From contig JANYJX010000012.1 in NCBI GenBank assembly GCA_025358355.1, forward strand, positions 1 to 64,000: a DNA stretch of 64,000 bases. The letters run 5' to 3'. The translations under genes were made by a program, and so were the position numbers. The stretch's first letter is position 1. Each line of letters opens with the position of its first letter. Below are positions 1-64,000 of the stretch, one piece after another. The stretch comes from Actinomycetes bacterium (GTDB taxonomy: Bacteria; Actinomycetota; Thermoleophilia; Gaiellales; Gaiellaceae). Below the pieces are notes generated by a model. The model searched no databases. It worked only from the letters and a program-made list of their open reading frames with translations, and was not told where the DNA came from.

Positions 1-1
1 C

Positions 2-106
2 GAAGAGGTAATGGCAAAGCTCTTTTCCAGAAGGGTCGTGACGCGGCTCAAGAGCGAAGCGAACCCCGATGAACTAGAGGAAAAGAAGGCCATACGTGAA
101 GACTAG
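2..106 (+). CDS. C-terminal fragment of an unidentified protein, truncated by the window edge
   Basis: Open frame EEVMAKLFSRRVVTRLKSEANPDELEEKKAIRED* from the left edge; charged, protein-like, but short. Confidence 0.35.
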   Translation, partial: EEVMAKLFSRRVVTRLKSEANPDELEEKKAIRED

Positions 107-224
107 TACCCCTAATCACCGGTGTCAAGTATACAATCACCCCCGGATCCGGTCGTACGTCGTAGACAGCAAGGTCGTGCTTCTTCGTCGTTGGCGGAGC
201 CTCGTCGAGCCCGACCTTGCCGGC

Positions 225-647
225 TCAAAGCATCCGCGGGCCAAGACGAACGGCGAGCCCGCCAAGGATCAACACGAAGCCAACGACGAACCCGGCAGCG
301 AGACATTGCGCGCCTCGCGGGAAGGTCTCGGGATCGCTGTTGCGCCCCAATCGACTCCAATCGAGCCCAACGGTCACACCAGAGAACGCGCATCCACACG
401 TAAGCACGATGAACCCGACCTGGATGAACGCTCGGCTGTTATGCCGCTCGGCCAGCTGACCGCCGTAGAGCACAACGAGGAACGCCAGCACGCCGAGAGT
501 CAGGAATCCGATCTGCGCGGCCCCGTGCGGCCGCAGACGCCACTCCTGATGCACGACCGCAGCGGCGAACCCAAAGAGGAAGGTCAGCAAGAGGACAAGC
601 TCTATCCAAGGCCGCCGCAGAACCAGGTTGGTGAACCACTCGCTCAC
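225..647 (-). CDS. Hypothetical membrane protein (about 4 TM segments)
   Basis: ORF with hydrophobic segments (LVLLLTFLFGFAAAVV, IGFLTLGVLAFLVVLYGG, FIVLTCGCAFSGVTV, FVVGFVLILGGLAV); GTG start. Confidence 0.65.
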   Translation of the reverse strand: MSEWFTNLVLRRPWIELVLLLTFLFGFAAAVVHQEWRLRPHGAAQIGFLTLGVLAFLVVLYGGQLAERHNSRAFIQVGFIVLTCGCAFSGVTVGLDWSRLGRNSDPETFPRGAQCLAAGFVVGFVLILGGLAVRLGPRML

Positions 648-703
648 GGCCAGTCATCCTCCCCGATGGGCTCCGTCCCCTGCCCGCCGTAGAATCCCAA
701 CCC

Positions 704-1327
704 GTGGCTGAAGAGATCACCGTTCTCATCACCGACGACCACGAAGTCGTCCGCGAGGGCCTGCGGCTGTCGCTGCTTCGCTCGCCGCACATCCGCATCG
801 TGGGCGAGGCACCCGACGGCGAAACCGCGATCTCGCTCGCCGAACGGCGCCGGCCGAACGTCGTGATCATGGATCTCCGCATGCCCGGAATGGACGGGAT
901 CGAAGCGACCGAGGAGATCCTCAAGCGCGTCCCGGAAACCGCGGTGCTCATCTTCACCGCGTACAGCGAGCGCGCCCTGCTCACGCGCAGCCTCGAGTCC
1001 GGCGCGCGGGGTTACATCCTCAAGGAGGCGCCGCAAGAGACGCTGCTGCGCGCGATCGAGAAGGTCGCAAACGGCGACACGTTCGTCGACCAGGCGCTGA
1101 TGCCGGCGTTCGTCCAGGGCAAGGACGGCAACGACTCGCTCACCCCGCGCGAGCGCGAGATCCTGCAACTGCTCGCCGACGGCATGTCCAATGCGGACGC
1201 CGCAGGCCGGCTCTTCATCAGCCAGGAGACGGTCAAGAGCCACGTCCGGCACATCCTCGTGAAGCTCGAAGCGGACACGCGCACGCAGGCGGTCGCGATC
1301 GCGCTCCGCGAGGCGATGATCGATTGA
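704..1327 (+). CDS. NarL/FixJ (LuxR) family response regulator
   Basis: Receiver motifs (ITDDHEVVREGL, VVIMDLRMPGMDG, K in YILKEAP) plus LuxR HTH (LTPREREILQLLADGMSNADAAGRLFISQETVKSHV). Confidence 0.93.
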   Translation: MAEEITVLITDDHEVVREGLRLSLLRSPHIRIVGEAPDGETAISLAERRRPNVVIMDLRMPGMDGIEATEEILKRVPETAVLIFTAYSERALLTRSLESGARGYILKEAPQETLLRAIEKVANGDTFVDQALMPAFVQGKDGNDSLTPREREILQLLADGMSNADAAGRLFISQETVKSHVRHILVKLEADTRTQAVAIALREAMID

Positions 1328-1989
1328 CAATCGCGCCGGGCGGCGAAGGGCACGCGCGGCCTGTTCTCGACGAGCGGCTCGTGGCCGAGCAGGACGAGCG
1401 CCGCCGCCTCGGCGAGCTGATCCACGATGGGCCCGTACAGCACCTCGCCGCCGTCGCGCAGATGCTCGACGCGGCAGCGGCCGCGACAGCGGAAGGCGAC
1501 GCCGCCGGCGCCCACCCGATTCTCGTCCGCGCGCTCACGCTCACGCGCGAAGCGAGCGGCGACCTGCGCGAACTCGTCTCCGGGCTCGAGCCCGACGCGC
1601 TTCGCGAGCACGGCTTCGCCACCGCGGTCGCGCTCCTCAGCCAGCGGTTGGCGGCGCGCCGCGGGATCGAAGTTGAGACGGATGTCGAAGCCGGAGAGGC
1701 GCTTGGCGAGGCAGCGGCGATCGGCCTGTACCAGATCGTCCGAGAGTCGCTCGATCAGGCAGTCCGACGCGGCCCGCCTACCAAGATCTCGATCACGCTC
1801 ACGCCAACATCGGCAGGCGGCGTCGAGCTCGGCGTCTCCGACAACGGCTCGGGCGAACGACGCCAGGCGGTGCTCGACGGCCTGGCCGAGCGGGCCGAAA
1901 GCCTCAACGCCGCGTTCTCGGTCGAACAACACCCCGGCGAGGGAACAGCCGTCCGCGTGACCGTCCCGCCGTCCGCAACCCGACGCTGA
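1324..1989 (+). CDS. Cytosolic NarL-type (HisKA_3-like) sensor histidine kinase, no TM segment
   Basis: TTG start overlaps the regulator stop; H-box ERRRLGELIHDGPVQHLAAV; ATPase-like C-terminus with DNGSG. Confidence 0.8.
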   Translation: MTIAPGGEGHARPVLDERLVAEQDERRRLGELIHDGPVQHLAAVAQMLDAAAAATAEGDAAGAHPILVRALTLTREASGDLRELVSGLEPDALREHGFATAVALLSQRLAARRGIEVETDVEAGEALGEAAAIGLYQIVRESLDQAVRRGPPTKISITLTPTSAGGVELGVSDNGSGERRQAVLDGLAERAESLNAAFSVEQHPGEGTAVRVTVPPSATRR

Positions 1990-2043
1990 AGGCCGAAAGA
2001 GAACCGTCGCGTCTGTCTGGACCGGCTCGATAGACTCGCCGTC

Positions 2044-2349
2044 GTGACGTACATCATCGCCGAGCCGTGCATCGACATCAAAGACAAGTCGTGCATCGAT
2101 GTCTGCCCCGTCGACTGCATCCACGAGTTCGACCGGATGCTCGTCATCGACCCGGAGGAGTGCATCGACTGCGGCGCGTGCGAACCGGAATGCCCGGTCG
2201 AGGCGATCTTCCCCGAGGACGCGCTCCCCGACAAGTGGGAGCCCTTCGTGAAGATCAACTACGCATTCCCGCAGGGCGCGGCGGCGATCAACCCACTGGT
2301 TGACGCGTACGCCACCGAGCACGACGTCCACAACGAGCCACCGGAGTAG
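2044..2349 (+). CDS. fdxA: Ferredoxin (FdxA type, 7Fe/8Fe)
   Basis: CIDVCPVDCIHEF and CIDCGACEPECPVEAI cysteine motifs; GTG start. Confidence 0.93.
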   Translation: MTYIIAEPCIDIKDKSCIDVCPVDCIHEFDRMLVIDPEECIDCGACEPECPVEAIFPEDALPDKWEPFVKINYAFPQGAAAINPLVDAYATEHDVHNEPPE

Positions 2350-2353
2350 CTCC

Positions 2354-2914
2354 GTGGCGCCGGACGCCGACGAGTCCAACAGTGCGGCGCCCAGCCACGA
2401 CGCACGTAGCGGCAAGAGCCTCGGTCGGCGGGTCGGCACAATCGGAATCTGGCTTGTCGCCGTCGTTGTTCTCGCGCTGATCGGGAGCGCGGTTCTCCCG
2501 CGCTGGTGGTCGCACAGGATCGGCGCGCAGGTGAACGGGAGCATCACTTCCGGCATCGTGGTCGGTCTCTTCTACGGTTTTGTTTTCACGCTGCTGCCCG
2601 CCGCACTGCTCTGGTTCACGTTCAGGAAACGGCGCTCGCTGAAGCTGGTGCTCGTCTTGGGCGTGGTCTCGATCGTGCTCGCAGCGCCGAACCTGATGAC
2701 GCTCGGCATCGTTCTCGGTAGCGGGCACGCAGCGCACGCTGGCCAGCGCACGCTCGACGTCGAGGCACCGGATTTCCGAGCGAGCAGCCTGATCGGCGCG
2801 ATCATCGCTCTCGCGGCGCTCGGCGGGATCTCGTACCTCGTCATCTCGCGCCACCACGCCCACGAGCGTGAGGCGAAGCTGCGCAACGAGCTCCACCCGC
2901 CGCACGACTCCTAG
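2354..2914 (+). CDS. Hypothetical membrane protein
   Basis: Several TM segments (IWLVAVVVLALIGSAVL etc.); start taken at GTG 2354, after the ferredoxin stop. Confidence 0.6.
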   Translation: MAPDADESNSAAPSHDARSGKSLGRRVGTIGIWLVAVVVLALIGSAVLPRWWSHRIGAQVNGSITSGIVVGLFYGFVFTLLPAALLWFTFRKRRSLKLVLVLGVVSIVLAAPNLMTLGIVLGSGHAAHAGQRTLDVEAPDFRASSLIGAIIALAALGGISYLVISRHHAHEREAKLRNELHPPHDS

Positions 2915-3222
2915 TCCGAAACCAGCTCCGCAACGAGCGATGCGGCGCGCTCCATCAGCGCCGACTTCACGATCACCTGGTCGAAGCCCGCCGCGTGCGC
3001 GCGCTGCAGCCCGGCCTTGTCGGTGTGGTTCGTAAAGCCGACGATCGGCACATCCGGCCAGGCATCCGCAACCTCCTGGGGCTCGACACGCGCGATGTCG
3101 CAGATCACGAGATCGGGCGCGTATGCGCTATCCGAGGTGACGAGGCGGTGATCCGGCAGGAGGCCTTCGAGCTTCCCGCGGAAGAACAGATCGACGCCAA
3201 CAAGCAAGATCGTCGACACGAC
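2911..3222 (-). CDS. Receiver-like (CheY-fold) protein, standalone
   Basis: ILLVGVDLFFRGKLEGLL, LVICDIARV, VPIVGFTNH, VIVKSAL follow receiver domain order. Confidence 0.55.
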   Translation of the reverse strand, partial: VVSTILLVGVDLFFRGKLEGLLPDHRLVTSDSAYAPDLVICDIARVEPQEVADAWPDVPIVGFTNHTDKAGLQRAHAAGFDQVIVKSALMERAASLVAELVSD

Positions 3223-3247
3223 CCGGTTGTAGCACGCGTTGCGGACG

Positions 3248-3964
3248 CTACCGGCCGAGGTCAACCTTCAGGAGCGCGCGATGAAGGTAGATCCGGAGGA
3301 CGTAGAAGCGTTCGAAGAACAGCAACGCGCCGAGCGCGACGAGCACGAGCCCGCTCACGATCTGGATCGCCATGTAGTGGTCGCGCAGCCAGCGGAAGAC
3401 ACCCATCGCGCGCGTGAATAGCGCGCCCGCGAGCACGAACGGCACCGCGAGCCCCAGTGAATAAGCGAGCAGCAGAACCGATCCCTGAAGAACGGTGTTC
3501 CCGCTCCCCGCGAGAAAGAGGATCGAGCCCAGCACAGGGCCGATGCACGGGGCAGCGCAGATCGCGAACGCGCCACCAAGCAGAAAGCGTGAGCCACGCG
3601 AGCGCGCTCCCTGGACAAGACCCGCTCCGAGAAGCCGCTCCGGCCAGGGCAGAAGCCCCATGAACACGAGGCCGAAGGCGATCAGGATGAAGCCGGCGAC
3701 CTGCTCCAGGAGAACCTGATCCTGAAGAATCGAGCCACCGATCGCTGCGGCGCCGGCTCCCAGAACGACGAAGACGACAGTGAAGCCGAGGACGAACGGC
3801 ACGGTGGCGCGCACGACACGTGCGGCGGAGCCGGGCTCACCGAGGCGGTCGGCCTCGACCGCCGAGATCGCCGAGAGATAACCGGGAACGAGCGGCAGCA
3901 CGCACGGCGCGAGGAACGAGAGGAAGCCGGCGAAGAACGCGACCGGGATCTGCGCGACGCTCAT
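3248..3964 (-). CDS. ccdA: Cytochrome c biogenesis protein CcdA
   Basis: FLSFLAPCVLPLVPGYLSAIS and AICAAPCIGPVLGSIL Cys motifs, 6 TM. Confidence 0.9.
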   Translation of the reverse strand: MSVAQIPVAFFAGFLSFLAPCVLPLVPGYLSAISAVEADRLGEPGSAARVVRATVPFVLGFTVVFVVLGAGAAAIGGSILQDQVLLEQVAGFILIAFGLVFMGLLPWPERLLGAGLVQGARSRGSRFLLGGAFAICAAPCIGPVLGSILFLAGSGNTVLQGSVLLLAYSLGLAVPFVLAGALFTRAMGVFRWLRDHYMAIQIVSGLVLVALGALLFFERFYVLRIYLHRALLKVDLGR

Positions 3965-4431
3965 TCTTCGAAGTCGGCGAGTGCTGCGTCGAGCTGCTGC
4001 TCGAGCTCCGGATCGAGCGGCCCGTCCTCGCCACCAGGCCCGTCGCGGCGACGGCTCCAGGTCCACGCGACAAACCCGAGCACGATGGCCACGAGCGCCG
4101 CGCCGCCGATCGGCAGCACCCACGCGAGCAAGCCGAGTCCCTTCGTCGGCGGCGTCGCCAGCACCCCTTCGCCGAACTGGTCGACGAGCTCGGCCTTGAT
4201 CTGCTCACCCGTCGCGCCCTCGGCGATGCGACGCTGGATGAACACCTTCATGCGGCGCGCAACGGGCGAGTCGGACTCGTCGAGCGTCTCCCTGCACGTT
4301 GGGCACACGAGCTCGCCCTCGAGCGCGGCGGCGCTCGGCGGCTTGTCGGCGGCTCGCGCGGGTTGCGCGGGTTGCGCAGCGCCAACAGCGAGCGCCACAA
4401 CCGCAGCGAGGATCGGCCAGTAGCGCTTCAC
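3961..4431 (-). CDS. ccmH: Cytochrome c-type biogenesis protein CcmH
   Basis: Signal peptide, LVCPTCRETLDESDSPVARRMK CxxC motif, C-terminal TM; GTG start. Confidence 0.87.
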   Translation of the reverse strand: MKRYWPILAAVVALAVGAAQPAQPARAADKPPSAAALEGELVCPTCRETLDESDSPVARRMKVFIQRRIAEGATGEQIKAELVDQFGEGVLATPPTKGLGLLAWVLPIGGAALVAIVLGFVAWTWSRRRDGPGGEDGPLDPELEQQLDAALADFEE

Positions 4432-4979
4432 GATGCCGAAGCAAGCACGCGCTCCACGTCGCGCTCGAAGACCTTGTCTTTGCCGCCGGTGCGAAGCCCG
4501 CCGAGAATGCGCGACACGACGTGGCCGCGCCGATCGATGACGAATGTCGCAGGCAGCCCGCCGACGCCCCAGTGGCCGAGCGTCGAGCCGTGGGCGTCGT
4601 GGATGAGGGCGTACGTCAAGCCGTACTTGCGCGCGAAGGCCCGACCGTCGCCCGAGTAGTCGCTCGCATCGACGCCGATCACCACAAGCCCTTTCGACCG
4701 GTTCACACGCCAGAATTTTTCGAGGTACGGCGCCTCGTCCGCACACGGCCCACACCACGACGCCCAAAAGTTGACGACGACCGGCTTGCCACGGAACGAC
4801 GCCAGCGACAGCGTTCCCGGGCGATCGAGCCGCGGCAGCGAAAGAGCTGGCGCGAGAGAGGTGGAATCGACGTGAACCTGATTCGAGCTGCCGCGCGTAG
4901 CGATCTTGACAACCAACACGACGAGCAGCGTGACAACGGCGACCGCCGCGAGCCCCTGCGCGAGCCGCCGGGCGCTCAT
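4428..4979 (-). CDS. TlpA/ResA-family thioredoxin-like protein
   Basis: VNFWASWCGPCADEAPYLEKF active site, N-terminal TM anchor. Confidence 0.92.
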   Translation of the reverse strand: MSARRLAQGLAAVAVVTLLVVLVVKIATRGSSNQVHVDSTSLAPALSLPRLDRPGTLSLASFRGKPVVVNFWASWCGPCADEAPYLEKFWRVNRSKGLVVIGVDASDYSGDGRAFARKYGLTYALIHDAHGSTLGHWGVGGLPATFVIDRRGHVVSRILGGLRTGGKDKVFERDVERVLASAS

Positions 4980-4980
4980 A

Positions 4981-6057
4981 TCAGGCGCCGACGATGAAGA
5001 CCGTCGTCCCAACCGTGACGTGGTCAAACAGCCACTCCGCTTCCGAGATCCGCATCCGGATGCAGCCGTGCGATGCCGAGTAGCCGATCGACGCGGCGTT
5101 CGGCGTGCCGTGGATCCCGACATTCGGCGACGAGATGCCCATCCAACGCGTCCCAAGCGGGTTGCCAGCCCCCGGCGGCACCGGCTTCTCGCCCTTCGCC
5201 CACGCCGACCCTTGCGGGGGGTACCACCACGGGTCGCGCAGCTTGACGATGATCTCGAACCGCCCGAGCGGCGTCGGATAGATCGATTGGCCGGTCGCGA
5301 CACCGAACTGGCGTTGCACCGAGTCGCCCTTGTACAGCGTCAGCTCGTGCGTGCCGCGCTTGATCACGATCACATGCGGGAACGATGCGGGCGACATCGA
5401 TGGCGCAATCGACTGGAAGCGCAGCTTGATCGGATCGCGGTTCTGCGTCTTCAGCGCCAGCACGAGCTGCCGCGTCGCGATGACGCGGTTGAGATGCCTG
5501 CCCGGCAGATCCTTCGTGATGCGCGGCGCGAGGTGGTAGAGGATCAGTCGCGAATCGACGGGCGCGCGTTCGAGCTTCTTGCCGAGCGCACTCGCGTACG
5601 CGTCAATCCGCTCCGCCGAGACATCGACCGGCAGCGGCACGTTGAAGCCGGAACGCCGAACCGTGAGCGCGCTGCGCACCGCCGCTGTCAGCCGCGGGTA
5701 GGCGCCGAGCTGGCGCGGGGTCGCGGTGATCTTCCTTGTCGGCGAAACGACGAGCGTCAGCGGCTTCGCGAACGCCTCGCCCACGGCCGCGCGCGCCTCC
5801 GCGTACGTCAGCCCGCCGACCGAGACATGCCCAACCGTGACGCCTGCCGCGATGACCCGCGGCTCCGGCACGGTCGTGGTTGTAGTTGTAGTTGTCGTCG
5901 TTGAGTCGGTCGCCGCCGGTGGCTCGGTCGTCGTCGGATCGGTTCCGGTGGTTCCACCGTCGGCGCCAGCGACCGGAGTCACAGTCAGCGAGAACGCCAA
6001 GACAAGACCCGCAAGCCCGCAGGCGGCCAACACCCCAAACGCAAGGCCCCGTCTCAT
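4981..6057 (-). CDS. L,D-transpeptidase (YkuD) with N-terminal peptidoglycan-binding-like domain and poly-Thr linker
   Basis: HGTPNAASIGYSASHGCIRMRISEAEWLF catalytic motif; TTTTTTTTTTTVPEP linker. Confidence 0.92.
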   Translation of the reverse strand: MRRGLAFGVLAACGLAGLVLAFSLTVTPVAGADGGTTGTDPTTTEPPAATDSTTTTTTTTTTVPEPRVIAAGVTVGHVSVGGLTYAEARAAVGEAFAKPLTLVVSPTRKITATPRQLGAYPRLTAAVRSALTVRRSGFNVPLPVDVSAERIDAYASALGKKLERAPVDSRLILYHLAPRITKDLPGRHLNRVIATRQLVLALKTQNRDPIKLRFQSIAPSMSPASFPHVIVIKRGTHELTLYKGDSVQRQFGVATGQSIYPTPLGRFEIIVKLRDPWWYPPQGSAWAKGEKPVPPGAGNPLGTRWMGISSPNVGIHGTPNAASIGYSASHGCIRMRISEAEWLFDHVTVGTTVFIVGA

Positions 6058-6806
6058 GACGCGAGTGTAGCCATCACCATTTCCGGATCGTTCGAGATCA
6101 GGCCGTCAACTCCCGCCTCCACAACACGCGCTACGGTCGCCGTGTCGTCGATGGTCCATGTCAGCACCGGCACACCGAGCGCGTGCGCCTTGGCCACCGC
6201 CCGCGGCGTGACGAGCGTGTGGTTGAGCATCACCACAGTCGCATTCGCATTCGCGAGCAGCCGCTCGAGCCTCGTAGGCACGCTGACGCGCATCGCCGTG
6301 AGCACAAGCCGCACGAGCGGCCACAGCACCGGCCGACGAGAGACGCCGAGCCGATCCTCGGGATAGGTGAACCCAAGGCGGATACCGGGCGAGAGCCCGG
6401 CGATCTGGCGCAGCACCGCGGAGTGGAACGCGCTCACGACGACGCGCTCGGCCAGGCCGTGCCGCTCGACCGCCGCCGCTACCTCGTCAAGCCGAGACCG
6501 CAGCTTCAGATCGATGTGCAGCGCCACATCTCGCGTTTCCTCGGCGAACCAGGCGAGCGTCTCGTCCAGCGTCGGCACATCGGGCGCGAGCTCCCGAAGC
6601 TCCGCGAGCGAAAGATCGCCGATCCTCCCCACCGCACCGCCATGCGTGATCTCCTCGAGATGATCCGAGTGCGTGACGATCAACGGCCCGCGCGCCATCG
6701 CCACCACGTCGAACTCGACCGCATCGACGCCGAGGTCGACGGCCGCGCGGAACGCGGCGATCGTGTTCTCGGGAGCCGCCCTCGGCGCGCCGCGATGCCC
6801 GATCAC
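6054..6806 (-). CDS. Glycerophosphodiester phosphodiesterase family protein
   Basis: MIGHRGAPRAAPENTIAAFRAAVDLGVDAVEFDV. Confidence 0.93.
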   Translation of the reverse strand: MIGHRGAPRAAPENTIAAFRAAVDLGVDAVEFDVVAMARGPLIVTHSDHLEEITHGGAVGRIGDLSLAELRELAPDVPTLDETLAWFAEETRDVALHIDLKLRSRLDEVAAAVERHGLAERVVVSAFHSAVLRQIAGLSPGIRLGFTYPEDRLGVSRRPVLWPLVRLVLTAMRVSVPTRLERLLANANATVVMLNHTLVTPRAVAKAHALGVPVLTWTIDDTATVARVVEAGVDGLISNDPEMVMATLAS

Positions 6807-6852
6807 GAGCGGCCGCCCGTCTCTGCGGAACAGGTCGATCAGATGCCGTCGA

Positions 6853-7110
6853 TCAGATGCCGAATAGCCGCTGGATGTCGTGCGCGATGAAGACCACGAT
6901 CGCGACGGTCACTGCGAGGAGAATGAGCAACACCAGCCAGAACCTCGCGCCAGCGCGACGCGTTGCGCGACGGTGCTCGACGCGTGCATGTCGGCGCGCG
7001 CGGTGGTGCCAGTAGGCGCGGTCGATCGCGCCCGGATCGAGCGGCGGCGCATCCACGTCACTTGGCCCGATGTCAGCGCTCACGGCCCCTCTCCCCCGAT
7101 TCTCGGCCAC
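6853..7110 (-). CDS. Hypothetical small membrane protein
   Basis: 85-aa ORF, C-terminal TM FWLVLLILLAVTVAIVVFIA. Confidence 0.55.
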   Translation of the reverse strand: MAENRGRGAVSADIGPSDVDAPPLDPGAIDRAYWHHRARRHARVEHRRATRRAGARFWLVLLILLAVTVAIVVFIAHDIQRLFGI

Positions 7111-7161
7111 GTCCGAATTGTACGGGGTGACTCAGGTGCTCGGAATGAGATACTTCCCGCG

Positions 7162-7614
7162 ATGTCGTCTCCCGAAGACCGCCACTCCGACCGATTCACC
7201 GGCGTCCGCGGCGCTTCGCTGCTCGCGTTGAGCGACAACCTGGCGCTGATCGCCGGGCTGGTGCTGGCGGTTTCGGCCTTCACCGGTTGGTACACGGGGC
7301 CAAGCGGTGGGGTGACCGTGTCGGTGACCGGGTGGCACACGGGCACCCTCGGCAAGCTCGTGTTCTTCGCCGGGCTCGCGGTCCTGCTGGTCGTGCTCCT
7401 GCGCGAAGTCGGCATCGAGTTGCCCGCCGCCGCGCCTGAGAGCCTCGTGACTATCGCGCTCGGCGCGGTCGCGACAATCCTCGTCCTCGTCAGGATCGTG
7501 TCGATCCCCGACGACTTCTTCTTCGCCGGCCGCGGCGTAGGCATCTGGATCAGCTTGATCGCAGCCATCGGCGTCATCGCTGCCGGCCTGCTCCAGGTCT
7601 CCGAAGAGCTCTAG
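7162..7614 (+). CDS. Hypothetical membrane protein (4 TM)
   Basis: ATG at 7162; MSSPEDRHSDRF...LIAAIGVIAAGLLQVSEEL with TM pattern. Confidence 0.65.
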   Translation: MSSPEDRHSDRFTGVRGASLLALSDNLALIAGLVLAVSAFTGWYTGPSGGVTVSVTGWHTGTLGKLVFFAGLAVLLVVLLREVGIELPAAAPESLVTIALGAVATILVLVRIVSIPDDFFFAGRGVGIWISLIAAIGVIAAGLLQVSEEL

Positions 7615-7619
7615 CCCGT

Positions 7620-7826
7620 CTAGCCTCGCGGGAGGGACGTGAGCGTCCGCAGGGACGTTTGCGGCTGCCCGGTGTGTGGGCCGTCCTGGTGGAGCGCCTC
7701 GCCCAGCGCGACGCCGACCGCGAAGACCAGCGCGAGGATTGCGAGGCCGAGCACGATTCGCAGCGCGGTTCTCCCTCGCCTCGGGCGTTCCGGAAGCGGC
7801 TGGCGCTCGTGCGGGTAGCCGGTCAC
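7620..7826 (-). CDS. Hypothetical small single-TM protein
   Basis: 68-aa ORF with TM ALRIVLGLAILALVFAVGVALGEAL. Confidence 0.5.
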   Translation of the reverse strand: MTGYPHERQPLPERPRRGRTALRIVLGLAILALVFAVGVALGEALHQDGPHTGQPQTSLRTLTSLPRG

Positions 7827-8137
7827 GGCGTGTAGTCGACTGCGCCGCGCGCGTAGAGGTGGAAGGCAGCGTCGCCCGCGACAGCCACGGTGCGCGGCCA
7901 GCCGGGAACGGAAGCGCGCTCGTCGATCGCCTCCAGCAGCCAGGATTCCGACCTCGTGTAGGCGTCCGCAAGTTCGGCGATCGTGAAGATGGTGCCGACT
8001 CGCTTGCGCAGCTCGGTCAAGATCACGTTCACCTGTTGGTGCAGCCGATCGCCGCCGATCGGGTCATTCGTCGCGGCTAGCAAGCGGCGATAGCCGTCCT
8101 CCCAATCCCTCCGAGCACTCTCGATATCGGCCGTCAC
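7823..8137 (-). CDS. Hypothetical protein
   Basis: 104-aa ORF, stop/start overlap with the neighbouring ORF. Confidence 0.6.
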   Translation of the reverse strand: MTADIESARRDWEDGYRRLLAATNDPIGGDRLHQQVNVILTELRKRVGTIFTIAELADAYTRSESWLLEAIDERASVPGWPRTVAVAGDAAFHLYARGAVDYTP

Positions 8138-8149
8138 GAGCGCGGAATC

Positions 8150-8765
8150 CTAGCCACACGCTCGGGCGTAGAAGCGGAGGTACTCACCCATCCGACCCGA
8201 CCAGCCGCTGTGCCCACCGCCGTGAATCTGGGGCCGCACGCTTTCGCCATGGGCCCGCAGCTCGTGCGCCATTGCGACATCGGCCTGCTTGAACGGATCA
8301 TCGCGACCGACATCCATCCACGCCGGGACGCCGTACAGCCGTTGCTTCGCGGCGAAGCGAATCACGTCGTGACGCGAGAAGTCCTCGGCATCGTCGTACG
8401 CGCCAGCGGGCGTGTCGCCGCCGCGGAACCAGAGCGCAGCCGAGTGCGCGCCGACAGCACAGAGCATCTTGGGCGCGAGCCGAGGTCGTGGAGCGCGTCG
8501 AAGAGATGCTGGCGCAGCTTCGACTTCGCGCCGGAGCCGCGGCCGTGGAGGAGAACGAGTAGCTCGCGTCCCTTCCCGCCACCCGCCGGGACAACGAGGA
8601 TCTCGTGCAGATCACGGCGGGCGAAGCGACTCGACACCGTGAATCGAACGACCGTCGCGCCGTGCGTCGTGTAGTAGCCGCGCAGCAGATCGTGGACCCC
8701 GATCCGGGCCGCACCAGCGGCGACCACTATCAGCGCGACGACCAACCGCGCCTGAGGCGGCGCTT
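8150..8765 (-). pseudogene. Esterase-like alpha/beta-hydrolase with internal deletion/frameshift
   Basis: N-part RFTVSSRFARRDLHEILVVPAGGGKGRELLVLLHGRGSGAKSKLRQHLFDALHDLGSRP lies in the 8362..8925 frame; C-part MLCAVGAHSAALWFRGGDTPAGAYDDAEDFSRHDVIRFA...HSGWSGRMGEYLRFYARACG in the 8150..8467 frame; no nucleophile-elbow segment between. 5' boundary approximate. Confidence 0.65.
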
Positions 8766-8806
8766 CGAGCGACGGCGACGACGTCGCACCAGCTCGGGCG
8801 ACGGCG

Positions 8807-9319
8807 TCACGCTGCGTCACCGTCGTATCCCGCGAGGCAGCACTGCTCGGGCCAGAGCGGTTCGAGCTCCTCGACGATCCTGTCCCCAAGCTCATACCCC
8901 GCCCGCGCGAGGGCGAAAGCGACATGCGCGTGCAGGCACTTCAGCTGACCCGGGTTACCGGAGCCGCCGATGCCGAGATCGAGCGACCGCCCGTCGTCAG
9001 CGCCCACGCCACCGCCGGCGAGCTCGCGCCGGATGCGCCGCTGTTCGTCGGTCGCGCGCGTGAGGCTCTCGGCCAACGCGGTGTCGGCCGCCACGGCTTC
9101 GCTCCAACGCTCCACCCCACCGGCTGCCTCGAGCCGGGAGACAGCCGTAACCAGATGTCGGCAGGTCAGGTAGTACGTCGTCGGGAACGGGGTGCCGGCA
9201 GGGTCGTACGGCTCCTGCTCCGTGACGGCCGGGGCGCCGAACGGGCAGCGAGCGGCTACACACCGGAACGCGCGCGGCGTCCGCCCGATCTGCCGCGCAA
9301 CAAGCTCACGGTCACCCAC
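8807..9319 (-). CDS. DUF501 domain-containing protein
   Basis: RCPFGAPAVTEQEPYDPAGTPFPTTYYLTCRHLVTAVSRLEAAGGV; syntenic with FtsB-like and enolase genes. Confidence 0.88.
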   Translation of the reverse strand: MGDRELVARQIGRTPRAFRCVAARCPFGAPAVTEQEPYDPAGTPFPTTYYLTCRHLVTAVSRLEAAGGVERWSEAVAADTALAESLTRATDEQRRIRRELAGGGVGADDGRSLDLGIGGSGNPGQLKCLHAHVAFALARAGYELGDRIVEELEPLWPEQCCLAGYDGDAA

Positions 9320-9328
9320 GCGCCCAAC

Positions 9329-9679
9329 CTAGCGCGGTTGCGGATGTGTGCGGCGCCACTCCGGGATGCCCTTCACGATGAAGAGCCGCTCCCCCGGGCG
9401 CACTAGACCGATCCGCCGTGCGGTGCGCGCAAGCTGCTTCAGGCTCGTTGCCTGCTCAACTTCGCGCTCGAGTGTCGCCTTCTGCGCCTCTAGCACCTGG
9501 ACCTGCGACGAGCGCTGCGCAAGGGCGGCACGCGTGTGCGTCCAACTCGAGAGCGGCCGGTAGTAGAGGTACGCAACGAGCACAATCGCGGCGATCGCCC
9601 CCAGGCGACCAAACCTCAACCGCCGAAGGCGCCGCAAACGCTTCTTCGCCGGTCTCGCCGCTTTCTGCCGTCGCGCCAC
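9329..9679 (-). CDS. Septum formation initiator family protein (FtsB/DivIC-like)
   Basis: N-terminal basic + TM + coiled coil, LARTARRIGLVRPGERLFIVKG. Confidence 0.87.
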   Translation of the reverse strand: MARRQKAARPAKKRLRRLRRLRFGRLGAIAAIVLVAYLYYRPLSSWTHTRAALAQRSSQVQVLEAQKATLEREVEQATSLKQLARTARRIGLVRPGERLFIVKGIPEWRRTHPQPR

Positions 9680-9767
9680 GGAGGTAGGTTCGCCGCGCCG
9701 TCAGCTAGACCTTTGACCTCGTTCAAGGGCCGCGACCACGGACCGCTGATGAGACGCGCGCCTGGTT

Positions 9768-9893
9768 CTAGCGCATTCTCGTCTTTGCCTCGAAATACAG
9801 GCCCACCCCGACGCCAAAGAGACCTCCGGCGACCCAACTGAGCTTTCCTTCAAACGGATGCGTCAGAAATGCAGCGGGGTAACCGGCAGACAC
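9768..9893 (-). CDS. Possible 41-aa small membrane protein
   Basis: GTG ORF VSAGYPAAFLTHPFEGKLSWVAGGLFGVGVGLYFEAKTRMR*; below ORF-track cutoff. Confidence 0.3.
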   Translation of the reverse strand: MSAGYPAAFLTHPFEGKLSWVAGGLFGVGVGLYFEAKTRMR

Positions 9894-9903
9894 CTCCGCG
9901 ACG

Positions 9904-11316
9904 TTAGACGACGTCAACCTTGATCACGTTCGTGGAGCCGGGGATGTTGACCGCGGTGCCGGCCGTGATCACGATCCGGTCGCCCGGGTCGACGAGCCCG
10001 CTGGCACGCGCCGCGTCGAGCGAGCGGCCCCAGATGTCCTCGACGTCATTCGCCTCCGGCATCGACATCGGCGTCACACCCCACTCGAGCGCCATGTGGC
10101 GCAGCGAATAGGTGTGATGCGTGCAGCCGATGATCGGTCGCCGCGGGCGAAGCCGGGCGACCGCCGACGCCGTGTTGCCGCTGAACGTCGGCACGACGAT
10201 CGCGCGCGCGCCCAGAGCCTCGGCGATGTCGCAGGCGGCGTTCGACATCGCCTGACCGATCGTCGGCTGCTCATGCGACTTCGGGATCTCGTGGCGGTAG
10301 TCGAGGCTCGGCTCCACGGCAAGCGCGATCTTGTCCATCACCTTCACGGACTCGATCGGATACTCGCCGGCGGCCGTCTCGGCCGAGAGCATCACGGCGG
10401 AGGTGCCGTCGAGCACCGCGTTCGCGACATCGGATGCCTCGGCGCGCGTCGGCTCCGGCGAGTGGATCATTGACTCGAGCATCTGCGTCGCCGTGATCAC
10501 CGGCTTGCCGCGCTCGAGCGCCTTCTGGATGATCCGCTTCTGCAAGAGAGGAACGTCGGCGGCGCCGATCTCGACCCCTAGGTCGCCGCGCGCGACCATC
10601 ACCGCGTGCGACTCGGTGAGGATGTCGTCGAGGGCGAGAACTGCCTCCGCTTTCTCGATCTTCGCGATCGTGTGCGCAGCCGAGCCGGCCGCCTCGATCA
10701 ACGTCCGGAGAGCGCGGACATCGGAGCCGGAACGCACAAACGAGAGGGCGACGAAATCGACGCCGATGTCGAGGGCAAAGTTCAGGTCGTCGATGTCCTT
10801 CCGCGTCAGCGACGGGATCGGCAGCACGACGCCGGGCAGGTTCACACCCTTGTTCGACGAGACGAGCCCGCCGACGATGACCTCGCAGGTCGCGCGGCCG
10901 CGCTCCACGCTCTGCACCCTCAGCCGAACCATCCCGTCGTTGATCAGGATGTCTTTCCCCGGCGTCAGCACGCTGCCGAGCACCGCCGGGCTGACCGGGA
11001 TATCGTCCTCACGCGCAACGTCTTCGCCGGCGATCACGACCGACTCGCCGCGGATCAAGTCGATCGGCTGCGGCAGCTCCCCGACGCGGATCTTCGGCCC
11101 TTGCAGATCCGCAATCAGCGCGATCGCGCGGCCTGCATTGGCCTCCGCCTCGCGCACGTGACGGGCGCGTGTCGCGTGGTCTTCACGCGTGCCGTGCGAC
11201 ATGTTCAAACGGGCGCCGTCGATCCCGGCTTCGATCAGCTGACCGATCATCTCCGGCGTGCACGAGGCAGGACCGATCGTCGCAACGATTTTTGTTCGAC
11301 GGACGTGCGAATTCAC
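9904..11316 (-). CDS. pyk: Pyruvate kinase
   Basis: RRTKIVATIGPASCTPEMI, MVARGDLGVEIG, GKPVITATQMLESMIHSPEPTRAEASDVANAVLDGTSAVMLSAETAAGEYP. Confidence 0.97.
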   Translation of the reverse strand: MNSHVRRTKIVATIGPASCTPEMIGQLIEAGIDGARLNMSHGTREDHATRARHVREAEANAGRAIALIADLQGPKIRVGELPQPIDLIRGESVVIAGEDVAREDDIPVSPAVLGSVLTPGKDILINDGMVRLRVQSVERGRATCEVIVGGLVSSNKGVNLPGVVLPIPSLTRKDIDDLNFALDIGVDFVALSFVRSGSDVRALRTLIEAAGSAAHTIAKIEKAEAVLALDDILTESHAVMVARGDLGVEIGAADVPLLQKRIIQKALERGKPVITATQMLESMIHSPEPTRAEASDVANAVLDGTSAVMLSAETAAGEYPIESVKVMDKIALAVEPSLDYRHEIPKSHEQPTIGQAMSNAACDIAEALGARAIVVPTFSGNTASAVARLRPRRPIIGCTHHTYSLRHMALEWGVTPMSMPEANDVEDIWGRSLDAARASGLVDPGDRIVITAGTAVNIPGSTNVIKVDVV

Positions 11317-11357
11317 GGGCCTACCCTATAGACGCCGCCGCGAAAGCCGTGCAGGTG

Positions 11358-13441
<2,084 letters not shown>

Positions 13442-13445
13442 CGGT

Positions 13446-14471
13446 CTAGCCGGTGGTCGTGCTCGGTGTCGTCGCCGCCGCAGGCGGCTCGAACCCGAGC
13501 GCGTACTTGACCTTGCCGTCGTAGATCTTCGTCAGATTCGTCGACCACGCGGTGAGCGCGGCGTTCTTCTTCGAATCAAGAAGCGTTTTCGTGATCTGCT
13601 TCGAGACTTCGTCGTACGTCTTCGTCTTCGCCGGCTTCAGATCCTCGACGGGTTTGATGATGAAGTAGCCGTACTGCTTCGAGTGCACGGGCGTCGAGAA
13701 TGTCCCGGTCTTGAGCGAGAACGCGACCTTTTCGTACTCCGGCACCGTCTGGCCCTTCGTGACGTTCAGCGTCCCGCCCTGCTGATTCGTGCCGGTGTCA
13801 AGCGAGCTCTTCTTCTCGAGCGTCGCAAAGTCGGCGCCTGCCTTGAGCTGCGCGTAGATCGCGTTCGCCTTGGCGAGATCCTTCACGAGAATGTGCCGCA
13901 TCAGGCGCGACTCGGCTGTCGTGTACGTCGACGAGGTCTTGTTCTTCTCGTAATCCGCCTTCGCCTCGGCCGGCGTGACCGTGATGTCCTTCGTGATCGC
14001 GCTCGCGAGTTTGTTGACGAGCAGCTGCACGCGCGCAGTTTGGCGGTACTGCGAGAGCGAGCTGCCCTGCTTTGTCAGCGCGGCTTCAAACTTCGACTTG
14101 CTGCCACCGAAATTCTGCTTCTCGACATCAGTGATGCTCTTGTCGACACCAGCATCGGTGATCACGATGCCGAGCTTCTTCGCCTGCTGCGAGTACTGCT
14201 CCTGGCGCACGAGGTACGCGACAGCCCGTTGCTGCAGCGCCTGATACTGGCTTGAGCCGGCCTGCGGAAACGTCTGCGGCGGCGTCTGCAGCTTGTACGA
14301 CGACTTCGTCTGCACGAGCAGTGCGTCGAGATCGCCTCGCGTGATCTTGGTGCCATCGACGACCGCGACTGCGTCGGGCGAGATGGTGCTGCCGCCACAG
14401 CCAGCGACCACAAAGACACCGACGGTAAGAAGGGCGACAAGCGTCGCGAGCGTGAGGCGATGTCTGGTCAT
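13446..14471 (-). CDS. PrsA/SurA-like peptidylprolyl isomerase lipoprotein
   Basis: Lipobox VVAGCGGS; SurA_N-like N-terminus; rotamase-like domain MRHILVKDLAKANAIYAQLKAGADFATLEKKSSLDTGTNQQGGTLN. Confidence 0.88.
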   Translation of the reverse strand: MTRHRLTLATLVALLTVGVFVVAGCGGSTISPDAVAVVDGTKITRGDLDALLVQTKSSYKLQTPPQTFPQAGSSQYQALQQRAVAYLVRQEQYSQQAKKLGIVITDAGVDKSITDVEKQNFGGSKSKFEAALTKQGSSLSQYRQTARVQLLVNKLASAITKDITVTPAEAKADYEKNKTSSTYTTAESRLMRHILVKDLAKANAIYAQLKAGADFATLEKKSSLDTGTNQQGGTLNVTKGQTVPEYEKVAFSLKTGTFSTPVHSKQYGYFIIKPVEDLKPAKTKTYDEVSKQITKTLLDSKKNAALTAWSTNLTKIYDGKVKYALGFEPPAAATTPSTTTG

Positions 14472-14495
14472 AAAAAAGGCGCCGATCCCTACGAA

Positions 14496-17400
14496 CTACG
14501 CTGCTCGACGCGCCTCAACGATAGCAGCGGCTAGCCCAAGCGCATCGTCCAAGCCGTCGGCGCGCACCGAGACCTCGCGCTTGGCAGTCGTATACACCGC
14601 AGCCTCGACGAGCGCGCGCAGCGCGCGCACCTCCTCCGACCCGAACGCGACGGGCCCGATGGTCGCCCGGCCACCGCGGTACACGAGGTAGTCGGCGCCG
14701 ATCCTTGCGATCAGCAGCTTGACCTCTTGGATCGCGAACAGGTTCGCGACCGGCTCGGGTAGCGGCCCGTAGCGATCCTCGGTCGCTAGGCGGAGCTCGC
14801 GCAACTCATCATCCGACTCGACGAGAGCAATGCGCCGGTGAAGGTCGATCTTGAGCGCTTCCGCACCGATGTACGACGCTGGAATGAAGGCATCGACGCG
14901 CGCATCCACACGCACGGGCCGGGTGGCGATGCGCGCCTGACCGGAAAGCTCGGCGACCGCTTCGTTCAGCATCTCGACGTACAGCTCGAAGCCGAGCGCT
15001 GCGACGTGGCCCGATTGCTCGGCCCCGAGCAGGTCGCCGGCGCCGCGGATCTCGAGGTCGCGCATCGCGATCTGGAAGCCGGCGCCGAGCTCCGTGTGAT
15101 CGGCGAGCGTCGAAAGCCGGGAGCGCGCTTCCGGCGTCAACTCGCTCGCGTCCGGATACATCAGGTACGCGTAAGCCGTCTTGTCAGAGCGGCCGACGCG
15201 ACCACGGATTTGGTACAGCTGGCTGAGGCCGAGCGTGTCGGCGCGCTCGACGATCAGCGTGTTCGCCTGTGGGATGTCGAGGCCCGACTCGATGATCGTC
15301 GTCGAGACGAGCACGTCGGCATCGCCCGCGAGGAAGGCGTGCATCCGATCCTCGAGTTCGCGCTCGCCCATTTGCCCGTGTGCAACAAGGAAGCGAAGCG
15401 CCGGGCAGAGCTGCTGGAGCTTGGCCGCCGCCTCGTCGATCGACTCGACGCGGTTGTGGAGGTAGAAGGCCTGGCCGCCACGCGCGTGCTCGCGCTCGAG
15501 CGCGGTGCGGATTACGTCCTCGTCGTACTCGCCGACGGTCGTCCGGATCGGCACGCGCCCGTCGGGCGGCGTCTCGATGATCGAGATGTCGCGCAGACCC
15601 GAGAGTGACATGTGCAGCGTGCGCGGGATCGGCGTCGCAGAGAGCGCGAGCACGTCAACTTCGAGCCGCAGCGACCGCAGCAGCTCCTTCTGCGCGACGC
15701 CGAAGCGCTGCTCCTCGTCGAGGATCACGATGCCGAGGTCTTTCGCGATCACGTCGCGCGAGAGCACGCGATGCGTTCCGACGAGCACGTCGACCTTGCC
15801 TGCGGCAAAGTCGGCCAGCACCTTCTTCGTGTCGGCCGCGCTGCGGAAGCGTGAGACCATCTCTACGCGCACCGGGAAGTCGCGGAAGCGGTCGCGGAAC
15901 GTGTTCCAGTGCTGCTCGGCAAGGATCGTCGTCGGGCAGAGGACGAGCGCCTGCTTGCCGTTGACGGCGACCGCGAACGCGGCGCGCACTGCCACCTCGG
16001 TCTTACCGAAGCCGACGTCGCCGCAGACGAGCCTGTCCATCGGCCGATCCGACTCGAGATCTTCCTTGACCGCCTCGATCGCGCGTGCCTGATCCTCGGT
16101 CTCGCGGTACGGGAACGACGCTTCGAGCCGTTCGAGCCAGTCATTCGCAAGGTCGAACGAGACACCGGGCGCGCGTTGCCGCTCGGCGTACAGCTTGATC
16201 AGCTCGCCGGCGAGCTCGCGCACGGATTCGCGCGCGCGCGTCTTGAGGTTCTGCCACGCCTTGCCACCGAGCTTCGACAGCGTCGGCGCCTTCGTATCCG
16301 CACCGATGTACTTCGATAGCTTGCCGAGCTGCTCGTGCGGGACGTAGACGCGATCTTCGCCGCGGAACGCGAGGAACAGGTAGTCGCGCGTGACGCCCGC
16401 TACTTCCTTCGTCTCGAACCCGATCAGCTTGCCGACGCCGTGATCCTCGTGAACGACGTAGTCGCCCGTGCGCAGATCGGCGAACGAGGCGAGCGCCTTG
16501 CCGAGCCGCGCGTCCGCCCGCGGCGGGCGCTTGCGGAAAACCTGGCCGTCCGGGAGCAGCACGAGCCCGAGCTCGCGCCACACAAATCCGCGCCGTGCGG
16601 CCGAGACGGCGAAGTAGAGCTCTGGCTCTTTGCGGATGCTCGACCCGGCTTCGAGCACCTCCGGCTTCACCTTGCGCAGGAGCGCGGCCTGACGGAGCGC
16701 CTCACCGCGGTGCGGGAAGGCGACGACCACGCGCTGGCCCGCGCGCAGGAATCCCTGGAGCTCGACCTCGGCCTCCGCGATGCCGCGCGCCGCGATCGCA
16801 GGTCGCTGCGCCTCGAACCCGAACGGCTGCCCGCGCGGGAACGGATCGAGCTCGGACGCTTCGCCGAGATCGAGCGGAGCAAGACCTTCCTCCTCCCAGA
16901 CGTGCCGCACGTCGTCGGGCTTCCACACGAAATCCGGTGAACGGTCGACCGGCGGCACGAGATCGTCCGGGAGCACTGGCCCGTCGCTCAGCGTCACCTC
17001 GACGAGATCGCCGCGCCGCTCGGCAGCGGGGTAGATCACCGCGCCGTCGACAGGATGGAGCGCGCGCTGCGTGAACGGCGAGAACGCCCTGACCTGCTCG
17101 ATCTCGTCACCGAAGAGCTCGACGCGCAGCGGCTCGCGACCGGTCGACGGGAAGACATCGACGATGCCGCCGCGGACGGCGAACTGGCCGCGCTCGGCGA
17201 CCCTGTCGACTCGCGCGTAACCGGCAAAGGCGAGCAGCTCGGCGAGGCCGTCCGTTCCTGGCTCGTCCCCGACGGCGAGCTGAAGCGGTGCGGGACGAAA
17301 ATCGACGGGTGGCAGCCCTTCCGCAAGCGCCTGCGCGGACGCGCACACAAGCCCGCCTCGCGCGAGCACGTCGAGTGCGCGTGCCCGCTCGCCCACGAGA

Positions 17401-17690
17401 TGCGGCGGCGGCTCGAGTCCCGAGGCGTGACTCACACCGCGGCTCGGCAGCAGCGCGATCAGCTCGGGATTGGCGAACCACCCGGCGGCGTCGGCTGCGT
17501 CGCGCGCGTCGGCGTCCTCGGGCAGGAGCACGAGTAGCGCGCGGCCAAGATCGGCGTGCAGGGCCGTGAGAACGAGCGGCAGCACCGGCTCCGAAACCCG
17601 CGCGCGCGCAGGCATCGCGTCCACAAAGGCCCGAAACCGTTCGTGACGCGAGAGCTCAACGACGAAGCTGTGAAGAGGGGTCTGGTCCAT
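14496..17690 (-). CDS. mfd: Transcription-repair coupling factor Mfd
   Basis: CarD-like/RID (GDYVVHEDHGVGKLIGFE), SF2 helicase motifs (GDVGFGKTEVAVRAAF, ILDEEQRFGV, SATPIPRTLHMS); start MDQTPLHSF. Confidence 0.97.
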   Translation of the reverse strand: MDQTPLHSFVVELSRHERFRAFVDAMPARARVSEPVLPLVLTALHADLGRALLVLLPEDADARDAADAAGWFANPELIALLPSRGVSHASGLEPPPHLVGERARALDVLARGGLVCASAQALAEGLPPVDFRPAPLQLAVGDEPGTDGLAELLAFAGYARVDRVAERGQFAVRGGIVDVFPSTGREPLRVELFGDEIEQVRAFSPFTQRALHPVDGAVIYPAAERRGDLVEVTLSDGPVLPDDLVPPVDRSPDFVWKPDDVRHVWEEEGLAPLDLGEASELDPFPRGQPFGFEAQRPAIAARGIAEAEVELQGFLRAGQRVVVAFPHRGEALRQAALLRKVKPEVLEAGSSIRKEPELYFAVSAARRGFVWRELGLVLLPDGQVFRKRPPRADARLGKALASFADLRTGDYVVHEDHGVGKLIGFETKEVAGVTRDYLFLAFRGEDRVYVPHEQLGKLSKYIGADTKAPTLSKLGGKAWQNLKTRARESVRELAGELIKLYAERQRAPGVSFDLANDWLERLEASFPYRETEDQARAIEAVKEDLESDRPMDRLVCGDVGFGKTEVAVRAAFAVAVNGKQALVLCPTTILAEQHWNTFRDRFRDFPVRVEMVSRFRSAADTKKVLADFAAGKVDVLVGTHRVLSRDVIAKDLGIVILDEEQRFGVAQKELLRSLRLEVDVLALSATPIPRTLHMSLSGLRDISIIETPPDGRVPIRTTVGEYDEDVIRTALEREHARGGQAFYLHNRVESIDEAAAKLQQLCPALRFLVAHGQMGERELEDRMHAFLAGDADVLVSTTIIESGLDIPQANTLIVERADTLGLSQLYQIRGRVGRSDKTAYAYLMYPDASELTPEARSRLSTLADHTELGAGFQIAMRDLEIRGAGDLLGAEQSGHVAALGFELYVEMLNEAVAELSGQARIATRPVRVDARVDAFIPASYIGAEALKIDLHRRIALVESDDELRELRLATEDRYGPLPEPVANLFAIQEVKLLIARIGADYLVYRGGRATIGPVAFGSEEVRALRALVEAAVYTTAKREVSVRADGLDDALGLAAAIVEARRAA

Positions 17691-17770
17691 GCAAACGGCG
17701 GGAATCGCCTCCCGCGCGGTGATCGTAGCCGGCGGCGACGCAGTGCCCGAAACCTCCCCACGGGCGTCCC

Positions 17771-17812
17771 GGTGCCCCTCCAACCTGCCCCAGGGGCACC
17801 CCCGGTGCCCCT
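17771..17812 (-). repeat. Three-arm inverted repeat: AGGGGCACC-GGG-GGTGCCCCT-N12-AGGGGCACC (minus-strand sense)
   Basis: Perfect 9-nt arms at 17771-17779, 17792-17800 (opposite orientation), 17804-17812. Confidence 0.85.
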
Positions 17813-17864
17813 ACAGACACGCTACTAGGCAAACCGTCACGTGTCTGTGTCAACTCTGTGTCAA
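17813..17864 (-). promoter_or_regulatory. Putative mfd promoter region with 9-bp inverted repeat and duplicated TTGACA
   Basis: ACAGACACG (17813-17821)/CGTGTCTGT (17840-17848) inverted repeat; tandem CTGTGTCAACT/A carrying two TTGACA hexamers on the minus strand. Confidence 0.45.
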
Positions 17865-17905
17865 CACTGCGACGGCACGATCGGCCGGGACACGGAGAAG
17901 CGAAA

Positions 17906-18499
17906 TCAGTTAACCGTCGCGCGAGCCCGCTCCAGACCATCGCGCGCGAGCATCCCGACCGCATCGGCAGCGCGAACAACGATCTCGCGGCTGTCGTCCT
18001 CGGGCTCGAACGGCGACAAGACGTAGTCAGCAACAGGCCGCGGATCGCCGCGTTCCGGCCGCCCAACCCCAACACGCAGGCGCAGGAACTCCTGAGAACC
18101 GAGTGAGCGCGCGATCGAGCGCAGGCCGTTGTGACCGGCGAGGCCGCCGCCAGCGCGTAGTTGCAGCCGCCCGGTTTCGAGATCGACCTCGTCGTGCACC
18201 ACGAGGATCTGCGCGAGCGGCACCTTGAAAAAGGAAGTCGCCGGCGCCACCGATCTGCCAGACTCATTCATGAATGTCTCGGGCTTGAGCAGCGCGAGCC
18301 GCGTATCACCTACGCGAACCTCGGCGAGTCGACCGCTGAACTTGCCTTTGAACGACGCGCCGTGCCGCTGACCCAGTTCGTCGATGATCTGCCAGCCGAC
18401 GTTGTGACGGTCGCGTTCGTACTCGCGGCCAGGGTTGCCGAGCCCGACGACGAGGAAGTCGAGCGTCGAGGCAGGAGCGCCTCGACGGAAGAGCGCCAA
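17906..18499 (-). CDS. pth: Peptidyl-tRNA hydrolase
   Basis: LVVGLGNPGREYERDRHNVGWQIID, KPETFMNESG, VVHDEVDLETGRLQLRAGGGLAGHNGLRSI. Confidence 0.97.
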   Translation of the reverse strand: MALFRRGAPASTLDFLVVGLGNPGREYERDRHNVGWQIIDELGQRHGASFKGKFSGRLAEVRVGDTRLALLKPETFMNESGRSVAPATSFFKVPLAQILVVHDEVDLETGRLQLRAGGGLAGHNGLRSIARSLGSQEFLRLRVGVGRPERGDPRPVADYVLSPFEPEDDSREIVVRAADAVGMLARDGLERARATVN

Positions 18500-18501
18500 G
18501 G

Positions 18502-19182
18502 TTATCCCTCGGAGTCGGGGTCGTCCGAGCCGGCGCCGTCGTCTGCTGCGGAAGCCTCGGACGCGGCCTCAGCAAGAGCAGCATCGGCTTCCTCCTCGGC
18601 TTCGGTGAGACCGCGAGGCGCCGTACAGGACACGATCACCGTCTCGTGCACATCGTCGAGGAACGTGACGCCCGCAATCGCGGCGATGTCCTCGAGCCGC
18701 AAGGTGCCGCCGATCTCGAGCCCGCCGAGATCGATCTCGATGTGCTCCGGAATGCCTCCGGGGAGTGCCTCGATATTGATCTCGCGGGTGACCTGCTGGA
18801 GCACGCCACCCTGCTTGACGCCGGGCGATTCGCCAACGAGGTGCACCGCGACCGAGGCCTGGATCGTCTGGTCGAGCCGAACCTCGTGAAAGTCGATGTG
18901 CGTGATGAAGCCTCTGACCGCGTGGCGTTGGTAGTCCTTGAGCACCGCGTGATGCGGAGTCGTCTGCCCGTCGAAGACGACGTCGACGATCGCGTGGAGT
19001 CCCGACGTGCCCGTCAGAGCAGCCCGCAGGTCGCGCTCACCGACCACGAGCGGGCGCGTGTGGCCCTTGCCGTAGAGCACGCCGGGGATGAGCCCTTCCT
19101 TGCGCAGCCGGCGGACGCGTCGCGAGCCGAGCGAGTCGGCATCGCGCTCTTTGACCTCCAGGCGAATTCTGTCTCCGGACAC
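18502..19182 (-). CDS. rplY: 50S ribosomal protein L25/general stress protein Ctc
   Basis: VRRLRKEGLIPGVLYGKG; HIDFHEVRLDQTIQASVAVHLVGESPGVKQGGVL; TL5/CTC C-domain. Confidence 0.94.
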   Translation of the reverse strand: MSGDRIRLEVKERDADSLGSRRVRRLRKEGLIPGVLYGKGHTRPLVVGERDLRAALTGTSGLHAIVDVVFDGQTTPHHAVLKDYQRHAVRGFITHIDFHEVRLDQTIQASVAVHLVGESPGVKQGGVLQQVTREINIEALPGGIPEHIEIDLGGLEIGGTLRLEDIAAIAGVTFLDDVHETVIVSCTAPRGLTEAEEEADAALAEAASEASAADDGAGSDDPDSEG

Positions 19183-19272
19183 GGCGGCGAATAGTAGCGG
19201 AGACCAACTCGCCCGCCCTCAACAACCGCTGCAGCGACCTGTGCCGACCCGCGGCGACCGCCGGGGCGGCTG

Positions 19273-19725
19273 CTACTTGGTTGTGGTCTTGGTGCCGGGC
19301 GCGACCGGCGGAGCCGGGCATTTCACGCCTTTGCTGCTCTTGATCACGGCGCAGCTGTCGGCGATTTGCTTGTCGCCCTGGCGTGCGCGGAGCAGGCTGA
19401 GCACGTCACTCGCGACGCTGACGTAGTACGTCTGCCCGTCGGTGCTGACGTTGAGATCGACGGCGAGGCCGAGCGCGAGATCGTCGGCAAGCGCCGGCGA
19501 GATGACATCCGCGACATGCTCGGTGTAGCGGCTGTGCGCCGACTTGTAGGCCTGCTCGCCCTTGTCGATCAGGTTGAGCGCGGCCGTCGTCGTGGCCGCG
19601 CGAGTGCTCGCCGAGGTCGTCGACTTCTTCCCGTGCAGGATCTGCGGCAGGATCAGCACCGCGAATAACGCGAGCGCGATCAGTGGCAGAAACTTGCGAA
19701 TCTCGGGCGGCACGGGCGACACCAT
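19273..19725 (-). CDS. Hypothetical membrane-anchored protein
   Basis: MVSPVPPEIRKFLPLIALALFAVLILPQILHGKK TM anchor, conserved-looking C-terminal domain. Confidence 0.6.
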   Translation of the reverse strand: MVSPVPPEIRKFLPLIALALFAVLILPQILHGKKSTTSASTRAATTTAALNLIDKGEQAYKSAHSRYTEHVADVISPALADDLALGLAVDLNVSTDGQTYYVSVASDVLSLLRARQGDKQIADSCAVIKSSKGVKCPAPPVAPGTKTTTK

Positions 19726-19848
19726 AGACGCCAGAGGGTCACGGTGTCGATTCTTGTCGCTTGTCAGTTCCGTCGGCCCGCCATACAACGAGCTGGAGCT
19801 AACTTGGTCAGCGCGTCGTTCAGCCGCCGCATGAGCTTCCGGTGCCGT

Positions 19849-20904
19849 CTAGAAGAGCTGGTTTTCGCCGCCGAAGATTGCTGAGACGGACTCGTCGGCG
19901 AAGACGTTCATGATCGTCTCGGCGAGCAACCCGGACACGGTCAGGATGGTCAGATTCGCTGGCTTGCGCAGCGGGTCGATCGGCACGGTGTCGGTGACGA
20001 CAATTCCCTCGACCTCCGCCTCCGCAAAACGTTCGAGCGCGTCGCCGGAGAAGACTCCATGGGTCGCGAAGACCCACACGGCGCGGGCACCCTGCTTGCG
20101 CAGCGCCTCGACGTTCGCGAGCAGCGTGCCGCCCGTCATGATCATGTCGTCGCCGACGATCGCGACCTTGTCGCGCACGCGGCCGGTGACCTCGCTCACC
20201 TCGACACGATCGTGCGCAGGGCGAGTCTTGTGGATGATCGCGAACTCGGCGTCGATCATCTCGGCGAAACGAACCGCCATCTTGGCGCGCCCCGCGTCGG
20301 GCGACACCGACACCACATCGGATCCGGTCAGCCCGAGATCGCGGAAGTGCTGGGCGAACAGCGGTAGCGCGGTCATGTGGTCGACGGGGATCGTGAAGAA
20401 ACCCTGGATCTGGCCGGCGTGGAGATCCATCGTCAGCACGCGATCGGCGCCGGCGAGCTGGAGCATGTCCGCGACGTACCTGGCCGAAATCGGCTCGCGC
20501 GGTTTCGCCTTGCGATCCTGCCGGGCGTACGGGAAGAGCGGCGCGACCGCCGTGATCCGCTTCGCCGAGGCGAGCTTGGCGGCCTGGATCATGAACACCA
20601 GCTCCATCAGGTTCCGGTCGACGGGGAGGCAGCCGGTCTGGACGACGAACACGTCAGCGCCGCGGATCGACTCGCAGTAGCGGACATACGTCTCGTCGTT
20701 CGCGAAGGTCGCGAGCTCGATCTCGCCGAGCTCGATGCCGATCCGCTCGGCGATCTTCTCCGCAAGCTCCGGGTGGGAGCGGCCCGAGAAGACCATCAGC
20801 CGCTTCTGCGGCGTCAGCGGCATCGCGTGACCTGTGGTCACGCCGACCTCCGGGATCGTCGGATCGATGCCGGGCAACGTCTGCTCAATCGTCGCGCTTT
20901 CCAC
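19849..20904 (-). CDS. prs: Ribose-phosphate pyrophosphokinase
   Basis: FANDETYVRYCESIRGADVFVVQ, FPYARQDRKAKPREPISARYVADML, VSPDAGRAKMAVRFAE, VGDDMIMTGGTL. Confidence 0.96.
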   Translation of the reverse strand: MESATIEQTLPGIDPTIPEVGVTTGHAMPLTPQKRLMVFSGRSHPELAEKIAERIGIELGEIELATFANDETYVRYCESIRGADVFVVQTGCLPVDRNLMELVFMIQAAKLASAKRITAVAPLFPYARQDRKAKPREPISARYVADMLQLAGADRVLTMDLHAGQIQGFFTIPVDHMTALPLFAQHFRDLGLTGSDVVSVSPDAGRAKMAVRFAEMIDAEFAIIHKTRPAHDRVEVSEVTGRVRDKVAIVGDDMIMTGGTLLANVEALRKQGARAVWVFATHGVFSGDALERFAEAEVEGIVVTDTVPIDPLRKPANLTILTVSGLLAETIMNVFADESVSAIFGGENQLF

Positions 20905-22210
20905 CACGCCCCTCCTTGTTGACCTGTCGACTGCGCGCGACGGCGAGCGCGTTCGGGGGAACATCTTCGGTGATCACTGAGCCGGCTGCTGTCCATGCGT
21001 CATCGCCGATCGTGACGGGGGCGACGAATGCATTGTCGACGCCGGTCCTGACGTTGCGGCCGATCGTCGTGCGGCCCTTCCCACGGCCGGGCTGATGCGG
21101 GAAGTTCACGGTGATATTGCCGGCAGCGATATTCGTGTCCTCTCCGATGTCCGCGTCACCGATGTACGACAGATGCGGCACTTTCGAGCGTGCTCCGACC
21201 CGGGAGTTCTTCATCTCGACAAACGTTCCGGCCTTCGCGCCTGCCTCGAGCACCGTCCCCGGGCGAAGGTAACAAAACGGGCCGACGAGAGCACCCTGAC
21301 CGACATGCGCGTCGACGAGCACGGCATGCGGCCCGACCTCGGCGCCAGCCTCGACGCGGGTCGTACCGCGCAGGACAGTGAACGGATGGATCACCGTGTC
21401 GGCCTCCAGCTCAACCGACGGCTCGATCCAGGTCGTGGCCGGATCGACCACGGCGACACCGGCGAGCATGTGCTCTCGGTTGATGCGCTCGCGTAGCACT
21501 GCGGCCGCGGCGGCGAGCTCGACCCGTGTGTTCACGCCTTCGGTCTCGCGCGGGTCGGGCGCGACGTAAGCGGCAACGCGCTGACCGGCATCCACCAGAG
21601 CGCGCACAGCGTCCGTCAGGTACAGCTCGCCCTGCGCGTTGTGCGGCGACAGGCGATCGAGCGCGGGCCAAAGGTGCGCACCGTTGAAGACGTAGATCGA
21701 GGAGTTCGCTTCGCCGATCTCGAGCTCGGCGGGAGTCGCATCGGCCGCTTCGACGATCGCCTTCAAACTCCCGTCCTCGCCACGAACGACCCGGCCGTAG
21801 CTCTTGATGTCGTCCGGGATGAACGAGAGAACGGTTGCCGCGGCGCCGGCGGCGTGGTGCGCTGCGACAAGGTCACGAAGGAGTGCGGAGGTGAGCAATG
21901 GCGTGTCGCCGGAAAGAACGAGAACCTCAGCTGCCGCGTCATCCTGCAGAGCCACGCGCGCGCTCCTGACGGCATCTCCGGTCCCACGGGGCTGCTCCTG
22001 CACCGCGATCTCGAACTCGCCGAACTGATCGGCAGAGGTCGGCGAAACGACGACGACGAGCCGGGCGGGCGACAGCGGGCGGGCGGCTTCGAGCACCCAG
22101 TCGACCATCCGCCGACCGAGAATCGGGTGCAGGTGCTTGGGCATCGCCGACTTCATCCGCGTCCCTTGACCGGCGGCCATGACGACTGCTGCAAGCGATC
22201 TCTCGGTCAC
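20885..22210 (-). CDS. glmU: Bifunctional UDP-GlcNAc pyrophosphorylase / GlcN-1-P acetyltransferase
   Basis: VVMAAGQGTRMKSAMPKHLHPILGRRM; left-handed beta-helix; HLSYIGDADIGEDTNIAAGNITVNF. Confidence 0.97.
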   Translation of the reverse strand: MTERSLAAVVMAAGQGTRMKSAMPKHLHPILGRRMVDWVLEAARPLSPARLVVVVSPTSADQFGEFEIAVQEQPRGTGDAVRSARVALQDDAAAEVLVLSGDTPLLTSALLRDLVAAHHAAGAAATVLSFIPDDIKSYGRVVRGEDGSLKAIVEAADATPAELEIGEANSSIYVFNGAHLWPALDRLSPHNAQGELYLTDAVRALVDAGQRVAAYVAPDPRETEGVNTRVELAAAAAVLRERINREHMLAGVAVVDPATTWIEPSVELEADTVIHPFTVLRGTTRVEAGAEVGPHAVLVDAHVGQGALVGPFCYLRPGTVLEAGAKAGTFVEMKNSRVGARSKVPHLSYIGDADIGEDTNIAAGNITVNFPHQPGRGKGRTTIGRNVRTGVDNAFVAPVTIGDDAWTAAGSVITEDVPPNALAVARSRQVNKEGRGGKRDD

Positions 22211-22235
22211 GGTTGCTGGCCCGGCGGTGTCGGAA

Positions 22236-22309
22236 TGGCTGGGGCGCCAGGATTCGAACCTGGGATCACGGGACCAAAACCCGTTGCCTTACCACTTGGC
22301 CACGCCCCA
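22236..22309 (-). tRNA. tRNA-Gln (anticodon TTG), CCA encoded
   Basis: TGGGGCGTGGCCAAGTGGTAAGGCAACGGGTTTTGGTCCCGTGATCCCAGGTTCGAATCCTGGCGCCCCAGCCA folds as cloverleaf. Confidence 0.96.
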
Positions 22310-22506
22310 CTGAAAGTCGTCGTGCCGGCCGTTCGTCGATTGTCGCTCGTGCCGCGTGGCAATACGCGCCGACATGCCGTGACCGACCACGGTCTCATCG
22401 TAACCGACGATCCGCCGTCGTCCCGTGTAGAGGACGAGGCTTGCCTCGCCCTCTACCGCGAGCAGGCAGCTGGAATCGTCTGGCTGCACGTCGTCCCGTC
22501 CTCTGG

Positions 22507-23313
22507 CTACGAGACCGGTGACGCGATGATGGTTGTGCCAATGTCGCCGAGCTCTCTCGCTGCAACGGTGGCGGCTGCTTGCTCCTCGAACAGGCCGTAG
22601 ACAGTTGGACCCGCGCCGCTGACATCTGCCCGGAAGGCGCCGAGCCGCTTGAGCTGATCCGCGATGGGCGAGGACGCTAGGTCGTTCGGCGGCAGGAGGG
22701 CGAGATCGCGCGCGTGGGAGATCTCGGCGAGCACGGCGAGGAGCGCCTCGCGACGCTCGACGAAGCCGCGCTCGCCTCGTCGGTCGTCGAACTCCCGATA
22801 CACGGCCGCTGTCGACTCCTTCTCGACGCCGTGCGGCACGACGAGAACGACCGTGTAGTCCTGTGGCAGCCTCAGCGGCGCAAGCTCCGACCCGTCACCC
22901 GAGCCGAGTTGCGGCCCTTCGGCCAGGAAGAACGGCACGTCGGCGCCGAGCTGGGCGGCCAGCGCGTGAAGATCGTGTGTCGCGAGCGGACGCGGCAAGG
23001 TCGCGTTCGCAAGGCGAAGCGCAGCCGCCGCGTCCGAGCTGCCACCGCCGAGGCCGGCTGCGACCGGGATCCGCTTCGCGATGGTCGCCAGCCACGTTGG
23101 CTCTGCGTCGGCACGATCGGCTAGCGCGACGAGCGAATCGCGCACGAGTGTGTCCTCGGGGAAGCCTTCGACGGTGATGCTGGCCGCTGGCTCGAGGGAG
23201 ACGCGATCGGCGAGATCCAGCCGCTGCATCACCGTCAGCACCTCGTGCTTCCCGCCGCTGCGGAGCGGCCCGACAACGAGTGCGAGGTTGATCTTGGCGT
23301 GCGCTTCGATCAC
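22507..23313 (-). CDS. ispE: 4-diphosphocytidyl-2-C-methyl-D-erythritol kinase
   Basis: AHAKINLALVVGPLRSGGKHEVLTVMQ; RIPVAAGLGGGSSDAAAALRLAN; SGAGPTVYGLFEE. Confidence 0.95.
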   Translation of the reverse strand: MIEAHAKINLALVVGPLRSGGKHEVLTVMQRLDLADRVSLEPAASITVEGFPEDTLVRDSLVALADRADAEPTWLATIAKRIPVAAGLGGGSSDAAAALRLANATLPRPLATHDLHALAAQLGADVPFFLAEGPQLGSGDGSELAPLRLPQDYTVVLVVPHGVEKESTAAVYREFDDRRGERGFVERREALLAVLAEISHARDLALLPPNDLASSPIADQLKRLGAFRADVSGAGPTVYGLFEEQAAATVAARELGDIGTTIIASPVS

Positions 23314-24086
23314 AGCAGCGCCGCCGTGAGATCGACGAACTCTGGCGGCTGAAGCGCTTCGGCACGGCTGTCAGCCCGTCGACCGATCGCCGCGAGCGCC
23401 GCGACCGCCTCCTCGCGCTCGGCGACGCCGGCGAGCTGGAGCGAGTTCGCGAGCGTCTTGCGGCGATGCGAGAACGCACCCTCGACGACGCGCTTGATCT
23501 CGGCGAACTCGGGCGGCAGTTTGCGGCGGCGGAAAGCGAGCAGCGCGGAGTCGACGTTCGGCTGCGGCCGGAAGACGGTGCGCGCGACGGCGTGGAGCCC
23601 GGTTCGCTCTGCAGCCAGTTGGATGAGCACCGAGACGGAACCGTACGCCTTGGTTCCAGGCGATGCGAAGAAGCGGTCGGCGACCTCCCGTTGCAGCATC
23701 ACGCACCAGAAGTCGATCGCGGGCAAGCCGGTAAGGCTTTCGGCGATCAGGGGCGTCGCGATGTTGTACGGGAGGTTCGCGACGAGCTTGCGTGGCGTCG
23801 GGTCGAGCGCTGTGAGGTCGAGGCGTAGCGCGTCCCCGAACAGAAGCTGCACGTTCTCGCGAGCGCCGACGGCTTCGGCGAGCTGCGGCTCGAGGTCGCG
23901 GTCGACCTCGACTGCGTGGACGAGCTTGACGCGATCTGCGAGGAAGGTCGTCAATACCCCGAGTCCCGGCCCGATCTCGAGGACGATGTCGTCGGGTTCT
24001 AGCTCGGCCAGCCGACCGATCACGCCGAGGATGTTTGGGTCGGCGAGGAAGTGCTGGCCGAAGGCTTTCTTCGCTGCGGTGGTCAC
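23310..24086 (-). CDS. rsmA: 16S rRNA dimethyltransferase RsmA (KsgA)
   Basis: KKAFGQHFLADPNIL; VLEIGPGLGVLT; LVANLPYNIATPLI; GTG start. Confidence 0.95.
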   Translation of the reverse strand: MTTAAKKAFGQHFLADPNILGVIGRLAELEPDDIVLEIGPGLGVLTTFLADRVKLVHAVEVDRDLEPQLAEAVGARENVQLLFGDALRLDLTALDPTPRKLVANLPYNIATPLIAESLTGLPAIDFWCVMLQREVADRFFASPGTKAYGSVSVLIQLAAERTGLHAVARTVFRPQPNVDSALLAFRRRKLPPEFAEIKRVVEGAFSHRRKTLANSLQLAGVAEREEAVAALAAIGRRADSRAEALQPPEFVDLTAALL

Positions 24087-24096
24087 GAGTCGACGG

Positions 24097-24852
24097 TCAC
24101 GGGCCGTCGGTACCGAGCCCGAATGCGACGGTGGCGTTCCGGTCGATCTGAGCCACGAGTGCGGCGGGTTCCTCGCCTCGTGCCGCGGCCAGGACGTCGA
24201 GAGTGTGGACGATGTTGGTCGGCTCGTTCGGCCGGCCGCGGACGGGCTGTGGCGCAAGGTACGGGCTGTCGGTCTCGACGAGGATCCGGTCGACCGGGAC
24301 GAGCGCGGCGGCGTCCCGCAGCTCGCCCGCTTTCGGATAGGTGACGTTCCCGGCAAACGAGACGTAGTAGCCGCGATCGAGGGCGGCTGGCAGCAGATCG
24401 GGCGACGAGAAGCAGTGCAGGATCACTGTCCCGCCGAAACTAGCGAGCGCGTCGGCCGTGGCGGCGCTGGCGTCGCGGCTGTGGATCACGATCGGTTTCC
24501 CGAGCTCCGCCGCGAGCGCAATCTGAGCGTCGAACAGCGCGCGTTGCTCGTCGGGTGTGGCGTAGTGGTGGTAGTTGTCGAGCCCCGTCTCGCCGACGGC
24601 GACCGCCTTCGGATGGCTGAGCATGTCCCTGAGCTCGTCTGCTCGCGTCGCCTCTTCCGACCCTGCCTGGTGCGGATCGATCCCGAGCGCTGCATAGACC
24701 CCATCGTGTTGCTCGGCGATCGCAAGCGCCGCGCGGCAGGAGTCGATCCCGGTTCCGATCGTCACGATCCGAGTCACACCCGCGGTCTTCGCACGGGCGA
24801 CGACGGCGGCCGGGTCGTTGCACCCATCGAGGTGCGCGTGGGTGTCGATCAT
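24097..24852 (-). CDS. TatD family hydrolase
   Basis: MIDTHAHLDGC, AVGETGLDNYHH, ILHCFSSP, LVETDSPYLAPQPVRGRPNEP. Confidence 0.95.
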   Translation of the reverse strand: MIDTHAHLDGCNDPAAVVARAKTAGVTRIVTIGTGIDSCRAALAIAEQHDGVYAALGIDPHQAGSEEATRADELRDMLSHPKAVAVGETGLDNYHHYATPDEQRALFDAQIALAAELGKPIVIHSRDASAATADALASFGGTVILHCFSSPDLLPAALDRGYYVSFAGNVTYPKAGELRDAAALVPVDRILVETDSPYLAPQPVRGRPNEPTNIVHTLDVLAAARGEEPAALVAQIDRNATVAFGLGTDGP

Positions 24853-24876
24853 TGTGTTCCGATCACGCCACGTCGA

Positions 24877-26406
24877 TCAGACGGCGGCGGTGGGCGCTTC
24901 GAGCCGAGGGAAGAGCGGCGCAGCCGCCTCGATGCCCGTGACCTCGACAGTTCGTCCGTATGCGACGTTCTCCCACCCGACGTCGTCTGGCTGCCCGAGT
25001 GCGGCGAGAATCCGATCGGCGGTCGGCGGGATGTACGCGGCCAGGGCGACCGCGACCACACGAATCCCGTCGGCGAGGTCGTAGAGGACGCGATCGAGCT
25101 CATCGGCGCGCGACTCATCCTTTGCGAGTTGCCACGGCGCCGACACCTCGACGTGGCGGTTCAGGAAGCGGACGACCTCCCAGACGCGCTCAAGCGCGCC
25201 CGTGATGTCGAACACGTCGAGCCGCGCAGCGACATCAGCCGCGAGCGGATCGAGGACAGCCTTCAACTCGGAGTCCGCGGCCGGCACCGCGCGGAGAGAG
25301 CCGTCGCGATAGCGAGCGATCATGGCTGTCGTGCGCGACACGAGGTTGCCGAGGTCGTTCCCGAGCTCCCGTTCGTACCGCTCGTGAAGGCTCGCGACCG
25401 ACGCGGAGCCGTCTTGCCCAAACGACACAGCACGCGCACACCAAAAGCGAACCGGGTCGGGCCCGTACACGTCGACAAGATCGAGCGGCTCGAGGACGTT
25501 CCCGAGCGACTTCGAGATCTTCTTGTCGTCGAGCAGCAAGTAGCCGTGCACGAACAGCTGTTGCGGCACCTCGTAGCCGGCAGCGAGGAGCATCGCAGGC
25601 CAGTAGACGCAGTGGAAGCGCAGGATGTCTTTGGCCAGAAGGTGGCGAACGCTCGGCCAATAGCGATCGCGGAGGTCCTCGCCCGGGCGCGCATACGTGA
25701 GTGCGCTCAGGTAGTTGACGAGCGCATCGGCCCAAACGTAGGCGACCTGATCTGGATCCCAGGGGATCGGGATGCCCCATGGCTGGCCCGACCGACTGAT
25801 CGAGAAATCCTGTAGGCCACCCTCGATGAAGCTCCGCGCCTCGTTGTAGCGGAACCCCGGCAGAACGAAATCGGGCCGAGCCTTGTAGAGGTCGAGCAGG
25901 GGTTTCTGGTAGGCAGAGAGCCGGAAGAACCAGTTCTTCTCCTCGATCCACTCGGGCTCGACTCCGTGGTCGGGGCACCTGCCGTCGGCAAGCTCCGCCT
26001 CCGTCTTGAATGCCTCGCACCCGACGCAGTAGAGACCGGAATAGACGTCTTGGTAGATGTCGTCGCGGCCGTTGTCACGGATCCGCTGGAGGAAGTCCTG
26101 GACGAATACCTTGTGGCCGTCATCGGTCGTTCGAAGGAAGAAGTCGTTCGAGACGCCGAGCCGAGCCGGAAGCTCGCGCCACACAATGGCGATCCGGTCG
26201 GCGTATTCCTTGGGCTCGAGCCCCTGCTCGGCGGCCACGCGCGCCACTTTCGACGCATGCTCGTCGACCCCGGTCAGAAAGAAGGTGTCGACTCCACGCT
26301 GGCGCTGATGCCGGACGAGGATGTCGGCCGCGATCGTCGTGTACGCGTGCCCAATGTGGGGCGTCGAGTTCACGTAGTAGATCGGCGTCGTCAGGTAGTA
26401 GCTCAT
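24877..26406 (-). CDS. metG: Methionyl-tRNA synthetase
   Basis: YYLTTPIYYVNSTPHIGHAYTTIAADILVRHQRQRG; DKKISKSLGNVL (KMSKS variant). Confidence 0.97.
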   Translation of the reverse strand: MSYYLTTPIYYVNSTPHIGHAYTTIAADILVRHQRQRGVDTFFLTGVDEHASKVARVAAEQGLEPKEYADRIAIVWRELPARLGVSNDFFLRTTDDGHKVFVQDFLQRIRDNGRDDIYQDVYSGLYCVGCEAFKTEAELADGRCPDHGVEPEWIEEKNWFFRLSAYQKPLLDLYKARPDFVLPGFRYNEARSFIEGGLQDFSISRSGQPWGIPIPWDPDQVAYVWADALVNYLSALTYARPGEDLRDRYWPSVRHLLAKDILRFHCVYWPAMLLAAGYEVPQQLFVHGYLLLDDKKISKSLGNVLEPLDLVDVYGPDPVRFWCARAVSFGQDGSASVASLHERYERELGNDLGNLVSRTTAMIARYRDGSLRAVPAADSELKAVLDPLAADVAARLDVFDITGALERVWEVVRFLNRHVEVSAPWQLAKDESRADELDRVLYDLADGIRVVAVALAAYIPPTADRILAALGQPDDVGWENVAYGRTVEVTGIEAAAPLFPRLEAPTAAV

Positions 26407-27625
26407 CGCCTTCGATTGTACGGAGCCGACTACGGTCACCCCTGTGGACAATGGCGTAGAGGCCAAGCAAGGCTGCGCTTCCGAGCGTCACCAGAAGGCC
26501 AAGGGCAACTAGGGAGAGGAGCCGACGGCCAGGCGATCGGCGCGAGCTCAGAGACGACGGCTGCAAACGGCTCAGGGGCGCCGTGGTCTCGATCGATTGG
26601 GCCGAACGGTCGGCCCCAACACCGTCTCCCTTGGATGACACCGACAAACGGGAATCGGCCGGAGCACCAGAGCGAGACGACACGGCCGTGGCATTTGGGA
26701 TCGCAATGCCGCCGCGTGCCTGCGCGTGGGCTGTGCCCGCACTCGCACCCTCTAGCGCAGAGCGCAGCTCGACCTGGCCTACTGGCCGCCTTGCGTGAGG
26801 CGAAGCGGTCACGCGATGCAGCGCAGGGGCAGCAGGCTGGGAGGTTGTCCACGCGTCGTCAGGAACTGTCGAAGCGGGATGCGTCGCTGCTGGCAGAGGT
26901 GCCGGAGCGACGGCCGCGTTGGGCTCGGTGACAGGCGCAGGCACATCACTGGGAGGCGAGTCGGTTGGTGTCGAGCTCGGCGCGGCCGATTGAGTTACCG
27001 AAGGCTGCAGTGGCGGTGGCTGAGGCGCCGAGGCGGACGTGGTCGGAGCTGGTGCAAGCGACGGCTGGGGAGACGGAGCCGTCGTGGGAACGGGGACAGG
27101 TCTCGGAGCAGGCGCAGGCACCGGAGCCGGAGCCGGCGTCGGGGTAGGCTCGGGAGTCGGCGCCGCCCGTGGCGGGAGGAACGTCAGCGGGTCGAGGTAT
27201 CCCTGGTCGTTCGACGCCGTCCGAACTCCGAGATGGACATAGGGCTCGGCGAGCTCGGGATCTCCGGAGGGCCCAACGGTGCCGACGATCTGCCCATCAG
27301 ACACGGTCGATCCGCGCGAGACCACCGCGGAGCCGAGATGCGTGAGTGTCACGGCGTAGCCGTCGCCCGTCATCACCGTGATGACCAGGCCGCTCTTCGG
27401 GACAGTGCCGACGAAGCTCACTCTGCCCGAGGTCGCAGCGCGCACGTCCTCGCCCGCAGCTCCGCCGATGTCAACGCCGCGATGCCCACCACCCGCGTAC
27501 GGGCTGGACGACCCAAAGTTGAACGGACGGAGCATCGGGCCACTCGCGGGCCACGACCACGCGCGGGCTCCCGCGGGAAGCGCAAGGGAGATCAGCATCA
27601 AGGCACCAACAATCGTCCGCCGCAT
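26120..27625 (-). CDS. Secreted M23 (LytM-like) domain protein with Pro-rich stalk and C-terminal TM; frame runs on into metG
   Basis: Signal peptide; GGHRGVDIGGAAGEDVRAATSGRVSFVG; THLGS; Pro/Thr stalk; TM LLSLVALGLLVTLGSAALLGLYAIVHRG. True 3' end uncertain. Confidence 0.75.
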   Translation of the reverse strand: MRRTIVGALMLISLALPAGARAWSWPASGPMLRPFNFGSSSPYAGGGHRGVDIGGAAGEDVRAATSGRVSFVGTVPKSGLVITVMTGDGYAVTLTHLGSAVVSRGSTVSDGQIVGTVGPSGDPELAEPYVHLGVRTASNDQGYLDPLTFLPPRAAPTPEPTPTPAPAPVPAPAPRPVPVPTTAPSPQPSLAPAPTTSASAPQPPPLQPSVTQSAAPSSTPTDSPPSDVPAPVTEPNAAVAPAPLPAATHPASTVPDDAWTTSQPAAPALHRVTASPHARRPVGQVELRSALEGASAGTAHAQARGGIAIPNATAVSSRSGAPADSRLSVSSKGDGVGADRSAQSIETTAPLSRLQPSSLSSRRSPGRRLLSLVALGLLVTLGSAALLGLYAIVHRGDRSRLRTIEGDELLPDDADLLRELDAPHWARVHDDRGRHPRPASAPAWSRHLLSDRGRRACVESGARGRRAGARAQGIRRPDRHCVARASGSARRLERLLPSNDR

Positions 27626-27669
27626 CAAGCCACGCTCCTTCGCTGTATTGGCATTGTCGTCTTTTTTGA

Positions 27670-27710
27670 CAACGTGAAGAAGGTGAAGAGTAGCGAAAGG
27701 CTCGGCTGTC
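27670..27710 (-). promoter_or_regulatory. Sigma70-like promoter upstream of the M23 gene
   Basis: Minus strand TTGACG-N17-TACTCT; approximate boundaries. Confidence 0.45.
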
Positions 27711-27721
27711 GTCAACTGTGA

Positions 27722-28537
27722 CTACAGGCCGGTGTTGTAGAGCGCGTTCTTGGATACGCCCGTGAGACGCGAGACGAGCGCTGCGGCGCGTCGCCGCGGG
27801 AAGCCTTCGGCGACTAGCTCGGCCATGGCCGAAGCGGCTACGGTGTCTACCGCAGACATGATCTCGACAGAAGCGCCGCCAAGGACGATCGTGATCTCAC
27901 CTTTTGGCGGATCGACGAACCGCGCCGCGACCTCTGAGGCGGAGCCACGTGCTATCTCCTCGAAACGCTTCGTCAGCTCACGACAGACAGCGACCTCACG
28001 CGCGGGCAGCGCGGCCGCAAGGCTCGCGAGAGCAGCCGGCAAGCGGCGCGGCGACTCGAAAGCGACCACGGAATACGGCCAAGACGCGAGCTCGGCCCAC
28101 AACGCGTCGCGCTCGGCGGCCCGACGCGGCAGATAGCCGACGAAGCGGTACTGCTCGCCGGCGAGGCCGCTTGCCGCCAGCGCCGTTTCGACCGCCGACG
28201 GCCCGGGAAGAACCGTCACTGGGATCGCCCTCTCGATTGCTGCATCAACGAGACGTGTCCCCGGATCGTTGATGGTGGGAAGACCCGCGTCGGAAACGAG
28301 CGCAACTCGCGCGCCCGCCTCGAGCGCCGGCAGAAGCTCGGCGACCCGAGCCGCCTCGTTGTGCTGGTGGTAGCTGCGGAGCCGCCCGGCCACTGCGATC
28401 CCGTGTCGCTGGAACAGAGAAGCGGTATGGCGAGTGTCCTCGCAGAGCACGATCTCGGCCGATCGCAGCTCCTCCAGAACGCGCAGCGTCACATCTTCGA
28501 GATTGCCGATCGGGGTCGCACAGATTGCGAGCGGCAC
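27722..28537 (-). CDS. rsmI: 16S rRNA (cytidine-2'-O)-methyltransferase RsmI
   Basis: ICATPIGNLEDVTLRVLEELRSAEIVLCEDTRHTASL; VSDAGLPTINDPGTRLV; GPSAVETALAASGL. Confidence 0.95.
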   Translation of the reverse strand: MPLAICATPIGNLEDVTLRVLEELRSAEIVLCEDTRHTASLFQRHGIAVAGRLRSYHQHNEAARVAELLPALEAGARVALVSDAGLPTINDPGTRLVDAAIERAIPVTVLPGPSAVETALAASGLAGEQYRFVGYLPRRAAERDALWAELASWPYSVVAFESPRRLPAALASLAAALPAREVAVCRELTKRFEEIARGSASEVAARFVDPPKGEITIVLGGASVEIMSAVDTVAASAMAELVAEGFPRRRAAALVSRLTGVSKNALYNTGL

Positions 28538-28539
28538 GG

Positions 28540-29445
28540 CTAGCGAAGACCGTCGAGCGTCTCGAAACCGACGAGCGCGGCGCCGATCAGACCGGCCTCC
28601 TCGCCGAGCGTGGCATCGACGATCTGCAGGTTCTCGTCGGCCGGTTCGATCGCCTCACGACGAGCCGACGCACGGGCAGGGTCGAGGATCAGGTCACCCG
28701 CAGCGGCACCGAAGCCACCGCCGATCACGACGACATCGGGATCGAAGATGTTTGCCAGCGAACCGATCGCGGCGCCAAGTAGCTCGCCGATGCGCGCAAG
28801 CGCGGCCACCGCGGCGGCGTCACCTCCCCGTGCACGCGCGACCAACTGATGCGCATCCGCATCGTCGCCCCACAGCGCGCGCGCAGCGCGATCCGCGGCA
28901 TGGCCGGAAGCGACAGCTTCCAGATGCCCACGCCCGTGACAGTTGCCCTGACACGGCTGTCCGCCAGCCTCGACGACGATATGACCAAGCTCGGCCCAGC
29001 CCCGGTACAGATGGTCGTCGATCACGATTCCGCCGCCAACTCCGGTGCCCAGAGTGAGCATCACTAGGTTGCTTGTCCCGCGCCCCGCGCCGAGGCGCCA
29101 TTCGGCGAGCGCAGCCGCGTTCGCATCGTTCTCGACCCCGACCGGCAGCCCGAATCGAGCGCGGATCCCAGCGCCGGGATCGATGTCGTGCAGCGGTAGA
29201 TTCGTCGCCCGCACGCCCCGACCCGTCCTACGATCGAAGTTCATCGGCGCACCGAGCCCGACGGCGACAATCCCGTCTTCGAGCACGTCCGCGATGACCG
29301 TGTTCAGCGCCTCTAGCACCGCCTCTTGAGAGCCGCTCGGTGTCGCAATCTCCATCGTCTCCCCGATCACGCCGGCGCGATCGACGACGCCGGCGAGAAT
29401 CTTCGTCCCGCCGAGGTCGACCCCGATTGCCCGTTCTGCCTGCAT
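28540..29445 (-). CDS. ROK family sugar kinase (glucokinase-like)
   Basis: AIGVDLGGTKILAGVVD; LTLGTGVGGGIVID; GQPCQGNCHGRGHLEAVASG. Confidence 0.93.
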   Translation of the reverse strand: MQAERAIGVDLGGTKILAGVVDRAGVIGETMEIATPSGSQEAVLEALNTVIADVLEDGIVAVGLGAPMNFDRRTGRGVRATNLPLHDIDPGAGIRARFGLPVGVENDANAAALAEWRLGAGRGTSNLVMLTLGTGVGGGIVIDDHLYRGWAELGHIVVEAGGQPCQGNCHGRGHLEAVASGHAADRAARALWGDDADAHQLVARARGGDAAAVAALARIGELLGAAIGSLANIFDPDVVVIGGGFGAAAGDLILDPARASARREAIEPADENLQIVDATLGEEAGLIGAALVGFETLDGLR

Positions 29446-29469
29446 CGCGCGGCTACCATACCGCCCCGG

Positions 29470-30642
29470 ATGCCCGACCAAGAGAAGCCCTACCGCCGCT
29501 ACCGCGGCGGCCGGGTCAAAGGGCGGGTCCCACTGCAACGGCATCTCGGGGCGTCGGGCAAAGCAGGTCGCTCCGGCCGTCCGTCGGACGGGTCGCCGCG
29601 GCCTCCGCGGCGCCTCCTCGGGCGGATTCGCTGGAAGCTGTTCTTAGCTCTTGCTCTCCCACTGCTGCTGCTCCTCTTGGTCGCCTGGGGGTTGGCGAGC
29701 TACCTCGCGTTCTCCCACGGCATCGGTGGCGCCAACAGCCTTGTCCCTGCGAGCGTGCGAAGCCAGCTGACGAACCAGAGCGGCTTGCTCTCGTCGACGC
29801 CGACGACCATCCTCGTCTTCGGGACTGACGGTGGCGAGACAGGACGCGCTGGCTCGCGCCACTCCGACTCGATCATGCTCGTCCGCACGGACCCGAGCCG
29901 CCATCGGCTTGCGTACCTCTCGATCCCGCGCGACCTGCGCGTCGAGGTTCCTGGCTACGGCGCGAACAAGGTCAACGCAGCGTTCCAGTTCGGCGGGCCA
30001 ACGCTCGCGCTGCGCACCGTCAAGGATCTCACCGGGCTCGACGTCAACCACGTCGCGTTCGTCGATTTCGCCCACTTCAAGGAGCTGATCGACGCCGTCG
30101 GCGGCATCGACGTGACCGTCAAGAAGCCGATTCTCTCGAACAAGTTCGACTGCCCGTACCGCTCGCAGAAGCGCTGCGATCGCTGGCCCGGGTGGCATTT
30201 CGCGAAGGGTACGCAGCACATGGACGGCCGCCGTGCGCTGATCTTCTCGCGGATCCGCGAGAACAAGCTCGATCCGTCGGAGACCGACTTCGCGCGCGCC
30301 GCCCGCCAGCAACAGGTGATTCAGGCGACCGCGGCCAAAGTCACAGGATTCTGGTCAGCGGTGAAGCTCCCGTTCACCGGCGGCAAGATCGTCAAGCCGC
30401 TGGCTACGGATCTGTCAGCGTGGGAGATCCTGCAGCTCGGCTGGGCCTACTTCCGCTCCAGCTCGAGCAACGCGCTCCATTGCCGCCTAGGCGGCGAGCC
30501 CCAGTCTGTGGGCGGGCAGTCGGTCATCGTCGGATCGGAGGACAACGCCGCCACGATCGCGATGTTCTTGGGGCGATCGTCGCCGCTGCCTCCGCCGAAG
30601 GGCCTTCCCTACGCCCCCGGCTGCACTGTCGGCAGCTCGTAA
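29470..30642 (+). CDS. LytR-CpsA-Psr (LCP) family protein
   Basis: TM followed by ILVFGTDG, RHSDSIMLVRTDPSRHRLAYLSIPRDLRVEVPGYGANKVNAAFQFGG. Confidence 0.93.
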   Translation: MPDQEKPYRRYRGGRVKGRVPLQRHLGASGKAGRSGRPSDGSPRPPRRLLGRIRWKLFLALALPLLLLLLVAWGLASYLAFSHGIGGANSLVPASVRSQLTNQSGLLSSTPTTILVFGTDGGETGRAGSRHSDSIMLVRTDPSRHRLAYLSIPRDLRVEVPGYGANKVNAAFQFGGPTLALRTVKDLTGLDVNHVAFVDFAHFKELIDAVGGIDVTVKKPILSNKFDCPYRSQKRCDRWPGWHFAKGTQHMDGRRALIFSRIRENKLDPSETDFARAARQQQVIQATAAKVTGFWSAVKLPFTGGKIVKPLATDLSAWEILQLGWAYFRSSSSNALHCRLGGEPQSVGGQSVIVGSEDNAATIAMFLGRSSPLPPPKGLPYAPGCTVGSS

Positions 30643-30648
30643 GTCCCA

Positions 30649-30993
30649 CTAGCTCTCCTTCGCGGGCGGCGGCTTCTTCGTCTCACCGCCTTTGTCGCCG
30701 GAGCCGGAGCCCTTCTCGCTGCTGGTGGATTTCTCGGTCTTGCCGGAGGATTCGCCCGACGACGAGCCGCTCTCCGACGAGCCGCCTTCGCCGTCCGTAC
30801 TCGGCTTGCGTCCGGCGCGGCCGTAGTCGGTCGCGTAGAAGCCGGAACCCTTGAAGTGCACCGCGACCGGGAACAGGATCTTCTCGACCGGCCCAGCGCC
30901 ACATTCCTGACAGACCTCGATGGGAGCATCCGCGAACCGCTGGAAAATCTCGAAGGTATGCCCCTTCGGGCAGCGGTACTCGTAGATCGGCAT
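30649..30993 (-). CDS. FmdB-family zinc ribbon protein
   Basis: MPIYEYRCPKGHTFEIFQRFADAPIEVCQECG plus low-complexity tail. Confidence 0.9.
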   Translation of the reverse strand: MPIYEYRCPKGHTFEIFQRFADAPIEVCQECGAGPVEKILFPVAVHFKGSGFYATDYGRAGRKPSTDGEGGSSESGSSSGESSGKTEKSTSSEKGSGSGDKGGETKKPPPAKES

Positions 30994-31012
30994 CAGCGCT
31001 GCAGCCTAATGG

Positions 31013-31462
31013 TCAGGGCTGATCCGGCGCGCCCATCCCCGGCAGCCCTGCCGCTGGCGGCGGCGCGTCGGCCACCGGCAGCCCCGCTCCTCTCCACGCG
31101 GCGAAGCCACCGATCACGTCACCGGCGCTCGCGAAGCCGAGATCGACGAGAGTCGCTGCGGCCAGCACCGTCGAGCAGCCGTGATCACACAGGAGCACGA
31201 GTCGTTGCTCCAGCGCGGCGATATGCGGGTTACGCGACACGCTGCCCGGCGCGACGCGCCATTCGAGAACCGTGCGCGGGATGTGGAGCGAGCCAGGAAC
31301 GATCCCATCGCGCCGTCGGGAGTCATGCGAGCGGATGTCGACGATCAATGCGCCGTCCGCCGCAGCAGCGAAAGCTTCCAGGGGCTCGAGTCGCGCGATT
31401 CGCGCTGTCGCCGCCGTAAGCAGCTCCTCGAGCGTTCGCGTGCATGCCACAGCGCGCATCAT
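31013..31462 (-). CDS. Rhodanese-like domain protein
   Basis: GALIVDIRSHDSRRRDGIVPGSLHIPRTVLEWR; LLCDHGCSTVLAAATLVDLGF. Confidence 0.88.
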   Translation of the reverse strand: MMRAVACTRTLEELLTAATARIARLEPLEAFAAAADGALIVDIRSHDSRRRDGIVPGSLHIPRTVLEWRVAPGSVSRNPHIAALEQRLVLLCDHGCSTVLAAATLVDLGFASAGDVIGGFAAWRGAGLPVADAPPPAAGLPGMGAPDQP

Positions 31463-31480
31463 CGCGCCTATCCTCTGGCG

Positions 31481-31978
31481 ATGCGCAGCGTCGTCGTCGC
31501 GGCAGTCGTGGCCCTCGCAGTGGTGAGCGCGGCGACGGCGGGGAGGAACCCTCCCGACCAGGGCGTCCTCGTTCCGGGAGTGAGCCTCGGCGGCGCGAAG
31601 CTCGGCTGGACAACAGCCCAAGTCGAGGCGATCTGGGGCGGCGCCGAGGGCCATTGCAGAAGCTGCAGGCGGGACACGCTGTATTTCAACCGCTACGCGT
31701 TCCGGCCGCAGGGCGTCGGGATCGAGCTCGTGCGCGGGCGCGTCGACGCGATCTTCACGCTGTGGGCGCCGGCGGCGTGGCACACGTCGCTCGGCCTGCG
31801 GATCGGCGAACCGCTGATCCGCCTGGCGGCCACCTACCCGGCAACACTGCACACGCAGTGCGCGGGCTATGACGCATACACGATCGTCGGCAGAACAGGG
31901 CAGAGCGCGATCTACGTCTCAGACAACAAGGTGTGGGGCTTCGGCCTGGTGCGATTCGGCCGCTCGGTCTGCGTCTGA
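31481..31978 (+). CDS. Hypothetical secreted protein
   Basis: Signal peptide MRSVVVAAVVALAVVSAATA; LGGAKLGWTTAQVEAIWGGAEGHC; 60-bp convergent overlap with the MFS gene. Confidence 0.65.
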   Translation: MRSVVVAAVVALAVVSAATAGRNPPDQGVLVPGVSLGGAKLGWTTAQVEAIWGGAEGHCRSCRRDTLYFNRYAFRPQGVGIELVRGRVDAIFTLWAPAAWHTSLGLRIGEPLIRLAATYPATLHTQCAGYDAYTIVGRTGQSAIYVSDNKVWGFGLVRFGRSVCV

Positions 31979-33202
31979 CTCGACCCGTTCGAGAGACCTC
32001 ACAAGCGGGATCACGGCGAGGATCGGGACGCCGAGCAGCGGCCACAGCGCCTGATAGCCGTGCGTCGTGCGCAGGTGCGGCGTGAGCAGGTCGACCGCAA
32101 CACCGGCAAGCGGGACCCCGATCAGCAGCCCAAAGCCCTTCGTCGTCGTCGCGAGCCCGGAGATCGCGCCGCGGTCGTTCGCCGGCATCAGCTTGAACAA
32201 CAGTCCCCACGCGAGCGTCATCACCGCGCCGGCCGTGATCGCGACAAGGAAGATCACCGGCAGATACCAGTAGCGCCACACCTGGATGAGCCCGCCCGCA
32301 AGCATCCCTGCGCCGTAGACGATCGAGCACGTCCAGATCACACGTGCGAGTCCGAACCGGTCGCCGAGCCGCCCCGCGATCAACGCGGCGACGACGTAGC
32401 CGCCTGCGATCGTGCCGAGAACCGCGGTCGAAACGCCGACCGATTTCTGCCCCAAGCCAACCGTGAGATAGAGGACGACGAACGAGCGACCGCCAGCGAA
32501 CGCTCCCTCCCACGCCGCGTTCGCGATCAGAAATCGGCGCACGTCTCCGTTCGCGGTGAAGACACGCCACGAGTGGCGCAGATACGTCCCGATCCCCTCG
32601 AACACGCGCGCGTCGCCACCCGTCTCGCGCAGGAAGATGATCGGCACCGAGCACGCCGCGACGACGACGAACGCCGCCACGAGAAACGGCGCCGCATGCC
32701 AGATATGCAGTAGGGCGGCTCCGCCGATCAGCGCGGTGCCGAGCGCGATCCCGCGCAGCAGGTGCTGGACTCCCTGGGCACGCCCGTAGACCGCCTCCGG
32801 CAGGAGATCGGGGTACAGGCCGCGGTACGGCGGCTCGTACACGTAGTACGCGAAAAAGAACGCGAACACGAGCAGCGCCGTCGTCCACAGGTTCGGCATG
32901 AACGCGACGAGAGCGAGGCAGAAGCCCATCGGGCCGATCGCAGCGAGCATGAACGGGCGCCGCCGGCCCATCGGCGTGTGGAAGGTATCGCTCCACGGCC
33001 CGATCACGAGCGGCACTGTGAGTGCGAACGCGCCTTCGGCGCCGAGGATCAGCCCGATCAGGCTGGTCGAGTTGGTGAACTCCTTGAGCAGCCGGGGCAG
33101 GTACGCCGCGGTCGTCGTCAGCGAGAACGCAAGGCCGAACGCGCCGAGTCCCAGCGTCCAGACCAGCCGGCGCGACGAGCCCGCGCTAGCGGACGACAAG
33201 AC
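31919..33202 (-). CDS. MFS transporter (GPH/sucrose-type-like)
   Basis: 12-TM pattern; GPWSDTFHTPMGRRRPFMLAAIGPMG motif. Confidence 0.88.
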   Translation of the reverse strand, partial: VLSSASAGSSRRLVWTLGLGAFGLAFSLTTTAAYLPRLLKEFTNSTSLIGLILGAEGAFALTVPLVIGPWSDTFHTPMGRRRPFMLAAIGPMGFCLALVAFMPNLWTTALLVFAFFFAYYVYEPPYRGLYPDLLPEAVYGRAQGVQHLLRGIALGTALIGGAALLHIWHAAPFLVAAFVVVAACSVPIIFLRETGGDARVFEGIGTYLRHSWRVFTANGDVRRFLIANAAWEGAFAGGRSFVVLYLTVGLGQKSVGVSTAVLGTIAGGYVVAALIAGRLGDRFGLARVIWTCSIVYGAGMLAGGLIQVWRYWYLPVIFLVAITAGAVMTLAWGLLFKLMPANDRGAISGLATTTKGFGLLIGVPLAGVAVDLLTPHLRTTHGYQALWPLLGVPILAVIPLVRSLERVESDADRAAESHQAEAPHLVV

Positions 33203-33797
33203 CGCCGCAGACGACGTCGAGGATCGTCCGTTCGGCACGCGCGACCTCGTCGTCGCCGTCCGGCAGCTGCCCGAGCACCCAGCCGGTGAGGATCTCTTCG
33301 AGGCCGCCGTAGATGATCCAGCTTGCAAGCCGCGCGTCCAGATCGCGCCGGAAAACACCCTTCGCCTGGCCTTCCTCGACGATACGCTGGAGGACGAGGA
33401 ACACCTCGCGTACCTCGTCCACCTGCGCCTGTAGATGCGGGCTGCGCGCCACCTCGCGCACCATCACGCGCACGAGATCGGGGTCGTTCCGCCAGGAGCG
33501 CAGGATGACTTTCGTGACGCCGCGCAGCTTCTCGTCGGCCGGCTCGTCGTCGGCCTCGACCCGGTGCAGCGTCTCGAGCAGCGCGCGCCAGTTCTCGCGA
33601 AAGACCGTCGCCAACACCTCTTCCTTCGACGAGAAGTAGTGGTAGAGCAGGCCATGCGCAACCCCGGCTTCCTCGGCGATGTCACCGACACGGGCGCCGT
33701 GGTAACCGCTTCGCGCGAAGACCCGGACTGCGGCGTCGAGGATCAGACGGCGCTTGTCTGCCGCGGCGTCGGGGATGGCGATTGAACGGTCAGTCAA
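33186..33797 (-). CDS. TetR/AcrR family regulator
   Basis: KRRLILDAAVRVFARSGYHGARVGDIAEEAGVAHGLLYHYFSSKEEVLATVF HTH; TTG start. Confidence 0.93.
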   Translation of the reverse strand: MTDRSIAIPDAAADKRRLILDAAVRVFARSGYHGARVGDIAEEAGVAHGLLYHYFSSKEEVLATVFRENWRALLETLHRVEADDEPADEKLRGVTKVILRSWRNDPDLVRVMVREVARSPHLQAQVDEVREVFLVLQRIVEEGQAKGVFRRDLDARLASWIIYGGLEEILTGWVLGQLPDGDDEVARAERTILDVVCGGLVVR

Positions 33798-34471
33798 GCG
33801 GTTAAGCCTAGCGCCGCCGGCAGCGCATGCAGCGACTCGATGCGGTCGGTCTCGTCCAGATGGAGGCCGTCGCGGTCGACGAGGATCGCGCGCATCCCGA
33901 GCGCCCGTGCGCCCGCGATGTCGTCGCGATACGAGTCGCCGACCATCACAGCCTCGCCCACGTCCACCCCGAGTACGGCGAGCGCCGCCTCGAAGATCGA
34001 CGGGTGCGGCTTGATCCGGCCGTGCATCCAGGAGCCACATGCAACGTCGACGTCAAGCTCGTGATGTCGGGCGAACTCCTCGAGATCGCGCTGGCCGTTC
34101 GAGATCAGGCCGACGCGCAGTCCGTGGCGACGCATCTAGGCGAGCGTCGGCAGCGCGTCGTCGTAGAGGAAGAAGTTGTGGTGTCGCTCCCACCGGCGCA
34201 CCATCTCGATCGCGCATTCGCGGCAGCCGTCAGGCTCGCCGCCCATCCCGACCATGATCTGCTCGGTGAACAGGATCCAGACCTCTTCGTCGTGCACGAG
34301 CTCCGGATGGTGCTGAGTTTCCTCGATCGCAGCGAGGCGCGCGGGTTCGTAGCGCGCAGGGTCGAGGACGAGCCCGTGCTCCGCACCAAGCCGCTGGTAC
34401 CCCTCCGGCCCAAGCTCCGGCCCCGGGTGGAACAGCGTGAAGTCGACATCAAAGATGACTGCGCGCAGCAT
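33794..34471 (-). pseudogene. HAD-superfamily hydrolase split by an in-frame TAG
   Basis: MLRAVIFDVDFTLFHPG...DDALPTLA-TAG-MRRHGLRVGLISNGQRDLEEFARHHEL...KPHPSIF...MVGDSYRDDIAGA, same frame on both sides of TAG at 34136-34138. Confidence 0.8.
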
Positions 34472-34490
34472 GCCGTCGAGGATAGAGATA

Positions 34491-34524
34491 GAGACGGGGA
34501 CACACTTCCGTGTATCCCCGTCTC
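34491..34524. repeat. Perfect 10-bp palindromic arms with near-complete inner stem (REP-like or tRNA terminator)
   Basis: GAGACGGGGA CACAC TTCC GTGTA TCCCCGTCTC. Confidence 0.85.
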
Positions 34525-34537
34525 AATTCCACCACCA

Positions 34538-34611
34538 TCGGGGTGCCCAGATTCGAACTGGGGGCCTCTCCGACCCGAACGGAGCGCGCTACCAGGCTGC
34601 GCCACACCCCG
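34538..34611 (-). tRNA. tRNA-Pro (anticodon CGG), CCA not encoded
   Basis: CGGGGTGTGGCGCAGCCTGGTAGCGCGCTCCGTTCGGGTCGGAGAGGCCCCCAGTTCGAATCTGGGCACCCCGA cloverleaf. Confidence 0.96.
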
Positions 34612-34651
34612 AGCCGAGAAAGGGTAGCGGGTAACCGACTACCATCGCGCT

Positions 34652-35398
34652 GTGGCACGCCGAGACGAGATTGTCGCGTTCGCGAACGCGCTGCTCGAGG
34701 TGGAGAAGTGGCAGGAGTTCGCACCTCCCGGGCTACAGGTTGTCGGCTCGGACGAGGTGACGCGCATCGCATGCGGCGTCTCAACCTCCCTCGAGCTGTT
34801 CGAGTGCGCGGCGGCAGCGGGCGCCGAGCTCGTCCTCGTCCACCACGGCCTGTTCTGGCGGAACGAACCGCTCGTCGTCGACCGGCGGCTGCGCAAGCGG
34901 CTCGAGACGCTGTTCGCGGCGAACATGTCTCTGGTCGCGTACCACCTCGCGCTCGACGCGCATCCGGAGGTCGGGAACAGTGCGCAGCTCGCGCGGCGGA
35001 TCGGGCTCGTGGAGCCGTTCGAATCGTTCGCGGGAGTCGGCGTCGGTGGTCGCCTCGCCGCTCCGATCTCGGTCGCCGACCTCGCCGCGCGCATCCACGA
35101 GACCGTTGACCGTGAGCCGCTCGTCTTCTCCGGGGGCCCCGCTCTCGTCGAGCGCGTCGCCGTCTCGACCGGCGCCGCCGGCTACGACCTGATTCGCGCG
35201 GCGCACGAGGGATACGACTGCCTGGTGACCGGCGAACCCGAGGAACCAAGCCTGCACACGGCTCGCGAGCTCGGCATCCATCTCATCGCCGCCGGCCACG
35301 ATGCGACCGAGCGGCTAGGCGTTCAGGCGCTGGCCGCGAGAATTGCCGACGAGTTCGATGTTGCGTGGGAGTTCATCACCGTCGATAACCCCGTTTGA
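34652..35398 (+). CDS. Nif3-like dinuclear metal center protein
   Basis: VLVHHGLFWRNEP; YDLIRAAHEGYDCLVTGEPEEPSLHTARELGIHLIAAGHDATERLGVQAL. Confidence 0.93.
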   Translation: MARRDEIVAFANALLEVEKWQEFAPPGLQVVGSDEVTRIACGVSTSLELFECAAAAGAELVLVHHGLFWRNEPLVVDRRLRKRLETLFAANMSLVAYHLALDAHPEVGNSAQLARRIGLVEPFESFAGVGVGGRLAAPISVADLAARIHETVDREPLVFSGGPALVERVAVSTGAAGYDLIRAAHEGYDCLVTGEPEEPSLHTARELGIHLIAAGHDATERLGVQALAARIADEFDVAWEFITVDNPV

Positions 35399-35401
35399 CG
35401 A

Positions 35402-35430
35402 TTGCGCACGTCCTCCGGCGGGAGTATCTT
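35402..35430 (+). promoter_or_regulatory. Candidate sigma70 promoter
   Basis: TTGCGC (35402-35407) - 17 nt - TATCTT (35425-35430). Confidence 0.5.
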
Positions 35431-35439
35431 CCGCGCATC

Positions 35440-35469
35440 ATGGATTCTTTCGGGAGGCGGGCCTGTTGA
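35440..35469 (+). CDS. Candidate leaderless leader peptide MDSFGRRAC
   Basis: ATG lies 9 nt after the -10; TGA stop falls inside hairpin-1 loop. Confidence 0.35.
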   Translation: MDSFGRRAC

Positions 35470-35500
35470 CCCCCGCCACGACAACCGAGCAGCTGGTCGA

Positions 35501-35535
35501 GCCCGATCGTGCGCATTGCGCCGACGGGCTTTTTT
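35501..35535 (+). terminator. Rho-independent terminator/attenuator
   Basis: GCCCG A UCG U GCGC AUU GCGC CGA CGGGC UUUUUU. Confidence 0.85.
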
Positions 35536-35556
35536 GATGCTCAAAGGAGGGACGGC

Positions 35557-35730
35557 ATGCCGAACCATCTGACGCCCGAGGAGCTGTCGAACGAGACCGG
35601 CCTCGACCGCGACGAGATCATCAAGCTGTGCATCGAGGAAGGCGTCCCGATCTACCACGGAAAGATCGACAAGACCCTCTTCCAGGCGCAGCTAATGGCC
35701 GTCGGCGCCGGAGCGCGCACCTCCGCGTAG
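35557..35730 (+). CDS. Small (57 aa) HTH-like protein
   Basis: Strong SD AAAGGAGGG; MPNHLTPEELSNETGLDRDEIIKLCIEEGVPIYHGKIDKTLFQAQLMAVGAGARTSA, excisionase/MerR-like spacing. Confidence 0.7.
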   Translation: MPNHLTPEELSNETGLDRDEIIKLCIEEGVPIYHGKIDKTLFQAQLMAVGAGARTSA

Positions 35731-36404
35731 ATGCCGGCGGGGAAGCTCTTCGAGAGCTTCGACGAGAGTTGGCAGAGCTTCCTCGAGCGGCGCGAGCCGC
35801 TCGAGAGCTTTCTGGAGGAGGTTCCCGCCGACTTGCCCGCGGGGAACCACGCCGTCGCCTGGCTTCTCGCCCGGACGCGGAAACACAAAAGCGCGCGGTC
35901 GCAGCGCAAGATTCGTTGCCGCCGCTTCCGTGGCTCCGCCGCCTCGCGCCAAGCTTCCTGCACGTCTTCGTCGGGCCGGTCGCGTGGGAGGGTGACATCG
36001 ACCTTGCCGCGGAGGTCGCTCGCGGACGCGCCGTGCTTGCCGAGGTCGAGCCGTTCGAGCTTCGCGTGCCGCGACTCACCTGCTTCCACACGGCTGTCGT
36101 CGCCGAGATTGAGCCGACCGTGCCGGTCGTCGACCTCCACGAGCGCCTGTTTCCCGGACGCGACACGGCATCGCTGCTGCCGCACATGACGCTCGCCGTC
36201 GTCACCGAGCCCACGGCGCCGTATTCGCTGCGAGCGGCGCTTGTTCCGCAGCGCGACACCGACCTCGGCACATTCGTCTTCAGCGAGGTAGCGCACTGCC
36301 TGATCCCGTGGAGCCGATCGACGGTGCTGACACCGTGGGAAGTCGCGGGTGTTGTGCCTCTCGCCGGGGCACCGGAAGTGGTACCCGGGTGCCGCCTCCC
36401 GTAG
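35731..36404 (+). pseudogene. Candidate 2'-5' RNA ligase (LigT-like) family protein with -1 frameshift
   Basis: MPAGKLFESFDESWQSFLERREPLESFLEEVPADLPAGNHAVAWLL in one frame, continuing as PDAETQKRAVAAQDSL...FLHVFVGPVAWEGDIDLAAEV...LLPHMTLAVV in the -1 frame near 35865-35890. Fold assignment tentative. Confidence 0.6.
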
Positions 36405-36416
36405 ATTCCAGGCGAG

Positions 36417-38210
36417 ATGAGCGAACCGCGCACGATCCCGCGACTCTGGCGCGACGCTATCGCCGCCAACCGGCCTGGCGCTGCGTACCTCGTCGGGCAC
36501 GACGACCACTGGCACGCCGTCAGCTGGGCCGAGGCGGCCGAGCGCGTCGATGCACTCGCGAACGGGCTGCTCGCCCGCGGGATCCGCAAAGGTGACGCGT
36601 TCGCAATCCTCGCGCGAACGACGCTCGAATGGACACTGTTCGACTTCGCGCTCGCCCACGTCGGCGCGATCGTGACGCCGGTGTACGCGAACAACTCGCC
36701 GAAGGATGTCGAGTACGTGCTCGACCATTCCGACTCGATCGGTGTCCTCTGCGAAGACGCTGCACAACGCGCGAAAGTCGACGCGGCGCACGACCAGCTG
36801 CCAAACCTGCGCCACATCCTCACCTACGACGATCTGCCCGCGCTAGAGGAGGAGGGTCGCGCGTTCGCCGCCGCCAACCCGTCCGCGCTGGACGAGTCCG
36901 TCGCGGCCGTGCGCGACGATGACCTCTTCACCTACATCTACACCTCGGGGACTACCGGCTCACCGAAGGGCTGCATGATCCGCCATCGCAACTACTACGC
37001 GATGGTCGCGGTGATCGACAGCCTGCCCGGCGTCGTCGAAGAGGGCGACCTGATGCTGCTGTACCTGCCGCTCGCGCACAACTTCGGCCGGCTGATGCAT
37101 CTCGCCGGGCCGTACGCCGGGTACACGACCGCGTTCGTGCCCGACCCGACCGGGATCGCCACAGCCATCCCGTCGCTCCGCCCCACCGTGCTGCCGAGCG
37201 TGCCGCGCATCTACGAGAAGGTGCACACCGCCGTCGTGTCGGCTTTCGCTGAGACAACCGGCGTCAAGAAGCGGCTGATCGACTGGTCGGTGGGCGTCGG
37301 CCGGCAGGCGAGCGCGCTGCGGGCCGCGAAGAAGCCGCTCCCCGCCGGGCTCAAGCTCCAACACGCGATCGCCGACCGGCTCGTCTACGCGAAGGTGCGC
37401 GACCGCCTCGGCGGCCGGCTGCGCACGCCGATCTCGGGTGGCGCCCCGCTGGCGCAGGAGATCGCCGAGTTCTTCGACATCTTCGGGATCCGCATCCTCG
37501 AGGGGTACGGCCTCACCGAGTGCACGACCGCCGCGACGATCAACACGCCGGAGCACTACCGCTTCGGCACGGTCGGCCCTGCGTTCCCCGGCTTCGAGTT
37601 GCGGCTCGCGGAGGACGGCGAGCTGCTGATCCGCTCCGAGACGGTTTTTGCCGGCTACTACAAGGAGCCAGAGGCGACCGCCGCCGTGCTCGACGCCGAC
37701 GGCTGGCTGAGCACGGGCGACGTAGCCGAGATCGACACCGACGGCTTCGTCCGCATCACCGACCGCAAGAAGGACATCCTCGTCACCGCCGGCGGCAAGA
37801 ACGTCGCGCCGCAGAACATCGAGAACGATCTGAAGACGTCGCGGCTCGTGTCGCAGGCGCTTGTGGTCGGCGACCGGCGGCCGTATATCGCGGCGCTGAT
37901 CACCTTGGAGCCGGACGAGATCGGCAAGTGGGCGGCGGCGAACGGCGGCGAGGGCGACATGGGCACCCTCGCGCGCGACGAGCGGGTGCGGGTGCTGATC
38001 CAGGGCGTCGTCGACGACGTGAACCGAGAGCGCTCGGGCTTCGAGCAGGTGAAGCGGTTCGCGATCCTGCCGCGCGACTTCTCGGTCGAGCAGGGCGAAA
38101 TCACACCGACCATGAAACTGCGGCGCCGCGCCTGCATGGAACACTTCGCGAACACGGTCGAGGAACTCTACTCGGCGGCTAGCGACGAGCCCGAGACGAC
38201 TCTCACGTAA
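36417..38210 (+). CDS. AMP-dependent synthetase / long-chain acyl-CoA ligase
   Basis: YIYTSGTTGSPKGCMIRHRNY; LEGYGLTECTTAATINTP; GWLSTGDVAEIDTDGFVRITDRKKDILVTAGGKNVAPQNIEN. Confidence 0.95.
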   Translation: MSEPRTIPRLWRDAIAANRPGAAYLVGHDDHWHAVSWAEAAERVDALANGLLARGIRKGDAFAILARTTLEWTLFDFALAHVGAIVTPVYANNSPKDVEYVLDHSDSIGVLCEDAAQRAKVDAAHDQLPNLRHILTYDDLPALEEEGRAFAAANPSALDESVAAVRDDDLFTYIYTSGTTGSPKGCMIRHRNYYAMVAVIDSLPGVVEEGDLMLLYLPLAHNFGRLMHLAGPYAGYTTAFVPDPTGIATAIPSLRPTVLPSVPRIYEKVHTAVVSAFAETTGVKKRLIDWSVGVGRQASALRAAKKPLPAGLKLQHAIADRLVYAKVRDRLGGRLRTPISGGAPLAQEIAEFFDIFGIRILEGYGLTECTTAATINTPEHYRFGTVGPAFPGFELRLAEDGELLIRSETVFAGYYKEPEATAAVLDADGWLSTGDVAEIDTDGFVRITDRKKDILVTAGGKNVAPQNIENDLKTSRLVSQALVVGDRRPYIAALITLEPDEIGKWAAANGGEGDMGTLARDERVRVLIQGVVDDVNRERSGFEQVKRFAILPRDFSVEQGEITPTMKLRRRACMEHFANTVEELYSAASDEPETTLT

Positions 38211-38268
38211 GAACGAGTTCCAGCTGATCCTTCGGGACGGTGAAGTGCGCGCCGTTGATCAGCCGGTT

Positions 38269-39480
38269 CTAGACGATGCGGCGGGCGCCGACCCAGTTCG
38301 AGTCGTAGTAGCCAGTCAGGCTCGAGATCTTCACCACGTCGCCGGTGTGTGGCGCGTGGATGAACTGGCCGCCACCGATGTAGATCCCCATGTGACCGAG
38401 ACCGTCGAAGAAGACGAGGTCGCCTGGCTGTAGATCTGACCGGGACACGGGCACGCCGTAGCTGTATTGCGCCGCCGCGTTATGCGGCAGGGAGACTCCC
38501 ACCTGCGCATAGACGAACATCACGAGCCCCGAGCAGTCGAACCCACCGCTCGGACTCGCCCCGCCCCACACGTACGGCACGCCCAGATACTGCATGGCGA
38601 TGCTGACCACGTTGCCGTATTGCGACGGCGGCGCGGCGGGAATCGAGGGATCTGCCGCCGGAGCGGATGGCGCATTCGGATCGACGGAAGGAGCCTGAAC
38701 CGGGCTCGCGGCAGCCGCGCTCGCTGCCGCCACGCGCGCCTGAGCCTCGGCCGCGAGACGCGCCCGCGCCTGCGCCGCCAGCAAGAGCTGCTGCGCGTGC
38801 TCGGCCACCTGCAGCTTCACGATCTCGCCCTTGACCGAGTTGTACAGCCGGTTCGCGCGGGCGAGATCATCATCAACGGAGCGCTTGGCCGCGAGACGCG
38901 CCGCAACGACCTGCGTCTGGGACGCGTGCGCGTTCGTCAGCCGCTGCTGCCGAAGCTCGACCTCACGACGGAACGCCTTCACATCGTGCAACACCGACGA
39001 ATCCTGCTTCGTGACACGCTTCTCGGCATCGAGGCGGTTGATGATGTCGTCGAGGCTCTGCGCTCCGAGCAGGATCGCGACCGTCCCGCCGTCGTTGCCG
39101 TGCATGTACAGCGCACGCAACCGAGCCGAGACTCTGGCCTGCGCGACGCCGAGGCTCTGGCGCGCGATCTTGAGGTGGCGGCCGTTCGTCTTCAGATCCG
39201 CGTTGATCCGCGCGAGTTGCTGATCGGCGGCGTACAGATCGTTCTGCGCGCGCTCCGCCCGCGCGTTGATCACCTGGATCTGGGCAAGCACCGCACGCGC
39301 CTGGGCTTGCTTCGACGCGATCGACGGATTCGCAGTTGCGGCCCCCGAGATGGTCGCTAGAACAGCGACAGCGGTCGCGAGAACAAGCAGAAGAACCGGT
39401 GTCTGTCGCTTTCTCGAACTGATCGGAATTCCTCTGGTTCGATGGTCGGCAGGCGCAGCAGTGGCGGAAGGACCCGTCAC
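38269..39480 (-). CDS. NlpC/P60 peptidoglycan hydrolase with N-terminal coiled coil
   Basis: QYLGVPYVWGGASPSGGFDCSGLVMFVYAQVGVSLPHNAAAQY; GDLVFFDGLGHMGIYIGGGQFIHAPHTGD. Confidence 0.95.
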   Translation of the reverse strand: MTGPSATAAPADHRTRGIPISSRKRQTPVLLLVLATAVAVLATISGAATANPSIASKQAQARAVLAQIQVINARAERAQNDLYAADQQLARINADLKTNGRHLKIARQSLGVAQARVSARLRALYMHGNDGGTVAILLGAQSLDDIINRLDAEKRVTKQDSSVLHDVKAFRREVELRQQRLTNAHASQTQVVAARLAAKRSVDDDLARANRLYNSVKGEIVKLQVAEHAQQLLLAAQARARLAAEAQARVAAASAAAASPVQAPSVDPNAPSAPAADPSIPAAPPSQYGNVVSIAMQYLGVPYVWGGASPSGGFDCSGLVMFVYAQVGVSLPHNAAAQYSYGVPVSRSDLQPGDLVFFDGLGHMGIYIGGGQFIHAPHTGDVVKISSLTGYYDSNWVGARRIV

Positions 39481-39610
39481 GAAGGCAAGACCCTACCAGC
39501 CACCCCGGCCACTCGCAACCGAGAGGTGAGCAAAAAGCCCAGCAAAATGCCTAAAACCGCTTCGACTTGACAGCCTCCAGAGGCCTCTCTCTGTGGTACG
39601 GTCACCGCCC
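39481..39610. promoter_or_regulatory. Divergent promoter region of the two coiled-coil cell-wall enzymes
   Basis: Minus: TTGCGA-N17-TAGGGT-9nt-GTG; plus: extended -10 TGGTACGGT (TACGGT 39597-39602) 8 nt before GTG 39611. Confidence 0.5.
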
Positions 39611-40717
39611 GTGTTGAGTCCTGGGCTCACTCCAGTGGAGCGTTCCGGGCGAGATCGACGGAGCCGAACGCTGGCGCTCCTCCTCGTCGCCGCTGCAGTG
39701 TCACTTGCCATCGTCGTGTTATCGGCAGCAGCGGCCGCGCTCGGCAGCCCGAACGGCTCGACCCAGTCGCTGCAGACGCGTGGCAAGTCGCTCGCGCAAC
39801 GCGAACAGGCGGCGTTGCTTGACCTCTACGCCGCCGAGAGCCAGCTCGCACGCGCGCAAGCCGCGGTCGCGACCGTACGGGCGCGACAAGCAGCAGTCGC
39901 CGCCGAGCGGAGGTCGCTGAAGCGGCGCACAGCAATCATCCGCACGTCGCTGCGAGTGGCGCAAGCGCGCGTCGGGCAAGCACTTCGCGACCTCTATATG
40001 CAGGGCCAGCCCGACCCGATCGCAATCTTCCTCGGCGCGGAGTCGCTCGACGACGCGATCGCCTCGATCGACTCGATCACGCGGAGCACGCGACAGAACA
40101 AACGGCTGATCGCCGACATGCGGCGAACCCAGACCTCGGTGCACAGGATCGGGCTGAAGCTGGCGGCACGCAGCCGCGATCTCGCCGCTGCTAGTGCCGC
40201 CGCGGTCGCAAGCACTGCGCGGCTCCAGCAGGCAGTGTCAGAGCGCGCGGGCGTCGTGTCGTCGCTACGACGGCAGCAAGATGTCACGCGACTCGAGGTC
40301 GCTCGCCTCGAGCACCAGGCCAAGGCCGCGCAGGAGCGCTCAGCGAAGCTGACCCCCGCAACAGCACCCGCCCCCGCGCCTCCGGCTGCTCCGACGACAA
40401 CGTCCGCAACCACGACGTCATCGACACCAACGACGACACCCGCGCCGAGCGGCACGCGAACACTCGTCGTCGACGCAGTCGCGTACCACCTTCCCGGCAA
40501 GACCGCGAGCGGGCTCCCCGTGGGCGTCGGCGTGATCGCAGTCGACCCGCGAGTGATCCCGCTCGGCACACGTGTGTTTGTTCCCGGCTACGGCCCGGCG
40601 GTCGCGGCCGACGTCGGCACGGCGATCATCGGGAACATCATCGACCTCTGGATGACGACAACCGCCCAAGCCCGCGCCTGGGGTCGCCGCACCGTCACCA
40701 TCACGATCTACGGTTAA
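39611..40717 (+). CDS. Coiled-coil protein with C-terminal 3D (Asp-Asp-Asp) domain
   Basis: TRTLVVDAVAYHLPGKTASGLPVGVGVIAVDPRVIPLGTRVFVPGYGPAVAADVGTAIIGNIIDLWM; N-terminal TM and coiled coil. Confidence 0.88.
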   Translation: MLSPGLTPVERSGRDRRSRTLALLLVAAAVSLAIVVLSAAAAALGSPNGSTQSLQTRGKSLAQREQAALLDLYAAESQLARAQAAVATVRARQAAVAAERRSLKRRTAIIRTSLRVAQARVGQALRDLYMQGQPDPIAIFLGAESLDDAIASIDSITRSTRQNKRLIADMRRTQTSVHRIGLKLAARSRDLAAASAAAVASTARLQQAVSERAGVVSSLRRQQDVTRLEVARLEHQAKAAQERSAKLTPATAPAPAPPAAPTTTSATTTSSTPTTTPAPSGTRTLVVDAVAYHLPGKTASGLPVGVGVIAVDPRVIPLGTRVFVPGYGPAVAADVGTAIIGNIIDLWMTTTAQARAWGRRTVTITIYG

Positions 40718-40721
40718 GCCG

Positions 40722-41924
40722 ATGCGGTATCGGACTGCCCTCGCCTCGCTCATGGTCGCGCTCGTGTGCGCGGGCTCAGTCGGCGCCCGACCGTCAGCTG
40801 CACCCGCGCTCTCCACGCGCCTCACCCGCGCGCTCGCGAGCAAGTACGTCCCGCTCTCGCACACCGGTGCGATTGCCGTCGATCTCGAGAGCGGCGACGT
40901 CGTCTACGCGCACCTCTCCATGACCTCATTCGTGCCCGCATCGAACGAGAAGCTGCCGCTCGCGTGGGCGGCGCTCGTTCGGCTCGGCCCCGCGTATCGC
41001 TTTCACACGGAGCTGTATGGCGTCGGCACGCGACAAGGGACGACATGGGATGGCGACCTCGTGCTGAAGGGCTTCGGCGACCCGACGTTGACGAGCGCAG
41101 ACCTCGACGACCTCGCCGGTCAGGTGGCGCGCGCCGGAATCCGGGAGATCAGCGGACGCGTACGCGGCGACGAGTCGTTCTACGACCGCATTCGCGACGC
41201 CCCCGGCTGGAAGCAGGGCTTCGTCCCGATCGAGTCACCCCCGCTCTCGTCCCTCATCGTCGATCGCGCGATCGGCTGGCCTGCGCTCTCGCCACCGCTG
41301 CTTGCCGCAAAAGCTCTGACGGCCGCGCTGACCAAGGCGGGCGTCCAAGTCGAAGGTCGGCCCGGGCTCGGGTTGGCGCCCGCCGCCGCGGTGTCGCTTG
41401 CCGAAGATCGCTCCGAGACGCTCGCCAACATCGTCCGCTACATGAACCACGAGAGCGACAACTTCACCGCGGAGATGCTGCTCAAGCAGCTCGGTGCCGT
41501 GTCGGGCGCGGCCGGCTCGACCGCTGCCGGCGCACACGTGGTGGTGGCTGCCCTCGCCGAAACTGGCGTGCCGACCGCCGGCCTCGTGATCGCAGACGGC
41601 TCTGGACTGTCGTCGCTCGACCGCCTCACGCCCGCATCGATCGTCGGTGTCCTCCACGCAGCGTGGCTGAGCCAGACGCTCCGCCAGCCGTTCGTTCGGT
41701 CGCTCGCAGTCGCCTCCATGAACGGGACGATGCGACATCGCCTCCCCCAGCTCAAGGGCCTCGTTCGGGCGAAAACAGGGACGACCGACCTCGCAACCGC
41801 GCTCTCTGGACTAATCGGCAACCGCTACGCCTTCGCCGTCCTCGAGAACGGCTCCCCCGTCGCGTACTGGGCCGCACGGATCGCCCAGGATCGCTTCGTC
41901 ACACTCTTGGCCAAAGCCGGATGA
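40722..41924 (+). CDS. dacB: D-alanyl-D-alanine carboxypeptidase/endopeptidase (PBP4/S13)
   Basis: FVPASNEKLPLAWAAL (SxxK), NHESDNFTAEMLLKQLGA (SxN), VRAKTGT (KTG). Confidence 0.94.
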   Translation: MRYRTALASLMVALVCAGSVGARPSAAPALSTRLTRALASKYVPLSHTGAIAVDLESGDVVYAHLSMTSFVPASNEKLPLAWAALVRLGPAYRFHTELYGVGTRQGTTWDGDLVLKGFGDPTLTSADLDDLAGQVARAGIREISGRVRGDESFYDRIRDAPGWKQGFVPIESPPLSSLIVDRAIGWPALSPPLLAAKALTAALTKAGVQVEGRPGLGLAPAAAVSLAEDRSETLANIVRYMNHESDNFTAEMLLKQLGAVSGAAGSTAAGAHVVVAALAETGVPTAGLVIADGSGLSSLDRLTPASIVGVLHAAWLSQTLRQPFVRSLAVASMNGTMRHRLPQLKGLVRAKTGTTDLATALSGLIGNRYAFAVLENGSPVAYWAARIAQDRFVTLLAKAG

Positions 41925-42319
41925 CGCGCGAGCCCGATCTCAATGTCGTCGGCGGCGCGTTGCAGCCGTGCTCGCTCGCAGACTCGGCGGTGCCCGTCAC
42001 CGGCTTCTACCGCGACGGCTGCTGCGCGACCGGGCTTGAGGACGTCGGCAGCCACACGGTCTGCGCGATCATGACGGCCGACTTCCTCGAGTTCAGCCGT
42101 GCCGCGGGCAACGACCTCTCGACCGCTCGACCGGAGTGGGGCTTCCCCGGCTTGACTCCGGGCGATCGCTGGTGCGTGTGCGCCGAACGCTGGCTCGAGG
42201 CGTACGACGCGGGTCACGCCGCGGCCGTCGTGCTCGGCGCGACGCACGCGCGCGCGCTCGAGGTCGTCCCGATCGACGCGCTCATCGCCCACGCCGCGCA
42301 GCCCGATCCGGTCGAGTGA
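41921..42319 (+). CDS. DUF2237 family protein
   Basis: LNVVGGALQPCSLADSAVPVTGFYRDGCCATGLEDVGSHTVCAIMT...GDRWCVCAERWLEA. Confidence 0.9.
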   Translation: MTREPDLNVVGGALQPCSLADSAVPVTGFYRDGCCATGLEDVGSHTVCAIMTADFLEFSRAAGNDLSTARPEWGFPGLTPGDRWCVCAERWLEAYDAGHAAAVVLGATHARALEVVPIDALIAHAAQPDPVE

Positions 42320-43500
42320 GCGACCCGCAACGATCGCGCTTGGGCGGCTTGATCCCGCACAGTGTCGACGCGCGGCGCATCTTCGCCGTCCAGGCGTTGC
42401 GGGCGTTCGCGTACGGGCTCGGGAGCGTCCTTGTTGGATACACGCTCGCCCGCCGCGGGCTGTCTGGCGCGGCCGTTGGCGCCATCGTCGCGTCGCTTGG
42501 CGCCGGTATCGCGCTCGCATCGGTGGTGATCGCACGCTACGGCGACCGCATCGGGCGGCGGCGCACGTACGCGACCCTGCTCATCTTGATGGCCGCATCC
42601 GGGACAGTCTTTGCGCTCTCGAGCTGGGTGCCCGCACTGCTGCTCGCGGCCCTGACCGGGAGCGTCTCGGCGGATGTCGTCGAATCCGGCCCGTTCACCT
42701 CGCTGGAGCAGGCGATGCTGCCGCGCACCGCAGGCGACACACCGCCGGCGCGGCTGTTCGCGACCTACAACACCGTCGCGACGATCACCGGCTCGCTCGG
42801 CGCGCTTGCCGCAGCAGGCACAGGCTCGGCGCACTGGCTGCTCGCGTACCCGGTTGCCGCCGGGCTGGCGCTCCCTTTTGCGCTCGGACTCTCGCCGGCG
42901 GTCGAGGAGCCAGCCGTTGCGAAGGCCCGCGGCCAGCTCAATCGCTCGCGCTCGGTCGTGCGCCAGCTCGCGGCCTTGTTCGCACTCGACAGCTTCGGCG
43001 GCGGCTTCGTCCCGCAGACGTTCATCGCGTATCTCCTAGTGCGAAAGTTCCAGGCGTCGCACGAGAGCATCGGCGTCCTCTTCTTCGGCGTCGGGGTCCT
43101 GCAAGCGATCTCGTTCCAGCTCGCTGGACGCCTGGCCGGCTGCATCGGCCTCGTGCGGACAATGGTCTTCTCGCATCTGCCATCGAACGTTCTGCTCGCC
43201 GGAGTCGCCTTCGCACCGAATCTCACCGTCGCGATCGTCCTGCTGCTCCTGCGGCATTTGCTGTCGCAGATGGACGTCCCAGTGCGGCAGGCGCTCGTGA
43301 TCACCGTCGTCGAGCCGGACGAGCGAACCGCGGCCGCCGGCTACACCAACGCGACACGCTACGTCGCGCGACCGATCGGATCACTCGTCGCAGGCGCCGT
43401 CTCGGGAGGCTCGCTCGGCGCACCGTTCGCGATCGCCGGCGTGATCAAGAGCGTGTACGACCTGGCGTTCTACGGGCTCTTCCGCCGTCGCCTGCCCTGA
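42316..43500 (+). CDS. MFS transporter
   Basis: TM pattern; RYGDRIGRRRTYATLLILMA; GTG start overlapping the upstream stop. Confidence 0.87.
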   Translation: MSDPQRSRLGGLIPHSVDARRIFAVQALRAFAYGLGSVLVGYTLARRGLSGAAVGAIVASLGAGIALASVVIARYGDRIGRRRTYATLLILMAASGTVFALSSWVPALLLAALTGSVSADVVESGPFTSLEQAMLPRTAGDTPPARLFATYNTVATITGSLGALAAAGTGSAHWLLAYPVAAGLALPFALGLSPAVEEPAVAKARGQLNRSRSVVRQLAALFALDSFGGGFVPQTFIAYLLVRKFQASHESIGVLFFGVGVLQAISFQLAGRLAGCIGLVRTMVFSHLPSNVLLAGVAFAPNLTVAIVLLLLRHLLSQMDVPVRQALVITVVEPDERTAAAGYTNATRYVARPIGSLVAGAVSGGSLGAPFAIAGVIKSVYDLAFYGLFRRRLP

Positions 43501-43506
43501 CCTCGA

Positions 43507-43938
43507 CTACATCGCGTCATCCGGCCCCGGATCGCCACCTTCAGCTCGGATACGTAGTCGTTCGAGGTATCGCTCCCAACCCTGTCGATGGAGCTCGGCG
43601 ACGGGAGGCACCACGAGCCGGGCGTGGGTAAGGCGAACCAGCGTGCCCACGCCGTCTGGTTCGAGCTCGACGATGACGGTGGTCGAGCCAGGTGGCAAGG
43701 GTGAGTCGTCACCCTCGAAGCCCCAGGTAAAGACGACCTTCTGCTCAGGGACGATCTCGACGAAATGCCCGGATGCGACCTGGGCACCGGGCATACGAAC
43801 GCGGAACGCGCCACCCGGTCTCGGATCGATCTCGCCATCGACCCCCTACCATGATGTCCAGCGCTCGATGTCGGCGAAGAACGAAAAGACGGTTGCAGGC
43901 GAAGCGGCGATCAGGCGGGTGACAACGACTTCGCTCAC
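43507..43938 (-). pseudogene. SRPBCC/AHSA1-type protein interrupted by in-frame TAG
   Basis: VSEVVVTRLIAASPATVFSFFADIERWTSW-TAG(43846-43848)-GVDGEIDPRPGGAFRVRMPGAQVASGHFVEIVPEQKVVFTWGFEGDDSPLPPGSTTVIVEL. Confidence 0.8.
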
Positions 43939-44234
43939 CGCTTCTCGGCCTCCTCGGCAACTCGTGCGAGCCGGTCGAGCTCGTTCGCCCAGAACGCTTC
44001 GAGGAACTGCGCGAGCTGTCCGAGCTGCTCGTGATCGGCTCGGTAGAGCCGCCGCTTGCCGTCGCGCCGTACCTGTACGAAGCCGGCGTCTTTCAGCAAC
44101 GACAGGTGCTGCGAGACACCGGCGTAGCTGAGATCGAGCTTGTCGACAATCTCGCCGACGGGTAGCTCATCGCGCCACACGAGCTGGAGAATCTCCTGCC
44201 GGCGAGGCTCAGCGACGAGCTGCAACACGTCCAC
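43935..44234 (-). CDS. ArsR family HTH regulator
   Basis: LVAEPRRQEILQLVWRDELPVGEIVDKLDLSYAGVSQHLSLLKDAGFVQVRRDGKRRLYRAD. Confidence 0.93.
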   Translation of the reverse strand: MDVLQLVAEPRRQEILQLVWRDELPVGEIVDKLDLSYAGVSQHLSLLKDAGFVQVRRDGKRRLYRADHEQLGQLAQFLEAFWANELDRLARVAEEAEKR

Positions 44235-44240
44235 GGCTTC

Positions 44241-44275
44241 ATTTTAGCAGCGGACGAAATATCTGTTACGTTTCG
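44241..44275. promoter_or_regulatory. Divergent ArsR/SRPBCC promoter-operator region
   Basis: Plus TTAGCA-N17-TACGTT; minus -10 TAAAAT 6 nt before GTG; CGAAA-N11-TTTCG inverted repeat. Confidence 0.45.
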
Positions 44276-44302
44276 CTTCCCCCTGAAATGAAGGAGGAGG
44301 CC

Positions 44303-44718
44303 ATGACCGACGTAGTGTTTCGCTTCGACATCGACGCACCGCTCGAGACCGTGCTCCAAGCCCTGAAGACGAGGGACGGGATCAAGGGATTCTGGACGAG
44401 CAGCGCCAACGTCCCGGCCGAGGTTGGGAGAATGCTCGAACTCGGCTTTGCCGCCGCTCCCGCTCCGTTCGACCTCCGCCTCGAGCAGTCCGACGAGCGA
44501 ACCGTCGTCTGGCGTACCGAGACGTTCCCGCCGCACTGGATCGGCTCGACGATCCGCTGGGATGTCGAACCGCGAGCGGCCGGCTCCACTGTCGGCTTCT
44601 ACCATGCCGGCCTCAAAAACGCCGAAGACGCCGGCCACGCCGCCTACACCTGGGGCCAGATCATGGTCCGGCTTAAGGAGTACGCTGAAACCGGCGTCGC
44701 GAACCCGGTCTTCACCTA

Positions 44719-44719
<1 letters not shown>
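44303..44719 (+). CDS. SRPBCC domain protein
   Basis: [51 protein letters not shown]. Confidence 0.85.
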
Positions 44720-47805
<3,086 letters not shown>

Positions 47806-47830
47806 AGGCCGATGGTAGCCAGCTGGTCGC

Positions 47831-48547
47831 TCAGTATTCGACGTGCTCGAGCGAGAGGCCAAACGGTGGGGCCGTCATCCCCGCATCCGACCGCGCGGCA
47901 CCATCGAGCAGCTCCGCCAACCCGTCGTCACCGCGCTCGAGCATCGTCCCGACAAGCGTGCGAACCATGTGTCGAAGAAACGAGTCGGCCGTGACCGTGA
48001 AATGCAGGTGATCGCCGCGGCGCTCCCACTGCGCGGACGATACCCGCCGGGCGAAGACGTGGTGCTCCGTCTCGGTAGGAGTAAACGCCCGAAAGTCGTG
48101 CTCGCCGACCACGAGCGCCGCCGCCGCGACGAGCCGATCGAGATCCAGCGACCACGGCCACCACAGCGCCCGCCGAGCTTCGAGCGCCGACCGCTCACGA
48201 CGGTTCAGGACGACGTAGCGGTACGAACGAGATCGGGCCGAGTAGCGCGCGTGGAAGTCGTCTGGCGCCGACGCCGCCGAGAGCACCGCGATGTCGGCAG
48301 GCAGCACCGTGTTAAGCGCCTCCGCCATGCGCTCCAAGGGCGGCCCACCTTCGACCGTGACGGAGCAGACCTGTCCCGAGGCATGCACGCCGGTATCTGT
48401 CCTCCCGGCCGCTGCAAGCTTGCTCCAGCGCGGAAACAGCGCATCGCACGCCTCGCCAACGGCGCCTTCGATCGTGCGCAGCCCCGGCTGGCGCGCCCAC
48501 CCCTTGAAGCCGGTCCCGTCGTACTCGATGTTCAGCCGCAGCCTCAC
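47831..48547 (-). CDS. truA: tRNA pseudouridine(38-40) synthase TruA
   Basis: IEYDGTGFKGWARQPGLRTIEGAV; AGRTDTGVHASGQV; SFLRHMVRTLVGTM. Confidence 0.96.
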   Translation of the reverse strand: MRLRLNIEYDGTGFKGWARQPGLRTIEGAVGEACDALFPRWSKLAAAGRTDTGVHASGQVCSVTVEGGPPLERMAEALNTVLPADIAVLSAASAPDDFHARYSARSRSYRYVVLNRRERSALEARRALWWPWSLDLDRLVAAAALVVGEHDFRAFTPTETEHHVFARRVSSAQWERRGDHLHFTVTADSFLRHMVRTLVGTMLERGDDGLAELLDGAARSDAGMTAPPFGLSLEHVEY

Positions 48548-48565
48548 GAGGTAACCCTAGAACGA

Positions 48566-48585
48566 GAAAGGCGCCTCTCGGCGCC
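48566..48585 (-). terminator. Hairpin terminator downstream of rplQ
   Basis: Minus-strand GGCGCC GAGA GGCGCC TTTCT. Confidence 0.5.
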
Positions 48586-48595
48586 CTCCTGCAAC

Positions 48596-48976
48596 CTATC
48601 CCGCGACGGGTGCGGCCGGATCGTGGTCGACCAGCTCGAGGTAGACCATATCGGCGGCGTCACCGAGCCTCGGGCCGAGCTTGATGATCCGAGTGTAGCC
48701 ACCGGGGCGATCGGCGAACCGCGGCGCGACCTCGGCGAACAGGTGATGCACGACATCGTTCGTCCGTAGAGCCGCGAGCGCCTGCCGACGCGCGTGCAGG
48801 TCGCCTCGCTTGCCGAGAGTGATCAGCTTCTCGGCGTACGGCTTGACCGCCTTGGCCTTAGCCTCGGTCGTCCGAATCCGCCCGTGCGTGAACAGCGCAC
48901 CCGCAAGGTTCGAGTAGAGCGCCTTGCGGTGCGCCGAATCGCGGCCAAGCTTCTTTCCGGATTTCCCGTGCCTCAC
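48596..48976 (-). CDS. rplQ: 50S ribosomal protein L17
   Basis: [56 protein letters not shown]. Confidence 0.97.
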
Positions 48977-48983
48977 AATGTCC

Positions 48984-49958
48984 TCACTGGGGCAGATCCT
49001 CGCCCTTGAGCGTGAGACCGTGCGCAGCGAGCGTCTCGCGAACCTCTTCGACCGACTTGCGACCGAAGTTCGGAATCGCGGCGAGCTCGGCCTCGGACTT
49101 CGAGGTGAGGTCACCGATCGTCTCGATGCCGACGCGCTTGAGGCAGTTGTATGAGCGGACGCCGAGCTCGAGCTCCTCGATCGGGAAGTTCTCCATCCCA
49201 TGCGAGACCGTCGACTCGGACGCCATCTCGGCAGTCATTTCGCCGTAACCCGGGATCGAATCGAGATCGGTGAAGATCGCGAGCTGGCTGATCAGGATGC
49301 GCGCGGCCTCGGAGATCGCGTCCTTCGGATCGATCGAGCCGTCCGTCGTGACGTCAAGACGGAGCTTGTCGAAGTCGGTGCGCTGACCGACGCGCGCCGA
49401 TTCGACCTCATACGCGACGCGACGTACCGGCGAGAAGATCGAGTCGATCGGAATCACACCGATCGAAGTCTCCGGGCCACGGTTCAACTCGGCGGGCGTG
49501 TAACCGCGCCCGCGGCCGATCGTCAGCGAGATCTCGAGCTTGCCCTTGTCGGCGAGGTGCGCGATCTCGAGCTCCGGGTTCAGGATCTCGAGGTCGGCTG
49601 GCGCCTCGATGTCGGCGGCAGTGACGACGCCGGGACCCTTCTTCGCGATGTGTACCTCGATCTCGGGCGACTCGCCATGCAGCCGGCAGATCAGGTTCTT
49701 CAGGTTCAGGATGATGTCGGTGACGTCCTCCCGAACACCCGGGAGCGTCGTGAACTCGTGCGCAACGCCTTCGATCTTGACGGCGGTGACTGCCGCACCC
49801 TCGAGGGAGGAGAGCAGCACGCGGCGCAGCGAGTTGCCGAACGTATAGCCGAAGCCGCGGTCGAGCGGCTCGATCTCGAACACACCACGATGCTCATCGC
49901 TCTCTTCGGCGACGATCCGCGGCACTTGGAAGTCCATCAAGCTGGAACGGGTAGACAA
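48984..49958 (-). CDS. rpoA: RNA polymerase alpha subunit
   Basis: [61 protein letters not shown]; alpha-[25 protein letters not shown]. Confidence 0.98.
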
Positions 49959-50022
49959 TGCGATCCTTTCTCGATCTTCAGAAGCTGAGCCGAAGCTCGC
50001 CTTTACTTACTGTGGAGCCCGA

Positions 50023-50643
50023 CTACTTGCTGTAGAGCTCGACGATGAGTGATTCCTGCACGGGTGTGTCGATCTCGGCCCGCTCCGGCCACTTCAGCAC
50101 GGTGCCGGAGAGGCCCTCGTGGTCGGCCTGGAGCCACGGCGCGACGGAGGCGGTGAGGTCGGTGGCGTCGCGAACAAGCGACTCGACGGGGCTACCCGCA
50201 CGAAGCGCGACCACGAAGCCGGGGCGCACACCGAAGCTCGGGATGTTGACCCGGCGGCCGTTGACGTTGAAGTGGCCGTGGCGAACAAGCTGACGCGCCT
50301 GGGCGCGCGAGCCTGCGAAACCGAGCCGGTACACGACATTGTCGAGCCGCGTCTCGAGGAGACGCAGCAGGTTCTCGCCGGTCGAGCCGACGCCCCGTGA
50401 GGCCCGTTCGAACGTGGTGCGGAACTGCTTCTCGAGCAGACCGTACGTGCGACGCGCCTTCTGCTTCTCGCGCAGCTGGAGTAGGTACTCGCTCTGCTTG
50501 ATCCGGCCGCGGCCGTGCTCGCCGGGCGGATACGCACGCCGCTCGATCGCGCACTTCTCGGTCAGGCAGCGCTCGCCCTTGAGAAAGAGCTTGACGCCCT
50601 CCCGGCGGCACATGCGGCACTTAGGGCCGAGGTCACGAGCCAT
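50023..50643 (-). CDS. rpsD: 30S ribosomal protein S4
   Basis: [67 protein letters not shown]. Confidence 0.97.
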
Positions 50644-51050
50644 TAGACGCGCCTCCGCTTCTTCTGCCGTACACCGTTGTGCGCCTGCGGGCTTACGTCG
50701 CGCACACCGAGGATCTCGAGCCCGGCGGCCTGGAGCGAGCGGATCGCCGTCTCGCGGCCGGAGCCCGGGCCTTTCACGAACACTTCGACCTTCTGCAAGC
50801 CGTGCTCCATTCCTTTGCGCGCGCAGTTGTCGGCGGTCACCTGGGCGGCGAACGGGGTCGACTTGCGCGAGCCCTTGAACCCGGCCGAGCCGGCGGACTC
50901 CCACGCGATCACGTTGCCGTCCGTATCGGTGAGCGACACGATCGTGTTGTTGAACGATGTCTTGATGTGCGCCTGGCCGATCGCGACGTTCTTGCGCACG
51001 CGCCGGCGGGTGCGACCTCGAGTGGCCGCGGCTTTGCGAGGAGGTGCCAT
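50643..51050 (-). CDS. rpsK: 30S ribosomal protein S11
   Basis: [44 protein letters not shown]. Confidence 0.98.
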
Positions 51051-51422
51051 CTACTTGCCTTTCTTCCCGCGGCCGACAGTCTTCTTCGGGCCCTTGCGCG
51101 TCCGGGCGTTCGTCTTCGTCCTTTGACCGTTCACCGGCAGGCCGCGCCTATGTCGCAGGCCTCGATAGCAACCGATCTCGGAGAGGCGCTTGATCGCCTG
51201 CGAGCGCTCCCGGCGCAGATCGCCTTCGACCTCGAGCGTGTCGATCATCGTCCGGAGCTTCGTTACTTCCTCGTCGGTGAGGTCGCGAATCTTCTCGTTC
51301 GGATCGAGGCCGAGGTTCTTGCAGATCTTCTGTGCGGTCGACTGGCCGATCCCGTAGATGTACGTGAGACCGATTTCGAGCCGCTTCTGATTCGGGAGAT
51401 TGACGCCCGCGATACGTGCCAT
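51051..51422 (-). CDS. rpsM: 30S ribosomal protein S13
   Basis: [65 protein letters not shown]-like end. Confidence 0.97.
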
Positions 51423-51429
51423 CTAGTGC

Positions 51430-51543
51430 TTATCCCTGCCTTTGCTTGTGCCGAGGGTTGGTACAGATGACCATCGTGCGACCGTGCCGTTTGATCACGC
51501 GGCACCGCTCACACATCGGCTTGACTGAAGGGCGAACTTTCAT
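51430..51543 (-). CDS. rpmJ: 50S ribosomal protein L36 (zinc-type)
   Basis: [37 protein letters not shown], read manually; below ORF-track cutoff. Confidence 0.96.
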
Positions 51544-51555
51544 CGATTCCCTTTA

Positions 51556-51591
51556 TGTTCGGGCTAATTGAGGTGTTCGGGCTACTTGAGG
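51556..51591. repeat. 18-bp tandem duplication (17/18 identical) spanning the infA stop
   Basis: TGTTCGGGCTAATTGAGG TGTTCGGGCTACTTGAGG. Confidence 0.9.
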
Positions 51592-51818
51592 CGGAACGTG
51601 ATGCGGCCGCGCGTCAGGTCGTAAGGAGAGAGCTCGACTTTGACTCGATCGCCGGGGAGGATGCGAATGTAGTGCTTGCGCATTTTCCCGGAGATGGTCG
51701 CGAGGACGTCGTGCCCGCCGTCAACCTGCACGCGGAACATGGTGCTCGGTAGCGCCTCGACGACCTCGCCTTCGACCTCGATCTTCTCTTCCTTGACGGC
51801 CAACTTTCCCTCGCGCAA
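51582..51818 (-). CDS. infA: Translation initiation factor IF-1
   Basis: [68 protein letters not shown]; true start may be slightly downstream. Confidence 0.96.
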
Positions 51819-51909
51819 CTCCTACGGTGATCGCATGGACAGAGGTGAAAACGCGTGCGACTTCGGCAAAACAGCCCGTGGCAGCCAAAACAGCCGCTCC
51901 GCGGGGTGC

Positions 51910-52695
51910 TCATCGTAGCAAACCGTGTTCGATTTCCTTGGGCAAGCCGACTCTCGGTGTCAGGATGCGCGGACCAGACTCGGTGACCGCCACCGTGTGT
52001 TCAAAATGGACGGCGGTCGAGCCATCGTCGGTGAAGATCGTCCAGCCGTCGTCTGCGATGTGAACCTCCGGCTTGCCGGCCGCAATCATCGGCTCGATCG
52101 CGATTGTCATCCCTTCCGAAAGTCGCGGGCCGCGACCAGGCATACCGAAGTTCGGGACGTGCGGATCCTCGTGGTAGTGGCGACCGACGCCGTGGCCGAC
52201 GAGGCTGCGCACGACTGAGAATCCCGCCGCTTCGACGATGAGCTGCACCGCGTTGGACACATCACCGACGCGGTTCCCGACGTGCGCCTTCCCGATGCCG
52301 GCGGCGAGCGCCTGGCGTCCCACCTCGAGCAGCCGCTCGACCTTGCTGTCGACGGCTCCCACGGCGAAGGTGAACGCGCTGTCCGCAATGAAGCCGTCGA
52401 GCGTGACTCCGACGTCGATCGTGATCACATCGCCGTCCTCGACCAGGTGACTGCCAGGGATGCCGTGGACAACGACATCATTCGGCGAGATGCAGATCTC
52501 GGACGGATAGCCGTTGTAGCCCTTCGAGGTCGAGACCGCGCCTTGCGAGCGAATGAACTCACCGGCGATCGAGTCGAGCTCGCCCGTTGTGATCCCTGGC
52601 CGCAGGTGGTCGGCGACGTGCGCGATCGTCGCCGCGGAGATCGCACCGGCGCGCGCCATGGTTTCGATCTCGGCGGGGGTCTTGCGGATGATCAC
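51910..52695 (-). CDS. map: Type I methionine aminopeptidase
   Basis: GYNGYPSEICISPNDVVVHGIPG; GHGVGRHYHEDPHVPNFG; TIAIEPMI. Confidence 0.97.
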   Translation of the reverse strand: MIIRKTPAEIETMARAGAISAATIAHVADHLRPGITTGELDSIAGEFIRSQGAVSTSKGYNGYPSEICISPNDVVVHGIPGSHLVEDGDVITIDVGVTLDGFIADSAFTFAVGAVDSKVERLLEVGRQALAAGIGKAHVGNRVGDVSNAVQLIVEAAGFSVVRSLVGHGVGRHYHEDPHVPNFGMPGRGPRLSEGMTIAIEPMIAAGKPEVHIADDGWTIFTDDGSTAVHFEHTVAVTESGPRILTPRVGLPKEIEHGLLR

Positions 52696-53255
52696 GGTTT
52701 CAACGCCTTGAGAATCTGGTCGGACACATCGTCAACGGAAAGTTCCGCGCAGAGCGGGATGAGAATCCCGGCGGCGCGATAGCGGCCGACGACGGGCTCG
52801 GTCTGCTCGTGGTAGATCGCGAGCCGACGCGCGAGGATGTCGGGCGTGTCGTCGGAGCGCCCCTCGGCCGCCGCCCTGCCGCGCATCCGCTCGGCGGCGA
52901 GCTCGTCGGAGACATCGAAGAAGAGCACCTGGTCGATACCGCGCCCGATGCTGGCAAGCATCTCGTCGAGCGCCTCGGCCTGCTCGAGGGTCCTCGGGAA
53001 GCCGTCGAGCACGAAGCCGCGCAGCGCGTCTTCCTCTCCCAGCCGGTCGCGGATCAGCGCGATCGTCAGTTCGTCGGGAACGAGCTCGCCCGATGCGAGG
53101 ATCGGCGCAACCTCATTGCCGAGCGGGGTGCGAGCGACGATCGCAGCGCGGAACATGTCACCGGTCGACACGTGCGGAATGCCGTGCACGTCCGAGATGC
53201 GCTTGGCCTGCGTGCCTTTACCTGACCCTTGAGGCCCGAGGACGAGGAGATTCAC
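52692..53255 (-). CDS. adk: Adenylate kinase
   Basis: NLLVLGPQGSGKGTQAKRISDVHGIPHVSTGDMFRAAI; FVLDGFPRTLEQAEAL; lid domain short. Confidence 0.97.
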   Translation of the reverse strand: MNLLVLGPQGSGKGTQAKRISDVHGIPHVSTGDMFRAAIVARTPLGNEVAPILASGELVPDELTIALIRDRLGEEDALRGFVLDGFPRTLEQAEALDEMLASIGRGIDQVLFFDVSDELAAERMRGRAAAEGRSDDTPDILARRLAIYHEQTEPVVGRYRAAGILIPLCAELSVDDVSDQILKALKP

Positions 53256-53273
53256 GAGGAGGCCCGCTTGTGC

Positions 53274-53300
53274 TGAAGTAGCCGACCGCCGGCTACTTCA
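53274..53300. repeat. 11-bp perfect hairpin overlapping the secY stop
   Basis: TGAAGTAGCCG ACCGC CGGCTACTTCA. Confidence 0.9.
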
Positions 53301-54567
53301 GGAAGCCTTCGTAGTTGCGCATCATCATCTGCGACTCCATCTGACGCATGGTGTCGAGCGCAACACCGACGGCGATCAGCACCGACGTGCCGCCGAGCGC
53401 GCGCCCTGTCGCCTGCGAGAAGCCGCCGTACGTGATGAAGAGGCTCGGCAACACCGCAACCGCCGCGAGGAACAGCGCCCCGGGGAACGTCAGGCGGCTC
53501 AGGACGCGGTCGAGGTACTGCGCCGTCGGCGGGCCCGGCCGGATACCCGGGATGTAGCCGCCGTACTTGCGAAGGTTGTCGGCTTGGTCGACCGGGTTGA
53601 ACTGGACCGCCGTGTAGAAGTACGTGAAGACGATGATCATGATCGCCTCGACCAGCAGGTAGGTGAGGCTGTTCGGCTGGAAGTGGTTGTTCACAAAGTT
53701 CTTCGAGGCCGGGAGGTACAGGGCGATCGTCTGCGGGAACGCGAGCACGGCGGCGGCGAAGATCACCGGGATGACACCGGCCATGTTGACGCGGAGCGGC
53801 AGGTAGGTCGCACCGCCCGAGGTCATGCGCCGCCCGACCATTCGCTTCGCGTATTGGATGGGGATCCGGCGCTGCCCTTCCTGCACGAAGACGACCGCCG
53901 CGACGACGGCGAGCGCGATCAGTGGGAAGAAGATCCGCTCGGTCGGGCCGCCGTTGTACCAGGCGCTGATCCCTACTGGAGCACTCGTCAGAATTGAGGC
54001 GAAGATCAGGATCGAGATGCCGTTGCCGACGCCGCGCTTCGTGATTTGCTCACCGATCCACATCAGCAGCGTCGTCCCAGCTGTGAGTGTCACGACAAGC
54101 AGCACGAGCCGGCCCGCGCTCGCCTGCAACAACGGCTGACCATCCGTGCCTTTCTGACTATGGAACAAGATCGAATAGCCGAGCGCCTGCGCAGCCGCGA
54201 GCGCAACCGTCAGGTAGCGCGTGTACTGGTTGATCTTGGCGTACCCGGCCTCGCCTTCCTTCTGCAGCTCGCCGAGCTTCGGGATGACGACGGTCAGGAG
54301 CTGCAGGATGATCGACGCCGTGACGTACGGCATGATCCCGAGCGCAAACAGCGAGAAGCGCGAGAGCGCTCCGCCGGAGAAGAGGTTGAGGATGCCCAGG
54401 AGGCTGCTACCACCCGACCCGTGAAAGAAGCCGCTGATCGCCGTCGAGTTAATACCCGGCGAGGGCAGCCACGAACCGAGGCGGTACGCACCGAGCGCGA
54501 GCCCGGTGAAGAGCACGCGGCGCCGTAGCTCGGGGACGCGCCAGGCGTTCGCGAGCCACGACAGCAT
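53293..54567 (-). CDS. secY: Preprotein translocase subunit SecY
   Basis: RVLFTGLALGAYRLGSWLPSPGIN; FALGIMPYVTASIILQLL; GNGISILIFASI. Confidence 0.98.
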   Translation of the reverse strand: MLSWLANAWRVPELRRRVLFTGLALGAYRLGSWLPSPGINSTAISGFFHGSGGSSLLGILNLFSGGALSRFSLFALGIMPYVTASIILQLLTVVIPKLGELQKEGEAGYAKINQYTRYLTVALAAAQALGYSILFHSQKGTDGQPLLQASAGRLVLLVVTLTAGTTLLMWIGEQITKRGVGNGISILIFASILTSAPVGISAWYNGGPTERIFFPLIALAVVAAVVFVQEGQRRIPIQYAKRMVGRRMTSGGATYLPLRVNMAGVIPVIFAAAVLAFPQTIALYLPASKNFVNNHFQPNSLTYLLVEAIMIIVFTYFYTAVQFNPVDQADNLRKYGGYIPGIRPGPPTAQYLDRVLSRLTFPGALFLAAVAVLPSLFITYGGFSQATGRALGGTSVLIAVGVALDTMRQMESQMMMRNYEGFLK

Positions 54568-54569
54568 GA

Positions 54570-55211
54570 TTACTCTGCCGCCTCCGTTGTCTCCTCCGCC
54601 ACGGGCTCGTCAGCCGCGGGCGCTTCGTCGACGACTGCTGCGTCAGCAGCCGTCTCCGGCTCGTCGTCGGGCTCGGCCTTGGCGACCGGCTTCGCCTTGT
54701 GTTTCTTCGCCTTCTTCACGACCGGCTCGCCGCGCAGCCAGGTGATCGAGCCGCCGGCCGCTTCGATTTTCTCGCGCGCTGTCTTCGAGAAGCCGTGCGC
54801 GGTGACCGAGAGCTTTTTCGTCAGCTCGCCCGAGGCGAGAATCTTGATGTCGATCTTGGTGTTCTTCAGCAGGCCGACCGCGACGAGCGCATCGGGCGTC
54901 ACCTCAGAGCCAGCTTCGAAACGGGCCTCGAGGTCGCGCAGGTTGACAGGCTGGGTGTAGGTGCGGAACGGGCCGATCGGCATCGCGTCGGCGGACGTGT
55001 TGCCGCGGAGCTTCGGCAGCCGCATGTCGATCGGCATCTGACCGCCCTCGAAACCGGCCGGCATCTTGTGCGAGCCTGCGCGTGACTTCTGGCCTTTCAG
55101 GCCACGGCCTGAGTAGCGGCCCTTGCCGGAGCCCATGCCGCGCCCAACCCGCTTGCGCGCCTTCTGCGGCTGCGCGGGCTTCAGGTTGGAGAGATTCAGC
55201 TCGTCGCTCAT
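54570..55211 (-). CDS. rplO: 50S ribosomal protein L15 with acidic C-terminal extension
   Basis: KRVGRGMGSGKGRYSGRGLKGQKSRAGSHKMPAGFEGGQMPIDMRLPK; tail PDDEPETAADAAVVDEAPAADEPVAEETTEAAE. Confidence 0.97.
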   Translation of the reverse strand: MSDELNLSNLKPAQPQKARKRVGRGMGSGKGRYSGRGLKGQKSRAGSHKMPAGFEGGQMPIDMRLPKLRGNTSADAMPIGPFRTYTQPVNLRDLEARFEAGSEVTPDALVAVGLLKNTKIDIKILASGELTKKLSVTAHGFSKTAREKIEAAGGSITWLRGEPVVKKAKKHKAKPVAKAEPDDEPETAADAAVVDEAPAADEPVAEETTEAAE

Positions 55212-55465
55212 GCGCTGCTCTTCTCCGCTTCGGCGCCGGCCAAGCCGGCACCTGCGCTCTTGCGCGGCTCCGTCGAGCCTACGCCGCGAGGCCCTTCGAC
55301 ACGTACGAGGTGCTTCACGTGCCGGAGCATGCCGGCAAGTGACGGCGAGTCGGTGTGCTCGACGGTGCGGCCGATCTTGCCGAGGCCGAGCGCGCGCAAC
55401 GTCCCTTCGTGCGCTTTGCTCTGGCCGACGGTGCCGCGAACCTGCGTGATAGTGACCTTGCTCAC
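55208..55465 (-). CDS. rpmD: 50S ribosomal protein L30 with short C-terminal extension
   Basis: [54 protein letters not shown]. Confidence 0.95.
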
Positions 55466-56061
55466 GCGGGAACCTCGACTTCAGCCGCTTCGACCGGCTC
55501 GACAACCGCCGCTGCCGCCAACGCCGCGGCTTTGGCGGCAGCACGCGTCGCGGCCGAAACCGGCAACACCTGGCTGATCGTCAGGCCGCGGCTACGAGCG
55601 ACATCTTCCGGCCGACGAAGGTTCTTGAGCCCGTCGACGGTGGCTTTCGCCATGTTGATCGGGTTCGTCGTGCCGAGGCTCTTCGCGAGCACGTCGCGGA
55701 TGCCGGCGAGCTCGAGCACGGCGCGGACGCCACCGCCCGCGATGACGCCTGTTCCCTCACTGGCCGGGCGCAGGAAGACGCGCGCCGCGTCGAACTTGCC
55801 GAGGATCTCGTGCGTGATCGTTGTGCCGTGCTTCGGCACCGAAAACAGGTTCTTCTTCGCGTCGTCGACCGCCTTCGAGATGGCGAGCGGGACTTCCCGC
55901 GCCTTCCCGTAGCCGACGCCTACGCGGTCGACCTCATCGCCCACGACGACAAGCGCGGTGAACGAGAACCGCCTACCGCCCTTGACGACTTTGGCGACGC
56001 GGTTGATCTCGATCACGCGCTCTTTCAGCTCGCGCGCGTCGGAATATTCGGTACCGCTCAA
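55462..56061 (-). CDS. rpsE: 30S ribosomal protein S5
   Basis: [53 protein letters not shown] start overlaps the rplR stop. Confidence 0.96.
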
Positions 56062-56411
56062 AACTGGAGCCCTCCCTCGCGCGCGCCGTCGGCGAGCGCT
56101 TTGACGCGTCCGTGGTAAAGGTAGCCGCCGCGGTCGAACACGCAGCGCTCGACGCCCGCCTTCTTGCCGGCCGCCGCAAGCGCCTTGCCAACCTCGCTCG
56201 CCTGGTCGATCTTCGGGCCGGAGAACGACTTCAGCGTCAGCCAGCTCGCAGCGGCGAGCGTCTTGCCGGCGTCGTCGTCGATCAGCTGCGCGACGATGCC
56301 GCGGTTCGAGCGGAACACCGCGAGGCGCGGCCGCTCGGCCGTCCCGGCGACCTTGCCGCGAACCCGGCGATGACGACGCTTGCGCGCCTCGCTGGTTGAA
56401 AGCTTGCTCAT
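56058..56411 (-). CDS. rplR: 50S ribosomal protein L18
   Basis: [69 protein letters not shown]. Confidence 0.97.
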
Positions 56412-56481
56412 CGGTCTCCTCCAATACAGATCGTGCGCGCTGGCCGCGAAAAGCAAGGCAGGCTAGGACGCAGGGAGCATT

Positions 56482-56498
56482 CGTAGCCGGCGGCTACG
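56482..56498. repeat. Palindrome in the rplF-rplR gap, same stem core as the secY-adk hairpin
   Basis: CGTAGCC GGC GGCTACG. Confidence 0.8.
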
Positions 56499-56574
56499 GG
56501 TGCGACCGAGGACGACGCATGGCGCCGCTTTACAGCGAGCCAGCGCGTGCGAGATGTGTTGGAGGCGACCGGCA

Positions 56575-57108
56575 TTAGGCTCGTTTACCGACCTTCCTGC
56601 GGACGACTTCGTCGCGATACCTGATCCCCTTGCCCTTGTACGGCTCGGGCGGTCTCACCTTGCGAATCTCTGCGGCAGTCTGGCCGACCGCCTGTTTGTC
56701 GATGCCCCTCACGATGATCTGCGTCGGCACCGGTACCTCGAACGAGATCCCCGGCCGCGGCACGATCGGCACGGAATGCGAGTAGCCGACGGCGAGCTCG
56801 AGATCGTTCCCTTTGAGGACCGCGCGATAGCCGACGCCCTGGATCTCGAGGTGGCGCTCGTAGCCCTTCGTGACGCCTTCGACCATGTTCGAGATCAGTG
56901 TCCGCGTCAGCCCGTGGAGCGAGCGATCGGTTCCCCGGTCAGTCGGTCGCGTGACCGTGAGGACGCCTTCCTCCTGGTCGATCTGCATCCGGATCGGCAC
57001 GACCTGCTCGAGCTCACCGAGCGGCCCCGCAACCTTCACGCGGCCAGGGTGCAACTCGACGGTCACGCCAGCGGGTACCTCGATGGGGCGTCTTCCGATT
57101 CGACTCAT
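56575..57108 (-). CDS. rplF: 50S ribosomal protein L6
   Basis: MSRIGRRPIEVPAGVTVE; RPPEPYKGKGIRYRDEVVRRKVGK. Confidence 0.98.
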   Translation of the reverse strand: MSRIGRRPIEVPAGVTVELHPGRVKVAGPLGELEQVVPIRMQIDQEEGVLTVTRPTDRGTDRSLHGLTRTLISNMVEGVTKGYERHLEIQGVGYRAVLKGNDLELAVGYSHSVPIVPRPGISFEVPVPTQIIVRGIDKQAVGQTAAEIRKVRPPEPYKGKGIRYRDEVVRRKVGKRA

Positions 57109-57110
57109 CG

Positions 57111-57506
57111 TTACCAGACGAAGGCGATCACTTCGCCGCCAACGCCGCGCTCGGCGGCTTGGCGGCCGGTGATGATGCCGGTCGAGGTCGACAGAATGGA
57201 TGTCCCGAGGCCGCCAAGCACGCGCGGCAGCCGATCCTTGCTCGCGTAGATGCGCCGGCCGGGCTTCGAGATCCGCTTCAGGTCGGTGAGCACGCGTTTG
57301 CGGCCCTTGTCGAACTTCAGCTCGATCACGAGGGTGTTGAACGGCGTGCCTTCGACGACGCGGAAGTCCTTGATGTAGCCCTCGGCCTTGAGGACGCGCG
57401 CGATCTCCTGCTTCATGCGCGAGGAGGGCATTTCGGCGCGATCATGCATCGCCTTGTTGGCGTTGCGGATGCGCGTGAGCATGTCTGCAATCGGATCAGT
57501 CAGCAT
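57111..57506 (-). CDS. rpsH: 30S ribosomal protein S8
   Basis: [71 protein letters not shown]. Confidence 0.98.
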
Positions 57507-57515
57507 CTCTCGCTC

Positions 57516-57701
57516 CTACCAGCTCGACTTCGTCATGCCGGGAATGGCGCCTTCATGCGCCAGCTGGCGCAGGCAGATGCGGCAAAGGCCGAACTTCTTG
57601 AAGACCGCACGCGGCCGCCCACACTTGTTGCAGCGCGAGTACTTCTGCGTCTTGTACTTCGGTGTCTTTGCCTGCTTGGCGATGAGCGATTTCTTAGCCA
57701 C
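57516..57701 (-). CDS. rpsN: 30S ribosomal protein S14 type Z
   Basis: [61 protein letters not shown]. Confidence 0.98.
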
Positions 57702-58277
57702 TTACCTTTCCCTTCCCTCGGCGGCGAAAGGCAGACCGAACGCGCGCAAAAGCGCTGCTGCGTGCTCGTCCGTCTCCGCCGTGGTCGTGATCGCAATGTC
57801 CAGGCCCCGGATCGACTGGACGCTGTCGTAATCGATCTCCGGGAAGATGATCTGCTCCTTGATGCCGAGCGAGTAGTTGCCGCGCCCGTCGAACGAGGTC
57901 GGGTCGAGCCCACGGAAGTCGCGAATCCGCGGTAGCGCGATCGACACGAGGCGGTCGAGGAACTCGTACATCCGTGCGCCGCGCAACGTCACGCGCGTGC
58001 CGACAGACATGCCTTCGCGCAGCTTGAAGCTCGCGATCGACTTCCGCGCCTTGCGCAGCTGCGCGCGCTGGCCGGCGATCGTCGACAGCTCGTCCATCGC
58101 ACTGTCCATAGCCTTCGCGTCGGTCTTGGCCTCGCCGACGCCCATGTTCAGCGTGATTTTCGAGATCCGCGGCACCTGCATGATCGAGTCGAGCTGCAAC
58201 GAGCCCATGAGCGCCGGACGGATGTCGTCCTCGTAGCGCTGCTTCAGGCGCGGCGTATACGTCTCCGTGGTGCTCAT
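57702..58277 (-). CDS. rplE: 50S ribosomal protein L5
   Basis: [65 protein letters not shown]. Confidence 0.97.
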
Positions 58278-58645
58278 TTGTCGATCTCCTGGCCGCAGCC
58301 CTCGCGCTTGCAGACGCGCACGCGAACGAGCTCGCCCTTGATGTCTTTCTCGTGGACGCCGACGCGCGTCGGGTTCTTGCAGACCGGGCAGACGACCATC
58401 ACGTTCGAGACGTCCACGGGCGCCGCCTTCTCGAGGATCCCGCCCGGCGCGACCTGTGCGCCGCCCATGCGGGACGAGTCCTTGATCGGGCGCGGCCGCT
58501 GATGGCGCTTCACGATGTTCAGGTTTTCGACAATGACGCGGCGCTCGGTCGGGCGCGCCTCGATGACGCGGCCCTGCTTGCCACGATCCTTGCCCGAGAG
58601 GATCTGCACCAGATCCCCCTTCTTCACTCGCATCGATGTCGCCAT
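58274..58645 (-). CDS. rplX: 50S ribosomal protein L24
   Basis: [47 protein letters not shown]. Confidence 0.97.
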
Positions 58646-58663
58646 GTTCTAGAGCACCATTCC

Positions 58664-59032
58664 TTAGAGAACTTCGGGTGCGAGGGAGACGATCTTCATG
58701 AAGTTCCGCTCGCGCAGCTCGCGCGCGACCGGCCCGAAGATGCGTGTCCCACGCGGGTTGTTCTGACTGTCGATGATGACGGCCGCGTTCTCGTCGAAGC
58801 CGATTAGCGTGCCGTCCTCGCGACCGTAGGGTTTCTTCGTCCGGACGACGACCGCTTTCACGACCTCGCCCTTCTTGACCGCACCCTGCGGCGTCGCGGA
58901 CTTCACGGTAGCAACGATGATGTCGCCGACGCGCGCGTAGCGGCGATGGTGGCCGCCCAACACACGGATGCACAGAATCTCCCGCGCACCGGTGTTGTCC
59001 GCGACCTTCAGACGGCTTTCCTGCTGAATCAC
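58664..59032 (-). CDS. rplN: 50S ribosomal protein L14
   Basis: [47 protein letters not shown] start. Confidence 0.98.
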
Positions 59033-59045
59033 TGTTTCGCCTCCA

Positions 59046-59864
59046 CTACTTCGCAGCCTCGACGATCTCGGCAAGCCGCCAGCGCTTCGTCTTCGACAGC
59101 GGCCTGGTCTCGACGATGCGAACAACGTCACCGACCTTCGCCGCATTGCTCTCGTCGTGCACATGGAACGTGTTTGAGCGCCGAACCACCTTCTTGTACT
59201 TCCGGTGCGCCTTGATCGTGTCGACCTTGACGACGATCGTCTTCTCCATCGCGTCCGAGATCACCTTGCCCTGACGCTCCTGGCTACGGCCGCGCTCGTG
59301 CTCGGGCTTCTCGAGCCGGACGATCGGCTTGCGCGTCTCCGGCTTCACGCGAACAACACGACCCTTCGTTGGGCGCTCGCCGCGTGGCAGTCGCTTCTTC
59401 TTAACCTTCGGGCCCGACTGCGGAGCTGGTGCTGCCGGTTCTGCTGCTGCGGCTGGCGCTTCGGCTGCTACCGGCGCCTCGGCTGCGGGCTTCTCAACGA
59501 CGGGCTCGGGCTCGACCTCGGCAACCGGCGCCGCCTCGGCAACGTCTTCGACAGCCACTTCCGGCTCGGCAGCCACAACCTCGACGACGGGCGCCTCTGC
59601 CGGCTCCTCGGCAACCTCGGCGGCAGGCTCTTCAACAACGGCGGGCTCATCGGCAACGACCTCGGCTACGGGCTCCTCAACGGCGGGCTCCGCAACCGGC
59701 TCCTCGGCGACGACCTCAGCCACAGGCTCCTCAATCGGGGCCTGCTCGACGATTGGCTCGACGACTGGCTCCTCCGCCACGATTTCCTCCGCGGCAGGCT
59801 CCTCGGCAGCGACAGCGTCAACCGGGGTCTTGTCTTCAGTTGGTTTCTTCTTCTTCTCGGCCAT
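59046..59864 (-). CDS. rpsQ: 30S ribosomal protein S17 with very long acidic N-terminal extension
   Basis: C-terminal S17 core [74 protein letters not shown]; 272 aa total; ATG directly follows the rpmC TAG. Confidence 0.93.
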
Positions 59865-60074
59865 CTAGCTCTTCCCCAGTCGTTCCCGTTCGTTTTTCAC
59901 GGTCAAGATGCGGGCGATCTCGCGCTTCGCGAGTCGCAGCCGTGCACTGTCCTCGAGCGCGCCCGTCGCGGACTGGAAGCGGAGATTGAAGAGCTCCCTG
60001 CGGGTCTCCGTCATCTTCCCGTCCAGCTCGTCGTCGGTCATGTCGCGCAGCTCCCTAGCTCTCAAAGAGATCAC
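59865..60074 (-). CDS. rpmC: 50S ribosomal protein L29
   Basis: [60 protein letters not shown]. Confidence 0.96.
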
Positions 60075-60480
60075 CGTCCCGCCGCACGAATTTTGTCTTG
60101 ATCGGCAGCTTCTGGCTCGCGAGCCGAAGCGCGTCCTTCGCGAGCTCCTCCGGTACGCCGGCGAGCTCGAACATCACCCGACCCGGCTTGACGACGGCGA
60201 CCCAGCCCTCGGGCGAGCCCTTGCCGGAGCCCATTCGCGTCTCGGCGGGCTTCTTCGTGAAGGGCTTGTCCGGGAAGATGTTGATCCAGACCTTGCCGCC
60301 GCGCTTGATCTTCCGGGTCATCGCAATACGGGCAGCCTCGATCTGGCGGTTGGTGATCCAGCCGTCCTCGAGCGCCTTGATCCCGTAGTCGCCGAATTGG
60401 ACGGTTGTCTGACCGCGAGACAGGCCGTCGCGGCGCCCACGGAACTGCTTGCGGTGCTTGACCTTGCGTGGCAGCAGCAT
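60055..60480 (-). CDS. rplP: 50S ribosomal protein L16
   Basis: [56 protein letters not shown]. Confidence 0.98.
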
Positions 60481-61487
60481 CAGGCGTCGCTCCCCGCTTC
60501 AGGGGTTTCCTGAACGGGCGGATTCACCGTGGGCTCGTCGGTCGTAGGTTCAACAGGAGATGCCGCTTGCATCTCGGGCCGTGGACCGCGTCCACGACCG
60601 CCGCCAGCACCGGGACGACCGCCACCCGAACTACCTGGGCCACCTGGGCCGCCAGCACCACCGGGACGACCGCCGCCGGGAGCACCGCCACCGGGACGCC
60701 TACGGCGCTGCACGAGGCCGAGGCCTTCGCGATCCTGAGCACGACCGCGGCCGCTCTCGCGCGACGCGCCGAGCCCCTCGGTCGCGCCACCGCGTTTGCG
60801 GCGTGCCTGATCCTGGTCGCCGAGGCGCGTGTCCTTCGTGGTCACGCCCTCGAAGCCCTCCGGCATGATCTCGCCCTTGTTGACCCACACCTTGACGCCG
60901 ATTCGGCCGAACGTCGTCTTCGCCTCAGCGAATCCGTAGTCGATGTCGGCGCGGATCGTGTGCAGCGGGACGCGACCCTCGGTGTAGCGCTCGCTCCGGC
61001 TCATTTCGCCGCCGCCGAGCCGCCCACCGCACTGAATCTTGATCCCCTGAGCACCTGACCGCATCGCCGATGCGAGCGACCTCTTCATCGCGCGCCTGAA
61101 CGAGACACGGTTCTGCAGCTGCTCGGCGATCGACTGCGCAACGAGCTGCGCGTCGAGCTCCGGCCGCTTGATCTCGTTGATGTTGATATGGACGTTCTTG
61201 CCCGTGATCGAATGCAGCTCCTTGCGGAGCGCGTCCACTTCGACGCCCGACTTGCCGATCACGATGCCCGGGCGGGCCGTGTAGATGTCGACCGTGATCC
61301 GCTGCTTATCCTTGCGGATCAGGATGTCGGACAGTCCCGCGTGCGAAAGCTTGCTGCGGATGTGCGCGCGGATCTTGATGTCCTCGAGGATGTACGCGGG
61401 GAACTCCTTCTTCCCGACGTACCAGTTCGACTTCCAGTCGTGGATGACGCCGACGCGGAAACCGCCGGGATGCACTTTCTGGCCCAT
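60480..61487 (-). CDS. rpsC: 30S ribosomal protein S3 with Gly/Arg-rich C-terminal extension
   Basis: [42 protein letters not shown] domain; tail [36 protein letters not shown]. Confidence 0.97.
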
Positions 61488-61975
61488 CAGGCAACCGCCT
61501 CCTTCTTCTTCGCAGGTAAACGGCGCCTTGATTTCGGCTGGGTCTCAGTTGTCGGCTCCCGCCCAGATGTGCTCTGCGCCGCAGCCGGCGCGTCTGTCGC
61601 CTGCTTGCGCGGGCGCTTCGCGGTGTCAGCCTCGCGAACGATGAGCGTGATGTGGCACGAGCGCTTGCGGATCCGGTTGACGCGGCCACGCGCGCGGGCA
61701 CGCCAACGCTTCAGCGTTGGGCCCTCGTCTGCATACGCCGCTTCGAGCACGAGATTCGCGCCGTCGAGACCGTGATTCGCTTCCGCGTTCGCGACTGCTG
61801 AAGCGAGAACCTTCTCGATGTCACGCGCCGCCACCCGCGGGGTGAACGCGAGGATCGTCCGTGCCTCAGGCACGGAGCGGCCGCGGATGTGGTCGAGCAC
61901 GACCCGCGCCTTGCGGGCCGAGATGCCGACGTACTTCGCCTCGGCGCGAACGGTGATCTTCCCTGTCGCAGCCAT
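61487..61975 (-). CDS. rplV: 50S ribosomal protein L22 with basic C-terminal tail
   Basis: [60 protein letters not shown]. Confidence 0.97.
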
Positions 61976-62259
61976 TAACGCTTCTTCACTTGCGTTTGCT
62001 TATCGCCGGCATGGCCACGGAACGTGCGGGTCGGCGCGAACTCGCCGAGCTTGTGCCCGACCATCTGCTCGCTGACGAACACCGGCACATGCTTGCGGCC
62101 GTCGTGCACCGCGATCGTGTGCCCGACCATCTCCGGGAAGACGGTCGACGAGCGCGACCAGGTGCGGATCATCCGCTTCTCATTGATGGCGTTCATCGCC
62201 TCGATCCGGCCCAGAAGCCGCTCCTCGACGAAAGGCCCTTTCTTGGACGACCTGCTCAT
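61975..62259 (-). CDS. rpsS: 30S ribosomal protein S19
   Basis: [78 protein letters not shown]. Confidence 0.98.
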
Positions 62260-63102
<843 letters not shown>

Positions 63103-63104
63103 GA

Positions 63105-63401
63105 CTAAACCTGCGCTCCTTGGAAGATCTCGATGCTGTTGCCCTCGCGGAGCTGGACGATTGCTTTCTTCCAGCCCGGGCGGGTGCCCTTGATCGCGCC
63201 GCGCCGCTTCGGCTTCGCTTGCACCTTGACGATGTTCACGGCCTGCACTTTGACCTCAAAGAGCTGCTCGACAGCCTGCCGGACCTGCGTCTTGTGCGCG
63301 TCCTGATGAACGCGGAAGGTGTACTTCCTCTCAGCCAGCTGGGTGTAGCTCTTCTCCGACACCACGGGCCCAAGCAAGATCTCGTTCAGATGGAGACTCA
63401 C
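63105..63401 (-). CDS. rplW: 50S ribosomal protein L23
   Basis: [50 protein letters not shown]. Confidence 0.97.
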
Positions 63402-64000
63402 TGGGCTCTCGCTTCCACGAGCGGAAGAGCAGCCTCGGTGAAGAGCAGCGCGCGCGCCCAAACAACCGACGCGACCTCGAGCTCGGATGGGACGGTGACG
63501 AGCACGCGCTCGAGGTTGCGAAAGGACTTGATCAGCCCGACTTCGTCCTCGTTCGCGACGATGACGAGCGGCAGAGCCTGGCCCCATCCGTCAACGAGTG
63601 CTTTCGCCTGCTTCGTCGACGGGATCGCGAAGGTCGTGCCGTCAACGAGTGCGATCGTCCCGTTCTCGGCGTGATGCGAGAGAGCTCCACGAAGGGCTGC
63701 GCGGCGCGCCTTGCGGTTGACCTTGACATCGAAGCTCCGCATTCCCGGCGCGAACACGACGCCGCCGCCGGTGAATTGCGGCGCGCGCGTCGTGCCCTGG
63801 CGCGCCCGACCGGTTCCCTTCTGCGCCCATGGCTTCGCGCGACCGCCGGAGACGAGGCCGCGTGTCTTGGCCCCACGTGTTCCCGCACGCCGGGCGTTCA
63901 GCTCGGCGCGGACCGTCTCGTGGAGCAGGTGTCGCGGCACGTCCGCCGCAAAGATCTCCTCCGAGAGCGCGACGTGCTTCGCGGCGCCGCCGAGCACAGC
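63398..64000 (-). CDS. rplD: 50S ribosomal protein L4, 5' end truncated by window
   Basis: GTRGAKTRGLVSGGRAKPWAQKGTGRARQGTTRAPQFTGGGVVFAPGMRSFDVKVNRKARRAALRGALS. Confidence 0.96.
   Translation of the reverse strand, partial: AVLGGAAKHVALSEEIFAADVPRHLLHETVRAELNARRAGTRGAKTRGLVSGGRAKPWAQKGTGRARQGTTRAPQFTGGGVVFAPGMRSFDVKVNRKARRAALRGALSHHAENGTIALVDGTTFAIPSTKQAKALVDGWGQALPLVIVANEDEVGLIKSFRNLERVLVTVPSELEVASVVWARALLFTEAALPLVEARAQ

Follow-up and report, generated by a model that had tools for sequence, protein, structure and literature searches.

The window analysed here, a stretch of 64,000 nucleotides, contains a gene for a protein of 57 amino acids, likely small and winged-helix-turn-helix (HTH)-like, that is preceded by a compact leader in which a short and apparently leaderless open reading frame (ORF) ends with UGA inside the loop of a hairpin, H1, and is followed by an intrinsic terminator. 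About 90 distinct relatives likewise have the leader ORF, H1, and the terminator ahead of their HTH gene, and comparison of the sequences indicates that this module is deeply conserved, being found also in another family of the Thermoleophilia (designated f5). From the pattern of what is kept and what varies, we lean towards the view, which we hold somewhat more readily than its opposite, that this leader attenuates transcription of the HTH gene in a translation-dependent manner and would sense translation or termination independently of any amino acid.

The promoter, the nine-codon ORF, H1, the terminator, the Shine–Dalgarno (SD) sequence, and the 57-amino-acid gene all lie where a previous sequence-only reading of this DNA had placed them, and the elements of the locus are as follows:

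34652-35398, plus strand: gene for a DUF34/NIF3 protein (Pfam PF01784, E = 1.4e-54), the upstream neighbour, outside the module
35402-35407, plus strand: -35 element TTGCGC, of which TTGC is kept in relatives
35425-35430, plus strand: -10 element TATCTT, after a 17-nt spacer; family consensus TATYCT
35440-35469, plus strand: leader ORF MDSFGRRAC, 9 codons, probably leaderless, with its TGA at 35467-35469
35456-35477, plus strand: hairpin H1, GGCGGG (35456-35461) with CCCGCC (35472-35477), the leader stop lying in the 10-nt loop
35481-35489, plus strand: linker motif ACAACCGAG, unpaired in the model; family form ACA-N1-5-GAG
35500-35535, plus strand: intrinsic terminator AGCCCG...CGGGC (35500-35529) plus TTTTTT (35530-35535), between the leader ORF and the HTH gene
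35543-35551, plus strand: SD sequence AAAGGAGGG, ahead of the 57-amino-acid gene
35557-35730, plus strand: gene for the 57-amino-acid small winged-HTH-like protein, found only within Thermoleophilia among the genomes searched

As read from the window, the leader ATG at 35440 stands 9 nt past the -10 element, the CGGGC at 35458-35462 is complementary to the GCCCG at 35501-35505, and the T-run is separated from the HTH start codon by a gap of only 21 nt, so that a full promoter after the terminator has no room. A consensus promoter scan of the window missed the leader promoter, the folding z-score of the window leader alone was -0.6, and an Rfam scan gave no match for the leader at the gathering threshold, with weak matches far below. 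The window sequence taken alone is thus unremarkable, and the weight of what follows rests on the comparison with relatives. In the same region a tRNA-Pro (CGG) gene at 34537-34612 on the minus strand was called by ARAGORN and was absent from the Rfam scan at the gathering threshold.

The HTH gene was present in 184 of 250 genomes of the Thermoleophilia and in none of the 297 genomes of the phylum sample outside that class; the named relatives are metagenome-assembled genomes (MAGs) of Gaiellaceae and other Thermoleophilia, and the genomes compared are nearly all MAGs without cultures. The upstream regions of 150 loci were collapsed to 104 distinct ones. A Gaiellales-type locus also occurs in L101 and L122, whose records bear the titles Burkholderiales bacterium and Acidobacteriota bacterium and which are probably mis-titled or contaminated MAGs.

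With a promoter defined as a TTGC-like element, a spacer of 16–19 nt, and TANNNT, 99 of the 101 distinct leaders scanned passed, and 97 leaders had both a promoter-like pair and a start codon (88 ATG, 9 GTG) located 5–10 nt past the -10 element. The scan that placed promoter and start favours sequences close to the family consensus; the result on the reading frame given below for the main family is independent of that choice. The spacing suggests that the leader RNA probably starts directly with the start codon, i.e., that it is leaderless. In f5, a leaderless-looking ORF of 9–12 codons was found in 11 of 12 genomes, several of them behind TTGACA-N17-GATAAN, although in two of those 11 leaders the promoter match that was relied on is weak, and one of the two (L228, the second-best match) was chosen by eye. 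Three other lineages (f8, f10, and f11), read by eye, were without the leader and had a promoter apparently near the SD sequence instead. In many relatives (e.g., L025, L111, and L128) the start of a divergent gene falls within the -35 region of this promoter (TTGCGTCCGTCAC, which read backwards begins GTG ACG GAC GCA), an arrangement that suggests a bidirectional promoter.

That the leader ORF would prove to be conserved in relatives was borne out by its length and its frame. The ORF had exactly 8 (13 leaders), 9 (61), or 10 (18) codons in 92 of the 97 distinct leaders with a start, and, among TGA triplets located 15–38 nt after that start, 96 were in frame and one was out of frame. The HTH gene tree, which rests on 135 bases and is rough, requires at least 12 changes in the length of the ORF, all of them by whole codons. 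The ORF of L109, with 29 codons, contains a GC-rich in-frame insertion, the frame and the stop being preserved.

The peptide itself is not kept. No conserved leader peptide was found among the distinct leaders, nor were conserved regulatory codons of one amino acid, of the trp/ilv/cys type, across 93 leaders, the last residue of which was R in 28, A in 18, L in 15, E in 10, G in 7, D in 5, P in 4, and others in the rest, with at least 34 changes on the tree. The sensing of cysteine or arginine that had been suggested from the window did not hold: cysteine is the last codon in 1 of the 93 leaders, that of the window, and is present anywhere in only 9, while the arginine codon found among the final four in 82 of the 93 leaders coincides with the CGG, CAG, or CCG triplets of the H1 5' arm and varies with that arm. 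The leader, on this comparison of sequences, encodes no single sensed amino acid. In a sister family (f7; L068, L069, L222, L225, L229, L230, L233-L235, and L237) the terminator upstream of the HTH gene is kept and the leader ORFs differ, often being longer (e.g., an ORF of 27 codons whose end immediately precedes the terminator); such leaders may possibly represent a more classical coupled attenuator.

The stop codon, for its part, is nearly invariant. It was TGA in 92 of the 93 leaders and TAG in one, whereas among 211 stops of neighbouring genes at the same loci, called with a crude ORF and GC3 filter that makes this background approximate, we counted 103 TAG, 76 TGA (36%), and 32 TAA, and the stops of the HTH gene itself were 68 TAG, 20 TGA, and 15 TAA in 103 genes. 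The minimum number of changes on the same rough tree was 1 for the leader stop versus 26 for the HTH stop. The bases on both sides of the leader UGA vary, so that the codon itself is kept and not a wider loop motif; UGA is read by the release factor RF2 and not by RF1. The leader stops of f5 were less strict, with nine TGA and two TAG. An overlapping restart at NTGA was rejected, the base before the TGA (T 42, G 22, C 21, A 8) not being restricted to that of a start codon. The predominance of TAG both in the neighbouring genes and in the HTH gene seems unusual for GC-rich bacteria.

H1 encloses the leader stop in 90 of the 93 leaders and begins at nucleotide 17–20 of the ORF in 75; the stop was fully unpaired in 76, a count that alone is moderate evidence, in that shuffles keeping the TGA in place gave a fully unpaired stop in 41%. 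The arms of H1 paired with their own partners better than with swapped ones (z = -8.5, such arm-swap scores being inflated by the shared ancestry that stays in them), and pairing was 89% versus 38–51% in slid controls, which are less affected by that ancestry. Changes on both sides were found in 5 of the 6 base pairs, and H1 is, by these sequence measures, maintained through compensatory change.

The terminator covaries as well (z = -13.5 by arm swap, subject to the same inflation), with a pairing of 96%; it is present in covarying form in 87 leaders, the distance from the stop codon to the T-run being mostly 57–75 nt. Downstream, the SD region forms a duplex with the anti-SD sequence of -9.5 kcal/mol on average over the relatives. 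In five loci (L005, L019, L023, L028, and L041) the terminator and the HTH gene are set further apart by about 60 nt of extra, hairpin-rich sequence, the leader being intact.

The complementarity between CGGGC and GCCCG had been taken as a possible antiterminator, a proposal that fell on comparison with relatives: that helix showed no covariation (z = +1.1, with no compensatory changes), its pairing was 82.2% versus 82.8% in shuffles, the corresponding fold was 13.2 kcal/mol less stable than H1 plus the terminator, and the helix is broken without compensation in relatives where H1 compensates. A pairing of the H1 3' arm with the terminator 3' arm was likewise unsupported (z = +2.5). In a systematic scan of the leader that included the SD region, the only strong signals were H1 and the terminator, the best of the other alternative pairings reaching a z of about -3.5 and about -2.5 kcal/mol. 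The window terminator, moreover, still folds with the ribosome modelled at any part of the leader and a ribosome located at the leader stop would, given a footprint of the usual size, extend over both arms of H1, so that the 5' arm would not be freed to pair with the terminator.

The linker between H1 and the terminator contains ACA-N1-5-GAG in 32 of 87 leaders, versus 2.5 expected in shuffles (maximum 9). In the family this stretch often reads GACAAnCGAGG or the SD-like GGAGG, and it is mildly SD-like overall, with a duplex of -6 kcal/mol or stronger in 51% of cases versus 22% of shuffles; the motif may act in pausing, be bound by a factor, or provide a parking site for ribosomes.

That these elements form a conserved module belonging to the small HTH gene, as had been proposed from the window, is supported by the frame and the covariation already described, and the genomic distribution was followed with a covariance model (R2), a first automatic model (R1) having lacked H1. 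R2 gave a single match in the genome of the window, at the HTH gene (E = 1.2e-19); the window leader being among the 51 training sequences, this match speaks for uniqueness and is not an independent detection. No second copy was found in that genome by R2, nor by a strict pattern that the TATCTT of the window also fails. In relatives the strong full-length matches were at the HTH gene, with one such copy per genome, the remaining weak or partial ones not having all been inspected. One match in a genome without the HTH gene (G077) was ruled out as a second module, being a terminator at the end of a coding sequence.

The terminator had also been envisaged as possibly no more than the end of the Nif3 gene, an explanation that we reject: Nif3 lies upstream in the same orientation, and not always adjacent, in just 36 of the 104 loci, and about half of them have an oppositely oriented ORF as the nearest one upstream, so that the terminator is not merely an end of Nif3; where a divergent alpha/beta-hydrolase-like gene takes the place of Nif3, the module stays with the HTH gene. 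Where neighbours were named from sequence by eye, the divergent upstream gene was alpha/beta-hydrolase-like in L111 and L128, and the convergent downstream gene was Ku-like in L111, L128, and L044. What follows the leader is an HTH-like gene among varying neighbours (Nif3, alpha/beta-hydrolase-like, Ku-like, and acyl-CoA synthetase genes), and no amino-acid biosynthesis or transport operon was found under its control.

The HTH protein has nine invariant residues in the alignment (H4, T6, P7, E9, C25, P31, G35, D38, and L41), and its AlphaFold2 model, a small helix-turn-helix plus a short strand with a mean pLDDT of 84, likely places it among small winged-HTH-like proteins. Searches against Pfam, NCBIfam, PHROGs, PDB sequences, and Foldseek gave weak matches at most. 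The nearest solved structures in Foldseek, all at E of at least 0.8 (which was also the best value overall), include BldC (TM about 0.6), phage Xis, and Tn916 Xis, and a model of IF2 was among the top ten in that same E range. With members scored singly, neither the MerR-like HTH_17 (BldC, Xis) nor IF2_N reached the Pfam cut-off: HTH_17 appeared below threshold in 26 of 54 members (at most 24.7 bits against a cut-off of 27; best E among the 54, 2.8e-5) and IF2_N in 32 of 54 (at most 19.8 bits against 25.3; best E among the 54, 8.8e-5), so that a relationship to IF2_N is only a lead.

In a translation-dependent attenuator of the kind that we favour, the RNA polymerase would begin transcription on the A of the leader AUG or on an adjacent nucleotide, as the spacing from the -10 element suggests, and a 70S ribosome would load directly, read the 8–10 codons irrespective of the amino acids that they specify, and terminate at the UGA. 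Because H1 usually begins at about nucleotide 17–20, it would lie just past the edge of the initiating ribosome; a ribosome elongating or waiting at the UGA would hold H1 open, whereas an empty or cleared leader would let it close. The HTH gene would be transcribed only by polymerases passing the terminator, and ribosome loading together with the dwell at the UGA, the RF2 codon, would set that passage, the level of the HTH protein then following how translation or termination is proceeding. Reasoning from the analogous whiB7/wblC and Sinorhizobium DUF1127 leaders, we incline to the view that slow or impaired translation of the leader would increase readthrough. Counting against such an attenuator are the lack of any terminator-disarming alternative pairing that covaries in the systematic scan, the folding of the window terminator under every modelled ribosome position, and the situation in f5, where a clear T-run is absent from most of the terminator hairpins and TAG ends 2 of the 11 leaders.

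A narrower version, to which we give limited credence, would have the attenuator read termination itself: the start and the UGA within the hairpin being the sole constrained codons, RF2 activity or the dwell at the UGA would set the level of a regulator specific to Thermoleophilia, and this small regulator might possibly act back on translation, as its weak, sub-threshold similarity to the IF2 N-domain could suggest.

If, alternatively, the attenuation were fixed and unregulated, the terminator would set a low, constant HTH expression, or insulate the gene, and the ORF with H1 would protect the 5' end or shield the terminator from ribosomes. This explanation, which we consider unlikely though in need of serious weighing, agrees with our finding neither an antiterminator nor an alternative pairing and with a terminator that folds at all modelled ribosome positions, but leaves unexplained the UGA in 92 of 93 leaders, the limit of 8–10 codons, and the placing of the stop within H1 in 90 of 93. 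The terminated leader, of about 97 nt, could otherwise be the product, as a trans-acting small RNA or the mRNA of a micro-peptide, with the HTH gene expressed by leakage. The unit of promoter, ORF, and terminator is indeed compact, and it is intact in the five loci with extra sequence before the gene; yet neither a peptide nor a long unpaired stretch of RNA is conserved, and no full copy of the unit was found other than at the HTH gene, so that we judge this alternative improbable. Still less probable, in our estimation, is an autoregulation in which the HTH protein would bind its own leader, either as RNA or as the DNA of the linker motif, and so set the readthrough: the conserved ACA..GAG and the predicted HTH-like fold would fit, whereas the UGA-ended leaderless ORF would not be accounted for.

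A classical attenuator responding to cysteine or arginine, with CGGGC/GCCCG as its antiterminator, has in its favour the RRAC-stop encoded in the window, the frequent arginine near the end of the leader ORF, and the complementarity of the two segments there; the drift of the last residue, the cysteine peculiar to the window, the identity of the arginine codons with the GC stem of H1, and the failure of the antiterminator in covariation and stability make us regard it as very improbable. Recoding or readthrough of the UGA (including a selenocysteine fusion), which would give an N-terminally extended HTH protein and to which the conserved UGA and, in the window, the 87 nt that are open and in frame from it to the HTH ATG might point, is hardly credible and was ruled out by the random frame in relatives, that distance modulo 3 being uniform (31/30/32) over the 93 leaders.

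With regard to known systems, mycobacteria have leaderless short ORFs encoding polycysteine (Canestrari et al. 2020, doi 10.1111/mmi.14498), which are reportedly, by the title of that work, cysteine-responsive; the Gaiellales leader resembles them in being an apparently leaderless short ORF in an actinobacterial 5' leader that would control downstream expression, and differs in having no conserved amino acid, a UGA stop placed in the loop of a hairpin, and, after that, an intrinsic terminator. In the whiB7/wblC leaders of mycobacteria and Streptomyces, an upstream ORF (uORF) is combined with a Rho-independent terminator, and an antiterminator forms when translation of the uORF is disrupted (PMC11550727). 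The likeness here is that of a uORF and a premature terminator before a regulator gene, with the T-run 21 nt from the start in the window; those leaders respond to an impairment of translation and not to one amino acid, and the Gaiellales leader is likewise without a single sensed amino acid, but no antiterminator was found in it and the regulated protein is of a different family. The duf1127_1 leader of Sinorhizobium meliloti, for which Rho dependence is proposed and which has an RBS-led uORF but no intrinsic terminator, also reads translation rather than one amino acid (PMC12218461), whereas the Gaiellales leader has a covarying intrinsic terminator and an apparently leaderless ORF. Finally, ilvB1 of M. 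tuberculosis is under a ribosome-mediated attenuator of the trp/ilv type (PMC13236596), in which the position of the ribosome is the signal. The order of leader ORF, terminator, and structural gene is shared; of the features of trp/ilv/cys-type attenuators, an in-frame leader ORF upstream of a terminator is present in the Gaiellales leader (96:1, its translation being predicted), and neither a run of regulatory codons nor a conserved, mutually exclusive antiterminator was found. As far as the searchable, open-licence literature goes, the leader system is undescribed, no account of such a leader in Gaiellales or Thermoleophilia having been found there.

In most uORF-based attenuators the signal is an amino acid, a drug, or a metabolite, sensed by way of specific codons or peptides, and sensors of leaderless initiation or of UGA/RF2 termination have, to our knowledge, rarely been described. 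In this leader, evolution across many genera fixes only the start, the length, the frame, and the UGA within the hairpin, a pattern of constraint that points to a sensor of one of those latter kinds. The module would thus offer a compact and testable cis element, together with a regulator gene of unassigned function that is common to most Thermoleophilia, an abundant and hardly cultured group to which the Gaiellales of soil and water belong.
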